The position numbers were made by a program, and so were the translations under genes. The notes under the pieces are model-generated. The model worked only from the letters and a program-made list of their open reading frames with translations, had not been told where the DNA came from and made no database searches. A DNA stretch of 64,000 bases from Polytrichum commune (Eukaryota; Streptophyta; Polytrichopsida; Polytrichales; Polytrichaceae): contig OX485806.1 in NCBI GenBank assembly GCA_950295325.1, forward strand, positions 45,009,169 through 45,073,168, given 5' to 3'. Of the stretch, positions 1 to 64,000 are shown in pieces (position 1 is the first letter of the stretch; each line of letters starts with the position of its first letter).

Positions 1-298
1 GATTCACGGAGTCCATGAACTCAAGCATTTTGAGTTGGAATTTTAATCCAACATCACCACCTTCCAAGCTTTCGGGCGCATTTGGAAGTCTAGCCCCCGA
101 ATTTTCTTCGAGGTTTTCGGGACCCCTTTCTAGGGACTCCTCCACTTCCTCACCGGTTGCACCATCATCCCCACCATTGTTAATAGACTCAATGGCGGGG
201 TCAACATCCTCTTCAACATGATCTTTGTTCCGTTTTGAGCGTCGCAACTTTTTAGAAGTCCCCGCCTCACCATCGTTATCCGCACGTTTGGTAGCCAT
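1..298 (-). CDS. LTR retrotransposon gag-like N-terminus (partial, runs off the window)
   Basis: An uninterrupted minus-strand frame runs from an ATG at 296-298 to the window edge, about 99 codons. It starts 51 nt inside the LTR at 349-1286, just after the primer-binding site, which is where gag of an LTR retrotransposon begins. The predicted peptide opens MATKRADNDG, has a basic stretch (KKLRRSKRNK, residues 15-24), and is then acidic and polar (many E, D, N, G), like the disordered start of plant Gag proteins. No capsid or zinc-knuckle motif is reached before the edge. The gag call rests on position and composition, not on a recognised domain. Confidence 0.5.
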   Translation of the reverse strand, partial: MATKRADNDGEAGTSKKLRRSKRNKDHVEEDVDPAIESINNGGDDGATGEEVEESLERGPENLEENSGARLPNAPESLEGGDVGLKFQLKMLEFMDSVN

Positions 299-334
299 CT
301 CTCCTTCAAAGTGCTAGCTCAAAGACGAAACCCT

Positions 335-346
335 GCTCTGATACCA
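335..346 (-). promoter_or_regulatory. Primer-binding site for initiator Met-tRNA
   Basis: On the minus strand the sequence reads TGGTATCAGAGC, the standard primer-binding site complementary to the 3' end of plant initiator tRNA-Met. It lies two bases (CG) beyond the inner end of the LTR at 349. It fixes the element's direction as leftward and shows that 349-1286 is its 5' LTR. Confidence 0.85.
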
Positions 347-348
347 CG

Positions 349-1286
349 TGTCGCGACCCTTGCTAGTTTTTCTCCACTTAGCTCAATCGCTTTCCAACTC
401 TAGCAAGTGTCCCGAGCGCTAACCTGCACATCCCACGCACATGCATGGTTAGCTCCCAAAACCGCGGACCTTCAATCCCATATTTGGTCACCAAATCCTC
501 CTACACATGCATTCGGGACTCTTTCCCCTTAGTAGGTAACCCATCGCTAAGGTGGACTTCCATCCATGGAAGTCCACTCCCTACTTGGTCATAGTGTTGC
601 TAGGACAACACTACAACCACCCGGAGCACATTGCCAAGTATGCTCCGGGGGGGGTCGGTCGGCAAAGCCGCCTCACCCATATAAGCTAGGACTTTTGGCG
701 GGGCCCCTCCCCCACCGTCAACATCCCTTTTGTCTCTCTACCAAGAGTTGGGGCCAAGTAGACATTTTCCCTTAGCCGCTGGGTCTAGAAGCCTCCCTGC
801 AGCTTCAGACCTTCATAACTTCCACGTGCGGTCTCTGAATCTAACAACCAACCACTCTATCGTCATCTACATTTCACGTAGATCCCTATGGACACCTCAC
901 TTGGCCTATTCGGGCAAGTATTGAGGAAGTTATGCCTGTTTAAACCTTTGCAGTCCCGGGAGCCACTCCCAGGCCCCTGCTGTTCCAGGGCGCTGTCCCG
1001 GGACAGCATCCCACTCAAAGTGCCATATCTCCTAGCTCACACCTCAGATTGAGGTGTTCTTTAGCATTCTAGAATCGGGACGCCATAAGCTACTCATAGC
1101 TTATGGCTTTACCCTCATGACTCCTAGTCTTTGTGGGTGGGAGGCGTTCTAAACGCCCGGGGCCCTCACCCACCTTAGGATCACTTGGTCCCTCTCACCA
1201 ATGGCGTCACAAGTCCCGGGTGTCACTCCGGGGTCCCCCTTGTGCCCATGGTGTTGCGGGCACTCCTCATGGAGAGGTGCGCGACA
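349..1286 (-). mobile_element. 5' LTR of a minus-strand LTR retrotransposon
   Basis: The LTR is bounded by short inverted ends, TGTCGCGACCC at 349 and GGTGCGCGACA ending at 1286, that is TG..CA ends. It is about 938 bp, GC-rich on its right side. The bases after 1286 (AGCCT) do not match those before 349, as expected if the element continues leftward past its primer-binding site. The same LTR occurs as a complete solo copy at 54036-55007, in the same orientation, and as a fragment at 5366-5517. ORFs predicted inside it have no protein similarity I recognise and are treated as chance. Confidence 0.85.
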
Positions 1287-1640
1287 AGCCTGGCCGTCCT
1301 TGCAAGCTAGGACTTCACCTAGGGGGGCAGGTGCCACGTCAGGAAGAGAGCGGCTCTCCCACCACACGGATGGCAAAGGGAAACGGGGGCGAAGCAGCGT
1401 GGCAGCTGCCGAGCGGCGAGGTGGCCCAGCAGGTGAAGGCCCACACAGAGCTGCAGCGACCTTCCTTTTTTTCGGAGCTCCAGAACACCTGCTGCTCTCC
1501 AGAGAGCTTGGTTTTTCTCTGCTATTGAATTGCTGCTGCTCTCCAGAGAGCTTATTTCTCATATGCTCCATAGCTAAGCTGATTTTGTGGGTCACCCATT
1601 TTTGATTAGCTTGCAGCCTCTTTGTGTGAGGGTTAGGGTT
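1287..1640. other. Non-coding flank of the Harbinger element
   Basis: GC-rich flank between the LTR and the transposase ATG. It includes a short direct repeat, GCTGCTCTCCAGAGAGCTT, seen twice around 1490-1555. It probably holds the 5' end and promoter of the Harbinger element, but I could not identify its terminal inverted repeat or target duplication. Confidence 0.4.
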
Positions 1641-2966
1641 ATGGATGCCAAGGGCAGGAAGCTCTTGATTTTGTTCATTTTTCAGTGCTCCTTGTTCGTC
1701 ATCATGGAGAGTATGCCTAGATATGAGGTTCCAATTCTGGTGTGGCAGTGGCAACAACTACGTTTCGTGGCTGTAGCACTGCGAGGATACAAGACACTTC
1801 TTGCGGCGCGCCCAAGACGCTTGTGGGCTCATGAAAGAGGCTTGCACCGGCCTGGATTCTTTGACCAAAATCTTTTGGGTTCATTCAACGCTCGGGAATT
1901 TAAAGGCCGTATGCGCATGGATGTGTCAACATTCGAATACTTGTGCAGTAGTCTTGCGCCGTGCTTGCAGAGGCAGGATACAAACATGCGGCTTGTAGTT
2001 CCAGTTCAGGTGAAGGTTGCCGTTTCCATATCCAGGCTAGCTACAGGCAATTCAATGCAGAGTATCGCAGACTTGTATAAAATTGGTCTTTCTACCAGTC
2101 AGCATGCGGTCTCTCAGTTCAATGCTGCAGTCAAATCAATTTTGCTAAGGAAATTCCTAAGATGGCCTTCACCTAGCGTAATGGAAAAGTTTGCGGAGGA
2201 ATTCCAGGACATTCACAACATACCTTACGTGATCGGGGCTGTGGATGGCTCCCACATTCCCATTGTGGCTCCGCGGCTATACGCTCTAGATTACTACAAT
2301 CGTAAGGGATTCCACTCCATTCTCTTGCAGGGTGTGGTTTCCAGTAAATGTCTATTTTGGGATTTCAACATCGGATGGGCTGGCTCTATGCACGATGCAA
2401 ACTTGTGGGCAAGAACCGACATTGGATGGTTTTGTGAGGATGGAAGACTCTCCCCCTACGTTCTTGTCGGCGATGCCGCCTATCCCTGTCGCCCCTGGAT
2501 GCTTTCTCCTTACAGAGGGCACAAGGACGGGTTGACAACAGAAGAATATCATTGGAATTTCGTACAAAGCTCGACAAAAATGTGCATCGAGAGAGCTTTT
2601 GGGATGTTTAAGGGCAGGTGGCGCATATTGTTAAAGAGAGTCGACGTTCATTTGAAGAATGTCCCTGAGCTTGTCAGCACATGCTTGGTATTACATAACA
2701 TTTGCATTATATTTGGGGATAGTTTATGGAAAACCGAGTGGTTGCAAGAGGCAACTGACAAAGTGCAGAGCGGCCTATCCGCCGGAACTCAGGTAGGGGC
2801 ATCCACAGAAGAGAGACTGGCCGTTGCTAACCACTCATTGGCCACCCTTGCTGGGATTGACGACAATTACAGAGAGACCCTAGAATACATGAAGCAAGAT
2901 TGTGCCAAAGAGTTCCAAATTGCAATGGGAACAGGAGGAAAAAACACCGAAAGAGCTTTCTGCTAG
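1641..2966 (+). CDS. PIF/Harbinger-type DDE transposase (apparently intact)
   Basis: The ATG at 1641 opens an uninterrupted 441-codon frame; the frame is open 18 codons further upstream but without an ATG. It is a nuclease of the PIF/Harbinger superfamily (DDE_Tnp_4-like), which cuts and inserts its element at 3-bp TWA sites. An N-terminal helical region contains FKGRMRMDVSTFEYL, followed by a helix-turn-helix-like stretch. The catalytic triad is visible: D202 in VIGAVDGSHIPI, D278 in VLVGDAAYP and E317 in IERAFGMFKGRWR. YYNRKGFHSI and the GWAGSMHDA block are also family hallmarks. Length is normal and I see no stop or frameshift. The convergent gene at 3061-4706 is its usual Myb/SANT partner. 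TIRs were not identified, so mobility is unproven. Confidence 0.92.
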   Translation: MDAKGRKLLILFIFQCSLFVIMESMPRYEVPILVWQWQQLRFVAVALRGYKTLLAARPRRLWAHERGLHRPGFFDQNLLGSFNAREFKGRMRMDVSTFEYLCSSLAPCLQRQDTNMRLVVPVQVKVAVSISRLATGNSMQSIADLYKIGLSTSQHAVSQFNAAVKSILLRKFLRWPSPSVMEKFAEEFQDIHNIPYVIGAVDGSHIPIVAPRLYALDYYNRKGFHSILLQGVVSSKCLFWDFNIGWAGSMHDANLWARTDIGWFCEDGRLSPYVLVGDAAYPCRPWMLSPYRGHKDGLTTEEYHWNFVQSSTKMCIERAFGMFKGRWRILLKRVDVHLKNVPELVSTCLVLHNICIIFGDSLWKTEWLQEATDKVQSGLSAGTQVGASTEERLAVANHSLATLAGIDDNYRETLEYMKQDCAKEFQIAMGTGGKNTERAFC

Positions 2967-3060
2967 AAGGAATGGAATAGCACATAGTCTCTGGATGGCC
3001 AAAACAAAGGCTTGTATTGCAGAAACTTTTCCGGAACATGATGACTGTTAAAGCAACTAC

Positions 3061-4706
3061 CTAGAGTTTTTCTACGAGCTTCTGCATTGTTTGCTGCATG
3101 CTCAAAAGTAATGCCATTTTCATATCGTCGCTTGACTTCATTCCTTGCATTAGGCTTATACTGCTATCTTTTATCTCACCAATACAACGCTCTAAAAAAA
3201 TTTCTTCCTTACGCTTTGGCTCGGGGGATTTGGATGTGCTTTCCCCGCTACGAATCTCCGATGTGTTTGGGTCGGATGTCTCACCACCCTTAGGCCCATC
3301 CGGATTCACGGCGCTTGCATGCGCATGCGACACCACGTTGGCCCTGTCATACATAAACTCATCGACAAGCTGGTACCAACGACACTTCTCCAATCGTTGT
3401 GACCCCGACTTCGCATTCATCGCCTTATCCTCCTTATAGTCGTTGTAGATTGCAGCCCACTTCTTGCGGCAAGCTTCGCTATCCTTCGTGAAGTCAGGAC
3501 ACATGGAAACGAGCTTGGTGTGCAATCGCGACCAATTGTCCACACCTGCACGCCCACACAAACCCAATGCTCATATGTCTTTGGCCCATTGCCATCGGAT
3601 TGTCCGTATGTACGAAACATACACAAACATCTATGAAATGAATGCAAAGCATCCCCGTACACATGAACAGTACCTGACATTAGAATGATAGAAGTAAACC
3701 ATCATAATCCTAAACCCAGCCCTCACCCCTTCCCAAAAAAATTCAAAAATTCAAAAAAAAAAAACCAGGAACTGGTTCACAGTCTGCTATGCAGACAGAA
3801 TTCCAGAGCACACTGTGTACCAGAGCAGAAAAACAGTCAATGATGGAGAAGCAGCAGTCGAGAGCAGACTGCCTGATCTCGGCAGTCTGCAGCCAGAACT
3901 CTATAAAAATTTCCAGCAGCCTAAACGCTGTTGCCCTGCAATGTGGAACATAAGCAGCAGACTGTGAGGCCTCTGTGCTGCTCACAAGTGAGGCTGCAGA
4001 CAGCATAATCCCATTTTCTGAATACCCGAGGCTACTGACAGGAGGAAAATTCGGAATTGGACAGCAAAATCCCATCGTCTGGAAAAAAAAACCCCGGAGC
4101 ATTTGCTGGCACGACAATTTGCAATCCCCCGGGGATGTGGCACAGGGCAATTGGCAAAAAGAAAGAATGAGAGCATTATTATGTGTACACAAAACCAAAA
4201 AAAAGTTTTTGAGGGAGAAAAATACCTTGCTTTGGCGGGGCACCGAATGTCTTTTGCATTTCACCTCGAATGGTGATGAGCTGTATGACCCAGTGGTCCT
4301 TCCACGGGCCTACATTCTTCAATGTCTCGACCTCCTCTTTCGCATCATCCAATTCAACGACATCGATTTTTTTCATCGGACCTCTCCGTTTCTTGGCCGG
4401 TTTGGGTTGGTCGGTCAAGCAATCTTGAGGGCCACGTTTCTGCGACCCCTCCGTGAGGTCAATGGTCATGGGAGGACTGCCTTGGACTGCCGGCGGGAAA
4501 CCCAAGCCATGCACATGCGGCATGAACGAATGCAGAAACATGAAGGGCATTTGATTTTGTGGACCTCCGAATCCTTGGAAAAATGGAGGCGGAGGCATGA
4601 CGGGGAGCTATGAACGGAATTCGGCAGGAATTGGCGGTGGTGTGGAACCTGTCGCACCATTCTGCATGGATCCTGTGACATTGGGCATTGTCCCCTGGGA
4701 GTCCAT
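3061..4706 (-). pseudogene. Myb/SANT (trihelix-like) DNA-binding partner of the Harbinger transposase, one in-frame stop
   Basis: There are two exons. Exon 1 runs from ATG 4706 (MDSQGTMPN) or ATG 4598 (MPPPPFFQG) to a donor after 4226 (GCAAG/GTATTT). Exon 2 runs from 3545 (acceptor TGCAG) to the stop at 3061. The join gives GAPPKQ-GVDNWSRLH and completes a Myb/SANT-like trihelix: GPWKDHWVIQLI, then NWSRLHTKLVSMC, then CRKKWAAIYNDYKED. A KKRR-type basic motif lies before the domain and a hydrophobic helix (MALLLSMQQTMQKLV) at the C-terminus. PIF/Harbinger elements usually encode such a second protein, which helps the transposase bind DNA and enter the nucleus. The in-frame TAG at 4608-4610 separates the two possible starts. 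The gene is broken only if the upstream ATG is the real one. Confidence 0.8.
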
Positions 4707-5365
4707 CGTGGGCACCGGGAAAAAACCAAAAACACCAAAAGGGAAAACCACAAACATGTGGATGGAGGGTGGAGGGATGGAAAACAACACCAAAAAAATA
4801 TATATATGCAAAAAAAACCTCAAAAAAAAAAAAAACCAACAAATTGTCACAGATGCTGGAGAGTGTTCACGCCAAACACAAATGGTGTGGCTTCTGTTCC
4901 GAGGGAGGAGTGTGTGCGGCCAGGGAGGGCTTGCAGGCGTCGTGATTTCGCCAATTTTGGGCCAGGCAACCTCAATGCGCGCACAGCAGGCTAGCGAATT
5001 CGGTGTCCAAATCACCGCAGGAGGCTGGATGTTTGCAGAAGAGGGTGGAGGAGAGGAGGAGTGCAGCGGAGGGAAAGTGTGCCGGGGGGAGTGCCGAGGA
5101 AGAGTGCCGCGCAGGTCGCGAGGTCGGAGCAGCAGCATCTTCGACAGCTGATGGTGGAATGCCGAAATGGTGGACCCCGTGCTGATGTGGCCCGGCAGGC
5201 TCGCACTACCAGAGGGTTTCCCCTGGTAGTTTGCCACTGCCGCTCCCCGTTGCCACGTTGGATTGCCGCCTTGCTGCCTGCCACCACTGTGGTAGGTGGC
5301 AGGTGAGCTCGGCCAATGGCGGGCAGGAGTACGGCCTGCCTGCCGCCCATATGGTAGTGGCCTAA
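4707..5365. other. 3' flank of the Harbinger region, no gene seen
   Basis: No protein with recognisable similarity. It contains A-rich tracts at 4720-4850 and a GC-rich part from 4900. A short perfect hairpin lies at 5206-5231 (arms ACTACCAG and CTGGTAGT). The right end of the Harbinger element may lie here, but I could not place it. Confidence 0.35.
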
Positions 5366-5517
5366 ATCTCCATGGGTGAGAGGCGTTCTCAACGCTCGGG
5401 GCCCTCACCCACACTAAGAGAACTTGGGCCCTCTCACCAATGGCGCCACAAGTCCCGGGTGTCACTCCGGGGTCCCCCTTATGCCCATGGTGTTGCGGAC
5501 ACTCCTCATGGAGAGGT
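5366..5517 (-). repeat. Fragment of the TGTCGCG-type LTR
   Basis: About 150 bp closely match the right part of the LTRs at 349-1286 and 54036-55007, including the shared GTCACTCCGGGGTCCCCCTT block and TGGAGAGGTG near the end. Similarity stops on both sides, and the final GCGCGACA is not conserved. This is a truncated or rearranged LTR piece beside the end of the gene at 5554-7088. Confidence 0.75.
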
Positions 5518-5553
5518 GGGCAATACTGTTGCAGCAAATGAGACGAAGCTTAC

Positions 5554-7088
5554 CCTTTAGCTCCAACACTGACTTTGTGGTGGTGGACTTCATGTCGATG
5601 GAGGAAAATTTGTCCACCATCACATCGCAAAATGTCTACAACAAAAAACAAATGTGTCAGTGTTGCACTAAAATACGAACGCACGTTCGTGAAATGGAAA
5701 CTTCAAGAAAAAAAAAAAATTCAGGAAATTTTATAAGCTCAAGAAAATTGCAATGCAGAGTGACCTTTACGAACGTTCGTTCGTAAACTTACCTTCCACT
5801 GCGGAGACTGGGTCTTCGCGTTCTCTCTCTCCTTTGGCGGGCACCCATGTGCCACCCAGACATCTCTTGCAACCACTATGTTTGCTGCCCACGACGCCTC
5901 AAACGTCTTTATCTTATTACCGGAATTCAAAAAAATTGAAATCTTTCGGAGCTTGTCCCAGTCGTCCGACCACACCAGGAAGGCCTTCCAGTAGCGCAGG
6001 TCCGCCTTCAGCTCGTGCTGGAAGTTATCGCCCTTCAAGATGATTTGCGACGCCCCCAGGCTGTGTTGTCCATCTATGATCTAGAACTCACCATTCTGGA
6101 TCCGGGCCCAATCTTTTCCAGTCAGACGGGATGTGAGGCCCTTCGGCATCACGCAGACGGTCTGCATGTCCCACTTGACGTTGTTCATCAAATTATTAAT
6201 TTGCCACTTCACACCCCTGCTCTCACAAGACCTAACCATCCACTTGTTTGGCGATTTCTCGCACTTGAAGCAGTCTACGTTGAATGTAAAGTGCCTTCCA
6301 ATGGGCCAGCAATCCTTTGAATAATTGTTGAAGTGTCTCAGGATTCTGGTAGCCTTCATGGCGTTCGGGTTTTCTCCCTTCTTCAAAGGGGTTGGCATTA
6401 CGGGAGGCGAGCTCACCTCCGCCATCTCTGTTACTCCCGACTTCTCCATGTCATCCCTTGACCTTTTCGACGGCGTGGATTGTTTGTTGGGCCCCTCCGT
6501 CAGCCTGCTCGCGGATGGCACAGGCCGGGGTGCACTTCTCGAACCTCCTGCACCGGATGCAGACGGTTTTCTTGGACTCTTCTTCTTCTTATTGGCCATT
6601 GCGACCACACTGTTGTACTTGGAGATGTTCAATGCCAAGGCTGTTAGCTTCCTCGTTGTTCAGTATTGGCTCAAAGCAAACTTTGTGAAGAGACCCTGCA
6701 GGTCGAAATGCTTGGCATGTTCTCCTATAGTCAGAATGGCGTAATTGTGGGAGAAGGACTTTTCCAGGTAGTGCAACAGAAGGTTGATGTGATCCTTTTT
6801 GTTTCTCATGTCCAAAATGACGTAATTTCCTTGGGCCTCTATTGACTCTATTTCCCATGTCTTTATCTGGACCCATTGTTCTGGTTGGTCCGCTCTCGTC
6901 TCTAGCTCGTAGGTGAAGCGAAGGACAAAGAGACCGTCTTCGGTTTTCTCTAGGAGCGCCGTCCACTCCCCCATGAAGTCGTCCTGTGGGACGTAATTGT
7001 CATTGCCATTTGTGTCCGACACTGACTGTGGCAGGCTGTCCACCTGCACCGCGAACATCTCAATGGCACTCCTGGTTGATCTAGCCAT
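5554..7088 (-). pseudogene. DGQHS-motif protein (ParB/sulfiredoxin-like core), broken by two stops
   Basis: From ATG 7088 one frame runs 432 codons to a good donor after 5793 (TGGAAG/GTAAGT), with in-frame stops only at 6660-6662 (TGA) and 6081-6083 (TAG). A 157-bp intron holding two palindromes leads to exon 2 at 5635-5554 (acceptor TTGTTGTAG, next donor GTAAGC). Later exons are not visible; an LTR fragment and Harbinger element lie beyond. The N-terminal ~140 residues contain GEWTALLEKT and NYVILDMRNKKDH. A lysine-rich linker (MANKKKKSPRKP) follows, then a conserved part with WMVRSCESRG, IIDGQHSLGAS just after the second stop, and LRKISIFLNSGN. IIDGQHS resembles the DGQHR/ParB/sulfiredoxin motif (family knowledge). 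The function is unknown; nuclease, NTP-binding or DNA-binding roles are only suggestions. Confidence 0.6.
5675..5787. repeat. Two palindromes inside the intron of the DGQHS gene
   Basis: The copy at 5766-5787 is perfect (arms TTTACGAACG and CGTTCGTAAA, centre TT). It begins within the donor GTAAGT of the minus-strand intron. The second, at 5675-5690, keeps arms ACGAACG and CGTTCGT with centre CA. Both belong to the family found at 7120-7586 and 11299-12573. Confidence 0.9.
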
Positions 7089-7119
7089 CTACACAATGAC
7101 ATACACTTTTAGTAAAGTA

Positions 7120-7586
7120 TTTACGAACGTTCGTGAATGAGTGATATCATCAGGCCACAGGCACTACTGTTTGCATTGTGGGTTTGGTTGTATAACATAA
7201 CATTGATTCATATATTTGATCTAGAAGCTTTTGATCATATTTACGAACAATCGTTCGTAAATAGGTGTTTTGATCGGTTAAATTTACATTTCACACTCTC
7301 ACGAACGTGCGTTCGTAAGATTGGGTATTTTGTTCTAATTATTTCATAGTGATGGTGTTTTTATAACTGTGACAGTATGGTGGTGTATAGGTTGGTATTT
7401 TCCAGTGTATTTTACGAACGCGCACTCGTAAAGTTTTGGATTTGTGCTTTGGATTTAGGGTATTTACGAACACACGTTCGTAAACTCCTTCACTTGTGCT
7501 TTGGGTACGGGTATTTACAAACAAGCGTTCGTAAAAAAGGACTGGGTCAGGCGATGTATTCGCATTTACGAACGATCGTTCATAAA
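7120..7586. repeat. Palindrome array A, upstream of the DGQHS gene
   Basis: Seven copies, starting 32 bp upstream of the ATG at 7088: 7120-7137 (central 4 bp missing), 7240-7261 (centre AT), 7301-7316 (TG), 7411-7432 (CG), 7463-7484 (CA), 7514-7535 (AG) and 7565-7586 (AT). The consensus has arms TTTACGAACG and CGTTCGTAAA around a variable dinucleotide. The last four are spaced 52, 51 and 51 bp, and two of their spacers are alike (TTGTGCTTTGG), so this part is a tandem repeat. Other flanks are unrelated. Confidence 0.9.
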
Positions 7587-7695
7587 TGTGGCTGGTTTGG
7601 TTATTTTCTCACATATTGTCCGTACATATACGTATTCATATATATACGAATAGGTATATGGTGGACTATGATTCTTCCTTTGAAGAATGCTTGCA

Positions 7696-8281
7696 CACGG
7701 GTAGATCACTCTAAGGCATTTTTGTGCACCACGTGCGGCTGGGGTTTTTTTGTTTTGGGGCTATTTACCTTCAAGGGCTGAATTAAAGCCTCCCTATAAT
7801 TACTTAAATTTCAAAAATGGCCCATTTGTTTGCACCCTTCCATTACTTATATTGTCCAAGTCACTGTAATTTTTTGTACTCTATATTCCTTTTAAGTAAT
7901 AAAAGCTAATTTACTTCCTAACGCACAAGTGTTGAAGGAAAGTATGGAAACAAAGAAGGGTGCAAACAGTAATATCATTGCAAACTTAGTTATGAAGAAA
8001 ACACATAGGAGACCATAGCAAAGTAATACCATTGCAAACACTATTATGATGAAAACACATAGGATCCTTCTAGGATCCTTATCTTCAGCCCCTATATTAA
8101 TTTTACAAAAAATAATGGCCCACGTTTTATGTCCATCTAACTTACTTATAATGGGATTGTCTACATTTAATGGCCCCTTCATTATTTGGAATTCCTTTAT
8201 AATTTTTATTTCAAATGATTTTAATCCTCTCTATATTATGCTGCACGTCGTTTTTTAAATGCACTAAGTGATCTACCCGTG
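7696..8281. mobile_element. Non-autonomous hAT-like transposon (family 1, copy 1)
   Basis: The ends are inverted copies of CACGGGTAGATCACT. The flanking 8 bp TGCTTGCA is repeated exactly at 7688-7695 and 8282-8289. Eight-bp duplications and CA-rich ends fit the hAT superfamily. The 586-bp interior has no coding capacity and differs from copies at 19478-19888 and 39159-39566, which share only the ends. A short internal direct repeat (GAAAACACATAGGA) occurs near 7996 and 8051. It sits just beyond palindrome array A. Confidence 0.9.
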
Positions 8282-8289
8282 TGCTTGCA

Positions 8290-8989
8290 AGTGCTTAGTC
8301 AGAACGATTGAATTGAACAAAAAATAAAATCAAAACAGAATTGAGCTTCAGAATGATTATTAAAGCTTAGATTGCATGCAAAACCTGCCAAAACTCATGA
8401 TTCAAACAAAACAAATGGAAATCAACAATGAACCAATTCAGGATGTGGGTTGTGAGTGTAGAAGGACTGTTGTACTCACATTGAAGTGTTCAACAGCAAA
8501 AATTGTTCTTCCCTTGCTGAAAAAACCACACAACAACACACAAATCTACAATGCCTGTTGTTGAGATGTGCCCTTGTACCACTCACTCCTTCACACTTTC
8601 AAACCCTAGCACCTATTTTGGTGCAGCTACAAGCTTCAAGCTTCAAGCTTTCAAACCCCAATATTCAAACTCTAGCTCTACTAACAATCTTGCAACCCTC
8701 AAGCTCTCTACTCACAATAAGTCACCTCTCAAGCGAAATATGCAACTCAAACACATTTTGAAGCAAAATAAAATAAGGCAGACTAAAATTTGACAGAGCT
8801 TCGCTCCGAATATTCTAAGCTCTCATCTCCTCCTCTCTCTGTTCCAAATGAGAATGAGGAGAAGAGAGAAGGGACGCGGGGTGGTAGCCGACGCCGTTAG
8901 GGTTTCCCCACGACTGCCACGTGGCGTCGTGCCAATGGCTACGGTCCATTGCCGTCGTTCCAATGGCGACTTTCCACGTGGCCTGTGGG
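8290..8989. other. No gene recognised
   Basis: AT-rich sequence with a short CAAGCTT-rich direct repeat near 8630-8660 and a G-box-like CCACGTGG near 8915-8980. Short ORFs here look like chance. Confidence 0.3.
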
Positions 8990-9180
8990 GGGATGGGGGG
9001 ATGAGTGCATATGGGTGATAGGTGGAGATGGGTGATGGGGGATGGGGAAATGGGGGAAATGGGAGGACATGGGATGGGGAGATGGGGTAAATGGGTGGAC
9101 ATGGGTGATGGGGGGATGGGGGGATGGGGGAAATGGGAGGAGATAGGATGGGGGGAAATGCGATCGGAGATGGATGTACA
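8990..9180 (+). repeat. G-rich minisatellite
   Basis: Irregular repeats of GGGATGGGG, GGGGGAAATGGGAGG and ATGGGTG cover about 190 bp, with many runs of four or more G on the plus strand. The proline-rich minus-strand ORFs here are a product of the repeat. Confidence 0.8.
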
Positions 9181-9371
9181 TATAATGAAGGGGGGCGTAA
9201 ATCATATGTATATGTATATGTATAATATGTAATGGGAGCATTTATCACATTAACTTGAAGAACTTAGTATGAAGACATGAATTTTGTGTGCCGTATGTCC
9301 TTAGTACATTTACAATTGGATTCCTTGTAAATATATTTTCAAAAACAACCTTAACTTAATTTGTATTGCAC

Positions 9372-9890
9372 AATGTATGTCATTTAGTGGGTTTTCGATG
9401 AAGAATCCACCCCCAAGGATATGTATATGGTGTTCTGCAGTATAGAGTTTTCATGAATGAGATAACTTTAAGGTTGAACTATGGTTCTTCAAATATATAT
9501 TACATAGTACATAAAGGACCCAATTTGAGATTGTTGAGAGGGGCTATTCATTTTCTTACAAGAGGTGGAGGAAAATTCAATCTCCAATAGGATGTCAATT
9601 CATTTAATTGGGCGTCAACTTGAACAAAAAAATGTATAGTGCATTGAACTTTAATTTTCAACAATGATGTAATTGCATTTAACCAATGAGCCATATGGAC
9701 AGATATCTCGCTAGCATCAAATGTATGTCATAGGTTTTCAATGAAGAATACACCCCTAAGGATGTGTATATGATGTTTTCAAATATAAAGTTTTCGTAAA
9801 CAAGATATCTCTCAATTTGGACCATGGTTTTTCAAATAAATGTTACATTCATAAAAGACCAATTTGAGATTGTGTAGAGGGGCTACCATC
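9372..9890 (+). repeat. Diverged direct duplication, about 175-bp units
   Basis: Units at 9372-9548 and 9718-9889 share, in order, GTATGTCAT, GAAGAAT.CACCCC.AAGGAT, GTATATG.TGTT, GAGTTTTC-like and CAATTTGAGATTGT, ending in GAGGGGCTA. About 170 bp of unrelated sequence lies between. No coding signal. Confidence 0.7.
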
Positions 9891-9975
9891 AACTGTGAGC
9901 TTGTCATAAATTAAGTTAGTGCGATACGGGTTTTAAGGAGTCAATATTGTTTGTGTGTGTAATATATTGTACTAC

Positions 9976-10051
9976 CAACCAAACCCTAAACCCTAAACCA
10001 CGTACACAACTATCACAAACCTTAAACCCTTACCCTAAACCCTAAACCCTG
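9976..10051 (+). repeat. Interstitial telomere-like repeats
   Basis: Several CCCTAAA units occur in two short groups (9978-10000 and 10018-10051) with variants such as CCTTAAA. This is the plant-type telomere repeat. The tract is short and imperfect, so it is not a chromosome end. Confidence 0.75.
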
Positions 10052-11298
10052 CATCCCTACATCTTTTTATCCTACCAACCTTTCTCAATATATGTGGTCT
10101 ATGGGCATGTCAAAATGAACTACCGATGTTGGTTGGATTGGAAATTGCTTTATTCAGTTCCCAATAACTATAATAATTGATAATCATGCCAATTGTCATT
10201 TTGAGATTCAAAATTAATAGATTTCGGGGAAAGCTTTGGTTCGGGTGAAAAGTGAGTGTTGAAATGGTCCATCTTTCCCCTTAATACTGTTGAGTGCTAT
10301 TTGATCACACAATCCAAACTTAATCTCATTATAACATGCATGTCTTAAGACTTTTGTTTAAATCAACACTTTTATCTATGAGCATGCACAAACTTCTCGT
10401 AGGATGTAAAACACAGAATTTTAAGTGTGACTTGTCGTAAGTATGGTTTCATTTCTTATAATTAATCTATCATATTAACCATTCCAAATTAATTAAACAC
10501 TTTCACACATGCTATTTTAATTCATTATTTTCATACTTAGGGTTACATTTGAATTAAGTCCTAACTTGCATCTAGGTATGATTAGATTAATATTATCCTC
10601 AATCTACCCTATGTACAAGCCATTATGGATTAACCCATCTTTTTAATGGTTTTCACGCATTTGTGAGCATATTACGGGCATGTTTCGATGTGAATCATAT
10701 GATCATCCCTATAATTTTAGGGGCCTCCACAACATGCTTTTACCCAAGTTTACCTTATTGTGTGTGTGTGTGTGTGTACACACACAATCACATACATTCA
10801 TAACATATATTAGGTCTCCATTGTCAATTAACTTGGACTTCACACCTTGGTTGCAAATAATTTAATATTCTATATTGACCAGCATCATATTCTGATATTA
10901 TGTATCTATTATATACATATTTATATCCATGAGACCTTGGTAACACCTAAGGTTTGTGACCAATTTACATATTTTCAATATCAAGTTGCGTGCATACAAT
11001 ACATGTTCCTTACATAATGCTATTTATATAATTGCGCATGGATGGAATGCCATACTGGTAGGTCAAAGTAGGCGGTGGAAATCCGTTTTTTAAAGAACAT
11101 CCAAGGATTTTTGAACCACCGTAGAGAAATACTTAAAGTTCTTCCCCCCACCGCAAAGCTCTTTTCTGCGGCACACACCGTGTGTGCTCTAGGGACCCGA
11201 CAGAGCGCGCGGAAGCCATTTTTGTGTGCGCCAACCCCACACCTCCCAAGTACACGACAACATGCACACCCCGCATATATCGTTGTAAATACCAGAAG
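10052..11298. other. No gene recognised; short GT/AC microsatellite
   Basis: AT-rich sequence without coding signal. A (GT)n tract followed by (AC)n at 10760-10787 can fold on itself. Confidence 0.4.
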
Positions 11299-12573
11299 TT
11301 TACGAACGCGCGTTCGTAAAGCACACGATCTCGCACTTATATATAAATGGGTCAGAGAAATGATGGTGGATAGTTTATGAATGCATGTTTGTAAGTACCA
11401 TATAAGAGCATAGTCTGCGTTCAGAGAGCCATATATATATACAGATATATATGGGTAGTCATATGCACTGTATGCATATTGATAGTCATAGGCACTATGC
11501 ATATGGATAGTCATATTCATAGTACATATGTCACTGATATACGAACGTGCGTTCGTAAATATGCCAACCAACATCATAAAAATATATGTATGTTATTCGA
11601 CCATTCTTCCTTTTTCTCCAAATGCATATAGGATGGACGGGAATTTACGAACGTGCGTTCGTAAAGACCACATGGGATTATTGTCCACGCATGCAACAAC
11701 ATCATTCATTGACGTCTATGCAGACTTTCAATATGGCAGTTATATGCGAACGGACGTTCGTCTTTCCCACACGGCCATTTCAACCGTATACTCTTAGATT
11801 CTCCAAATTTCCGAACGTGCGTTCGTAAATACCACCTGGGAGTATGACCGCCGCATCCAACAATATACTTATAGACAAACACATTCCTGTATATAACCAC
11901 ACAGTAGGGCAAAGAACTTACATACGCACGTTCGTAAATATGTCGTTCCCTGATTCACAATGGAACGTCGGGATGTGGTACAACCTGTCATTTGCCCCGA
12001 TAGACAGGGTGGCATGTCTTCAGATAACGTAAGGCCCGAGTTATCAAAATTGCGACGGGTCTAAGTGTTTTTTACATATACTATTTTAGCAAGAGCTTAC
12101 GAACGGCCGTTCGTATACATAACCGCCGCAAACATATGTGGGGGGTGTACACACTACCGTTTATATTTCCCATCTGGGACTCTTTTTATCTTTACGGTGA
12201 TCGACATGCATATTGTAGTGTGCAGACGACTATTATGTCTTCCACCCATATCATTCGGGAGGTTCCTATAGTTATGTTTATTGCATGCGGACAAGGTCGT
12301 AAATATGAGTATTGGGTGCTCCTCAAAATTGCGTATTCCATTTTCCATGCACATTTCATCATTAATTGGGTTGAGTTTTTTGTCCGCGCGTTCGTCTACA
12401 ATTGTGAGTAACGTGTCATTTGTTGGTGTGCAACCCTTGCCATGGTTGCACAAATCATATCGACATCCTTCACGAATGATATATATCTCAATGTGATGTC
12501 GGTGTCAATTGCCATGGGATTCCCCTGCAGTGTTTCCATGTCTTTGTATTCTTTTCGAACGTGCGTTCGTCTT
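11299..12573. repeat. Palindrome array B, upstream of the DUF7869-like gene
   Basis: Copies of the same palindrome as array A: 11299-11320 (perfect, centre CG), 11374-11395 (decayed, centre CA), 11538-11559 (TG), 11644-11665 (perfect, TG), 11743-11764 (GA), 11808-11829 (TG), 11917-11938 (CA, left arm altered), 12096-12117 (GC), 12389-12395 (right half only) and 12552-12573 (TG). The last full copy ends 120 bp before the ATG at 12693. Spacing is irregular (65-290 bp) and the spacers are unrelated, so this is not one tandem repeat. Small ATGGATAGTCAT repeats occur at 11450-11520. Confidence 0.9.
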
Positions 12574-12692
12574 TGTATGTGAGGGCCTCCCATTGGTGCC
12601 CCAAGAGTTGTTTGTGAGTTCTGGGCCATATATTTAGACAGATAATTTGTGCGCTCTTTTAAACATTGCGATGGTTGTTGTTTGTTCATGTG

Positions 12693-15600
12693 ATGGTTGT
12701 TTGTTTAGCTACAATGGTGATGCATGTGGGAGATATTTCATTGGCGTTGTCGACTAATGCATCGTCCCCTGATAGTGAATGCGAACTATCTTTCACGTCG
12801 GTGGACGATACTGACGTTACAAACGTGGTGGGGGTGCCTGTGGATGCATCCTCCCATGAGTCTTTTGAAGGACCCGAACAATCTCTACATTCCGAGGATG
12901 ACCACGATGACATTCCGTTGTGCGCAAATTTCGGAAGAGAGCAATGGGTGGGCCTTGATGTCGTTCTACTTTACGACCTTGGTGTCCCGGTGGCAAATGG
13001 CAGTAGAAACTCCAATCCCCGTGATTGTGTTGATGCCAACCCCCTCGGTGCCGATGATGTTGGTGTGTGCATCTTAAATTCTTTGCTTCCACTTGAGGTT
13101 CCGGCGACCTGGAGATTTTCCTTTCGTCGATGGTCCCTTCGTCAAGTTCTACATGAAGAAGTAAGCTTGTGGGATCATGGGCGGCGGCACAAACAAACGC
13201 AATCAACTTTGTTGGCCAAATTACCTCCTTGCAAAGGCCTCCGCATATATGATTATAACCGCGTGCCTCGCGGTGATAAGGAGCAACGACGGGATCGCAT
13301 ATTGGGAAATGATTCTATCCGTCTCGTCCGCCAAGGACTGTTGCGCAAGGAAATGTTGCCAATTCTTAGCACGCAAAAAAATTAGGTCTCTTCGTCAAGA
13401 GATGTGGTTTGCGGATTTTCGTATGAGATTTGCAAAGAAACTCGAGGCCCACAGAAATTTGCACATTGATACCCATGGCCATAAGGTGGTGACCCTTGAG
13501 AATGTGAAAGTGTGTTGTACAGCGTGGTATATCATCCATGTTGTCTCCAAGGCTGACTTTTATAGGTTTAGGAAGTATTCATTGATGGGTCGACGCTCTC
13601 GATTTCATGGCAACTCGGGCACAAAGAAACCTAGGGAGGCTACACTTCAAGCCTCTGCGACACTCTCCACCATCATAGTGCCATTGGCCGATGCAATGCC
13701 CCACAAGACGAGGACATTGTCATCAGGGGAGAAAGTTGTTCAAATGGTGTTGCCCACGGGCACAAAATGAAAGAACATATTAACGGACATCAACGAAGTG
13801 GGTCGCATAGCGGGATGTGGGCCCATTTTTTTGTCCAAATTGGATGTGATTAAAAACCAACAGTTTGCGGAATACATTTTAAAAAGACCCGGGGACAAGT
13901 TCGTCAGGTGTACGACGTGTGAAAAATACAAAGGTCTTCGAGACGCCCACCCCATAGGCACAAAATCTCATACCAGACACTAGACAAAATATATTGAGCA
14001 TGTCAACAACCAAAAGGCACACCGTCAAGATTACTACAAGAATCGTGCTCTATCCATAATGAGGCCCACAGAGGTTCTAACAGTCATCCTTGATAAAATG
14101 GACCACGCCAAGACCGCATGCCCTTGTTATGCACGCAAAATAAAGGCCACAGATGGTCTCTTCAAGTTGTCTGTAGCTGTCACAGGTTTGTATGAAATCA
14201 CAATTAGGTGTTGAAAGTCTATTCAATTTTCTTGGATGTGTTTGGCAAATGTCCAACTCCATACATCCGTTTAGTGGTTATTTCATATTTTTGTTCACGC
14301 ATCGTTTTTTTTCTTCCAGAAATGATTACCCACGGCCATGGGGACGTTAAATATGCCCATTATGATCTAGATTTTTACCCTAGGGATACTAACCACACGG
14401 TGGGTTCATTTGCAAAACTCTTGCGCGATCTTAAAAAGCCACCGGTACATTCTTCCCGTGCACTTTTTGATGGTTGTGGAACGACACCCCTTTATGAGGC
14501 AGTGCTTGCGGGGAAGGAGGTTTGTATGTCGTCATTGCCGGAACCACTCAGAAAACCCATTTGTGCAAAACCATTGCCTCCAACTCTCCACATTCAACTT
14601 GATAATTGTGCAAATGACAACAAATGTCGATACGTATTTTATTTTTGGTCATTGCTCGTGGCGAAAGGAATCTTCAAAGAGGTGTTTGTGTCTTTCTTGA
14701 TGGTGGGGCACACACACGACGACATTGATGCATCATTTGGACGTTGGAGCATGAAGTTGCATGAGGAAGATTTTCCGACCATACCACTTCTTATGAAATC
14801 ATATATGGATTTAGACCATATGCCGGCGATCCCGCACATGATTGACGAAGTATCAAATTTCAAGGCCTTCATCAAGCCATACATGTTGAAAGGAAGGGAC
14901 CGTTTGGTGGGACATACCAAAGCACAACAATTTCGATTCTATATGAGGGATGTTGGTGTCTCGGACATGCAGTTCAAGCTTTTGTGCACATTTCCTAATT
15001 GGGGCTCAGATGATGGTATACTCGTATGGCGTCAAGACAAGGATGGGAAATGTTTGCTCCCGGATGGGGAACCAAAGCCTTGCAAACCCGACCCATTGAG
15101 GAATGGGCCGGAAATCATCAAAGGCATATCCGGATTCATTGAGTATTGGAAAGAATTGTGCGAGGAGGACATCACCATACGTGTTAGAAATACCCATGAA
15201 CCGTTGATTACGTATTGGGATCGCATTCGCTCGGCTTTGATGACACTTGGTGGCGACACCTGTACGACTTTGACACAAGAATTTTGGCCACAAAATTGTT
15301 TGACGGTTGTCGAGTCCGACCTCATATTTTTCAACAATGGAGACATCCGTGAAGAGTTCGCAATGGACGAGCATTACGTTAGCCCGGCGCGCAATCGGCC
15401 GACATCATCGTTTTGTGTAGGTGTTGATTCCACGAAGGTTATATGGTCCTCGTACGAGTAGGAGATGAGGAGCACCCCAAGCCAATTTGGTTGGTGAAAG
15501 TATTGTCTTCACCCAATTTTGTTCGAACTAGCCCCAACTTTCGTCAAATTGAGGTGGAATATTATCGTCCAAGCACCAAAGACCCAAACGTGCTTCGCAC

Positions 15601-15838
15601 CTATTTAGGTTGGGACACCAAAAAGAGTTTCAAGTGGACAGTGGACTCAACTTACGGACCGGTTTGGATAAACATGGATACCATACTTTGTGCTTGGAAG
15701 CCACGCAGGGGTTTTAAATCAGAAACAATGACCATCCCCCAAAAACATATAGATTTTACCAAAGACAACTTGGCACGTATTGCAGGTGCGGAAAACGACA
15801 CCGAGAATGGATATGAAGCGGAAGATGGAGATGGGTAA
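12693..15838 (+). pseudogene. DUF7869-like protein (RNase H-like, possibly transposase-related), broken
   Basis: The first ATG is at 12693. The frame changes near 13335, just before the Cys cluster CCARKCC. It continues with stops at 13768-13770 (TGA) and 13981-13983 (TAG), and splices across 14186-14319 (CACAG/GTTTGT..TTCTTCCAG) in correct phase. It shifts again near 15440 and ends at 15838. In order: an acidic N-terminus; the Cys cluster; RCTTCEKY with following His residues (possible zinc site, ~13905); HVNNQKAHRQDYYKNRA; then HIQLDNCANDNK (~14600) and FLMVGHTHDDIDASFGRW (~14695). The last two motifs are signatures of DUF7869-type proteins, which are multicopy in many eukaryotes (recalled, not searched). 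Conserved Asp/His suggest an RNase H-like, DDE-type core (inference). The C-terminal part contains PIWLVKVLS and may be a reader-type domain. Array B lies immediately upstream. Confidence 0.65.
14186..14319 (+). other. Intron of the DUF7869-like gene
   Basis: The donor GTTTGT follows CACAG. The acceptor TTCTTCCAG is preceded by a T-rich tract. Removing 134 bp joins the two frames as V-T-E-M-I-T-H. Confidence 0.7.
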
Positions 15839-16704
15839 ACATAACGTAGGTGGGAGTTAATGGCAAAAAACATGGGCGCATGCTTATTATTGGTTTTTAA
15901 TAGACATACTAGACTTGCCACATTCAATTGTGGCATACGTTTGGGATGTGCCATCCAATTCCATAAGACCCCTAGATATGAGATGCGCACCCCATAGATA
16001 TGAGATGACATATTTCATTTGTTTTTGAAATTCGATTGTTATTTTCTACATGAAGTTAATGTTTTCATTATAATTCAATGACTTTCTATTTTTAGTACTG
16101 TGAATATTCTTCACGTGCGAATTTGTAAATCGTCATGTTTCTAATGTTCCGTATGCTCACAATATTGGCATCCCAAACTATGGGCATATTTTATTTTGAG
16201 ACTTTCCAAAGTCTCCGATTAACGAATATAGTGTTAATAGCGGACGGAATGAAATTAGGGTTTTTTTTTTATCAAAGAGCCACTCAACATCGAGGAATTT
16301 ACTACGAACAAGAATTTTTTAGTTAGACATGAATGATTATCATTTGTCATACGTGATTGACTTCCTAGTGCACACTTAAATATCATCATCCTATTGTGAA
16401 CTCTAAGATTTTGGTCATCAACACAAGCATTTTTTAATACCAAATAATATTTAATCAATAGTGCTCATATATTCTTCCAGGGGTTTATTCCTTATTCTTC
16501 TTCTTTCCATTACCGTGAAAAGACTATTGTAGGAGGATATTAAATATCTAAAAGTTAACAAAATGACAACAACAAATTGCTTGCACAAATTGCAGCATCG
16601 TGTATGTATGTTTGTATGTATGTACATGGTTTCATAGAAACAAAAAACAAAGATGTTAACCATGGACAACAAAGATGCAAAACCCACAAGGAGTATATAA
16701 GTAG
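15839..16704. other. 3' flank, no gene seen
   Basis: AT-rich. CACGTGCGAATTTGTAAAT at 16113-16131 could be a decayed palindrome copy, but too weak to count. Short ORFs have no recognisable similarity. Confidence 0.35.
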
Positions 16705-17194
16705 CAGAGCCCTACATTGGGTGCCCATACCCATGCCCACCCATGCCCATGGGTTTTGGGTGGGCATGGGTAGGCATGGCTGCGATATTATTGTTCATGG
16801 GTGGGCATGGCTACGATATTATTGTTCATGGGTGGGCATGGGTTCGATATTATAATGGGTGGGCATGGGCTAAAGCAAAGCATATTGGAAGGGGTCATTG
16901 AATGAGCTCTCATCCAATGCTTTCGAGGGTAAGAGCATTGAATCACCTTCACCCAGTAAGGTGAGAATCACCTTCACCTTTTATTTCTCCGATCCAACCA
17001 AGACTTGGTGTAGGCGGGTAATACACATTACACAATTTTTGAATACATGGGCACAATTTGAATAGCATGGGTGGGCATGGGTGGGCATGGGTGCGCACAT
17101 GTCATGCTATGGGTGGGCATGGGTGGGCATAGGTCACTGCTGATGGGCATGGTCTGGGTATGGGTGCAATTTAAAGGGAAAATGTTGGGCTCTG
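16705..17194. mobile_element. Non-autonomous hAT-like transposon carrying a CATGGGTGGG minisatellite
   Basis: The left end reads CAGAGCCCTACATT and the right end, inverted, CAGAGCCCAACATT. The flanking 8 bp ATAAGTAG is repeated exactly at 16697-16704 and 17195-17202. Both fit hAT. Much of the 490-bp interior is GGGTGGGCATGGGT-type repeats in two blocks (16722-16870 plus, 17048-17165), the left block starting with a foldback. No coding capacity. Confidence 0.88.
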
Positions 17195-17202
17195 ATAAGT
17201 AG

Positions 17203-19469
17203 TACAAATCACCACAACAAAACAAACATGATATCACCCACACGGAATTACTTAAGAAGTTTGTAAGATAGGTTGATTGTGTCAAGACTCAATGTTGTTG
17301 AGCTTCAAATTCAATTCATTGTTTGTTTGATCTTCGACATCGTCTTAACTTCAATCCTTCATTTAGTTTTCCATGTCCAACAACACAACCTAACATCATC
17401 TTTCTTGTATTCTTTTCTTGTTGCCATCCCAATAACCTTAAATAATAATTAAACGCCATTGACTTTACCATTCAGTGAAAGAAGACAAATAAAACCGCAT
17501 AAATGAACAACCTCCACATAGTTTGGTGGACTTGGGACATGAAATTGATTACTTAATAACAACATGCATACCATGTGTACAAATAAACATCAACAACTAA
17601 CAGGCCTCTCACTAAGCAACTTATTTAGGTTTTTATTTATTTTTTAAACTCATTATTGTGGATATTGATAGAGTAAGTTACTAATACCAAAAACATTGTA
17701 TGATGCGTGAAGTTTATTTAAGCAACTACTCGGCATTGTAAAACTTTAAATTCTCCCATACTTGCAACCCTCCTACTTCATAAATTATCCCATCACTCAG
17801 TTGGTAACCACCTTAATGATCATAGTGTATGTGTAAAGTAAGGTGTCAAAAGGCACCAAAAAAAATAGGGACAATATAAAAAATCTCTTGATCTTGACAT
17901 ACATTCAAAATCATGTGCCCATGTGTATGCACTTCAATTCAACAAAGTCTAGCAGAGTGGACATTGAAGTGGTTCAAATTACAACAATAACAACAACACG
18001 CAATTTTCTTGCAGAAACCCTAACCCTTGTTTCTATTTCATTAACAATGTGTGGTCAAATGTGAAATAATCCCATAGATGCCATCAAAAACATCTGCAAG
18101 TCAAAAAAAAAAAAAAAAAAACCGCCAAAACCTTAACTTGCAAATTAAACCCTTGCTTCCATTTCATATTTAATGCATAGTTGTCACTAGAAATTTCCAT
18201 ATAGTAGACGTGTCTAAATTAAACACAACAATAATTTAGAAACCTATGATTGAGGTGGTATTTGATTAGGTGTGGATCTAAGAATTGGCACCAAAACGAC
18301 ATGCGTTTAAGAATTTTTTTGACTATGTGCTTAAAATATGCTAATTATTCTAAAGTCAACATGATTGAGGGGACCTATATGATCACAAGAATCTTCATTT
18401 TGATAATGGATGAGATTTTCACATGAGCTCCAAAAATACTGAGGTAAATGGATTCGCTAATCATCTCGCACTAATCACATGCTTCATATCCTAAGAGAAA
18501 TGTCGCCCACCAGGAATTTTTCCCAGACATGGAGATTTTACTTCCACTTCATCAACGAATCCTGTGGATGAAATTGAATCAAAGAGCTTCCAACTGAGAA
18601 CGATGACATAAGAAAGTTTTCCCCTGACAAAATTCAATTCCTGAAATCTATGAAGATTCAGAGTCTATGGACACTACAACAAATTCAAGTGAAGTTCTTG
18701 AGGATTTGGAGACTGCGGTTTCCATGGACAACAACAAAATACCATAACTTGCAGCTGAAATGACAAATTTATGAGATTCAAGGTCACACAAAAACTCTTC
18801 CGTTAGTGAAAGAAGTCTAGATTCTAGGGGTTCAAATCGAAAGTAGTGAATATTGACTATGGTTTCCGTTTATATGTTGAGAAAGAAAAATTAGAGACCA
18901 TTTAACTTCCTTCCTTTGGTGAGTTTCTTGTGTGATCCTTCTGGCCATGTAAGAGGTTTTTTTATGAGGTATTTCAATCTCTATGCTTTCCCATTCTCTG
19001 ATGACCAACATCTACATGTGATTTGTGCTCATTACAAACCTACAATAACCATTGTCGGTGAAGAAAGAATAGGAATATGAAAAGTGTGAAACCATGATTA
19101 CTTTCAAATTCTTGAGGAGCTATGGTTTAACAAAGAAGAGGTATGTTGAGGTAGAATTTAGCACTATGTTATATGAACATGACCTTGGTAAGCCAACCTA
19201 TAAAAACCGGACTAGATTTTGAGAATGGCTAGAAATGGCAGATTAATGGCTAAAGTCAAATCTATCTTTAATATAACTAGCTCTCATAGTTTTCCTTCGT
19301 TGGTGTTTAATCATTTTATTACTTAACACTATTTCTGGTAGTGATAAATATGTGGCCTTAGTAGTTTAACAAGTAGGATATTATTTGTAGATCTTAAGTT
19401 ATCAAAATGACATTGTGAATCTTTTACTAGTTGATTGTCTCAATGACCTTGTGTGCCAATTGATCATGA
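17203..19469. other. No intact gene; possible coding relic
   Basis: AT-rich. The stretch 18640-18735 (plus) gives an acidic, Ser/Thr-rich peptide (EIYEDSESMDTTTNSSEVLE) that looks like a retroelement linker relic but has no diagnostic motif. A poly-A tract lies at 18103-18120. Nothing else recognised. Confidence 0.3.
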
Positions 19470-19477
19470 ACTGGACA

Positions 19478-19888
19478 CACGGGGAGGTCACTTCATTGTC
19501 AAGTTGACACCACGTGCGGACAAAGTTTGCTACCCCTATATTACATGCCATATATAATTTTAAAATTTATGATATTTTTTCTACATATACATAACCATTG
19601 ATAGTATCTTTTGTATACTTTTTGGAAAATTTTAATCATCTTTATATATTTTTAGTAATTGTTTTAGTTCAATTATGTGTCACTCTAGTTAGAAATGGTA
19701 TGTTTTATGAAAAAAACAAATCATCAAAGTTAGTTACCACTTTTGACTATGTCATAGGAACTGTATATATCTACTCATGAAAAAAATTTGAAAAAAATTT
19801 GACCCATTTTGGTGGTGCAACTTACCAAAAGAAGATTTTATTTGGTCACACGTGGTGTTCAACTTGACAATGGAGTGATCTACCCGTG
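19478..19888 (+). mobile_element. Non-autonomous hAT-like transposon (family 1, copy 2)
   Basis: The element is 411 bp with ends CACGGGGAGGTCACTTC and, inverted, CACGGGTAGATCACTCC; inverted similarity extends about 40 bp inward through AAGTTGA.CACCACGTG. The 8-bp target duplication ACTGGACA is perfect (19470-19477, 19889-19896). It is nearly the reverse complement of copy 3 at 39159-39566 along its length. AT-rich interior, no coding capacity. Confidence 0.92.
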
Positions 19889-19896
19889 ACTGGACA

Positions 19897-21840
19897 TGGG
19901 ACAAAAACATGTAAGAACATCTAGGTACATTGTTTTGTCAAGGTGTCAACTTACCAAGTTGAATTGTTTAGTAAGTAGTTGTTTTGAAGTATATAATGAT
20001 ATTCCTAGAGCCTTTTGACTATCTTAGTTTCTATGTCTGAATATAGGTTAGAAATTGTGTGTAAACTTGTTAGGTTTAGATTTGGACATTCAACACCTTG
20101 AAAATATGTGGCAATATAGATGGACAAGAATCCTTGATGAACAAATAGTAAAGTGTTGAGAAAGGGATTAAAAAATATACTCATTGTTGGTATTCTCTAT
20201 TTGTTGATCTATTTGTAAGTTAACATGTTTTTTGGGGTTGACAAGGCTAAGGTGTTGAATGTGTTAGTGGAAATGTGCAACAAAGAACTAGTGATGCATT
20301 ACCTGATGATGCATTACCTAGAAATGCATTAGATTGTAAGTAAGGTGTGTGCATGAACGTAACATTTATGGTAGGATGTCTCATGCAAGTGGTCAAAATT
20401 TCCTAAAAACATTACCGTAGGTTGGTTGGTAGGAGGTTGAAAAGGACTTTGTTTGCCAAAACCACCTCCAAAAATTGGCCAATATGACCAATGTCATTAG
20501 TTGGCTAGCAATATGAAAGTGCTCAGAATGACCCAAAAACTCTACCATAGGTTGGTGGAAGGCCCGAGGGTTCACTCTTGTATTTTCTTAAAATTACTTG
20601 AGAACAAACATAGGATCCACTTTAAAGTTGCGACCTACAAATTATAAAACTTACATTTGTAACAAATACCCATTTAAGTACTATTCTCTATGATATAGAT
20701 AAATTAAGGCGTTTAAAAATTGGTCATATTAGAGAATTTCTAAAACGAACATACCATAGGGTTCATCACGGTGGGAATTGAAAATAATATATATATTAAA
20801 GCCCCACATTATGGATGAACACCATTCGATGATTTTCTATGGATGTATCTTTATAGTTGGATGTGATCCATCAAATTAGATGTGATAAGGGATTTCAACG
20901 GGTTTGAGCATTTTTTTGGCTTTGTGTGTTTCCAATTAGGGTTTGCAAGACCACTCCAATGTTTTCATGTTTGTGGCAATTCTTACCTTTTTTTGAACTT
21001 GGCGAATGGTGATGATTGATTGTGTAAGGCCTAGGAATAAGCGCATGCAAACAATCGTAGTCCTAAGGTGCGTCCATCTCAATATTCATTTTTATTAATT
21101 TTGGTTTTTTGCTTGCTGGATAAATGGATAGAGTTTAAAGATTTTGATTTTGTTGTAAATTGTCATATTTATTGGATTTAGTTTTGATGTAGAGGAAGGG
21201 GGAAACATCAAGAGGAGGTGTTTGTGTTAATGACTTAAGATTTAGGGTCTTTGTGAGGTTGTTGGTCACAAATAAGGTTTGCAATGTCTTTAAAGTTGGA
21301 TTTTTTTTTCATTTGCCAAATCCAATGCTAAACTATAATTTATTGGACCTTGCGAGCGTGCATAGGGCGGCACATATGCCAAACTTAGACAAGTATTTGA
21401 AGGTATATACATTGTAGATTGGCCTTTTCAATTCTTTGATGTTGGAAATAAATGCAGGATTAACTACAAGTTCAGGGGCTCAATAGAGTTTTGCCACTAA
21501 CTACACCCAACCTTGAATCCAAAAAATTCATGCGTATGTTTGACCTAGACTTTGTTTTGACTCCCAACAAACCCTAGAATGAATACTAGTAGAAAAACAA
21601 AATCCAAAATTTTATCTTTTAGACGATTCCAACCAACCATTGCCTCCACATGTTGGTTTTAGCGTTAGTGGTCTTTTTGAGTGGTTGGAATTTTGGCACT
21701 TCCGATATAGGCAATGGGGTGGTGATATGATTATTGTAAGTGCATTGCTAAATTATACTCTTGAGTGTTGTTTCATTTTGAACATCTAAGAAATATATAT
21801 AATCTATTACAATTTACAATTATGGTGTTCGCAAAATATG
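19897..21840. other. No gene recognised
   Basis: AT-rich sequence. Two short similar stretches (ACCGTAGGTTGGT near 20413 and ACCATAGGTTGGT near 20540) may be an old duplication. The right part may hold eroded upstream sequence of the transposase relic that follows. Confidence 0.3.
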
Positions 21841-22945
21841 ACAATAGATGAATGTCCGGAAATTCCAACATGTAACCTTGTAGAGACGGTGCACAACAAA
21901 TGGCTCCAACAGTCCGGCAACAAGATGATTTGTCTCAATAAAGCGACAGTGGACGATTTGGTCCGTGCATTCATGCAGATTGCAAATTAAAGATCATGGT
22001 TGAAAGGGGGTGCCACTGGTAAAGGCCTTGATTCCGTATCCTTGAAATTGAAGGTTGTTGCCAGATGTGAAGATCCCAAGCTGCTAGCAGATGCCATGAA
22101 GTCTTATCCAGGGGTAGAAGATCTTAACACTAGGGATTGTGCTTTGGAGGGCTCAGAGATGTTTAAGTCCACCAAACGGAAGCTTGACTTGCCAACCGAA
22201 GCCGATTGTGACTCACATCGACCAGACAAAATTAACTACTCCATACCTCGCGTTAACACTCGCCGGGCTAAAAGAACATGCATAGAGGAGTCCTTGAATT
22301 CTAGAGAGCATGGTGTGGCTCATACCACATCCATGTTAGAGAGTGACTGCCTTGCTTCTCAATCGCACATTGCTAGATTGCCCCTAAGCTTGGCCAAAAG
22401 ATGTTGGGCAATGCAAAAATCAACATTGGAAAACATGGCACTCATGCTCCAACTTACAAAGGATTGAAGGAGTTTCATTCCACCAACAATATGGAGCGCG
22501 AGTTTTGGTTTTGCCCCGACGACATTAAACATTGTGTGAGTGGCAACAAAAAAAATATACATTCTAGAGTGGCCTATATTCCCCAACACATGGCCGGTGA
22601 AGATAGGTACCAATCTCTCGAGGGGGGAGGTGTTGGCGCTCGAAGATGCCATGTTCCAATTACTATGTTGTTGGAGTGATAATCAACATCATCTTCAAAG
22701 AGGATATCCTATACCGTATCATAATTGGTGACATCCTGCATTGCACATGCCCAGACTTCACAAAAATGTCATCTCAAGCTTTGGAAAATAAAGGGGAATG
22801 AGTACACTACAAACATCTTTATTATGTGTTTAGATTTCTGTGCAAGGTAGATTACGACAACGATAAGCTTATACACTCTCCAACATATGCGTACAACGAG
22901 CTCATGCGACTACTTGAACTTGCCGTGATATCAAGTAGTTGCCAC
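21841..22945 (+). pseudogene. C-terminal fragment of a MULE-like transposase with SWIM finger
   Basis: The plus-strand frame IDECPEIPTCNLVETVHNKW (from 21844) continues through a stop at 21988-21990 into KGGATGKGLDSVSLKL, EGSEMFKSTKRKLDLP and SHRPDKINYSIPRV. After a frame change come PDDIKHCV, EWPIFPNTWPVKIGTNL and HCTCPDF (~22739), whose CxC with later KHLYYVF fits a SWIM zinc finger. The minus-strand copy at 35408-38138 has the matching blocks SHRPDKVNFSIPRV and FAKQCC. The N-terminal and catalytic parts are missing here. MULE-like is assigned from the other copy plus the SWIM motif. Confidence 0.65.
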
Positions 22946-23102
22946 CCTCTTTAGATGGTGACATATTTTGTGTTGCCCCTTTTGACAATGGGAGTTTCAA
23001 GGGCGTATGGCCGTTCCATGGATGGCATAGATAAGATGTGTGACGGACACCCTTGGTGCACAACAAAAACACCTAATATCCAGAACGATTTTGGATTATC
23101 AT

Positions 23103-24140
23103 TTTAGCATGTGTATGTGAGTGTAAGTGTATAAGTGTATGTGTGTGAGTGAGTGTGTGAAAGTATGAATATGAATGTGTATGGGAGTGTGAGTGTATTA
23201 AAATGTGAATGATAATGTATGTGTGTGAGTATGGGAGTGTGAATGAGAATATGTGTGTTTGTATAAATGAGAATGTAAGAGAGAATGTGTATGTGGGTGT
23301 GAGTGAGAATATAGTTGTAAATGTGAGAATGGAAATGTAAGTGTGGATATGAGAGACAAACCAAAAGCGACAAACTTAGAGTGTGCAATCTAATATTTTA
23401 ATATTAAGGTTTATCATAAATATGTGTAGGAGTGAATGAGAATGTGTGTGTGTGAGATTGAGAGTGTTAATGTGGGTATAAATGATAAACCAAAAGGGAG
23501 GAACTTGGAGTGTGCAATCCCAATGTCTTCACCAAATCCAATGACAAAGGTATGTGTGTGTGTGTGTGTGTGTTTGTATGAATGAAAATGTGTATGTGTA
23601 TGTGAGTGTGTAAGAATGTGTATGTGAATGAGATGATGTGTGTTGGTGTAAAAATGAAAGTGTTAGTGTAGGTATGAGAGATAAACTAACAGTTAGAAAA
23701 TTAAAGTGTGAAACCCAAATGTCTTCACCAAATTCAATGACAAAGGTATGTGTGTGTATGCTTGTGTGAATAAAAATGTGTATGTGTATGAATATAAGTG
23801 AATATGTGCATGTGAGTGAGAATGTATGCGTGAGTGTAAGAATGAAAGTGTTAGTAGGGGTGTGAAAGATAAGCCAAAAGTTAGAAATTTGGAATGTGGA
23901 ACCCAATGTCTTCACCAAATCCAATGACAAAGGTATGTGTTTGTGAATAAAAATGTGTGTATGTGGGTATGAGTGTGAATGAGAATGTATATGTATGAAT
24001 TTGAGAGAGTGTGAATGAGAATTTGTGTGAGTGTGCATAGATGAGTGAATGAGAATTTGTGTGTGAGAGTGTGAATGCGAATGTGTGCATGGATATAAGT
24101 GAGAATGTTTATGTAAGTGTATGTATGTGTGTGTTGCCCA
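23103..24140 (+). repeat. TG/AG-rich tandem repeats with about 190-bp units
   Basis: TGTGTATGTGAGTG-type microsatellite is interrupted at regular distance by a unique block beginning GATAAACCAAAAG and containing ATGTCTTCACCAAATCCAAT and GACAAAGGTATGTGTG. Copies start near 23486, 23669 and 23864, with a weaker one at 23348 and only the microsatellite beyond. Long HTHTHS-type minus-strand ORFs are products of the repeat. Confidence 0.8.
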
Positions 24141-26600
24141 AAATGGTGCACACATGTCAACTTAACACTACTACTACAAAACAACATCATAATGGTGTTA
24201 AATTGAGTTGGCAAGGTGGTAACGAGCGCAGACAATCGAGATTAGGCGTGATTTAATCAGTTTGACTATGGATTAAGATAAGTGGGTGGTTGAATCTTTA
24301 TGATTTTAAGGAAAAAGAAAACAACTTAGTTAATTTAGTTCTAGGGTGAGAATGAAGGTCCCAACCGGTTTGGGCTTAGTAAATTAGCCGATTAAGGTTA
24401 GGCCATTGTGGGTATAAGGTAGGCAGGCTGGTCATTAAGGAGAGAGTGGCTGTTTAAGTAGGTAGGGTGCCGAGGAGAGGTTAGTCTGATCTCAATTTTG
24501 AGGCCAAAGGAACGGCCATATTGGAAAAAAGGGGGATAAGCTAGGGTTTAGCAAGGAGATTGGGAGAGTGGCCAAGAAAGAGGCGGCCGCCGAGGGAGGG
24601 AGGAGGCCAGATACGGCAAGGGAGAAGGCGAGGTTGGATGGACAATGTGGGTGCGGTGAAGTGACACACTGGACTGAAAGGCCGGACCTTGGATGGAGGA
24701 GAAGGGCGACCAACTGGGAAGCCGAATCCAGATGAATTCCGAATGGATTCGGAATGTGTTGCTGGGGGTTGGGTAATAGAATCAATCTTACCTCTGTGTG
24801 TGAATGTGTGAATGTGTGTGTGTGTGTGGATTTGTGTGGATGGGCACACTCTGGATTCTTGAAGGCACCAGGAATCAGGTGGCTAAGGTCATAATGAAGA
24901 GGGGAGGCAGCCGCATTGTGAGACTGATGCAGTGAGGTGAAATTCTCGAGCCCAATTCGGTAGTGGAAAGAAGCATTGACCTGCACCTTGAAGGTGCACG
25001 TGGGGGATTGGCCTAAGGCCAACCCAAATTGATGAACAAGGGTAATGTGGGGGTGCTGCGGCCTAATGAGGCTGGAATCGAAGGCGAGAAGGGTGATTGA
25101 ACCAGCTTCCTGGAAAAGGAGGCAGATGGCCGAGGGAGAGGCGATCCAAGACTAAGCCGAAGGCCAGAAAAGGAGGTTGCCAGCACACTGTGGTGCTGCC
25201 AGAACTGGGTGAGGTGGCCGAGTCCTAACGAGACCGGGTACCAGCAAGGCCAACCTTGGTATTAAGTGAAGGATCAGCCAGGTTAGGGAAGCCTGAGGGT
25301 AATTAATGATGGGCCGGACCAAGGGAGGCCACTTACTCCAACAACCTCGCTAGTTGATAGTTAAGGCTAAAGGGGTTAAGGGAGAATTAGTAGGAAGGAT
25401 TGGGGTAGCACCCCTAACAACCAACGGCATTTTTCAATGCTTGTAATCTCAGTGTTTTCAAAGTGGAATTATTTATGGAAATGTGGCATGTGGATTGTGC
25501 CCACACCAGTTAAACTGTTAGTTTTATAAGTTCAATCCATGTGAGTGCTAAACCTCCACCTGGACTACGACGAATAAGGGTGGGGGTTTAGGGCTCATAC
25601 TTATACAACCATTGCCCCACATACACACTTACATTTCAATGTGACGTTGTACATATTTGTTTTCAATTGAACATTGTTGCATGGATCGATGTTGAGTGTG
25701 TCAAGAGAAGATTGGCATGCAAATAGTAAAAAACAATGCTATGACATGTTATTATAAATAAAAATGCATTAATGTTAGATATAATGTATTTGAGAAATAA
25801 TTATATTTAAATGGACCATATTACCAATGATTTAGGATGCGTGGTGGTCCACAATTATGGGCATTTTATTGAAATGACAAACATGCAATTGAAATATGAA
25901 CTGTCTTATTGTGACAAACATCCAAATAGTTGCATCATCCGTGGGGCATTGCATTTCCTAACGGAAAAATAAACTATTCTATATCCAAAATCATGTGTCT
26001 ACGCATGTCACTATCAAAACTATACGTTTGTTTTACGTTTGCTCTATGTTTTGATCAATGGATGGGAAAGTTGGGCATTTTACCCAAAAAAATGGCATAA
26101 TGATGGGGTTTCCCGTTGTTGTAATAAAAATCCAATGTTTTCCAATGCAAAAACCTCTTTCCATGTAAGGTTTTTTTCAGCCTCTACTGGCCATATGGTC
26201 GAAAAATTAAGCCAATCAAAAATCATTTTTTTATTACCCTTCACACAACATTCTTTATCATCCTCGCAAAACCAAAATTTGTAGGTATGTGGTTGTAGGA
26301 CTAGAATACATTCATCAAATCATTGTAAGTTGGTGCGTGTGTTTATTCTTTCCCACCTTGGCCTTGCATGGATGCCTAGATTGTAATGTTATCACTTTGG
26401 AGTCATGTAGGTTGGTTGGTGGGTGCCTATGCTTGAGATTTGTTTGAAGGTCTGGGTTCAAAATCCTCCAAGGTTTTTTTGAAAGTAATTTATACCATCC
26501 ATCATGATTGAGACTTAAACGGGGTTTAATTGTTGCCCACTGTAAAGTAACTAGAAATATTAATGGATGATTGAATATTCTAACCACATGTGCCAATGTA
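24141..26600. other. No gene recognised
   Basis: 24480-25400 is more GC-rich, with many GGCCGAG and GGAGG motifs but no ORF with recognisable similarity. 25400-26600 is AT-rich. Possibly non-coding retrotransposon DNA; I see no LTR ends. Confidence 0.3.
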
Positions 26601-26615
26601 CAAGCAGAGGATGAT

Positions 26616-26884
26616 GGGAGCTAGACAACTCCCAGTTGAAGATGAATGGATTGGAGTTAGACAGCTCCGCATTTAATGCATTGGAATTAGACCATTCCAT
26701 ATTGAGAACACGTGCACATGAGTTGGACAACTCTCAATGAGGTGCACTGGAGTTAGACCACTCCAAAGTTGGAATTAGACAGTTCCAACTAGAAGGAAGG
26801 ATGGATGAATCCAGTTGGAATTAGATAGTTCCAACTAGAAAATAGGTTGGATGAATCCAATTGGAATTAGACAATTCCAATTGG
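26616..26884. repeat. Array of eight small hairpins with a common TAGAC-like loop
   Basis: Short inverted repeats around (T)AGAC lie at 26616-26633, 26653-26668, 26682-26699, 26720-26733, 26748-26765, 26767-26790, 26813-26836 and 26857-26884. Arms are either GGAG..CTCC or GGAA..TTCC, changing together, and some extend outward (AGTTGGAATT / AGTTCCAACT). Spacers differ. About 240 bp downstream is an AATAAA (27145), so the array may lie in a retrotransposon LTR or a transcript's end. Confidence 0.75.
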
Positions 26885-27216
26885 ACGAATGAGATTGAGT
26901 TAAAAGATGGAAGATGGTTCTAGAATAACCAAAGATAGAAGATTCATAGTAAAACTAAGAGATAGAGCTATGAATAGAATCTTCTTACTATATGTGAAAA
27001 TAGAAAGTAAAAGTAGTGCCTTTGGCATAAGAGGAAGCTCGGGGGAGGAGAGAGGATCTTTTGTCTCTCTCTCCTATGGTCGGGTGGTCGAGCTTAGACC
27101 AAGACCTACTTGGTCTATGATTGTAATTTGACTTTACAAAGAAAATAAACTGAGTTCTTCAACTCATCGTTTTGATTGATAAGTGTTAGTGTGAAAGTTG
27201 GTGAAAAACTTGTGAG

Positions 27217-27562
27217 CTCGGGGGGGGGGGGGGGGTAGTCATTGGTTGGAGTAGCAATATACGTGTGAACAAATGATAGGGTATTTTAAAAACATGGGGG
27301 CAAAAAATTATAAATGGACTTAAGAGTAATATAGGGTATCAAAAATGGCACTGGACATCTTTAAAGTACTATAGGGTATGGAATAATAGGTAATTTGGAA
27401 TTATAAGTAATGCAAGCCATTTTTCTATTAACCCAAAGTAGAAATTTACATAATGATAGCATGTGAAAAAAAAAATTGAAAGTAATACCCCCTATAAAAT
27501 AGTGGTTGTTCGCACCTATATCCTTAATTTTTTAACACACTGCCCCCCCCCCCCCCCCCGAG
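27217..27562 (+). mobile_element. Non-autonomous transposon with poly-G terminal repeats (family 2, copy 1)
   Basis: It begins CTC followed by 16 G and ends with 17 C then GAG. The 8-bp target duplication CTTGTGAG is perfect (27209-27216 and 27563-27570). The 346-bp interior matches, inverted, the element at 39681-40023 almost base for base. No coding capacity. The 8-bp duplication suggests hAT or another 8-bp superfamily. Confidence 0.9.
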
Positions 27563-27950
27563 CTTGTGAGATTTGTTTCACCCACGTAACTCTGGGATTT
27601 TGTTTTAGACCAAAATTTTGCATTGTAATTGTTGGTCTATTTTTGTGCCCTTGGATTATTTCCTTTTTTGGGTTGCGATCTAAGATGGTATCCAAATAGT
27701 GGTTGCCACTAGGTCAAGGAATGTATTTTAAAATTCATGATTGTGTGGTTCTGATCATTTAAAGTAAGTAGGTGTCATGGTGTAATGTTTGTGAAAAAAT
27801 GTTACATGAAGGTTTTAACTAAGTTTAAATGGTGGCCTCTACCAACCATATTCATAGTTTCTCAGTTTGGTTGGGGGTTATTGGGGCAAATGTGAGGGGT
27901 TGGTTTAGGTTTCATGTTGTCATTTGTTGCGAATGAATGCGGACAATGAT

Positions 27951-30900
27951 CTAATGGCAATTTGGTGTAGGTCTTTCTAAAGGGTATTGAATATGGTGGG
28001 GGGGGTGTTTGAGTTGAGCAGAGAGAATTTTGGAAATGTTATTATACATTCCACCTCTTTGCTTTGCAATGATGAAGATGAGTGGTTGGAGTCTCCAATT
28101 GTGTGTGGCAATGGCACTCATGAGGGAGTGTACTTGTCCCATTGGCATTGAATGGCTACTTTTGGAATATCTCATGGTAATATTTAAAATCAATGAATTG
28201 TAGGGAGAGGGTGTTGGAATAGTGTGAAGGGTGTGGAGCATGTGTGGGGAATCCATTCACCAAGAGTTTGTCAAGGTGTGGTTTATGTAGGGTTGGCATT
28301 TATGTGGTGGGGGGGAAATGCAATAGTTGGGGGGTATCATGTTGGGCATTGTGTGTTCAACGGGGTAGTTAAGGATGGAGTTGCCATTCACGAGGCATTT
28401 CTATATTGTGAGATAATGAGTGAATATCATTTATTTAATATGAAAGAAATTTGTTGTGTCTATCTATTTGGAATCATGAATGGTCAGGTGTGCGCATGTG
28501 GCTAGAATTGTTGTCATACCTCCACATTGTGAAAGCTTGGAAAATAATACTATAGGTGGAAAAGAATTTTGTTGGCCAAAAGAAGTGAATTCAACAGTTA
28601 CCCATATATTGACCATTGCAAAAATTGAGGGTTTGGGAGATCTAGATGAGGGTGATGCAATGGATTGTTCCATAGAAAATTGGATAGTGTGGGGTCAAAG
28701 TGCTCATTTTCCAACCATTTCTTGATGGAAGGGTGATTGGTAGTAAAGAGAGGAAGAGGGGGAGGTGAGTGTCAAGGTTGCGGATGGGATTGGGTCGGAA
28801 AATATTACTGTATAAATAGTGGGGGGAGAGGTGGAATATATGGATAGGATTGCCGTTGAAAGTAGTGTCAAGTTGGCTAAGGAGAGGGGGTGAGTAGGTG
28901 TTTGGACTAAGGGGGTAATGAAAAATTCACAATTGAGGGAATGTGTATCCAATAGTGCATATGGATGCATATAAACAACATTGTTTTTGGTTCAAATTTG
29001 TGTATGTATATGGGCTTAAGGGCATTGGAATGGTATTGGAGGTTGTTAAGTGGGAATTACGCAAGGATTTGGATGTGAAGATGGGGTGTGTCAATTGGGT
29101 TGGACTACTCCTTCCAATTGGTGTTCAAGATATGTATATTGTGATCGATTTTGGTTGGTGCATGTTGTTAGTTGTACCCATTTGATAGATTGTTGGGATT
29201 TTGTATGGGGGAACATGTAATTCATTTCCCTTGCATTAGTGGGAGTGATTTGTGCATGTAAACCTGAAGATGTAGTCCTTTGGTGGGGATTTCAAATGGA
29301 AGAGAGTGAGGTTGGAAAGGAGCAATTGAAGTGGAAAATAATGATGATGTCTAATAATGGAGGATAAATTGTGGATTTTAAAAGAGCACATTCATGTTTT
29401 GTTAGTAAAATTGGAAGGTTTCAGGAGGATATCTTGTAGGTATTTTTTGAATAGCTAAATGATTTTCATGTTGAAATTTTCTTGAGGGAATTGTAGTTCA
29501 ATATTTGTGACTGTGGTGTGGTATTGTTGCAATAACCATAGTAGTCTTGGATATAGGATATAGTTGAGTATGGTGCCAAACGCTTTGTGAATATATGCCA
29601 TGGATTAAGAGAGTAAAATGGACTATGGTAGGGGGAAATGCCATGGTTAGGGTTGGTCTTTTTGGTATTGATAGTGAGGTGTGGGATGTTCATCTTGGTG
29701 AAGTTTTTGGATCGTGGGCATGATAATTTTGTGGTGTGTAATGGTAAGGACATTGTTGTGGCCAACTATGTACTTGTCTTTGACAAGGGTTTTTAAAAAA
29801 AAAATTGATGGTAGCATTTTGTGGGGTATCATAATAGATTGCTATATATTTCAATAGTGTTTTTTGAGTCTAGGCAACATTGCTAGTTAATTTTGTAGTA
29901 GGTTTTTGTATGGGTGGCATCTTAATCATCAATGGAGTTGGCGTGGGTAATGTTGACAATTCGATTCTTAAATCCTTGTTCTAACATGTTATTAGCTATG
30001 GTATTGACATAGTGGGTTTGAATGATTAAGGGTATGATTACGGTTGAGATGAATATTCTCAAGTGGATTGTTGTGTGAACTTCATGTGTGGTCTGTGGGA
30101 AGGAGACTATGTGGAAGGTGTGGGGAAAGGGAGTAGGGCAATGTGCGTGGGTGGTGTGTTTAGTAATAGAATATGATGGAAATGATGTAAGGTTTTTTAA
30201 ATGGGTAATGTGAGGGTTTTGTAATATATATTGGAAGCATGGAGAAAATAAAAGTCAATTGTTTGAGCCTTCAGTAAATTGGGGGAGATGTGTGCTGTGG
30301 AGTTTGTTTAAGGTTTTGAATTTTCTTGTTTTCCATGTAGATTCCATAGGGTAGTGTGGTTTGCATTTGAGAGGAGGTGGAGTGGTCCATATTATATTTG
30401 GGTGGGAGGCTTAAGACCGGTGGGAGAGGGGATAATTTGGGTAGGAAGAATTTTTGAAATGTGAATTGAGATGTCAATGAGTTGTAGGATTTGAAGATTT
30501 TGTGAAACGGGAGTGGAAACATGTGGGGAATGGTAGAGTGGCAAGGCCCCCAATTTTGTTAGCAAGGTGGGAAATAACGCCTCTATAGATGTGGCCCAAC
30601 CAATGTACATCATTTAAGGCATTGGTGAGTTGTGTCTTGATCGTTTTTGTGTTGGAGACAAATATTGGTGTTAACCCCATGCCATATAGTTCTTGCTGGA
30701 GATGTGTAATAAGGTTGGGGGTGGAGTTGAGTAATTTGCAAATAACTGGTGAGGCTCACGAGGCATCTATCTACTATAACGTGACCAAAGCCTATGGAAT
30801 GAAGAAGGGGACGGCGTGGATGAAGTATGTGATATATGATAAAATAATTGTGGAGAGCACGTGCATTTTTCTTGGCATTGATGTTGGGAAGGCCTGGAAA

Positions 30901-31960
30901 GCAGAGCATTTTTCTCTCGATGTATGCAAGATATGGTGATAATGGTGTTTCCAATTTAGTGTGCCATCGAGGTAGATATGATTTGTGTAGAGAAGGTGTT
31001 GTGTAGAAAATCCACATTTGCTCACGAGTGATGTGTGGCTTCAGTGATGCACATTTGGGGACTCTAAGGTTAAGGCTTGTCCATTTGTTAAATGATTTTA
31101 TTTTGTAAGTTTTCATTAAATTAGACATCATATGCGTAGGACCCACATGAGTTCTACCTTAGATGTATCTAGGTGATAATAATCAAGCCGAGGCATGAGG
31201 GGTTTTAGGAAGACAATGAATAGGAATGGGCTAAAATGTCACCTTGGATGGTTCCACAAATGATAATGATTGGTTTTGTGGTGCCAAACTATTGGCCTTT
31301 GGAAAAAGTAATGGAGTATGTGTAGATATTTGAAATTGGAAGGATGCCTCTATGGGGTAGCCAAGAGCCACCATGATGGAAAAGAAATGGCATGATCGAT
31401 GAATCCAACAACATTGAATCCAACAACATTTATGACATCTAGATAGTCGTATGTTTTTATTGGGTTGTCTAGCATAAAAGCGACAATGATGATTTGTAGT
31501 TTTCATGTGCAATTGCATTTTTCTTTAAATCTTTTTACGAGTGGATGAAAAATCTTGAAGGTTTCATTATATGTGGCCATACCTTTTGCTAGGGTGCTCG
31601 TGAAATTTTATAGACCGTATTTGCAAAGGGGACTAGGCATAAGAATGGAAGGAAGGTGGAGGTTTTTTTGGGTGCTATAACACATATTTGCTATGTTTCC
31701 ACTAGGCAATTATTTTTTAGTGTTTGTAGAAAAATAAAAGGTAATATTTTTGTGGTTTGAGTAAAAACCTTTGGGATGTTGTCGAGGCCAAGGGATTTGG
31801 AAGAGGTTATGTCAGGTAGGCATTGGTCATAAATTTCTATGTTGAACATGGAAAAAAGATGGATAAAAGAGTTCTCATGTTTTTCAAGGTATAATTCATC
31901 AAAATCATGCCATGGAAATTTCTTTACATGACCACGATTTTAGGTGGTGGAAGTGAGAGC
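27951..31960 (-). pseudogene. Decayed second copy of the dual-endonuclease LINE (RT to C-terminus)
   Basis: Scattered minus-strand pieces match, in order, ORF2 of the LINE at 50471-58447. Before the RT comes WHDFDELYLEKHEN (~31900), then SSKSLGLDNIPK (~31785), the finger/palm block YLDVINVVGF (~31450), GTIQGDIL (~31240) and thumb YLDGTLNWKHH (~30970). At the C-terminus come LQFIDFKYYHEIF (~28190) and, one frame over, LMSAIATHNWRLQPLIFII (~28105), matching the restriction-like endonuclease block of the other copy. Frame changes and stops are frequent. The EEP nuclease part was not recognised. Confidence 0.6.
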
Positions 31961-34900
31961 AAAATGGTTATGGTTGAAAGAAAAAATTCATAGCAGTAAA
32001 TCTCTTCATTGTGATATACAAATTGATTGGTATGAATACCAATTTACAATTTTATCAAATATTAAATGTTTTGATGTTTCTACGAGGTTTAACAAATTCC
32101 AACTTGTATATGGTCTTAGCCTCTTAATGCCTACCAATAAAATTATGCAATTTGTAAAAAAATAAATGAAAACCCAATAAACGGTGAAAAATGTTCATTT
32201 GAATTGCTAATGAAAATACGCCTTGTATCATGATCACTATTGTCCAAATAAACTTCATTTTGGCGATTGCACCTTAAGGCGTTTAAAGGTTTGAAATAAG
32301 GCATTGGTAATTCCAAACATATTGGTGCAAAACTTTTATATTTCAACACTCTCTTCACAAAAACACCATTTCTTTGTTATTGAATAATCATTTCACCCTA
32401 CACTAATGTTGGTCACATTCAACAAAATTGAATTTATAACTCATTTTTCAAAATCCACCATTAGGTGGTAGGTATGAACAATTGTGATGGGAGGGGTTGA
32501 ATGGGAAAAAACTAGGTAACAAATAGCAAAAAGAGAAATAAGTTGATAACAAAGACCAAGCCCATGAAGATACCAAAGAACTAGGTAACAATGAGAAGGA
32601 AGTAGAAAATACCAATGACCAAATGAAAAGAATCATGTGATCAATTGTAGCCAATCATCACATGAATCATAGCCCAAAATAAAGGTAATTGAAACAAAAA
32701 AATTAGCTACATGATAATACTAATCGACCTAGAATATGGAAAAAAATAGTAGGGCAATCAATGTTGTCATCTCAATTAACCATATGAGACTGGAGAAGAG
32801 TCAACAATGAGGTTGTGCATTATAACAGTCATCATCCAAAAATGAAGTTTAGGTATCCATTACATTTCAAAAGATACGGCCAAGGTTTTGGGTAATGAAA
32901 CCATACCAACCTCTAGATGTTGGAACACCGAAGGGGCAACATTCACTTAGAGTCTGACATAGGGATAACCATTTTGCAATTGTTTGCAAGAAAACTAATC
33001 AATGAAATGGTATTGATCAAGGAAAAAAACAAAAAAAAAAACCCAAAATTTGGCTATATGCAAGGTCATTCTAAAAAATGCATTACGAAGGTTTTAGGAA
33101 AGCATAAAAATGACTTTGAGCAAAAGAAAAATGCACGCCAAATGATCTAGAAGGGTAATAAAAATGACTCCAAGAACAAGGAAAATGTCAATGAACCATT
33201 TGATACCCATAGTAAACATACTGCCAACAAATTAACCAAACACGAGGAAATTGTGTACGTTTTAGAAGTGGGCGGCAACACATTCAAAAGCTGCATGGGC
33301 AAAAATGTAAGATTAAAAAAAAAATTTATCTAAAAGTTTGTCTATGGGTTGAACCTCAAATTTGGTGGCAATTCCCTTTATTTTTTTGGTTTTGTGAGAT
33401 CAATGTAAACTTCGCAAAAATGTTTTGTGTGGAGTTTCTCAACTTTTCCTTAAAAAAAACAACACAAATTTTTATGTACCCTATAAAGGAATGGGCGCAT
33501 TGGGTGTTCTATATTTTAGCCATATATGCATGGAAAAATGATGGTGGTTGTTGAAGAAACAAAAAATTGACTCAAGCTTAGGCAAAAATAACCTCACAAA
33601 AGGCGGTAGATAGGATTTGGGAGTTGACCAAAAAATTCTGAATAATATCTCAATCACAATATGGTAGTGAATCATATGAAAGGTCTTACAAAAAAAATTT
33701 GCATGACCAAACACGGCGTCAAAAAAAATTAAACAAAAAATAAACAAGGAAGTTTGGGTGGAAAAATGGTTGAACAATGTCAACTAGAGCATGGTTGTGG
33801 ACCACATGTTCCTATACAACCATGCAAATTAATATATGCTAAATCACTAGCAAAACCAAATTGTTGAAGGATGGTTGGTAAAGGCATAAAACCACAATGC
33901 ACATCAAGGCCAAATGATCTTTGAGGCAAACCGACACATAACAGAGTTGGATGGCGGGCGACGGGCGGTACCGGTCCACCTGGCATAGCATAAAATATTG
34001 CTAATAGATCCAAGAATTGAAAGAAAACTTGGACAAAAGATGGAATGAAGTAAAAACTATCCTTAAAAGGTGTTACATTTTTGCACATGAAGGCAACATT
34101 GGTTTATCTTCAGGGCGGGTGGTGCATTTGGAAGAAAGGTCAAGACCATAGCCTCCAATTACCTTAAAAATAAAGAGAGAGGGGCAACTCCACCCCAAAG
34201 TTTCCATGGATGAAGGATGTATCATATGTTCCAAAATTCATATGTGAAGTTGGAATGGGTTTATATAGTAAGGAAATGGAACAAGTGCCACTACCTCCTA
34301 TCAAAAGTCATGGGTTAAGATAGGGAGCTCATGATATTCTAGTCACTTATTGTTGAGCATGAGCTTTGTGAGGCATTTTATAGTAATTAAATGGATTTTT
34401 GCATGCATGGTTGGCATGAAGGGCCTGAATTGCTGCATGTTTACACCACCAATGCTGAATATTAAAGTTGTTTGTGTTGGTTTGATGTCATGGTAGAAAT
34501 TAGATATGATGAAGTGGACACTAGACATATGTGTGGCATAATAGACTATGTTTTGGTTGTATTAATGATTAATATGTCTAATTTAATTTGGGCAAGTATT
34601 GACAATGACCATGTGTACATATGCATGGGTATTATTAATAATATATTGTATTATCTAAAGGCACACCAAGGTGTCTATATTCTTAAAGTATGTATGCATG
34701 AGTTTTTGTAGGTGCCACAATGTTTTATTATGTTAGGCCATTTGACAACGACGCTAGCATGTGAGCGGTGAGCGGTGAGCGTTGATATGTAAGCCTTAAC
34801 TTACCAAAATGATAAATATCAAAATTAATAATGCTAATAATAATTTTTTGATCTCGACCTTCAATTTATAAATGTAGATTTTGAATATATGGTGAGAGTC

Positions 34901-35407
34901 AAATGAGAATGTGAATCATACAAGACATTGGTGTGAATAAAATAAAAATGAAAAAGGTCAAAAAAATTTGCCATTTATTTATATAAGTAAACAATCTAAG
35001 GTCGATTGTTCCCAACACCAGCAAGGACAAGAAGACGCTCAATTTTGTTGTAGCTTAAACTAGGAGCATGGATGTAATTATCATGCTCACAATGAGCTTT
35101 GCAACCGATACTAAATATATAATATTTGTAGTTCAACCATTGTTCCTTCTTACCTAAAGCTACAATATACATGTTGATGAAATCAACACATGAACAATTG
35201 GGAAATCGCTAATTATAAGGTGGTATTATTTTTTACTAGGATATATATCACTATCTATGGTAAATACCCTACCAAATCATGGGTAAGGGACCTTAGTCAC
35301 ATTTTGAACTTGGGCTTGAACTTGGCGTGCACTTTCCCATTTGTTGCCATGATCAATGCATGATCAATGGTAGGAGCTTTCAAGTTGAGCCGTATGACTA
35401 TGCCATA
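31961..35407. other. No gene recognised; two unassigned ORFs
   Basis: AT-rich. Plus ORF 32917-33150 is lysine-rich and minus ORF 33780-34088 (102 codons, Pro/Leu/Cys-rich middle) resembles nothing I recognise. A triple GTGAGCG lies near 34766. Probably eroded transposon DNA. Confidence 0.3.
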
Positions 35408-38138
35408 TCATGTTGTAGCATAGTCATTGGGGTTAGCTCGTTTGGGATGGTTTATTAAGTCCATAGCTGTTGTGGATGGCCCGCCAAAAAATTCACGTGC
35501 AGATAATTCCCCATGCTCTTCCAATTGAAATCCGGTTTCCTCCAATGCCAAGATTTCGTGGCATGTAAATTTGTGCCAATTTTCACTGGTCACGTGTTGG
35601 GAATGGCAGGCCATTCCGATACAAACTATCGTTTGTATTTTTTCACACATCTTTCAATATCATCACAACAAAACCGAAAATCAACATAAATCTCCTCATG
35701 AGTACCATATGCGATCTTCAATCCATGATAAATGATGGCAAATGTACCTTTTGAACCTTCAACAATTTGAGCTATGCATTTTTTCTTGGTAATTGCTTAC
35801 AATGCACAACATTGTTTTGCAAATTTTGTTGGACAATGAGCAATGTGCCATTTTGCGACATCACAATTTGTCTCAAATACGTTATTGGCGTGACGTATTT
35901 GTATTGGTCTTGTATCCATGCATTCATTGTTTTCCGAATGAAATTGAGATGTCAAAATTCTTTCACCCAAATGTGCACGTGTAGATCTTGTTTGCACAAC
36001 TCTAGGTATGGAAAAATTCACCTTGTCTGGACGATGAGAATCACTATCAAATCCTAGGGCCAAATCCATTTTTTGTTTACTTGATCCAAATATCTCTTCA
36101 CCTTCAAGGTGTGGAATGTGGGTGTTGAGAACACCATTATTCGAATAGTTGCTAACAACCTCTACAATTTTGTGGATCACCATCTTGCTACCTTCAACTT
36201 TAGTTCATCCTTGTTTGACCCAGTTATAGACATGTTTCCCTTTAATTTTGCATATTAATTTGTTGATTGTGAAAATGCACGAGCATAATCATCCATTGTT
36301 GCAACATACAAATCTAAACCCCTGTTATCAGATTGTTGAAGCCATTTGTTGTGTACAATTTCAAAAAGGTTGCAAAAAAACTTCCAACCAATTCATCCAA
36401 AGTGAGTTCCTACATTACAAATGCACATTCAACAATGTTAAATACACAAAATATAAATTATGTATATAAGATTTATGAATAAATATGTAAACAAAAAGAA
36501 AATAAACATCATACCATTACTTTGAAACCACCCCATTGCCAATATCAAAAATGACAAAATCCCAACCAATCATCCAACTTCTGAATTCCTTCTTAGTTGC
36601 AACACCCAATAATAGCCACCATGCTCGGATAGCCAAATATTTGACCTCATAATCTTTAGCATGTTTAACATCTTTATATTGTTTGCACAACATTTTATGT
36701 TGATTTTGCATATCACTTCTGATAAGTCTCTGGGTATGTCTATCCAAAGACATAGTTCAATGAAGAAGACATGTGCGTTCACAATCCTCCATAGGAATTT
36801 TTGGATCACCATTCCCATAAATGAGACAAACAACATTATAATTTTCTTGAGCACTATCAGCCATGGTTCCTTTGAAATTAGGATTAGGTACACCGTGGTT
36901 GGCCATCACACGGTTTAGTGCATTCCACATAAAACATTGAGACTCTATATCTTCATATTGCATGTCGCATACTGCAATAGTCATGACCTTACAATAGGTT
37001 GAGTCATAAACATAACATGCCATTGAAGTCCAATCTTTAACACGTTTAACGTGATCAAACATAAGCCAAACATTCTCCCAAGAACCACCCGGTTGCATAC
37101 GTTTTACTTGATCAACTCCACTCCCTGGGCCTTGAACTGACATCTTGAAGAGATAAATTTTTTTTGAACCTTGGCATGGGAATACACTCTCTTGAACAAA
37201 ATCATATGTGCTACGTTTCTTGAGCTTTAGAAATTGTCTACACATCCTTTGCCTCCAGATTAAAGATGAAATGACGAATTGATGTTGCGAATGTTAGGAT
37301 AACTCAACACCGTATATTGATCCATAACATCGTTTAACGATGACCCTTTCAATGTATTAGGACCATTGTCATCGTCATGTAGTAAAAAAAACTAGAGAGA
37401 AACTCCTAACTTGCGGCAAGAGCAATGACAAATGTTTTGGCAATAGGGGTCTTGGACACCTCTTGATCAATGAGGGACCGGATGTTATCCAAAGCATCTT
37501 TACAAACTCCAAGTGATACCGGATGATTATGATGTCCAAGATGAATGCATGCTCTAGTCATGATATCAATTTTGCACATAACATAATACATTCAACGATG
37601 ACATGTATCAATGCAAGTTGGGGACAACTTACAAATTTTACAAACCAATGTTGATTCAGGAGGCTTGAGGTGAATGAAGCCCACAACAAATGGATTTGTG
37701 GCCACACCTTCCCATTCTATCTTGTTGCATATAGAAAATTTTGAGAAAAACTTGACAAACATCATTCTAACATTGAAGATGGCCAACACACATAGATCTA
37801 CAAAATGTTAGATTGAAATCATTTTTGATATTGGTGGTCTTTGTTTTACACGACATATGACCATCATATTTTTTGTCCATTCCATTCATCAACTTTCCAA
37901 TTGGGAAAATTGATGCAATTGATGATGTAGGGGGCAACTCAAACATAATATCACCAGTGAAAACAAAAGGAAGATATTTCATTTTTTGTATATCCAAAAT
38001 ATCAAATTTCAAAGATCGCAATTCGTATTCGCAACCATGAAGAGCACTAGGAATTTCTTGAAGATCAAGACTGGAAAGACGTATAGAATGTGATTGTGAC
38101 ATTAAAAGAGATGTTGAACTAGTAAAGGGAGATGACAC
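35408..38138 (-). pseudogene. MULE-like transposase, nearly full-length relic
   Basis: Minus-strand pieces read N to C. 38138-37767: N-terminal part, LDLQEIPSALHGCEYELRS. 37789-37406: ESTLVCKICKLSPTCID, then CIHLGHHNHPV (Cys/His-rich DNA-binding region). 37245-36517: the MULE-like core with KVMTIAVCDMQYEDIESQ (~36960), FKGTMADSAQENYN (~36850) and ERTC..H. 36183-35797: EGEEIFGSSKQKMDLA and SHRPDKVNFSIPRV. 35650-35408: C-terminus, EFFGGPSTTAMDL and HPKRANPND. Frames change between pieces and stops occur. The plus-strand fragment at 21841-22945 is a relative. DDE-type D residues are in IAVCDM and MADSAQ (inference). No terminal repeats found. Confidence 0.65.
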
Positions 38139-39150
38139 CGTTTAGGGAAGATGTGGTCTAAAAAAAATGGGATTGACATATGCAACATCAACTTCATCAT
38201 GAGAAGATGAATCATTCGAAATGGTAATAAATTTTTCTGGAGACTCTACTTTGATTTTGAATTGTGGAACATCTTGAGCTATAGAGGTTGCAGTATTTGG
38301 AGTCATAGAGGGTTGAGGAAGTGGCGACCGAGGAATACCAGAAATCTTATATTGTTAAATCGTTGTTTCCATACAATGCCTTCATGACTTGGAATGGAAC
38401 TTTGCAAGATAGTCTAAGATACAATACCGAAGACATCTAGAATTTCTTCTTAAAGGAAAATAAAGGATAGTCAAAATTGAAAACGTAAGCTGAGAATGTG
38501 TTTTGAAACATTGACAATCCCCCATCATTAGATAGGGGCAACAAAAATGGAATACCATGCCCTTCATCACGATTAGAAACCATGGAAAAAGGATTGAAAA
38601 ACCACATAAAAGAAGTTGAATGCACAAAATTTATGAATGTAAGGGACATGCAAAAACCGCGTACTCCAAACACAAGTTGAACAATCATTGCGTATGAAAC
38701 CGCGTGCAACATGTGGGTTAGAAAATATTTAATAATAACATAAATTGATATTTTAAAACATTGTATTGAAAACAAATAAAAAATAATGGTAATAGAATAT
38801 AAATATATTTAACAATAGTAATATAGAATTCTATGAAAATGTTATAATTTGAATGTGGTCAATACAAATATATACAACTTGGACAATGCAAAGAAGATAG
38901 CAATAAAATAAACTAAAATAATACAGAGAATGTGTTGTAAAAATGTGACAGATAAGAAAATCATATTTGTCATATATAAGTATAAACAAATGAAACATAT
39001 GAAGGTATAAAAGAAAGAGATGTAGAGGGGTTTGAAAAGTATGAAGCATATGAATATATTTGATGAGGTCGGAAGACATTGTTGTTGGAGCACCTGAGAG
39101 ATTAAAGAGGAAACGTAGGAAATTGTTATATTTTACATTAGAGGAGCAAA
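38139..39150. other. No gene recognised
   Basis: AT-rich. Minus ORFs at 38437-38775 and 38831-39238 are Phe/Tyr/Cys-rich, typical of AT-rich chance frames. Part may be the 5' end of the transposon at 35408-38138. Confidence 0.3.
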
Positions 39151-39158
39151 GGTGTAGA

Positions 39159-39566
39159 CACGGGTAGATCACTCCATTGTTAAGTTGAACACCACGTGCA
39201 ACCAAAAAAATTCTTCTTTTGGTAAGTTGCACCACCAAAATGGGTCAAAATTTTATCAAATTGTTTTCATGAGTAGATATATACAGTACCTATGACATAG
39301 TCAAAAGTGGTAACTAAATTTGATGATTTGTTTTTTTCATAAAACATACCATTTGTAATTAGAATGACAAAAAATTGAACTAAAAAAAATACTAAAAAAA
39401 ATAAAGATGACTAAAAATTTCAAAAAAATACAAAAGATACTATCAATGGTTATGTATATGTAGAAAACATGTCATAAATTTTAAAATTATATATGGCATG
39501 TAATATAGGGGTAGCAAACTTTGTCCACACGTGGTGTCAACTTGACAATGAAGTGACCTCCCCGTG
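39159..39566 (-). mobile_element. Non-autonomous hAT-like transposon (family 1, copy 3)
   Basis: 408 bp, ends CACGGGTAGATCACTCC and, inverted, CACGGGGAGGTCACTTC. Perfect 8-bp duplication GGTGTAGA at 39151-39158 and 39567-39574. Same sequence as copy 2 (19478-19888) in the opposite orientation; shares only the ends with copy 1 (7696-8281). No coding capacity. Confidence 0.92.
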
Positions 39567-39680
39567 GGTGTAGAAGGTAGAATATGCCAAGGGGTCAAAC
39601 AAAGAAAATAGTAGGAAATTGAAGGACATAGTGGTGATAAAAAAAAAATTGATTTTCAATGGGGAGATGGAGACATTGAC

Positions 39681-40023
39681 CTCGGGGGGGGGGGGGGGGG
39701 CAGTGTGTTAAAAAATTAAGGATATAGGTGCGAACAACCACTATTTTATAGGGGGGTATTACTTTCAATTCTCTTCTTTTTTCACATGCTATCATTATGT
39801 AAATTTCTACTTTGGGTTAATAGAAAAATGGCTTGCATTACTTATAATTCCAAATTACCTATTATTCCAAACCCTACAGTACTTTAAAGATGTCCAGTGC
39901 CATTTTTGATACCCTATATTACTCTTAAGTCCATTTATAATTTTTTGCCCCCACGTTTTTAAAATACCCTATCATTTGTTTGCACGTATATTGCTACTCC
40001 AACCAATGACTACACCCCCCGAG
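39681..40023 (-). mobile_element. Non-autonomous transposon with poly-G terminal repeats (family 2, copy 2)
   Basis: 343 bp, begins CTC plus 17 G and ends with 6 C then GAG. Perfect 8-bp duplication ACATTGAC at 39673-39680 and 40024-40031. It is the reverse complement of the copy at 27217-27562 with few differences; one homopolymer end has shortened. Confidence 0.9.
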
Positions 40024-40754
40024 ACATTGACATCTGGAGACATGGAAAATTAGCGTGAAGAAGAGGAAAGGGAAAATGACCGCACAATCAACAATGTGGA
40101 TACGATTACAGACAATGAAGAAAAGGAAGAAGAAAAAGATGTAAGCATTTGTCAAATGTAACCATTCATGAAATTCTATTACATAAATGAATTGCATGTG
40201 AAGGTGTTTGAAGGAGAATGTTGGATAGGCATATTTTGAATTGTAATTGGCTAGCAGTTGAGGTCAAAGAGGTAGAGTGTTAACGCCCTACCCCCGCGAT
40301 CCCAATTGAAGTGCACAATGTAAAAGCATGAAGGAAAGAAGCCCATAAAATGTTTTTCTTAAAAAAAACTCATAGATTGACAATTTTTTGGTAGAGTCTA
40401 CCTCACGCCTATCAAACTGAAATTGTTTGATTTTTTTTTGTACATAGACATCATCAGTGTGTCTGTTTGACAAAGTTTTTACAAGTTTTTCACTTTTGAC
40501 ACGCAAAAACTTGCACCAAAAAAGATGCACATGAATTGACACTCGTAATTTCTAAATTGACATGTACTATGACTTGTGAAGAGAATAAAAAAAAAAATGT
40601 CAATTGACACGCTAGAAATTGAAATGACACGTATTACTAGGCAACTTAAGTACTATAAAACGCGGCTTAAGTATTTGGAAAACATAACCCATAACAATAG
40701 GAGAATTTCCTACACTCACTTACATACTTTAATTTAGCGTTGTTTTTGTAATTT

Positions 40755-40922
40755 CCTTTGTAACCGGGAAGGCTTTACACTTGAGGCAGTGATCAAAGAG
40801 GTGGTGGAGGCTAAGTACAAGGTCGACAAGACCATTGTTTTTGGTCTCTTGCGGATGTTTTTCCAGACTGTTTTGTGCAAGTACATGAATGAACAATTTG
40901 CCCCAACAGATCTCAAAAAATG
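40755..40922 (+). pseudogene. Small coding relic of unknown type
   Basis: An open plus frame reads NREGFTLEAVIKEVVEAKY, then FGLLRMFFQTVLCKYMNEQ, and stops at 40922. Composition is protein-like (amphipathic helices) and unlike the surrounding AT-rich frames, but I recognise no family. The diverged repeats at 40997-41972 follow it. Confidence 0.3.
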
Positions 40923-40996
40923 ATGTTTTGGCTAGTTAGATATTGGGTTAACTCCGAGGCGTCTGAGCTTGATACTAGGATGATTTTGAGGTAGAC

Positions 40997-41972
40997 TTTG
41001 CATAGTGCAGGGATCCCTTTCAAATTGAGTTTAATATACAATATACAGTTCACAATGCATGAATTGAAGCTAGATTGGAAGCACTACTATTGTTGGGTAT
41101 GTGATTTGAATGCCATCAATGTTCACAAATCCTTAAAGTTCATCACGTACTGTAGGCTAGTGGTAGATAATCCACTATCGATAATGGCACCGCCTACATT
41201 TGTGATAGATACTTTTATATGGCCTAAGTCACTTGAATTGAAATTTCAAAAATGAGAGGAGCTCAAGAATGTTTTGGTTGATTGAAAATTGGGGAAAGTA
41301 GTCGTCTCAAGTCAAGATGATTTGAATTTTGAGGTCCTGCATAGGGAAAACCCCCCTTCAATTGAGTTAAATATACAATGTGAAATTCTCATTGATTAAA
41401 TGCAATGCTTGAGTTGACATTAGATTGGAATAAGTAGTGTTGTTGAATCTATCAGTGGAATGTTATCAATGTTCGGAAGGACCTAAAGTTCATCCCCTAA
41501 GTTTGTCCCAATATCTAGGATAATGGTAGATATTTCACTATCACCAGTGGTACCATCTACACTCTTGCTAGATATGTTGTTTTGGTCAATTCCCACCTAG
41601 TCCAATCTTTGGTCATTTAGGTTGATTAGTTGTCTTAGCTTGATCAGATGATTTGAGGTGGTAGACTTGCATAGTGCATGATTCCTTTCAATTAAATTCA
41701 ATGTACGATGTGAAAATCATAATGTCTCAATGCCTAAATTAAAGTTCAAGGGATCACGTAGCATATAAAAGAAGAGGAGCCGTTTGATTCTATCAAAGGG
41801 GGACGAACAATAGTTGTGCATTTGGGTGTGATATTTGGATTTTTATCAATGTTCAGAAGGCCACGAAGTTTGTCACCCGATCTATCCCAATATCTAAGAT
41901 GTTGGGAGATATTCCACTCTCACCAGTTTTACCCTCTACACCCGTGGTAGATACTTTGTTTGGTCAATGCCC
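40997..41972 (+). repeat. Three diverged tandem units, period about 335 bp
   Basis: Units near 40997-41230, 41337-41609 and 41668-41972 share, in order, TGCATAG.., a CAATTGAGTTAAATATACAATGTG-like block, ATCAATGTTC, AAAGTTCATC, GGTAGATA..CCACTATC, CCATCTACAC and TAGATA. The first unit is open for 85 codons (40998-41255); the others are closed, suggesting a decayed repeat protein or duplicated exon. Not recognised. Confidence 0.55.
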
Positions 41973-41979
41973 AACTACA

Positions 41980-42960
41980 TTGATTATCACATGTACAATG
42001 TGTGGTAATTCTTGAACCATGCATTATTTTGCCAAATCTAAAAATTAATTAGGGGTGAACTTTTTACCATACATTTCAAGATAATTAATGCGTGTTCTAA
42101 GGTGTTTGTAGAGTGCAATGCAACCAAACTTTTCAGCCCTCATAATTATCCAAGCAATGATAGTGACCGAATCACAAATACCTAATTATGACTCGAAAGG
42201 ATATTATTGAAGTTTCAATACATTGAAGAAGAAAGTGACATGTGTAAGGAAGAACTCCTGGAATTTACAAAAACACTTCGACATGAGTGTGAGAACAAAA
42301 CAATATTTGAGGCTTGGCGCATATGTGGTAGCAATTTGGAATGGTACACAAATTGCCCTAAATTTATGTACTTACAAATACTGGGTTTAGATTCGACCAA
42401 ATAGTCATATCATGGCGGGTGGAAAACTAACATGGAAAGTGTTCATTTGGGTCGCGATGATTGTCTAGTTGCATTGAAAATGACATGTGTTCAACATTGG
42501 GTCTTCCCCTTGGACTTCCTTCACTTTTCTCACTCACATCAATTTCTTACTTATACAATTCATAACATTATTCAAACCCATAACCCATGTTATGTGGGAC
42601 TTGCTTGTTTGAGCAAGTATCGTGTTACAATTGAGCTTTCAAGTTGAAAGCTTCAACAATGTTGACTCGATGCCACGATGGATCAAATGTGGAATGACTA
42701 TGACAAGTCCTTCACAAACCATTTGTTCATAATCACACACAACATCATTTGTTTCAAGGTGATACATGCATTTAGAGTATTTTGGTTTATTTGCTAGTTA
42801 AAATTAGGCAATGCTATAACCGATATTTTGAATTAGGAATCAAGAGTCATGACTAAGTTGTTCAAAACCTATGAGCTCCATAATGTTTCTCCTAGCGCTA
42901 GTATAAGAGGTGGACCACAATGTGACCCTAAACCCTACCACTACATCAAAATTAATTTAG
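41980..42960. other. No gene recognised
   Basis: AT-rich. Plus ORF 42207-42404 (65 codons) has a plausible composition but no known motif. Confidence 0.3.
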
Positions 42961-42971
42961 GGTTATATCTA

Positions 42972-43903
42972 TTAAACTTCATTGTCATTGCTATATATTT
43001 CTTCCATCAACTTGGGATTCCGTGTCGCGTAGCTAGCACACGCTTCCGCAATACGTTGGGTGCGTTGCGGTGCCGTTGTCTCATATCGGATTCGGTGTGC
43101 TTCAACAATAGATTTGACATACTTTTCACGTCCCACTTCCAACCTATGATACAACATACACATAGCATAAAATACAACATAAATATAAATAAATGCAAAG
43201 CAATTGAAACAAATTGTAAAACTTCAAATATGAATACTTACAATCTTGTCTGTTCAATTTTCTTGTTCCAACGAAGAAGCTCCATTACGAAATGTTCGCG
43301 GGATAATTCACGTTCTTTCCACGTGGATTTTGCCCATGCATGCTTCAAAGATCCGACACCCGCAATACTTTTGTTGATCTTAGATACTCGGCAAACTCAG
43401 TATCAGTAATGAGTTTGTTGAACCGGGATGGAGAAATGTGATCTCCCCATTTTGAAATGCCCAAGAACTTCTCTACCACCGGATCTTATACACAAGCAAG
43501 CAATGGTTTTCCTTTATCAAAGTGAGAAGTATCCATTGAAGACAATGTCTCTCATGCTTTGGTTGCCTCTTTCAACCATTTTTTCTCTTGTTGTTTGAGT
43601 TATTTCTGTTTTCGCGCCATCTCATCGCTCAAAACAAGGGCATTGAACTTCCGGTAATTTTGAATGCGAGGTTTAGAAAGAACATCTTTAGGACGTCCAG
43701 TTATATCCCAAGACACATGAAGCATATGTGACAACATATGCTTGCGAAAATGGTTTTGTTGCAGTATACCCTTTGGATTTGCAACCATCCATTAAACACA
43801 AATATTTGTCTTCGTTTGCCGATAAAGTCCAATGCTCATTCTTCATTGCAAGTGGAAGATTGTTTGGATTCTCCACAAGATTGGGGGGCGTTGATGGAGC
43901 CAT
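42972..43903 (-). pseudogene. C2H2-finger protein relic, probably transposon-derived
   Basis: From ATG 43903 (MAPSTPPNLVENPNN) the frame enters a single C2H2 finger, CLMDGC..HMLSH, where a 1-nt frame change lies near 43745. It continues as SWDITGRPKDVLSKPRIQNY to a stop near 43600. Farther on are ISKWGDHISPSRFNKLITD and, one frame over, LKHAWAKSTWKERELSREH. A clean intron (donor GTAAGT at 43241, acceptor CATAG ending 43144) joins to EVGREKYVKSIVEAHR and a stop at 42972. At least two frameshifts and two stops. Family not recognised; one N-terminal finger plus decay suggests a DNA transposon protein. Confidence 0.45.
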
Positions 43904-43985
43904 CTACACATAAGGAAACAAAAACATTTGTGTTAGCTTGACAACACGTGATAAAAACCAAAATGTGACGAAGGCAACAAAAAAA

Positions 43986-44215
43986 CAATCTGGTTGTATA
44001 TGCTATACGTGACAATTTACACGTAAAAATGACGAGAAAAAAAGGGTCCAATCTGGTTGTATATGCTATATGTGATACTATTCCTTCAAACTTGACGCAA
44101 GAAATAGGGAACATTTTGATCTTATACGCTATACGTGATACAGTTCCCTAAACTTGACGCAAGAAAGAGGGAACATTCTGATTTCAGGTGTTATACGTGA
44201 TATTAAACACGACAA
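43986..44215 (+). repeat. Short diverged tandem repeats
   Basis: Four units of roughly 60-65 bp share ATCTGGTTGTATATGC or a variant, CTATACGTGATA and ACTTGACGCAAGAAA. No coding signal. Confidence 0.6.
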
Positions 44216-44937
44216 CAACAATGTGTGGAAGCCAAAAAATTTCTTAAAATACAAATTGAAATGAGTGAGGCGAAGTTCAAAGAAACACGAAAAACAATGA
44301 ATATTTGAGTACAAAAAAATCATATTGTCATACATTAGAGTTGAGATGTAAATGCCCACATTGAATGATTTCTAGAGTATATATACATGAGGGCAGAACT
44401 TTAGAAGTAGTTGTGGTTATCATATTTTGGAACGGAGATGGAATACACACAATATACAAACAACCTTCCCATTTGCAAAATTTGATCACAACAAACCGGC
44501 AAAAATTACATGGAATACACATCACACATGAGCAATAAAGATTGTACATTAAAAACATATGTGCACAATGGGAAAAAAATGCCCAAGTCCCAAACAACGC
44601 AAAACATCAAAGAAGATATTTGAAACATACAAAGAAGATTGTTTTGCAATATAGACCCTATTTCAATCTTGGCATAGCAGATATGTATAACAAAATACAG
44701 TGGAATTGAGTGGTCATCAAGCAGACCATTACACTTTATTGGGAAGTACAATAATACTTGTTGTATTTGCTCCTTTTGTATCCCTAATGCCCATGGATTT
44801 GTGATCATATCATACCAACTACATGAAATCTACACCAAATCTTGATCCATGCACTAAACCCTAAACCCTAGTCCAACACTAAAAAGCTCCCCAACCAGCA
44901 AGCAATTCACAACAAAGGTCTTCGGGAAAGAAGGCTC

Positions 44938-45138
44938 ATGGCTCCCCCTTCGACTTCGGATCGCCCCCACCCTCCGACTTCGGGATCTTCGTACCAGATC
45001 GAAAATTTGGCTCCCCTTTGGCTTGTGGAAGTACTAACTGAATTAGACTATTCTCAAGCCGATCTAAGTTTCAGATATATATACAGGGAATCTACAAGAG
45101 AACCACATACCTTATTTCCAATTGAACGGGAGAAATAG
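44938..45138 (+). CDS. Small hypothetical ORF
   Basis: 66 codons: a Pro/Ser-rich start (MAPPSTSDRPHPPTS) then LAPLWLVEVLTELDYSQADL. The ATG follows an AC-rich leader like a plant 5' UTR, and composition is less AT-biased than its surroundings. It could be a first exon of an unrecognised gene; an open stretch at 45450-45600 (NYDSGYEVASRPEGIGWKS) may be related. No domain recognised. Confidence 0.25.
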   Translation: MAPPSTSDRPHPPTSGSSYQIENLAPLWLVEVLTELDYSQADLSFRYIYRESTREPHTLFPIEREK

Positions 45139-45660
45139 GCAGGTGAATAATGTCTCAGTTATTAAAAACATACAATAACATACAGGTATAAATACACATG
45201 AGAAGGCATCGAAAAAACAGTCCCCAACCAATCGCATGTGAGATATCACATCAGAAGAGATTGTAAAGTTGTTAGAATTAACTGGATTATCCACACAGTT
45301 TGGGAGAGGATTGAATTTCGAACCCAAGACCAGTTCCCACTCAGTTATAACCATAAACCAGGAAGAAGATTTGCAGATGTCGACAACGAGCTCAAGCACC
45401 TAGCTCTATCAACACTTCCAGTCGTTCATTGAGTCCACGCATTCAAAGTGCCAAGATGGAAGAAGTGTAAATGGGACAATTGGAAATTTGTACAACTACG
45501 ATTCAGGCTATGAAGTAGCTAGTAGACCAGAAGGAATTGGTTGGAAGAGCAATGAAATGGCAGCGGAAGCAGAGGGAAATGAAACCTGCAAATGAAGACG
45601 AGGTTACTGTGATGTCGCAAGCTTGATTATTGCAGCCGAGCGGAGCTGTGCGGGGAGAGG

Positions 45661-45745
45661 AGCGGAGCGGAGCGGAGCGGAGCGGAGCGGAGCGGAGCGG
45701 AGCGGAGCGGAGCGGAGCGGAGCGGAGCGGAGCGGAGCGGAGCGG
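45661..45745 (+). repeat. (AGCGG)17 microsatellite
   Basis: Seventeen perfect AGCGG units in a row, followed by GC-rich sequence to about 45900. The SAPLR-repeat ORF on the minus strand and its plus counterpart come from this repeat. Confidence 0.95.
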
Positions 45746-45900
45746 GGAGCGGGAAGAGGAGGGTAGCTGGCGGTCAGGTGGCGGTGGGGGGGCCACCCTA
45801 AACCCGGGGAGAGCTGAGTCAGGGGGCGGTGGGGGGGCCGAGCTAAACCCGGGGAGAGGTGGCGGTGGGGAGGATGACAACCCCCACTTCCATCCGGCCA

Positions 45901-47012
45901 GGGTACGAGTGTTGCACCTCGTTCACCCTGGCCTTGACTTCCATGCACCAATAGTGAAATATTGTAATGTGCTCCAAGAATTTTGAAATATTTCACGTGC
46001 ATGTATTGTTTCAAAATGGCCTAAACACAAGACATGGTTGCCACTCCTCATGCATGCGTCCTTAGCCCCCCCTTGGACAATAAAGGGTTTAAAATGTGGA
46101 TGACTATAATGCAGGATACAGAAACCATTGTTCCTGCAGCAGTTCAGAAGAGGGCATTATATTTCACGTGTGGAAACTGTCAATGAAATGACATGCATGA
46201 AATGAGATTCATTTCAGAGTCCAGGAAGCCAAAAGGCTAATGGGACTGAAAGTACATCATAATGATTTTAGTCCAGCTAATTCTCTGAAGTGACGGAGTG
46301 TGGTAGTCTCCTTGAGATTCTGATTGATAAAAAGACAATTCTTTCCATCTTTCAAGAAAGAAACTAAATTACCTGGGTCTTCTCAAATATGATTAGGACC
46401 CAAACGAACTTGAAGCAACCATTGACAACACCTCAACGCAAGGTCATTGTTGCTTACCGCACCTCAAACCAGACTTGCAATTGAACCTGGACCATGTGGT
46501 ATAAGGAGGGCAACGGTGTGGCAATGGATGACTTATCAATACTTTTTGGATTAGGTTTCAGGTTCAGAAATATCATGTGGCAAAAAGGCAATGGCCATGG
46601 AAAAGGAGCGTCACTATAAATGCCCAAAACCCCTGGACATAGGGAGGAAGAATAGAAATTGGTGGAAGGAAGTATTTTCGATCCTAACTCGTGTGCTTTG
46701 GGCCTAAGCATGTGCATGTCATTCATGAATCCCTTGGTCAAGGCACAATAGGCACACACGTCTGGGACCCAAACTCAACTTCCAAAATAATGTAGCTCAC
46801 ACTAATCAACACAATCATTGAAGTCAGAATATTGCAACAGTAGCAGGAATTGACAAAGTGAAGAAATTCTTTAGAAACAAAGAAGTGCTACTCCATTTAT
46901 CCAATGCCATTAAACCAAGAAATACACTATGGCATTAAACTGTGGTTTTTACTCCAATTATCCTGACTGTGGATTGCATCATCACTATCTCCCAACAACC
47001 AAGTATTCCCTC
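45901..47012. other. 3' flank of the cyclophilin gene, no other gene seen
   Basis: Moderate AT content and no ORF with recognisable similarity. It should contain the 3' UTR and polyadenylation region of the minus-strand cyclophilin gene; I cannot place the cleavage site. Confidence 0.35.
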
Positions 47013-49356
47013 CTAAAGGGGGAGCTCACCACTCTCGGCTACAGTCACTTTTCTTTTTGGTGTTCCTTGTTGTGTGCCTTCAGCCTCCACTTTGTAAACC
47101 ACATCAAGGCCACTAATTACCTTTCCAAAAACCACATGTCTACCATCCAACCTGCACAACACCAACAGGCATCAACGTTAGAATACCAAAACCTGCAGAC
47201 AGGAGTGAATTGTGAACTGGTGTCCACCCACCAGTTGAGTTTTAAATGATAAATTTAGCATTTGAAACTATAGGAAGTGAGACTGAATCACAATAGGAGT
47301 GATGCATTTCAAGTATCTACAATATACAAACCCAAACATGACAATACCGACTTCTTTTCTTTTTAGAAAAACATTTGCACTGTCCACAACGGCATGCTCA
47401 GTAGCCAAAGGAAGAATACCAGCTTGTTTTCACAGTTGTGATGAAAAACTGGGACCCATTAGTGTTGGGTCCAGCATTTGCCATTGACAATATACCTGGG
47501 CCCAAAATCAATATCATCATTAGCTACAGTAGGTGCAGATAACAAGGATCAACACAAAGTCCAACATCAACCTTTCAGTTCACAAATACCATAGTTGTAG
47601 GATTATGTTACGAAGACTTGGGTTAAGTTATTAACTCTGTCTGTTATTTCCACTAGGTCCCATGAATCAACTACTGGCAAGGACAAAAAACTTTTCCAAG
47701 TTATTCCATTAGATCTCACAAAGACCTGGTCCGGTGTGCTTCAGCTTGAAGTTCTCATCAGCAAACTTTGTCCCATATATAGACTCCCCTCCTCGGCCAT
47801 TGCCATGAGTAGTGTCTCCACCTTGAATCATGAAACTTGGAATGATGCGGTGAAAGACACTTCCCTTAAAGTGCAAAGGCTTGCCACTTGCACCCTTTCC
47901 TTTCTCCCCTGCGACCACATGCACAAACATCTGTTACTTCACTGTACTGATGATCAACCATAAGTATAATCATACTCCATGCAGGTTTCACAAGATACAA
48001 AATCCCAGAAGTTGCAAATCGTTGTGTTGTCCTGGATGAGCTCCCTTGCATTGTAACAACATATGGCAAATGAGAAACACAACAAAGAAGTGGGCACTTT
48101 CAGATGCTTACCGGTGCATAGTGCACGGAAGTTTTCTGCTCCAATCACCAAGGCGTTGTTCGTCAGTAACACAGTTGAGTTCTAACGGGTAGTAACTCCA
48201 AGTTCTAGACTTTGCATTGTGCACTCCAACAACTTTCTAAATTCCAGTACAATAAAATCCAAACTAAGGGGGGCGCAAAACAGTGAATTAATCTTCACCA
48301 AGGAAACATGACCAGGATGGTCAATAATCAGAACGTACCGACTGTTTTAGGTGCAGCCTTCCCAAAAAGACCAATTACTAATCGACCTGCCAGGAACACC
48401 ACGAACAATTAGCCTTCGATTCTAAATTTACTGCAGAAGAAGCTTCCTGATCATAGTTTGGATGAATACATGACCCACCAGCTGGCTGATTGTCAATCTC
48501 CACATCAAAAAAAACCTTGTGAGTAACCTCCTCCAAGCCATCTTGCTTTGCCTGTTGTCAATTTCCAAAATGCCGTCAAACACAAATCAGGCAATATAGT
48601 ACAAAACTCCTCACATGGAAATGCATGAAGACTTGACGAGAACAGGTGGACAACAGGACAAACAACACGTGGTAATTCCACATGATTGCATGATCGAAAA
48701 GGCCCTCGCTCCACCGTTAGAACAACAAACTTCTGGTGAAATTCTTCATGACTACCGAAAATACGAGGACAGCTCTATTAAAACGCACGCTTAATATGCA
48801 TTCAACTGTTTGAACACATTCAGACAGCAACTCTACGGAAGAAATCAACAGAGAGGATCACGCCACTAGCTTCATAGTCATGAACATAACATAGAAACAC
48901 CTTGCAATGCTTGGAGAACAATATTTATTGTATTCTCACCGCAAACTCAAATTCGGAGGAATTCACGAGCCCAGCCTTTCGTCCGCGTTCCAAGTGATCC
49001 TCTAAAACGTGCAAAACGATTCAAAAAGAACAACTCGCGACAGCACTCGATGATTCAACAGAAAGACGACCTTAAGTAACAGAATGCTCTAGCCAGGATC
49101 CAAGCTTAACAGAGAGAGATCTGACAAAAAGATCCTGATCAAAGAGCCTGACACAATCAACTCAACCGCAGGCAATACAATCTTTTCTCCCCAGTGCAGA
49201 CGACGACGCTCAACGAAAACCAAACCTTATCAAACTTCAGACAGGACTCCGGAAACTCCAAACAGCCGCTACAGCGATGCTACGTACCTGAACGCAGAGT
49301 AAGATATGGAGTAACGCGAGCGCCCCTAGCCACCCCGTGACGGCCATCTTAGTCAT
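47013..49356 (-). CDS. Secretory-pathway cyclophilin (peptidyl-prolyl cis-trans isomerase), seven exons, intact
   Basis: Exons on the minus strand are 49356-49288, 48551-48479, 48386-48339, 48135-48112, 47908-47726, 47495-47420 and 47151-47013. All introns are GT..AG and phases agree, giving 203 residues. Residues 1-23 ([16 protein letters not shown]..) form a signal peptide, so the protein should enter the ER. The cyclophilin fold follows: [17 protein letters not shown], the plant-type loop [25 protein letters not shown] with the catalytic Arg, NGSQFFITT, and [11 protein letters not shown] with the ligand-binding Trp and His. It ends SGELPL, as in ER/secretory plant cyclophilins. It catalyses prolyl isomerisation during folding. 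This is the only clearly functional host gene here. The fifth intron's donor (GTCTTT) is weak but fits the protein. Confidence 0.93.
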
Positions 49357-49480
49357 GCCGAGGAGTAACTACTTAACTGTGTGCTGGGACTCCGAGAGCG
49401 AGAAAAGAGCGATTCGGGAAACAAAACCTAAGATGTTGAGGGCGAAGAATGGAGCCCCGCGAATAAAGACCCGTTTACTG

Positions 49481-49487
49481 TTTTATA
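49481..49487 (-). promoter_or_regulatory. Probable TATA box of the cyclophilin gene
   Basis: TATAAAA on the minus strand about 125 bp upstream of the ATG at 49356, followed by GC-rich sequence that fits a 5' UTR. Inferred from motif and position only. Confidence 0.5.
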
Positions 49488-49499
49488 TGCTTTGAACTG

Positions 49500-50470
49500 T
49501 GTCCGTTGTTTAAAAGGATCCACAAATTTGAGGTTGTGCCCCTTCCCACCTGACTTTACCAAATAACCAAAGTCTTTCTCAGAACCAGGTAAAGCTCTCT
49601 TGGTTATAACGGAGGCACTTGACTATCATGGTGCACCTACAAGTACTTGCTTCAGAGATTTTCGAGTAGCTTTTAGTTAAGTAGCTTTCAAACATGTTTA
49701 TTGTTTTATCTATCAAATAATGAATGTTGGATAGTTTTTGTTCAATCCTCAAATGCCTTATCATTCATCTATTTTACCATTGGTTTATTTTAATGAGCTC
49801 CTCATGCCCTCATAAGCTAAGGCTAAAAAGCAACCAATCACAAAGGCCGGAGACGACACCTTTAAAGGTCCTATATTTTTGCCTTATCCCTAGGTACCAG
49901 TGGGAGGGTGGTGCTTGAGGCTTAAAACCTTCGTTTTTCAACCATGCCACATCAATTGCCAACTAGGTTCAGGACTAAATAACATCGTCGTGTTTTTAGA
50001 ACGAATCTTTAGGCTAAGCTAAAATCATGTGCAAAGAAAACATTAGAGTGCATTATGTATTAGGTTCAAGAAGAAGAGAAACTTCGGTCTCCATTAGGAG
50101 GCCGACATGAATGAAGTGTCTGTTCGTTCCACCCCTAGACCTATGTCCACTGGACAAAGGAATAGAGGTATAGAACTACTTCCCCCTTTCGAGAGTAGAC
50201 ACTATAGTCACAAGTAACCAGTAACATATAGAACCAGTACCCAATTAGGATTGGTTAATCTTGGATTTGTTTGGTGCAAAGTTTTAACTCTTGGTGTTTT
50301 AAATTATGGTGAGTGTGTTTGCTTAAGTATTGGGAGTGTGATGTTTATGTCACCTAGCAGTCCGTCTTTCGCGTGGCAGGGGGAATTGTGCCCGTTGCCG
50401 ATATATACTAATGTGGTTTTAATTATTATATTTTTAGTATTTATTGATTATTCTTATATTTATTTGTTGA
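49500..50470. other. Intergenic; 3' end of the LINE on its right
   Basis: No gene seen. About 50250-50470 is T/G-rich on the plus strand like the LINE body and is probably its 3' UTR. I could not find the LINE's 3' tail or target duplication. Confidence 0.4.
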
Positions 50471-53400
50471 CTAGGGGGGGTCTTGTAATTGAGGTAGAGG
50501 TTGATTATTTTCTAATCTTCTTTTGTCGAGGAGGATGGACATGGCATATTGTATGGCAATGGTGTTTATGTTTTTAAAGGTGTTTCGAATGGCTGACATA
50601 GGTAGTTTGAATTTGTGTTCAAGTATTGTCATTGATGGGGTGTGTGTTGCAGCTCTAGCGCCTGTCGTAATAACGATGATCGGGTCAATTTTCCAACCTC
50701 TAGTGGCTATGTTTTTTATTAAGGGTCTATATTTGTTTGCTTTAGCTTCGAGTGTTTCCGGTGAGAATCTGTCGTTACAGTATGTGAATTCAATGAATTG
50801 TATGATAAGATTTTGGTCAATATTTGTGGGTGGTTCGTTTTGGTATGGCAACCCTTTAACGCAAAGGATTTCGGGTCTAAATTGGGCGTTACAATGGCAT
50901 CTTTGGGTTCCACATGTACATGGTAATAGCCAGTTAGGGACGGTGTTTTCTTGGGGGTTGTTATTGAATGTACCAGCGTTCATGAGAGTGTAACATCTGG
51001 ATTTTTCGGACGATGTTAGCATTTTTCTTATTTCCCTTATAGCTTTGTTATGTCTTTTAACATGAAGTGAGTGTATATGTTGTTGTCTAGATGTAAGTAG
51101 TACGTGTAGCCACGTGTCTGGTTCATATGAGTTGTAGATAGGACAAGTAATGGTAGGGTATCTTTGTCTGCCAAAGAAGAGTTGTTTTCTGGCGTGGCCC
51201 ATATAAGTTCCCGTACGAAATTTGATGAGGCAGGATTTTTGTTTGTCTATAATATTAGGGTTGTTCCAGAATTCATTGGAGAGTTCTTTGTCGATGTTTG
51301 CATTTCCTGTCCATTTATAGATATTAGGGGTGTGTGTGGCCATAGGTTCTAGGTTTTTTATTCTATCATATTTTATAATTTGTTTTTTCTAGGAATCTAA
51401 CATGGCCTTTGTCTGGTGTGTCTATCATGGAAGGCCATTCGTCTTTTTGATAGTAGTATGGTATAGTGTGGGCATGTTCGAATGGATGTATAGCGTTTTT
51501 GTGAGGTAGGCCTAGGCCTTCTTTTGTTAGTTACCGTCTATGTTGATATGTGCCCTTATTTTGTATAGTGTGATAGGTTGGGATCGGTTTTGAAGCAGTC
51601 GGACCATGGAGGCGAGTGTGACTTGGTCGGGGTGACTATTATGTAGAGTGGGGTGTTTAATTTGTGTGTTTAGTAGATATAGTACGTTTAGACTATCAAT
51701 AAATATGTAAGCGGGTTCGTTTGGGTATTGGTTATTAATAATTCGTAGTGTTTCATGGATAGCAATCATTTCTGCACGTAGGATATTTTGATGACCATGT
51801 AGTCTTTTGGAGATGCTAAGCCCTTTAAGGCTATAAATGCCATATCCTGTTTTTTTTCTTCTCCATGTTCATGGGAGGATTTCTTTAGGTTTTTTGAATG
51901 AGCCATCGGTGTAGTAGCTAAATTGTGGATGGAATTTTAATGGTAAATTAGTTTGATAGTTAGGTAGTTGAGGTATAGGTGTTACATTGAATAAAGGGGT
52001 ATTTGGGTAATTGAGTTTGGACCATTTTTTACTAGCATTGACAAGGGTGCCTTGGGGAGTGTGTGTGGCAATTTGGGTGTGTAGTTGTTGTATTGAGAGA
52101 TTGTTTGCTATATAGGTGAGTTGGTTTAATTGGTCGTGGGTTCCTATGGTATTATTTTGGTGGTGTATGCAGAATATTTGTATCGAGGAAGGATCTTTTC
52201 TAGGTGTGTTTAATTCTGGTGGTATAGTGGGTTCTTCGTACGTAATGGTATCTGCGGCAAAGTGGGCGATGATATGTGTGTCTGGGTATGGATTGGAATG
52301 TGGGTCAGAGTTTTGGTACCAGTTGGTATTTGGTGATATGATTATTGTGATGGTATATGGGTATATTTTGGCGGCAAGACGAGCCCAATGTATGGCCTGT
52401 AGTAGGTTTGTTACATTATTTGGGTGGGCGTATCCTATTCCTTTCCATTTATGGTCGAAGGCTTTCCCTATGGATCCAAATATCTTGTCTCTTGGAAATG
52501 GTGAATAGAATTGGTTGAGGTGATAGGGCATGTGATTGGAGATGAAAAATATGAGTGGTTAACATTAAATGATGTGGTGAGGAAGTTTAATATTGGTGTT
52601 GGTAGTGTGTATTGGGCTAGTTTCAAAGGATCATTCTTTGCGATGCGGTATTTGTATCGTTGGTATAGCCATATAATTTCAGTTTCAAATGATTGTGTGG
52701 GTGGTTTTAGTCCATGTGGGGTATTTTTTACGAGTTGGTATTGTTTCCATAACCACTGTAGTCTGGTTTTGGGGATGGTGATGAGGTGTCGCCCATTATC
52801 TTCATATATGTGGGCGACATCAAAATGTGTTTGTATAGTGTTGGTGTTGGTTTCTATATCACTCTTGGGGTTGCATTCGTAGATAAAGATATGTGCCATT
52901 GGTATAATTGTAGCGGGGGTAACATATCTTGTATCACGTTGTTGTTATATAGCAGAGTGGGCATTTATTAGGTTTGAGAAATGTTTGTGTTGTTTTTTGG
53001 TATAGTATTGAGTTAATAGTTCAGTGTTATGGTTACATGTATTAGTGTCGTACCAAGGGAATAAGTCTCTTTGGATTCGCCATTTTTTGTATGTGTTATT
53101 GTTTCTTATTATCCATTGGCATAGATATGATGTATCATATTTCTTTATCCCATTGGAGTCAGTGTAGTGTCGTTGTTTATGATCAAGGATGATGTAGATA
53201 GGGAATTGTCTAGGGTTATTAAGGACGTTTCTTGGTGGGGGAGGTTGGTGCGGGTGGGGTGGATTTGGGGGGTGTATTGGGGGTTCGGGTAATCTAGGAA
53301 GAATGTTGTGATTTATTATAATGTATTTGTCTTTTAGTGTTCTTGGGGGACGGTGATGAGGGCACGGTTGTCGGCATTGCGGGGGACAGGATGGGTGGCA

Positions 53401-56400
53401 GAATAATTGTTGAGCAATGTTTAGTGCACTTTTAATTAGTTTGGTGGGGCTAGAATGATAGTTTCCAAAATCAGTTGGACTCATCATATTAAGGCCATTG
53501 GGTAGCTAGGGTGATTTGTTCTAGCCTAAGTATATTGTGCATTAGTAACTTTTGTAGTAGTTTAAGCGATGTTTGAGGGTTTAGGCCGTGGATGTTTTGT
53601 GCTTCTTTCATCCAAATATTTTCGAGTGGGGAAGTATTTAATAGGAAGTTGTCCATTGTATTTTTTAAGTGGATTCCAGCTTCTTTTTTTAGTAGGAATA
53701 GTGTTCTAGTTATAGGTGAGCGGACACAGTGGTGACATTTGATGCGAGATATTACTTCAGAGCCACCAAATTTTGCTAATATAGATTGTAGTAGTCCATT
53801 GTAAATTTTCCCTAGTCTTCCTGTCTCATTAAGGGCATGTTGTAGTTGTTCACCGATACATCGTAGGTAGGCATTTTTAAATGAGAAGGCTTCTATTCCA
53901 AATAGATTGTAAGGGAGTTGCGTGGCTATGTTTGATGTGCATTTTGGAATTTCGCATATTGTTTTGTGGAGGGCGATAATATTTCTGTCTAGTTTCTTGA
54001 TGACAGGTAAGGAATATGGTACGGTGTAGAAGTTGTGTCGCAACCCTTGCTAGCCCCCCTTGACAATCTTGCCAATTTTCAATTCTAGCAAAGGTTACGA
54101 GCGCTAACCATTCGCATTCCGCCATGCCAATGGTTAGCTCCTCCTACCCCGGACCTTATAGTTCATAGGAGGGAACCAACCCTCCTACTTTGCTTTCGGG
54201 ACTCACCCCTTAATCGGTAACCTATTCCTAGATGTGGACTTCCGTCCATGAAAGTCCAATCCCATGTTGATCATCGCGTTGCAAAAGCAACACTACAACA
54301 ACCTGAACCATACTAGGCAACTATGGCCTCACATTGGGCCAATGCCCATGGAGGCCGTGCCGTTCGGCCTCGGATGGGTGAGGCACACCACCTCACCCAT
54401 ATAAGCCTCTAGGACTCTACGCGGGGCCCCTACCCCACCGTCAACCAACCTCTTGTCTCTCTACCAAGAGCTGGGGCCAAGTAGACATTTTCCCTTAGCC
54501 GCTGGGCCTAGAAACCCCCAGCAGCTTTAGACCATCATAACTTCCTTGTATGATGTCTCATGGCAACAACCAACCACTCCATCGTCATCTACGCTTCACG
54601 TAGATGGCGATGCAGTCCTCAATTGCCCCGTTTAGGCAAGTATCAAGGAAGTTATTCCTATTTGAACCTTGGCAGTCCCGGGAATCACTCCCAGGCACTG
54701 CTGTACGAGGGCGCTGTCCCGGGACAGCGCCCCACTCAAATGGCCATAACTCCTAGCTCACACCTCCAATTGAGGTGTTCTTGAGCGTTCTAGAATCACC
54801 ACGCCATGAGCTACGCATAGCTCTTGGCTTTATCCTCATGCCTCCTAGTCTCCTTGGGTGGGAGGCGTTCCCAACGCCCGGAGCCCTCACCCACACTAGG
54901 ATCACTTGGGCCCTCTCACCAACGGTGCCACAAGTCCGGGGTGTCTGTTCGGGGTCCCCCTTGTGCCCATGGTGTTTCGGGCACTCCTCATGGAGAGGTG
55001 CGCGACAAGTTGTATGGAATTCCTGCCCGTATGACTGTGTCTGCCATATTAATTTTTTGTTGCATAGTGGTTGGGCAGGCTACTAGTTCTTTGTATTGTT
55101 TTACGACTTTGGTGGTGGTGGTGTGTATTTGTGTTTTCCATTTTAGTGAGGGGGCTAGGTTTATTCCAAGATATGTATATGGCTCGTTTTTATTTAACAC
55201 TATAATAGGTTCGTTTTTGTAGTGTATATTGGTGGCTTGAATATGGACTTTGAATGCTATGGGGCTCATTTTGGATTTGTTTGGGCATCCAATAACTGTG
55301 CATTTGAGGATCCCAAGGTCCATGCCAGCCCATTCACAAAATTTGTTCAGTTTGTTGAGTTGTATTTGTAGGGATTTTAGTTTGCTAGCAATGATTGTTA
55401 AGTCGTCGGCATATGTTGCTGAGGAGATTTTTACATTAGAGGTTATGAATGTGTATCTATTATTTCCTTGTTGTAATCATCTAAGAAGGGGTTCTAGAAA
55501 TGTGAGGACTATGTATGGGCTTAGGGTATTTCCTTGTATTGTTCTTCTTTGAATGAGGATAGGCCGTGTTCTACCAAAATGTACTCCAGTGAATATAGTA
55601 GTGAATTGTGAGTATATGTTCCCAATTAGTTTTATAGCATCATTTGGGTATCCGAGGTCTTTCATTATGGCTAGGAGTCTTGCGTGGTCAATGGATCCAA
55701 AGGCATTTTTGAAGTTTATGTAGAGAATGTAGGTGTTTTGGTTCATGAATCTTGCATCTTCTAATGCAGCAATAAGTACTTGGAGTTGTCTGGATGTTCT
55801 TCTTTCTGCTCTAAATCCTTCTTGGCTATCATGTAGTGTTTGGTGTTTTTCTCCGTAGGCAGAGATGATAGATGTCAATGTGCTTGTATAAAGTTTGTAT
55901 ATGGTGTTAGCTAGAGCGATAGGTCTATGGTTCGTTAGTTGTGATGGATCATTTTTTTGTAAAGTAGAACTGTGAGGCTATTTTTCCATGATGAAGGGAT
56001 TTGTTTCTTTTTATAGCAGTGTCTGAAAAATAAGAACAATAGTTTGTGAAAACGTGATGGCATGTTTTTTAGAATTGAGTTGGGAATTTTTCCGGGCTAG
56101 GGGCTTTATTATTACCAAGGTTTTTTAGGCATAGATCATATGTTGTTTGATTAAAGTATGTATGGAGTGGAATTTGAGGTTCTCCTCGTTGGTCTATGGT
56201 AAAGCCGTCAAGGTCGTGCCATGGGTATTGTCTTACACTACACGTACAATGTTGTGGGTGTCTTGGTTGGTGGTGGCAAGTGGGAACTATGGGGCGGTTA
56301 CTAATGAATTGTTGTATGTAAATTTCTTTTACGATGTCTTCAGGGTTGGTTAGCATGTTATTTTGTCTATCCGTGATGAAGTCAAACGGTGAGGTTTCAA

Positions 56401-58447
56401 AGTTTTTGAATACTTTCCTATTTATTTTTTTAAGGCTCTTTTCGTAGAGTTGTCTATATTTGGATATTGCTTTTAGTATGCAATGTTTAGTGTATTTGGT
56501 GGTTATGTTTCTAGCTTGTTTATTGTTGGTTTTTGCGATAGCTGCTATTTCATCTATCCATATGTTTAGCGAGGTGTTTGTTGTTGGAGGGTGGGGGATT
56601 TGTACATGTTGGTGGTTACGTATTTTAGTTAGTATTGGGTGCGTTTGCAAGTTCGGGTCATTTTTTATAATGTATATAGTTTTTCTGATAAGATGGTATG
56701 TAGCTAGGTGTTTATTCCATTGTTTAGCTAGTTTGCGCGGTAGGAAGCCATCTTGTTGGGCTGTGCGATTTGTAAGTTGTTGTATTGGGGTTGCACTACA
56801 TGTTTCTTCTATGGTTTTCTATTATGTTGTCTAATGTAGCGCATGCCTCTTTCCATTGGGTACATGTGAGATGGTCGTGATTTTCAACAAGGGTGATTAG
56901 GGTGTCAATTTGCGTGGTGTTTTCTTCAAAAAACTTAATATTAAACTTTCCCAAGTTGTCATGTGGTATCGGGTTTAGAATCCTAGTATGCGTATTGTTG
57001 TTTTGGGGTATGGGTCTTGCTAGTAATGCGTTGTGTGGTATATGCAGGGTGATTGGGTAATAATCTGAGTTTAGGTCCATATGGGTGTTTGTTGTAGAGG
57101 AGTATCTTCTATTATCATGTGAATTAATATAGAAGCCATTGATCAGGCTGGTGGATGTATAGTTGTTGCCACCATGTCTTGAGAATGTGGTATTTGTTGG
57201 GATTTTTCTAAGTTTAGAGATGTAGTAAAGGTTTTCCATTGTATATTTATGTCTTATGGTGGTGTATTAAGATTGTCGTTTTGTCTACCAATAAGTGCAA
57301 TATCACGGTTAAAGTCTCCGCACAGATTGTATATGTGATTTGGGTGGGTGGTGATTTGATCGGTGATTGTGGCTTTTATGTTAGGTATGAGTTTGATATC
57401 CTCTATGTGTGTGGGCATGTACATGTGGATAATTAACCATGGTTGTAGTGGTTGATTGTTTATTCATATTATTTGGAGATACGGTGAGATGTTTACAGGC
57501 GTTGGAATTTTGGTGATATTCTCGGGGAAGGCATATTTGTTGTGTATGAGTGTGAACACTCCACCCCTTCCTTGTGTGTAAGGCATTCTTTGATGAAGAC
57601 ACCTTGTGAATGCGTGTGTGTTATTAAATATGTGTTTATATTGGGGGAATAAGTTTTGGATGTATTTTGTGGATTTTGTTGCTGTGAGTTTGGTCAATTG
57701 AATAACAATGATTGTTGTGTTTGATTGTGTGTGGGTAATGAGGCTTTGTAGGTTGGATAATGCTATGTTAAGTGATGCTACATTCCAGGTTATTATGTTT
57801 GTTTCTTGGTTGGTGCTCATGTTTATTTTTGTTGTTTGTGTGAGGATGTTTGGGGGTGGTGGCGGGTGGGAGAATTCATTTAATGTTTCAAAGCATCGAA
57901 GGGATTCGTGTATTAGTTTATCTGGCAAAAAAAGAAATTTGTTTTGGATTTCAGTTGGGGTTGGCAGCGATTCCTGGCTGTTTATGAAATTATATAATTT
58001 TTTATTTATCGAATCATGGGGTTGTATTATGTGTTGGTGTGTTGTGACAAATTTGCTATAGGGGTGTTGGGTATGGATATGCTTTTCTGGGGGGTTGTTA
58101 AGGCTGGCTAACTTGTTTATGAGTGTGTTAGTCCATTATATGTTAAAGTGATAAATGTTATGTTGAGTTAGTATATTATTGCATGTATTTATTGAAGGGC
58201 TAATTGTTGTAATAATGGCATGTAGTATATGGGATAAATGTGAGTGGTTTATCGTTTGTATGTATTGGTGTAGGTGTGGGAACGTCAAAATTGATTGTTG
58301 GTGCGACGGGTGATCATTTTTTAATATAGGAGCAAATATGTTTGCGAGGTGTTGGTATTCCGGGTGAAGTTTAATTGTGTTAGGGATGAAGTAGGTTTTA
58401 GCTTTTTGTTTGTGTATCGTTGGGTGTGTACGCAACACATCTGGCAT
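50471..58447 (-). pseudogene. LINE ORF2: EEP/APE endonuclease, reverse transcriptase, RNase H and restriction-like endonuclease
   Basis: N to C on the minus strand. EEP nuclease: NIITWNVASLN (~57790), CGDFNRDIALIG (~57310) and LNSDYYPI (~57060, His of SDH lost). Pre-RT: PWHDLDGFTID. RT: NNKAPSPEKFP (~56090), FKNAFGSIDHARLL (~55700), QGNTLSPY (~55515) and ATYADDLTII (55402-55413). Thumb: YLGINLAPSLKWK. RNase H: YYTDGSF (~51907), RAEM (~51775), FIDSLN (~51690) and KIRAHINIDGN. C-terminus (50471-51343, one open frame): a zinc knuckle CPIYNSYEPDTWLH followed by RHN (~51055), then FRPEIL (~50875), FIEFTYCND (~50780) and K..KY, the layout of the R2-type restriction-like endonuclease. Several frameshifts and stops. 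The solo LTR at 54036-55007 splits it. Two endonucleases in one LINE is the Dualen/RandI arrangement. Confidence 0.82.
54036..55007 (-). mobile_element. Solo LTR inside the LINE, with target-site duplication
   Basis: 972 bp, ends TGTCGCAACCC and GGTGCGCGACA. The 5-bp duplication AGTTG is perfect at 54031-54035 and 55008-55012. Same family and orientation as the LTR at 349-1286. Conceptually removing it and one duplication copy restores the LINE reading frame across GIPYN-FYTVPYS. So the LINE was there first, then a retrotransposon inserted and recombined out, leaving one LTR. Confidence 0.95.
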
Positions 58448-59010
58448 TGGCCCTGGGTTGGTTTCAATGTCTCAGCATTGTAATAACGCTAGTTTATTAA
58501 CAAAGTGGTATCCTTGGTGTTGTTTGGTTTTTGGATTTCTTTTATTTCTTTTATAATATTTTATTAGTATATATTTGCTTGTGGTAAATAGGTTGGGTAG
58601 GGCATGTATTGGTTTTTGTGTATATTTGGGGGAGTAGTGTGTGTGTTTGGTTTGTTTTTGCATGAATTTTGTGTTTATGAAAAATGTGTGATAGAAGTTG
58701 TGGTAGTGTGAGTATTTTGTTTGTTTTATTTTGTGGTGAGGCCGGTAGGCCGAGGCCGTTTGGTGCTTTGTGGGGTGTTTGGTATTTAGTTTTTTGGTTT
58801 TTGTTGTGTATTGCCTTTTTGTTTTTGTGTGTGTGTTTCTTTTTGTTGTGTATTAGAGGTTGATTGTTTATTTGTATGTTATTTTTAATGTGTTCAATAA
58901 GTAATTTAGTTTTGATTTTAATTTGTATGTTATTTGTTTGTATTTTTGGGGTAATATTGATAAATACTATGTTTATTTTGTTTGTATTAAATATGTATTT
59001 TGTGTATTTT
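58448..59010 (-). other. LINE region between ORF1 and ORF2, left part
   Basis: Very G/T-rich on the plus strand (A/C-rich in the sense direction), with low-complexity TTTGTGT runs. Frames are open over short stretches only. No domain recognised. Confidence 0.4.
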
Positions 59011-59305
59011 GTGTGTAGTATTTAATAATATTATACGGTATTTGTATTGGGGTTTGTTATTTTTTGGATATAAATATATTTTTATTACATTATATTTTCT
59101 TGTCGCTACGTATGTAGGTGGGTGAGAGTATTCATTGAGTGTTTCAAAGCATCTTAAGGATTCATTTATTAATTTGTTTGGTAAGGAAGGGAATTTTTGT
59201 GTAGTATTTAATGATATTTTGTAATATTTGTTTTGTTTCTTATTAATTAATGTATATATATATACTTTTGTTATAATATGTGTTTCCATCGCTACATTTG
59301 TCAAA
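59011..59305 (-). repeat. Tandem duplication between LINE ORF1 and ORF2
   Basis: Similar stretches at 59011-59110 and 59195-59305 (GTGTAGTATTTAAT.ATATT .. CGCTAC) have a period of about 185 bp. Between them, 59118-59195 encodes PNKLINESLRCFETLNEYSH, nearly repeating PDKLIHESLRCFETLNEFSH of the ORF2 start (~57900). The ORF2 5' region has thus been partly duplicated upstream. Confidence 0.7.
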
Positions 59306-59306
59306 A

Positions 59307-60937
59307 CTAGTTTGACATATCCATGTGATTTTCAATTTCGGGGGTGTCGGGGTAGTCGGCTTGAAGGGTTTTCAGGGTGATGCGCATTTGTTTTTGGAAG
59401 AGTGCAATTTGTATTCTTGAATTTCGGTTTGACTCAGCTTGAACTTTGTTTGCATATACTTTTGATTTTTCTACAATCTCATTTTTTAGGAGGCTCATTT
59501 CTTTGCGAATTTCTACTGCCCCTTTGTTCACCGCCTCTTCTACCATTTTGCTCAAATCTGCCTTCGTGTAACATTTTGATGGTGTATTCTCCAAGGCTTG
59601 AATCGTGTTGGCTAGTGCGGTGTTGACATCAGCAAAGCCTAGTCTAGCAAATTCTATTGCGGAAAGGGCATCAATTCCGTCCAAACTTCTTGGATGAGGT
59701 AAATATTCTATGTATTTACCAAGAATTGGGTGGTTTTATTTTACATACTTCTTATAGACTGTTGCATTTAGACATTGCACATTACATGACCCCACATGCA
59801 TCCCCTTTTCTAATCGGAAGAAAATGCCCGCCACATTTTCTTCCCCAAAGAATTTCTTTATCCCCTCCTCTAGGGCGCCGGTGGTTTTGGTTTTGCTTAA
59901 GTTCTTTGCAATCAAAACTACCGCATTATTTTTTGCCTTGTCATCCTCGGAGAGTTTCTCCATACTAGCAAAGTGTACTTCCATGATTTCATTAAAAAAT
60001 GAAAATTTGAAGGTTTGAACTTTCTTTGCTTGATCCGGAGATGGAGTTTTTATCCATGCAAATTCAACATTATCATTCTTTTGCACATTGGTGACTTCAA
60101 ATTCATACCCTCGTTTGAAGCCATCTTTTATGGTTTCTTCATGCAATTGGAACCATTTTCTATTTTTGAGTGTAGGGCTAGAGATTTTGACCGAGAGCAA
60201 GCTTGCGATGGCTATAGAATCAAATGATTTGAATACCTTTCCTCTATAATGGGTTATATTATCCAACTTGAGGATAAATGACCTATTGCCATGTAGGAAA
60301 TCATTGGCATCTTTCATTGGGTTCTTGAGGTGGAGTTTGACTGTACCACTCCACCTTTTAGAACCATAGAAGCAAATGATAGCTATAGGTTCTCCTAGGA
60401 TTTCTCCTAATTCAATGTTCATAGCTTTTAACCTTACTTCCGTTTTTCCATATATTTCATCCCTTAACAAGTTTGTTTACAAAGCTCGAAGGTTATAGCT
60501 ACTTGATAGTCAAGAGAAAACCCTCCTTCATCTACTTCTACATCGAAGGGGACTTGAGTGAGATTGAAGTACCCACCTTCTTTACCATCCATCCTTTTGG
60601 AAGGCCACGCTTCTTGGGGGATGTATGGGAAAGAAGGGACCGCTTTTAGGTGTTCTAATGCCTCATCATGTTCCATGCTGAATTTAACAAGTTCGCTAAC
60701 CGAGAATGTTGGTTCTAATGGTTCACCATTTTCACATGCAATTGCATTCATCGCATGATAACCCAACCAAAAGAAGGGGCGTTGGGATACAACTCCTTTG
60801 CCCTTTGCCTTCTTTTGGCTAAACACAATCATAGCGCCGACTTGTCTTTCTTGACCATTTGCTAATGTGTCTATCATATCAACATTTTGCTCAAATAGTT
60901 TCCTAGTGGTGGCAGCAACATTGGTGGATGTAGACAT
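59307..60937 (-). pseudogene. LINE ORF1 (nucleic-acid-binding protein)
   Basis: The likely start is ATG 60937 (MSTSTNVAATTRKLF); a longer frame to 61444 looks like leader sequence. Pieces include FFWLGYHAMNAIACENGE and VPFDVEVDEGGFS, a 1-nt frame change near 60470, then LLRDEIYGKTEVRLK, FYGSKRWSGTVKLHL, RKWFQLHEETIKDGFKRGY and FFGEENVAGIFFRLEKG. After one TAA at ~59735 the same frame continues with HPRSLDGIDALSAIEFARLG and a predicted coiled coil (~59540-59400: KADLSKMVEEAVNK..KEMSLLKNEIVEK), ending at 59307. It lies directly upstream of ORF2 on the same strand, so I call it ORF1. An RRM-like fold around FFGEENVAGIFFRL is possible but not certain. Confidence 0.6.
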
Positions 60938-62580
60938 TTTGTGACAAGTGCAATGTTCAAATGAGTTGCATGGTTTTTCTAGAGGGTTAACTAAGTCCAT
61001 ACTTCTTATTATCCCTATGTCAAATCCATTCCACAAATTAAGTCGTGGACCAAATTGGATATTGGTTTTTGGGAAGAAGTGTTTTGATTGCTTTACGTAT
61101 AATTTACTCTTATTTAGTTTATTGGTTTTGTAGCAATAACTATTAGCAAACCAAGCATGCAACAATTTTGAGTTTATATATTCTAGATTAGTGTATTGTT
61201 GTGTTGGGTGTTCAAGGTGTGTGGATGTTTTGATAAGATACAAGAGGTTCCAATATGGGGATGCATAAAAACATGGTGGTACTAATTTTGATTTTGGTTT
61301 GTGTTCATGTATGTTTTCATAACAACAAGTTGAATACCCTATCCAAAGAATATGAGAGGAGACACGGTGAGAGGATTTCCAATATGAGGCGGCTACTATG
61401 AGCCATAATACAAAAGCAAAGATGGTTGCATATGCAACCTTCATTCTACCTCCTATCTTGACAAAAGGATTACTATGTGACTACTTGTTACTTATGTGTG
61501 TGCATCTAAATCTATGTGCAATGAGTGGTTAGGAATCTTACCTGGTAGCTCTCCCGACCCTGGTTGGTGCACAACTCTACCCAGGAACTTTTTAAGCTTA
61601 CAAGTTTGGTAGTTGCTCCGGGTTTGCAGTATACAGCAGCTCGGTCTGTTGTTCTTCCGCAACAACACCTCCAACTCCTTCCTCGATAGCAGGCGGCACC
61701 TCCTGAGTAGTAGGCAGCATTCTTCCGGTTTTCAACAGCCGTCCTCCTCGGCAGTTTGTGGCGACTTTTCTTGGCGGCAGGTAGCAGCTTTCTTAGGCAG
61801 CAACAGTCTTTTCTTTTGGGAGCAGTCCGTAGTTCTTCCTCGGCCACAGGTAGTAATTCACCCAAGTAGCACTTTGGTGTATGTTCGGTAGCTCTAGCAG
61901 CTACCTCTGCCCTTCTTACGTCTTCGTTGTTCGGTCGATTGGTGTTTGTTTGCCCACGTAGCTGCTACTGCAACTGCCTTCTTTCGCCTTTTCGGTCAAT
62001 TGGTGGTTGTTTAGCCCCCGAAGCTGCTACAACAGCTACCCCTCCTTTGTCTTTCGATGTTTCAGTTGATTGATTGTTTTGCCTGTGCAGCTGCTACAGC
62101 AGCTTACCTTCGTCTTTCCTTGATTGTTGGCTTCTGGCTGCTGGTTTCTAACTGTTGGCTTCTAGATGTTGGCTTCTGGCTGTTTTGGTTGTTGGATAGT
62201 GGGCAGCTTGCCTCTGTCTTTCCTTGATTGCTGGCTGGTGGCTTGATGTAGCTGCTGGATAGTGGCCTATCAGCTGCTCCGGGGTCCAGCAGCTTCGGTG
62301 CCTCGTCTTCGATGCCTCATCTTCGGCCTGCACCACTTCGTCTTCGGTGCCTCGCCTTCGACAGCTTTCCTCGAAATGGCTTAGGGTGGATCGAGTTTGA
62401 TTGTTGGGTTGAGTCCTACTTTCTTGTTGGGATTTTGTGGGATCTGATCTATATGCTAGTAAGAATGATTTTCCAGGCCATCTGGACTCTAGTTCTTGTG
62501 TTTGTTGAGTTTCGAGTCTGGAATCTCCCTCAGATCTTCTCTTCACTATTTCTCTACCTCTGGTTCTCAATCCTTATAGA
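60938..62580 (-). other. Probable LINE 5' region and unassigned GC-rich flank
   Basis: 60938-61444 is an open extension upstream of ORF1 with a hydrophobic N-terminus (MKVAYATIFAFVLWLIVAAS). It could encode a signal anchor or be chance. 61500-62400 is rich in GCAGCTGCTAC and GGCAGC motifs without recognised coding sense and may be the LINE 5' UTR/promoter or another element. Confidence 0.35.
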
Positions 62581-63233
62581 TCTAGATTGGTTCTCTTAGA
62601 AGTTCCTATGCTATCGGCAGATCTACGTAGATCTATGTTTTCTCAAACTTTGTATCAGTGTTGCGGTAGTTACTTCGGTGTAGCACCTTCGGCAGCTCCT
62701 TCGGCAACACTCCTTTGGCAGTTCCTTCGGCAACTTCTGTGGCAGCTCTCCTTCAGCAGTTGTAGGCGTAGTGGTTCTTCGTCTTGAGAACTATCATCAG
62801 GGACTTCGGGGGAAGATGAGATGAGTGGTGGGGTGGACACAGGGGTTTTATTCTAGTGTGTGTGGGGGTAAGCCTCTTTTGGGTGCCTTTTCGGTGTCTG
62901 AGGAGGTGGGTGTCTGGGGAGAGAGTCTCGAGGAGCAACAGGTTGTCGCTTTGACTCTTAGCTCTTCCCCTACCTCCGAAAGCCTCTCAGAACCTCCAGG
63001 GCTCCGCCTTCGAAATGTTGTTGCTTTGCTCCGGTGCCGCTATCCCATTCGCTCCGCTTGCTCCATCCCCTTTGCTCATACCATATATATTTAGGTTCAA
63101 GAAAAACCCGTTATACAAAATAAAAGACCTTTGAGGTGGCAGTCAACATCGCTTTGGTATCCAAGAGGACAACCCTCTCGAGATCCCTATTGTACTTAAA
63201 GACACTGGGATTTTTGTTTCCATAAAAAAATAT
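62581..63233. other. No gene recognised
   Basis: Contains TTCGGCA-type short repeats at 62680-62760 like those upstream. ORFs 62825-63094 (plus) and others resemble no known protein. Confidence 0.3.
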
Positions 63234-63340
63234 TTGTCGTGTAAATAACGATCGTATGTCATTGCAACTCGAATACCAACCACCACTAATAAATAACAGT
63301 AAAACATAGCAAAAGTACATATACACAACACACCTCCACA
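63234..63340 (-). repeat. LTR-like start, copy 1 (direct repeat)
   Basis: On the minus strand it starts TGTGGAGGTGTG at 63340. About 107 bp match 63660-63766 closely (shared GTAAATAACGATCGT and ACCAACCACCACTAA on plus). Similarity stops at 63233. Confidence 0.75.
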
Positions 63341-63659
63341 ATAAAGTAAGAGAGTCAAACCCTAGCAATAGCTTTAATTCTCTCTTCAAATGCACACAAT
63401 GAGTCAAGTTAATAAGTGTAAATAAAGGGAGAATCTAAGAGTGTAAATAAAGGGAGACGAACTCAAGATTTATTGCAAAAACATACAATCTTCACCTCAT
63501 ACATTCACTCACAAGGCTTGACTTGGCAAGAATGCCAAGCCAAGGAGGAGGCTCCTCACTTATGAGCATCTCTTCAACTTCTAGAATTCATCCATCCAAA
63601 TGTAAATGGATGAAACCCCACGAATAAGATGTGGTTGCCGACGCCGCATATCATGACAG

Positions 63660-63766
63660 TTGTCATGTAAATAACGATCGTGTGTCATTGTAGCTCAAGT
63701 ACCAACCACCACTAACAAATAACACTAAAACATAGCAAATGCATACATACACAACACACCTCTACA
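63660..63766 (-). repeat. LTR-like start, copy 2, next to a polypurine tract
   Basis: On the minus strand it starts TGTAGAGGTGTG at 63766, directly after a purine tract GAGGGGGGCA (63768-63777). TG after a polypurine tract is how a 3' LTR begins. So an LTR retrotransposon with internal region to the right (63778-64000 and beyond) ends here, reading leftwards. Copy 1 lies 426 bp away in the same direction. Confidence 0.65.
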
Positions 63767-63767
63767 T

Positions 63768-63777
63768 GCCCCCCCTC
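63768..63777 (-). promoter_or_regulatory. Polypurine tract of an LTR retrotransposon
   Basis: GAGGGGGGCA on the minus strand immediately before the TG of the LTR-like repeat at 63766. This is the usual site for second-strand priming. Confidence 0.6.
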
Positions 63778-64000
63778 AGCTAACTATGGAGCCCCGCCAA
63801 ACGGCTAGGACCAATGCCAATCCAAAAGGCATGGATAATGAAGAATTGTTTTACAACTAACTAGTATAGCGAACATCATTCTAAGGAATTATATGCTAGA
63901 TGCAATGTGAGCCCCATTCTTAATCACCTTTCATGTTTGGCCATTATATTCAAAATAATTAATTTCACTGCCTCAAATTAATTTTACTCCTCATCTTCCA

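Follow-up and report, generated by a model that had tools for sequence, protein, structure and literature searches.

The subterminal repeats of CACTA/Spm transposons are bound by TnpA, and the parS sites of the ParB-parS system are palindromic and clustered. In the VANDAL (Mutator-like) transposons of Arabidopsis, the motifs of the VANC anti-silencing system (YAGTATTAY) are non-palindromic and lie in one orientation, and VANC carries DUF1985, according to two reports (PMC5735166, PMC10398659). DndB and GmrS are presented in a further report as DGQHR/DUF262 (ParB/Srx-fold) proteins (PMC4619093).

The palindromes analysed here are part of a DNA transposon, not of host genes. Like CACTA/Spm, it is a large plant element with many copies of a short motif, which in CACTA/Spm is bound by an element protein; unlike there, the sites are internal 22-bp palindromes. 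In the reference copy E1 none comes closer than 2.4 kb to an end, and the few hundred bp next to each end are free of such repeats. The clustering of palindromic sites is shared with ParB-parS. With VANC/VANDAL, the likeness extends to short element-specific motifs dense in upstream, intronic and other non-coding DNA, to motifs that vary between related families, and to a second element protein that changes more than the transposase (PMC5735166, PMC10398659). The present element differs from it in that the sites are palindromic, that no DUF1985 was found by Pfam in the DGQH frames of its four lineages (F1-F4), and that the transposon is of another type (DUF7869, 4-bp target site duplication).

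Palindrome arrays in the window

The window, i.e. the whole 64-kb stretch of DNA that was analysed, contains 14 matches to TTTACGAACG-NN-CGTTCGTAAA at ≤3 mismatches, all at 5672-12117, compared with none in 100 shuffled sequences. At ≤5 mismatches there are 18 sites, spanning 5672-12573, and the rest of the window is without any. This confirms the sequence-only reading, which had described a 22-bp palindrome with a variable 2-bp centre in some 18 copies; all eight centres that it named (CA, TT, AT, TG, CG, AG, GA, GC) were recovered. Mean pairwise identity among the 14 sites is 0.87 for the arms, 0.27 for the spacer and 0.28/0.27 for the 20-bp flanks. Because the arms are so much more alike than spacer and flanks, the array is not a tandem repeat, just as had been proposed from the conserved arms and mostly unrelated flanks. 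The sites are distributed over one putative intron and two upstream regions (Table 1).

Table 1. Features of the transposon copy in the window
Feature	Position	Strand	Basis
Truncated relic of the DUF7869/DGQH transposon	5526..16235	- (orientation by DGQH gene)	Equivalent to positions 4093-14527 in the joined E1 locus
DGQH (DGQHS) gene relic: first exon (7088-5793), putative intron 1, start of exon 2	5526..7088	-	E1 similarity
Palindrome pair within putative intron 1 of the left (DGQH) gene	5672-5693, 5766-5787	+	Pattern match
Array B, seven palindromes upstream of the DGQH start codon (ATG at 7088)	7120..7586	+	Six at ≤3 mismatches, one with 5
Central stretch separating the arrays	7587..11298	.	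blastn blocks, 75-89% identity with E1
Array A, nine palindromes upstream of the DUF7869 gene	11299..12573	+	Six at ≤3 mismatches, the other three at 4 or 5
DUF7869 gene relic, broken open frames; probable transposase	12663..15838	+	PF25273 and E1 similarity
Terminal inverted repeat, sole remaining end of the copy	16207..16235	-	28 of 29 letters as in the left end of E1-E3, minus-strand reading

The window copy aligns with E1 by blastn at 81% identity over 5766-7093 and 88% over 12552-16237, with scattered blocks in between; no further E1 match was found by blastn left of 5526 or in the 7 kb to the left of the window. The DGQH relic is 84% identical to the E1 gene product over 441 aa, has two in-frame stops in exon 1 (TGA at residue 143, TAG at residue 336), carries its IIDGQHS motif at about 6074 and has GTAAG as the donor of putative intron 1. 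In the DUF7869 relic, PF25273 is matched at 14208-15461 (E=7.5e-41), and identity with E1 is 87% in two stretches, one of 374 aa and one of 135 aa.

A DNA transposon with internal sites

The element was defined from three dispersed F1 copies (E1-E3), of which E1 is 16.1 kb long (16116). Their ends are 29-bp terminal inverted repeats (TIRs), identical between left and right at 26 of 29 bp, and a 4-bp target duplication was found in all three (TCTT, ACCA, AAAG), as it was in the single F4 element with both ends read (TTCC). Ends fitting the TIR pattern number 476 genome-wide (222 + 254), against none in the control. TIRs at sharp ends and target site duplications are as in a Class II DNA transposon of the TIR kind. 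A DUF7869 protein, the presumed transposase, and a DGQH-motif protein are encoded divergently in the element. No description of this element appeared in the literature searched, though one may exist in print, and no paper on DUF7869 did; the domain can now be seen in context, with the ends and target duplications of its element and with the genes that accompany it. A single-sequence AlphaFold model of DUF7869 (pLDDT 36) was too poor for reading a transposase fold.

The placement of the arrays upstream of two divergent gene relics and in an intron, as first described, stands, but both relics proved to belong to a single high-copy DNA transposon, as its main genes, and the sites are therefore internal DNA of a mobile element rather than host promoters. 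Similarly, the claim that there are no other copies holds within the window but not in the source genome, where the F1 palindrome has 2909 exact sites and the reversed-pattern control none. This genome is that of a green plant, as shown by 19 matches to the RuBisCO small-subunit family on its large contigs, with chloroplast small subunits as the best PDB matches; that it is a moss would be a guess. Of the two halves of the condition named at the outset as refuting, genome-wide spread of the palindrome is thus borne out, but the other half, the lack of a link to the DGQHS and DUF7869 genes, is largely contradicted by the first 100 of the 2909 matches listed. These form seven clusters. Element sequence is present in six of them, L001-L003 aligning with the window copy and L004, L030 and L031 with E1; the array of the seventh (C1:2485595, L032) showed no similarity to E1 at the nucleotide level.

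In E1, sites precede each of the two main genes and a third open frame, others lie in introns, and two (16861, 17237) fall inside an open frame. The DUF7869 protein or a transposase partner could bind them for transposition, as TnpA binds the CACTA subterminal repeats, and DUF7869 itself could be the binder. Such a role would fit the arrays flanking a centre on both sides and their joint occurrence with DUF7869 in E1, E2 and 8 of 13 sampled loci. The remaining five DUF7869 loci had no array within the 6 kb examined; three of these look truncated or rearranged, and L022 and L023 do not obviously do so. Against a role in transposition, the E1 sites (≤4 mismatches) leave the outermost 3857 bp on the left and 2405 bp on the right free, the first starting at 3858 and the last ending at 13711 of 16116. 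Since even the nearest are this far off, the E1 sites are not subterminal, and a subterminal role was rejected on their position. Furthermore, F1 and F3 have different palindromes although the TIR and most of DUF7869 are common to both. We therefore regard binding for transposition as unlikely.

Four lineages with four palindromes

Four lineages of the element (F1-F4) in one genome share the 10-2-10 geometry and have different arms. Exact genomic sites number 2909 for F1, 1147 for F3, 819 for F2 and 155 for F4 (F2 and F4 counted with 9-bp arms), and reversed-pattern controls gave 0. A single symmetric change in each arm separates the F3 palindrome from that of F1. Sites of F1, F2 and F3 lie upstream of both genes and between DGQH frames; the F4 array sits between the two genes, with no double placement. 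At ≤1 mismatch, seven of eight sequences contain only their own palindrome (E1 20, L004 35, L030 9, window 8, L028 5, F2 16, F4 8), and F3 has 13 of its own plus two of F1 type. The F3 end that was read (n=1) shows a single difference from the right TIR of F1. Between F1 and F3, the DUF7869 protein is 78-85% and the DGQH gene product 33-54% identical. This comparison covers four lineages, mostly with one to three copies each. Lineage-specific palindromes are as would be expected if the protein of each element recognises its own DNA.

A host transcription factor recruited by the sites to drive the element promoters would agree with sites upstream of genes and in introns, but four arm sequences of the same geometry, one per lineage in one genome, are not expected of one factor, and we consider this improbable.

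Arm identity is 0.85-0.99 and flank identity 0.27-0.50 in eight of nine site sets; the exception, L027, is a tandem array with flanks at 0.76/0.58. That set, together with the intervals of 85 and 92-94 bp within the left array of E1, is what neutral satellite debris from repeated tandem duplication would leave. In the window and E1, however, the flanks are at background and the arms at 0.87-0.91, so that the eroded satellite named earlier as the alternative does not describe either copy, and the same placement recurs in F1, F2 and F3. Flank identity was the ground for rejecting a satellite origin, which is the least probable explanation of all.

The arms, being perfect inverted repeats of 10 bp, could also form hairpins or cruciforms, as a small-RNA source or in termination or recombination, with pairing rather than sequence conserved; the paired change between F1 and F3 is in line with this. 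Deviating arm pairs within an element, though, are mostly uncompensated: Watson-Crick compensation was seen in 1/23 in the window, 1/26 in E1, 0/52 in L014, 1/69 in L025 and 2/21 in L030, with higher values in F3 (9/36) and L004 (5/30). One sequence is, moreover, common to all sites of an element. Protein recognition is favoured over a hairpin because arm deviations are so rarely compensated; a hairpin role was rejected on this rarity and appears very improbable.

The DGQH-motif protein as candidate binder

The DGQH core differs by lineage, being DGQHS in F1 and F3, NGQHT in F2 and DGQHV in F4, so the arginine of a DGQHR or DGQQR pentapeptide is missing in all four. Read by eye against the DGQHR/DUF262 proteins, the alignments show a common order of elements: an arginine, then the I/V-DGQ-H core, then a stretch containing N. 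The fifth motif residue is S, T or V here and not R, and the Pfam and NCBIfam profiles gave no match. Searches of NCBIfam, Pfam and PDB with the DGQH protein returned no significant match and no known DNA-binding domain, and no relatives of it or of DUF7869 were confirmed in IMG/VR.

Trimmed alignments (five DGQH rows, 7 of 8 DUF262 and 4 of 4 DndB rows) were compared by hhalign; F1b, translated in a wrong frame, and L161, whose start-trimmed reading seemed to set in beyond the motif, were left out. DGQH aligned with DndB at E=0.0013 (probability 18%, over 38 columns that precede the motif) and with DUF262 at E=0.044 (probability 1.2%, 12 columns on the motif), both one-pair E-values from shallow alignments; as reference points, reversed controls gave 0.82 (DndB) and 0.12 (DUF262), and DUF262 against DndB 0.00097 (probability 22%). 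Untrimmed, with one wrong-frame row included, E was 0.17 for DndB, elsewhere, and 0.087 for DUF262, on the motif. A ParB/DGQHR-like fold is a motif-level lead, with homology not significant, and the single-sequence AlphaFold model (pLDDT 33) was too poor for fold reading.

The palindromes are probably bound by a protein that the element encodes. This would agree with the layout of sites for a dedicated dimeric protein proposed at the outset, which gains strength from lineage-specific arms at the same geometry. We favour the DGQH protein, as a dimer, as the binder of the 10-2-10 sites because it diverges between lineages much faster than DUF7869, as the sites do. On balance, then, we read the palindromes as recognition sites of a transposon-encoded dimeric protein, most likely DGQH, which may act in a VANC-like manner. 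Not in line with this reading are the DUF7869 loci that had no array, the F4 array placed between the genes, the two E1 sites inside an open frame, the compensated pairs in F3 and L004, and the DGQH searches that returned no known DNA-binding domain. Many bound dimers would mark the element's own copies, and its promoters might thereby stay active or unsilenced, or be autoregulated, as with VANC of Arabidopsis VANDAL. By analogy, activation or anti-silencing may be the main role, a tentative assignment, and autoregulation is possible but doubtful. In a bolder scenario, which seems rather unlikely, a ParB/DGQHR-fold protein would load at the clustered palindromes in parS fashion, then spread and coat the element, holding its DNA open or bringing copies together; site and protein would have changed jointly in every lineage, which would prevent cross-reaction between related elements.

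Should anti-silencing prove to be the role, the VANC strategy would have been invented twice, independently, in two types of transposon. The four lineages offer four natural candidate protein/site pairs within one genome, among which F1 and F3 differ at one base per half-site, and transposon self-recognition is therefore directly testable. Between the window copy and E1, DGQH exon 1 has a dN/dS of 0.08, with dS near saturation at 1.16, and looks constrained.

Palindromes in the window and the genome

The sequence-only reading had described a 22-bp palindrome whose arms are kept while most flanks are unrelated, and both observations were borne out. Fourteen copies (10-bp arms, 2-bp centre) were found in the window at ≤3 mismatches, with none expected, and 18 at ≤5 mismatches, all inside 5672-12573 when the 64-kb window was searched. 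Mean pairwise identity among the 14 sites was 0.87 for the arms, 0.27 for the 2-bp centre and 0.28/0.27 for the 20-bp flanks. A motif-free search found no recurring palindrome of this type in four 10-kb window pieces outside the element.

The exact palindrome occurs 2909 times in the 408-Mb source genome (window on contig C4), equally on both strands as a palindrome requires, and the reversed-pattern control gave 0. Among the matches listed, the first 100 of these sites are held by seven clusters on contig C1; three (L001-L003, with one L002 site 1 kb outside the fetched stretch) match the window copy and three (L004, L030, L031) match the reference transposon copy, E1. The seventh, L032, is an array without a nucleotide match to E1; its seven F1-type palindromes (≤4 mismatches) lie 2.9 kb from a terminal inverted repeat (TIR) at C1:2488450, and it is perhaps another F1-type subfamily. 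Cluster L004 holds 44 palindromes at ≤4 mismatches, many at 33-34 bp spacing, and a 396-bp inverted duplication (96%); it may be an array under expansion.

The transposon and its sites

Both genes beside the palindromes are present in high copy number (at least 150 scored matches each, from 1491 and 738 first-look candidates). Equal-scoring 511-aa open frames occur on every contig C1-C7. Three dispersed copies, E1, E2 and E3, end sharply in inverted repeats (AACACTATATTCG..., 26/29 bp identical), with 4-bp duplications (TCTT, ACCA, AAAG). E1 is 16,116 bp long and runs from left TIR through DUF7869 gene, array A, centre, array B, DGQH gene and phosphatase frame to right TIR; E2 carries an insertion and E3 an internal deletion. 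The window copy, at window positions 5526-16235, retains part of the element with one TIR, and the 7 kb adjoining the window's left edge gave no further element sequence. A DDE_Tnp_4 gene, for a Harbinger-like transposase, sits in other repeated DNA past the relic's break.

E1 holds 29 sites at ≤4 mismatches. They lie upstream of the DUF7869, DGQH and phosphatase frames and in two putative introns (two sites in each); sites 16861 and 17237 fall within an open frame. The ends of E1 are free of sites (first site 3858, last site ends 13711, of 16116). The putative intron 1 donor directly abuts a palindrome in the window and E1, and lies ~18 bp from one in F3. The phosphatase frame, common to F1 and F3 elements, is related to RNA polymerase II CTD phosphatases and is possibly captured cargo; PF03031 was tested on the F1 frame only, to which the F3 frame is 61% identical over 258 aa.

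Features and arm types of the elements
Feature	Location	Strand or extent	Detail
DUF7869 gene	E1, between left TIR and array A	minus	first M of frame used 7627
Centre	E1, between arrays A and B	~3.4 kb	
DGQH gene	E1	plus	three long open frames; ATG 13001
NIF/FCP1-type phosphatase frame	E1, before right TIR		PF03031 E=3.2e-16
NIF/FCP1-SCP-type frame, F1 and F3	L006:7918-8700; L020:4510-5289		
Putative intron 1 donor	window 5788-5792; E1 (L006:4297-4301)		GTAAG; GTGAG
DDE_Tnp_4 transposase gene	window 1578-2966	462-aa open frame	PF13359 4.2e-30
L032 array	C1:2485100-2486100		
L004 array	C1:639500-647500		inverted duplication 1605-2000 and 6868-7263
F1 arm type			TTTACGAACG
F3 arm type			TTTACGGACG
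F2 arm type			CCCACGGGTG
F4 arm type			GGGTGAGGCA; outermost base weakly kept

Related lineages and their divergence

Thirteen further DUF7869 loci (5 + 8) were searched motif-free for palindromes with 8-bp arms that recur in four or more copies. Eight have arrays (L014-L018, L025, L027, L028); at L022, L023, L024, L026 and L029 the 6 kb fetched contained none. L024, L026 and L029 appear truncated or rearranged; L022 and L023 show no clear truncation, and L022, where open frames are still present, could be a lineage without the palindrome system or a domesticated gene.

The sampled loci carry four arm types, every one 10-2-10, corresponding to lineages F1-F4. Exact palindromes numbered 1147 for F3, 819 for F2 and 155 for F4 genome-wide (F2 and F4 counted with 9-bp arms; controls 0). 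In F1-F4 a [DN]GQH partner gene lies opposite DUF7869 across the centre. In F2 and F3 each of the two genes has sites upstream, and further sites lie between the DGQH frames (F2 site 19824 within a frame); the F4 array lies, as far as seen, only between its two genes. One complete F4 element spans 11.0 kb with its own TIR and target site duplication TTCC. One F3 end was read, and its TIR is a single base away from the F1 right TIR, yet F1 and F3 have different palindromes.

F1 and F3 share 78-85% identity in DUF7869, 41-54% in DGQH frames 1 and 2 and 33% in the third frame; F1 and F2 share 33-53% and 23-26% in DUF7869 and DGQH, respectively; F1 and F4 are 34% identical in DUF7869, with no match in DGQH. 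These identities indicate that the DGQH protein is the gene product diverging along with the sites. Compensated (Watson-Crick) arm deviations were rare within elements (window 1/23, E1 1/26, F2 0/5, L027 0/1, F4 0/52, L025 1/69, F3 9/36, L004 5/30, L030 2/21), and therefore it is the sequence that is kept and not the pairing. Between window and E1, dN/dS was 0.08 (dS 1.16) for DGQH exon 1 and 0.27 (dS 0.215) for the DUF7869 part. The relic halves (5766-7088 and 14208-15461, respectively) are thus unequally diverged from E1, a pattern suggestive of modular exchange among the lineages of the element.

Putative recognition and the DGQH protein

The palindromes are real, and their reading as lineage-specific recognition sites of the transposon is well supported. 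PMC5735166 describes, for the VANC system, element-specific motifs packed densely into introns and other non-coding DNA, motif change among related families and a second protein more changed than the transposase. The present element resembles it in motif density and placement, motif turnover and the faster change of its second protein. VANC homology was tested for and not found, and the element would therefore work like VANC without being one. Given this arrangement, a DGQH protein dimer probably binds its own lineage's palindromes and would keep the copies that carry them active or regulated; we infer binding, binder and effect. The palindromes are of interest as a possible independent VANC counterpart with palindromic sites.

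The DGQH core ([WHY]-I/V-I/V-[DN]GQH in F1-F3, EPVDGQH in F4) has an arginine upstream of it and, downstream, a stretch containing N, and recalls DGQHR and DUF262 proteins (PMC4619093). Kinship is a lead, not membership, because the motif arginine of DGQHR proteins is absent and library profiles gave no match to the DGQH protein. Bacterial genomes supplied the DUF262 and DndB proteins used for comparison. With an untrimmed alignment that included one faulty row, E was 0.17 for DndB (match elsewhere) and 0.087 for DUF262. Trimmed alignments gave a one-pair E=0.0013 for DndB (probability 18%; reversed control 0.82) and E=0.044 for DUF262, where the match coincides with the motif (probability 1.2%; reversed control 0.12); DUF262 against DndB gave E=0.00097.
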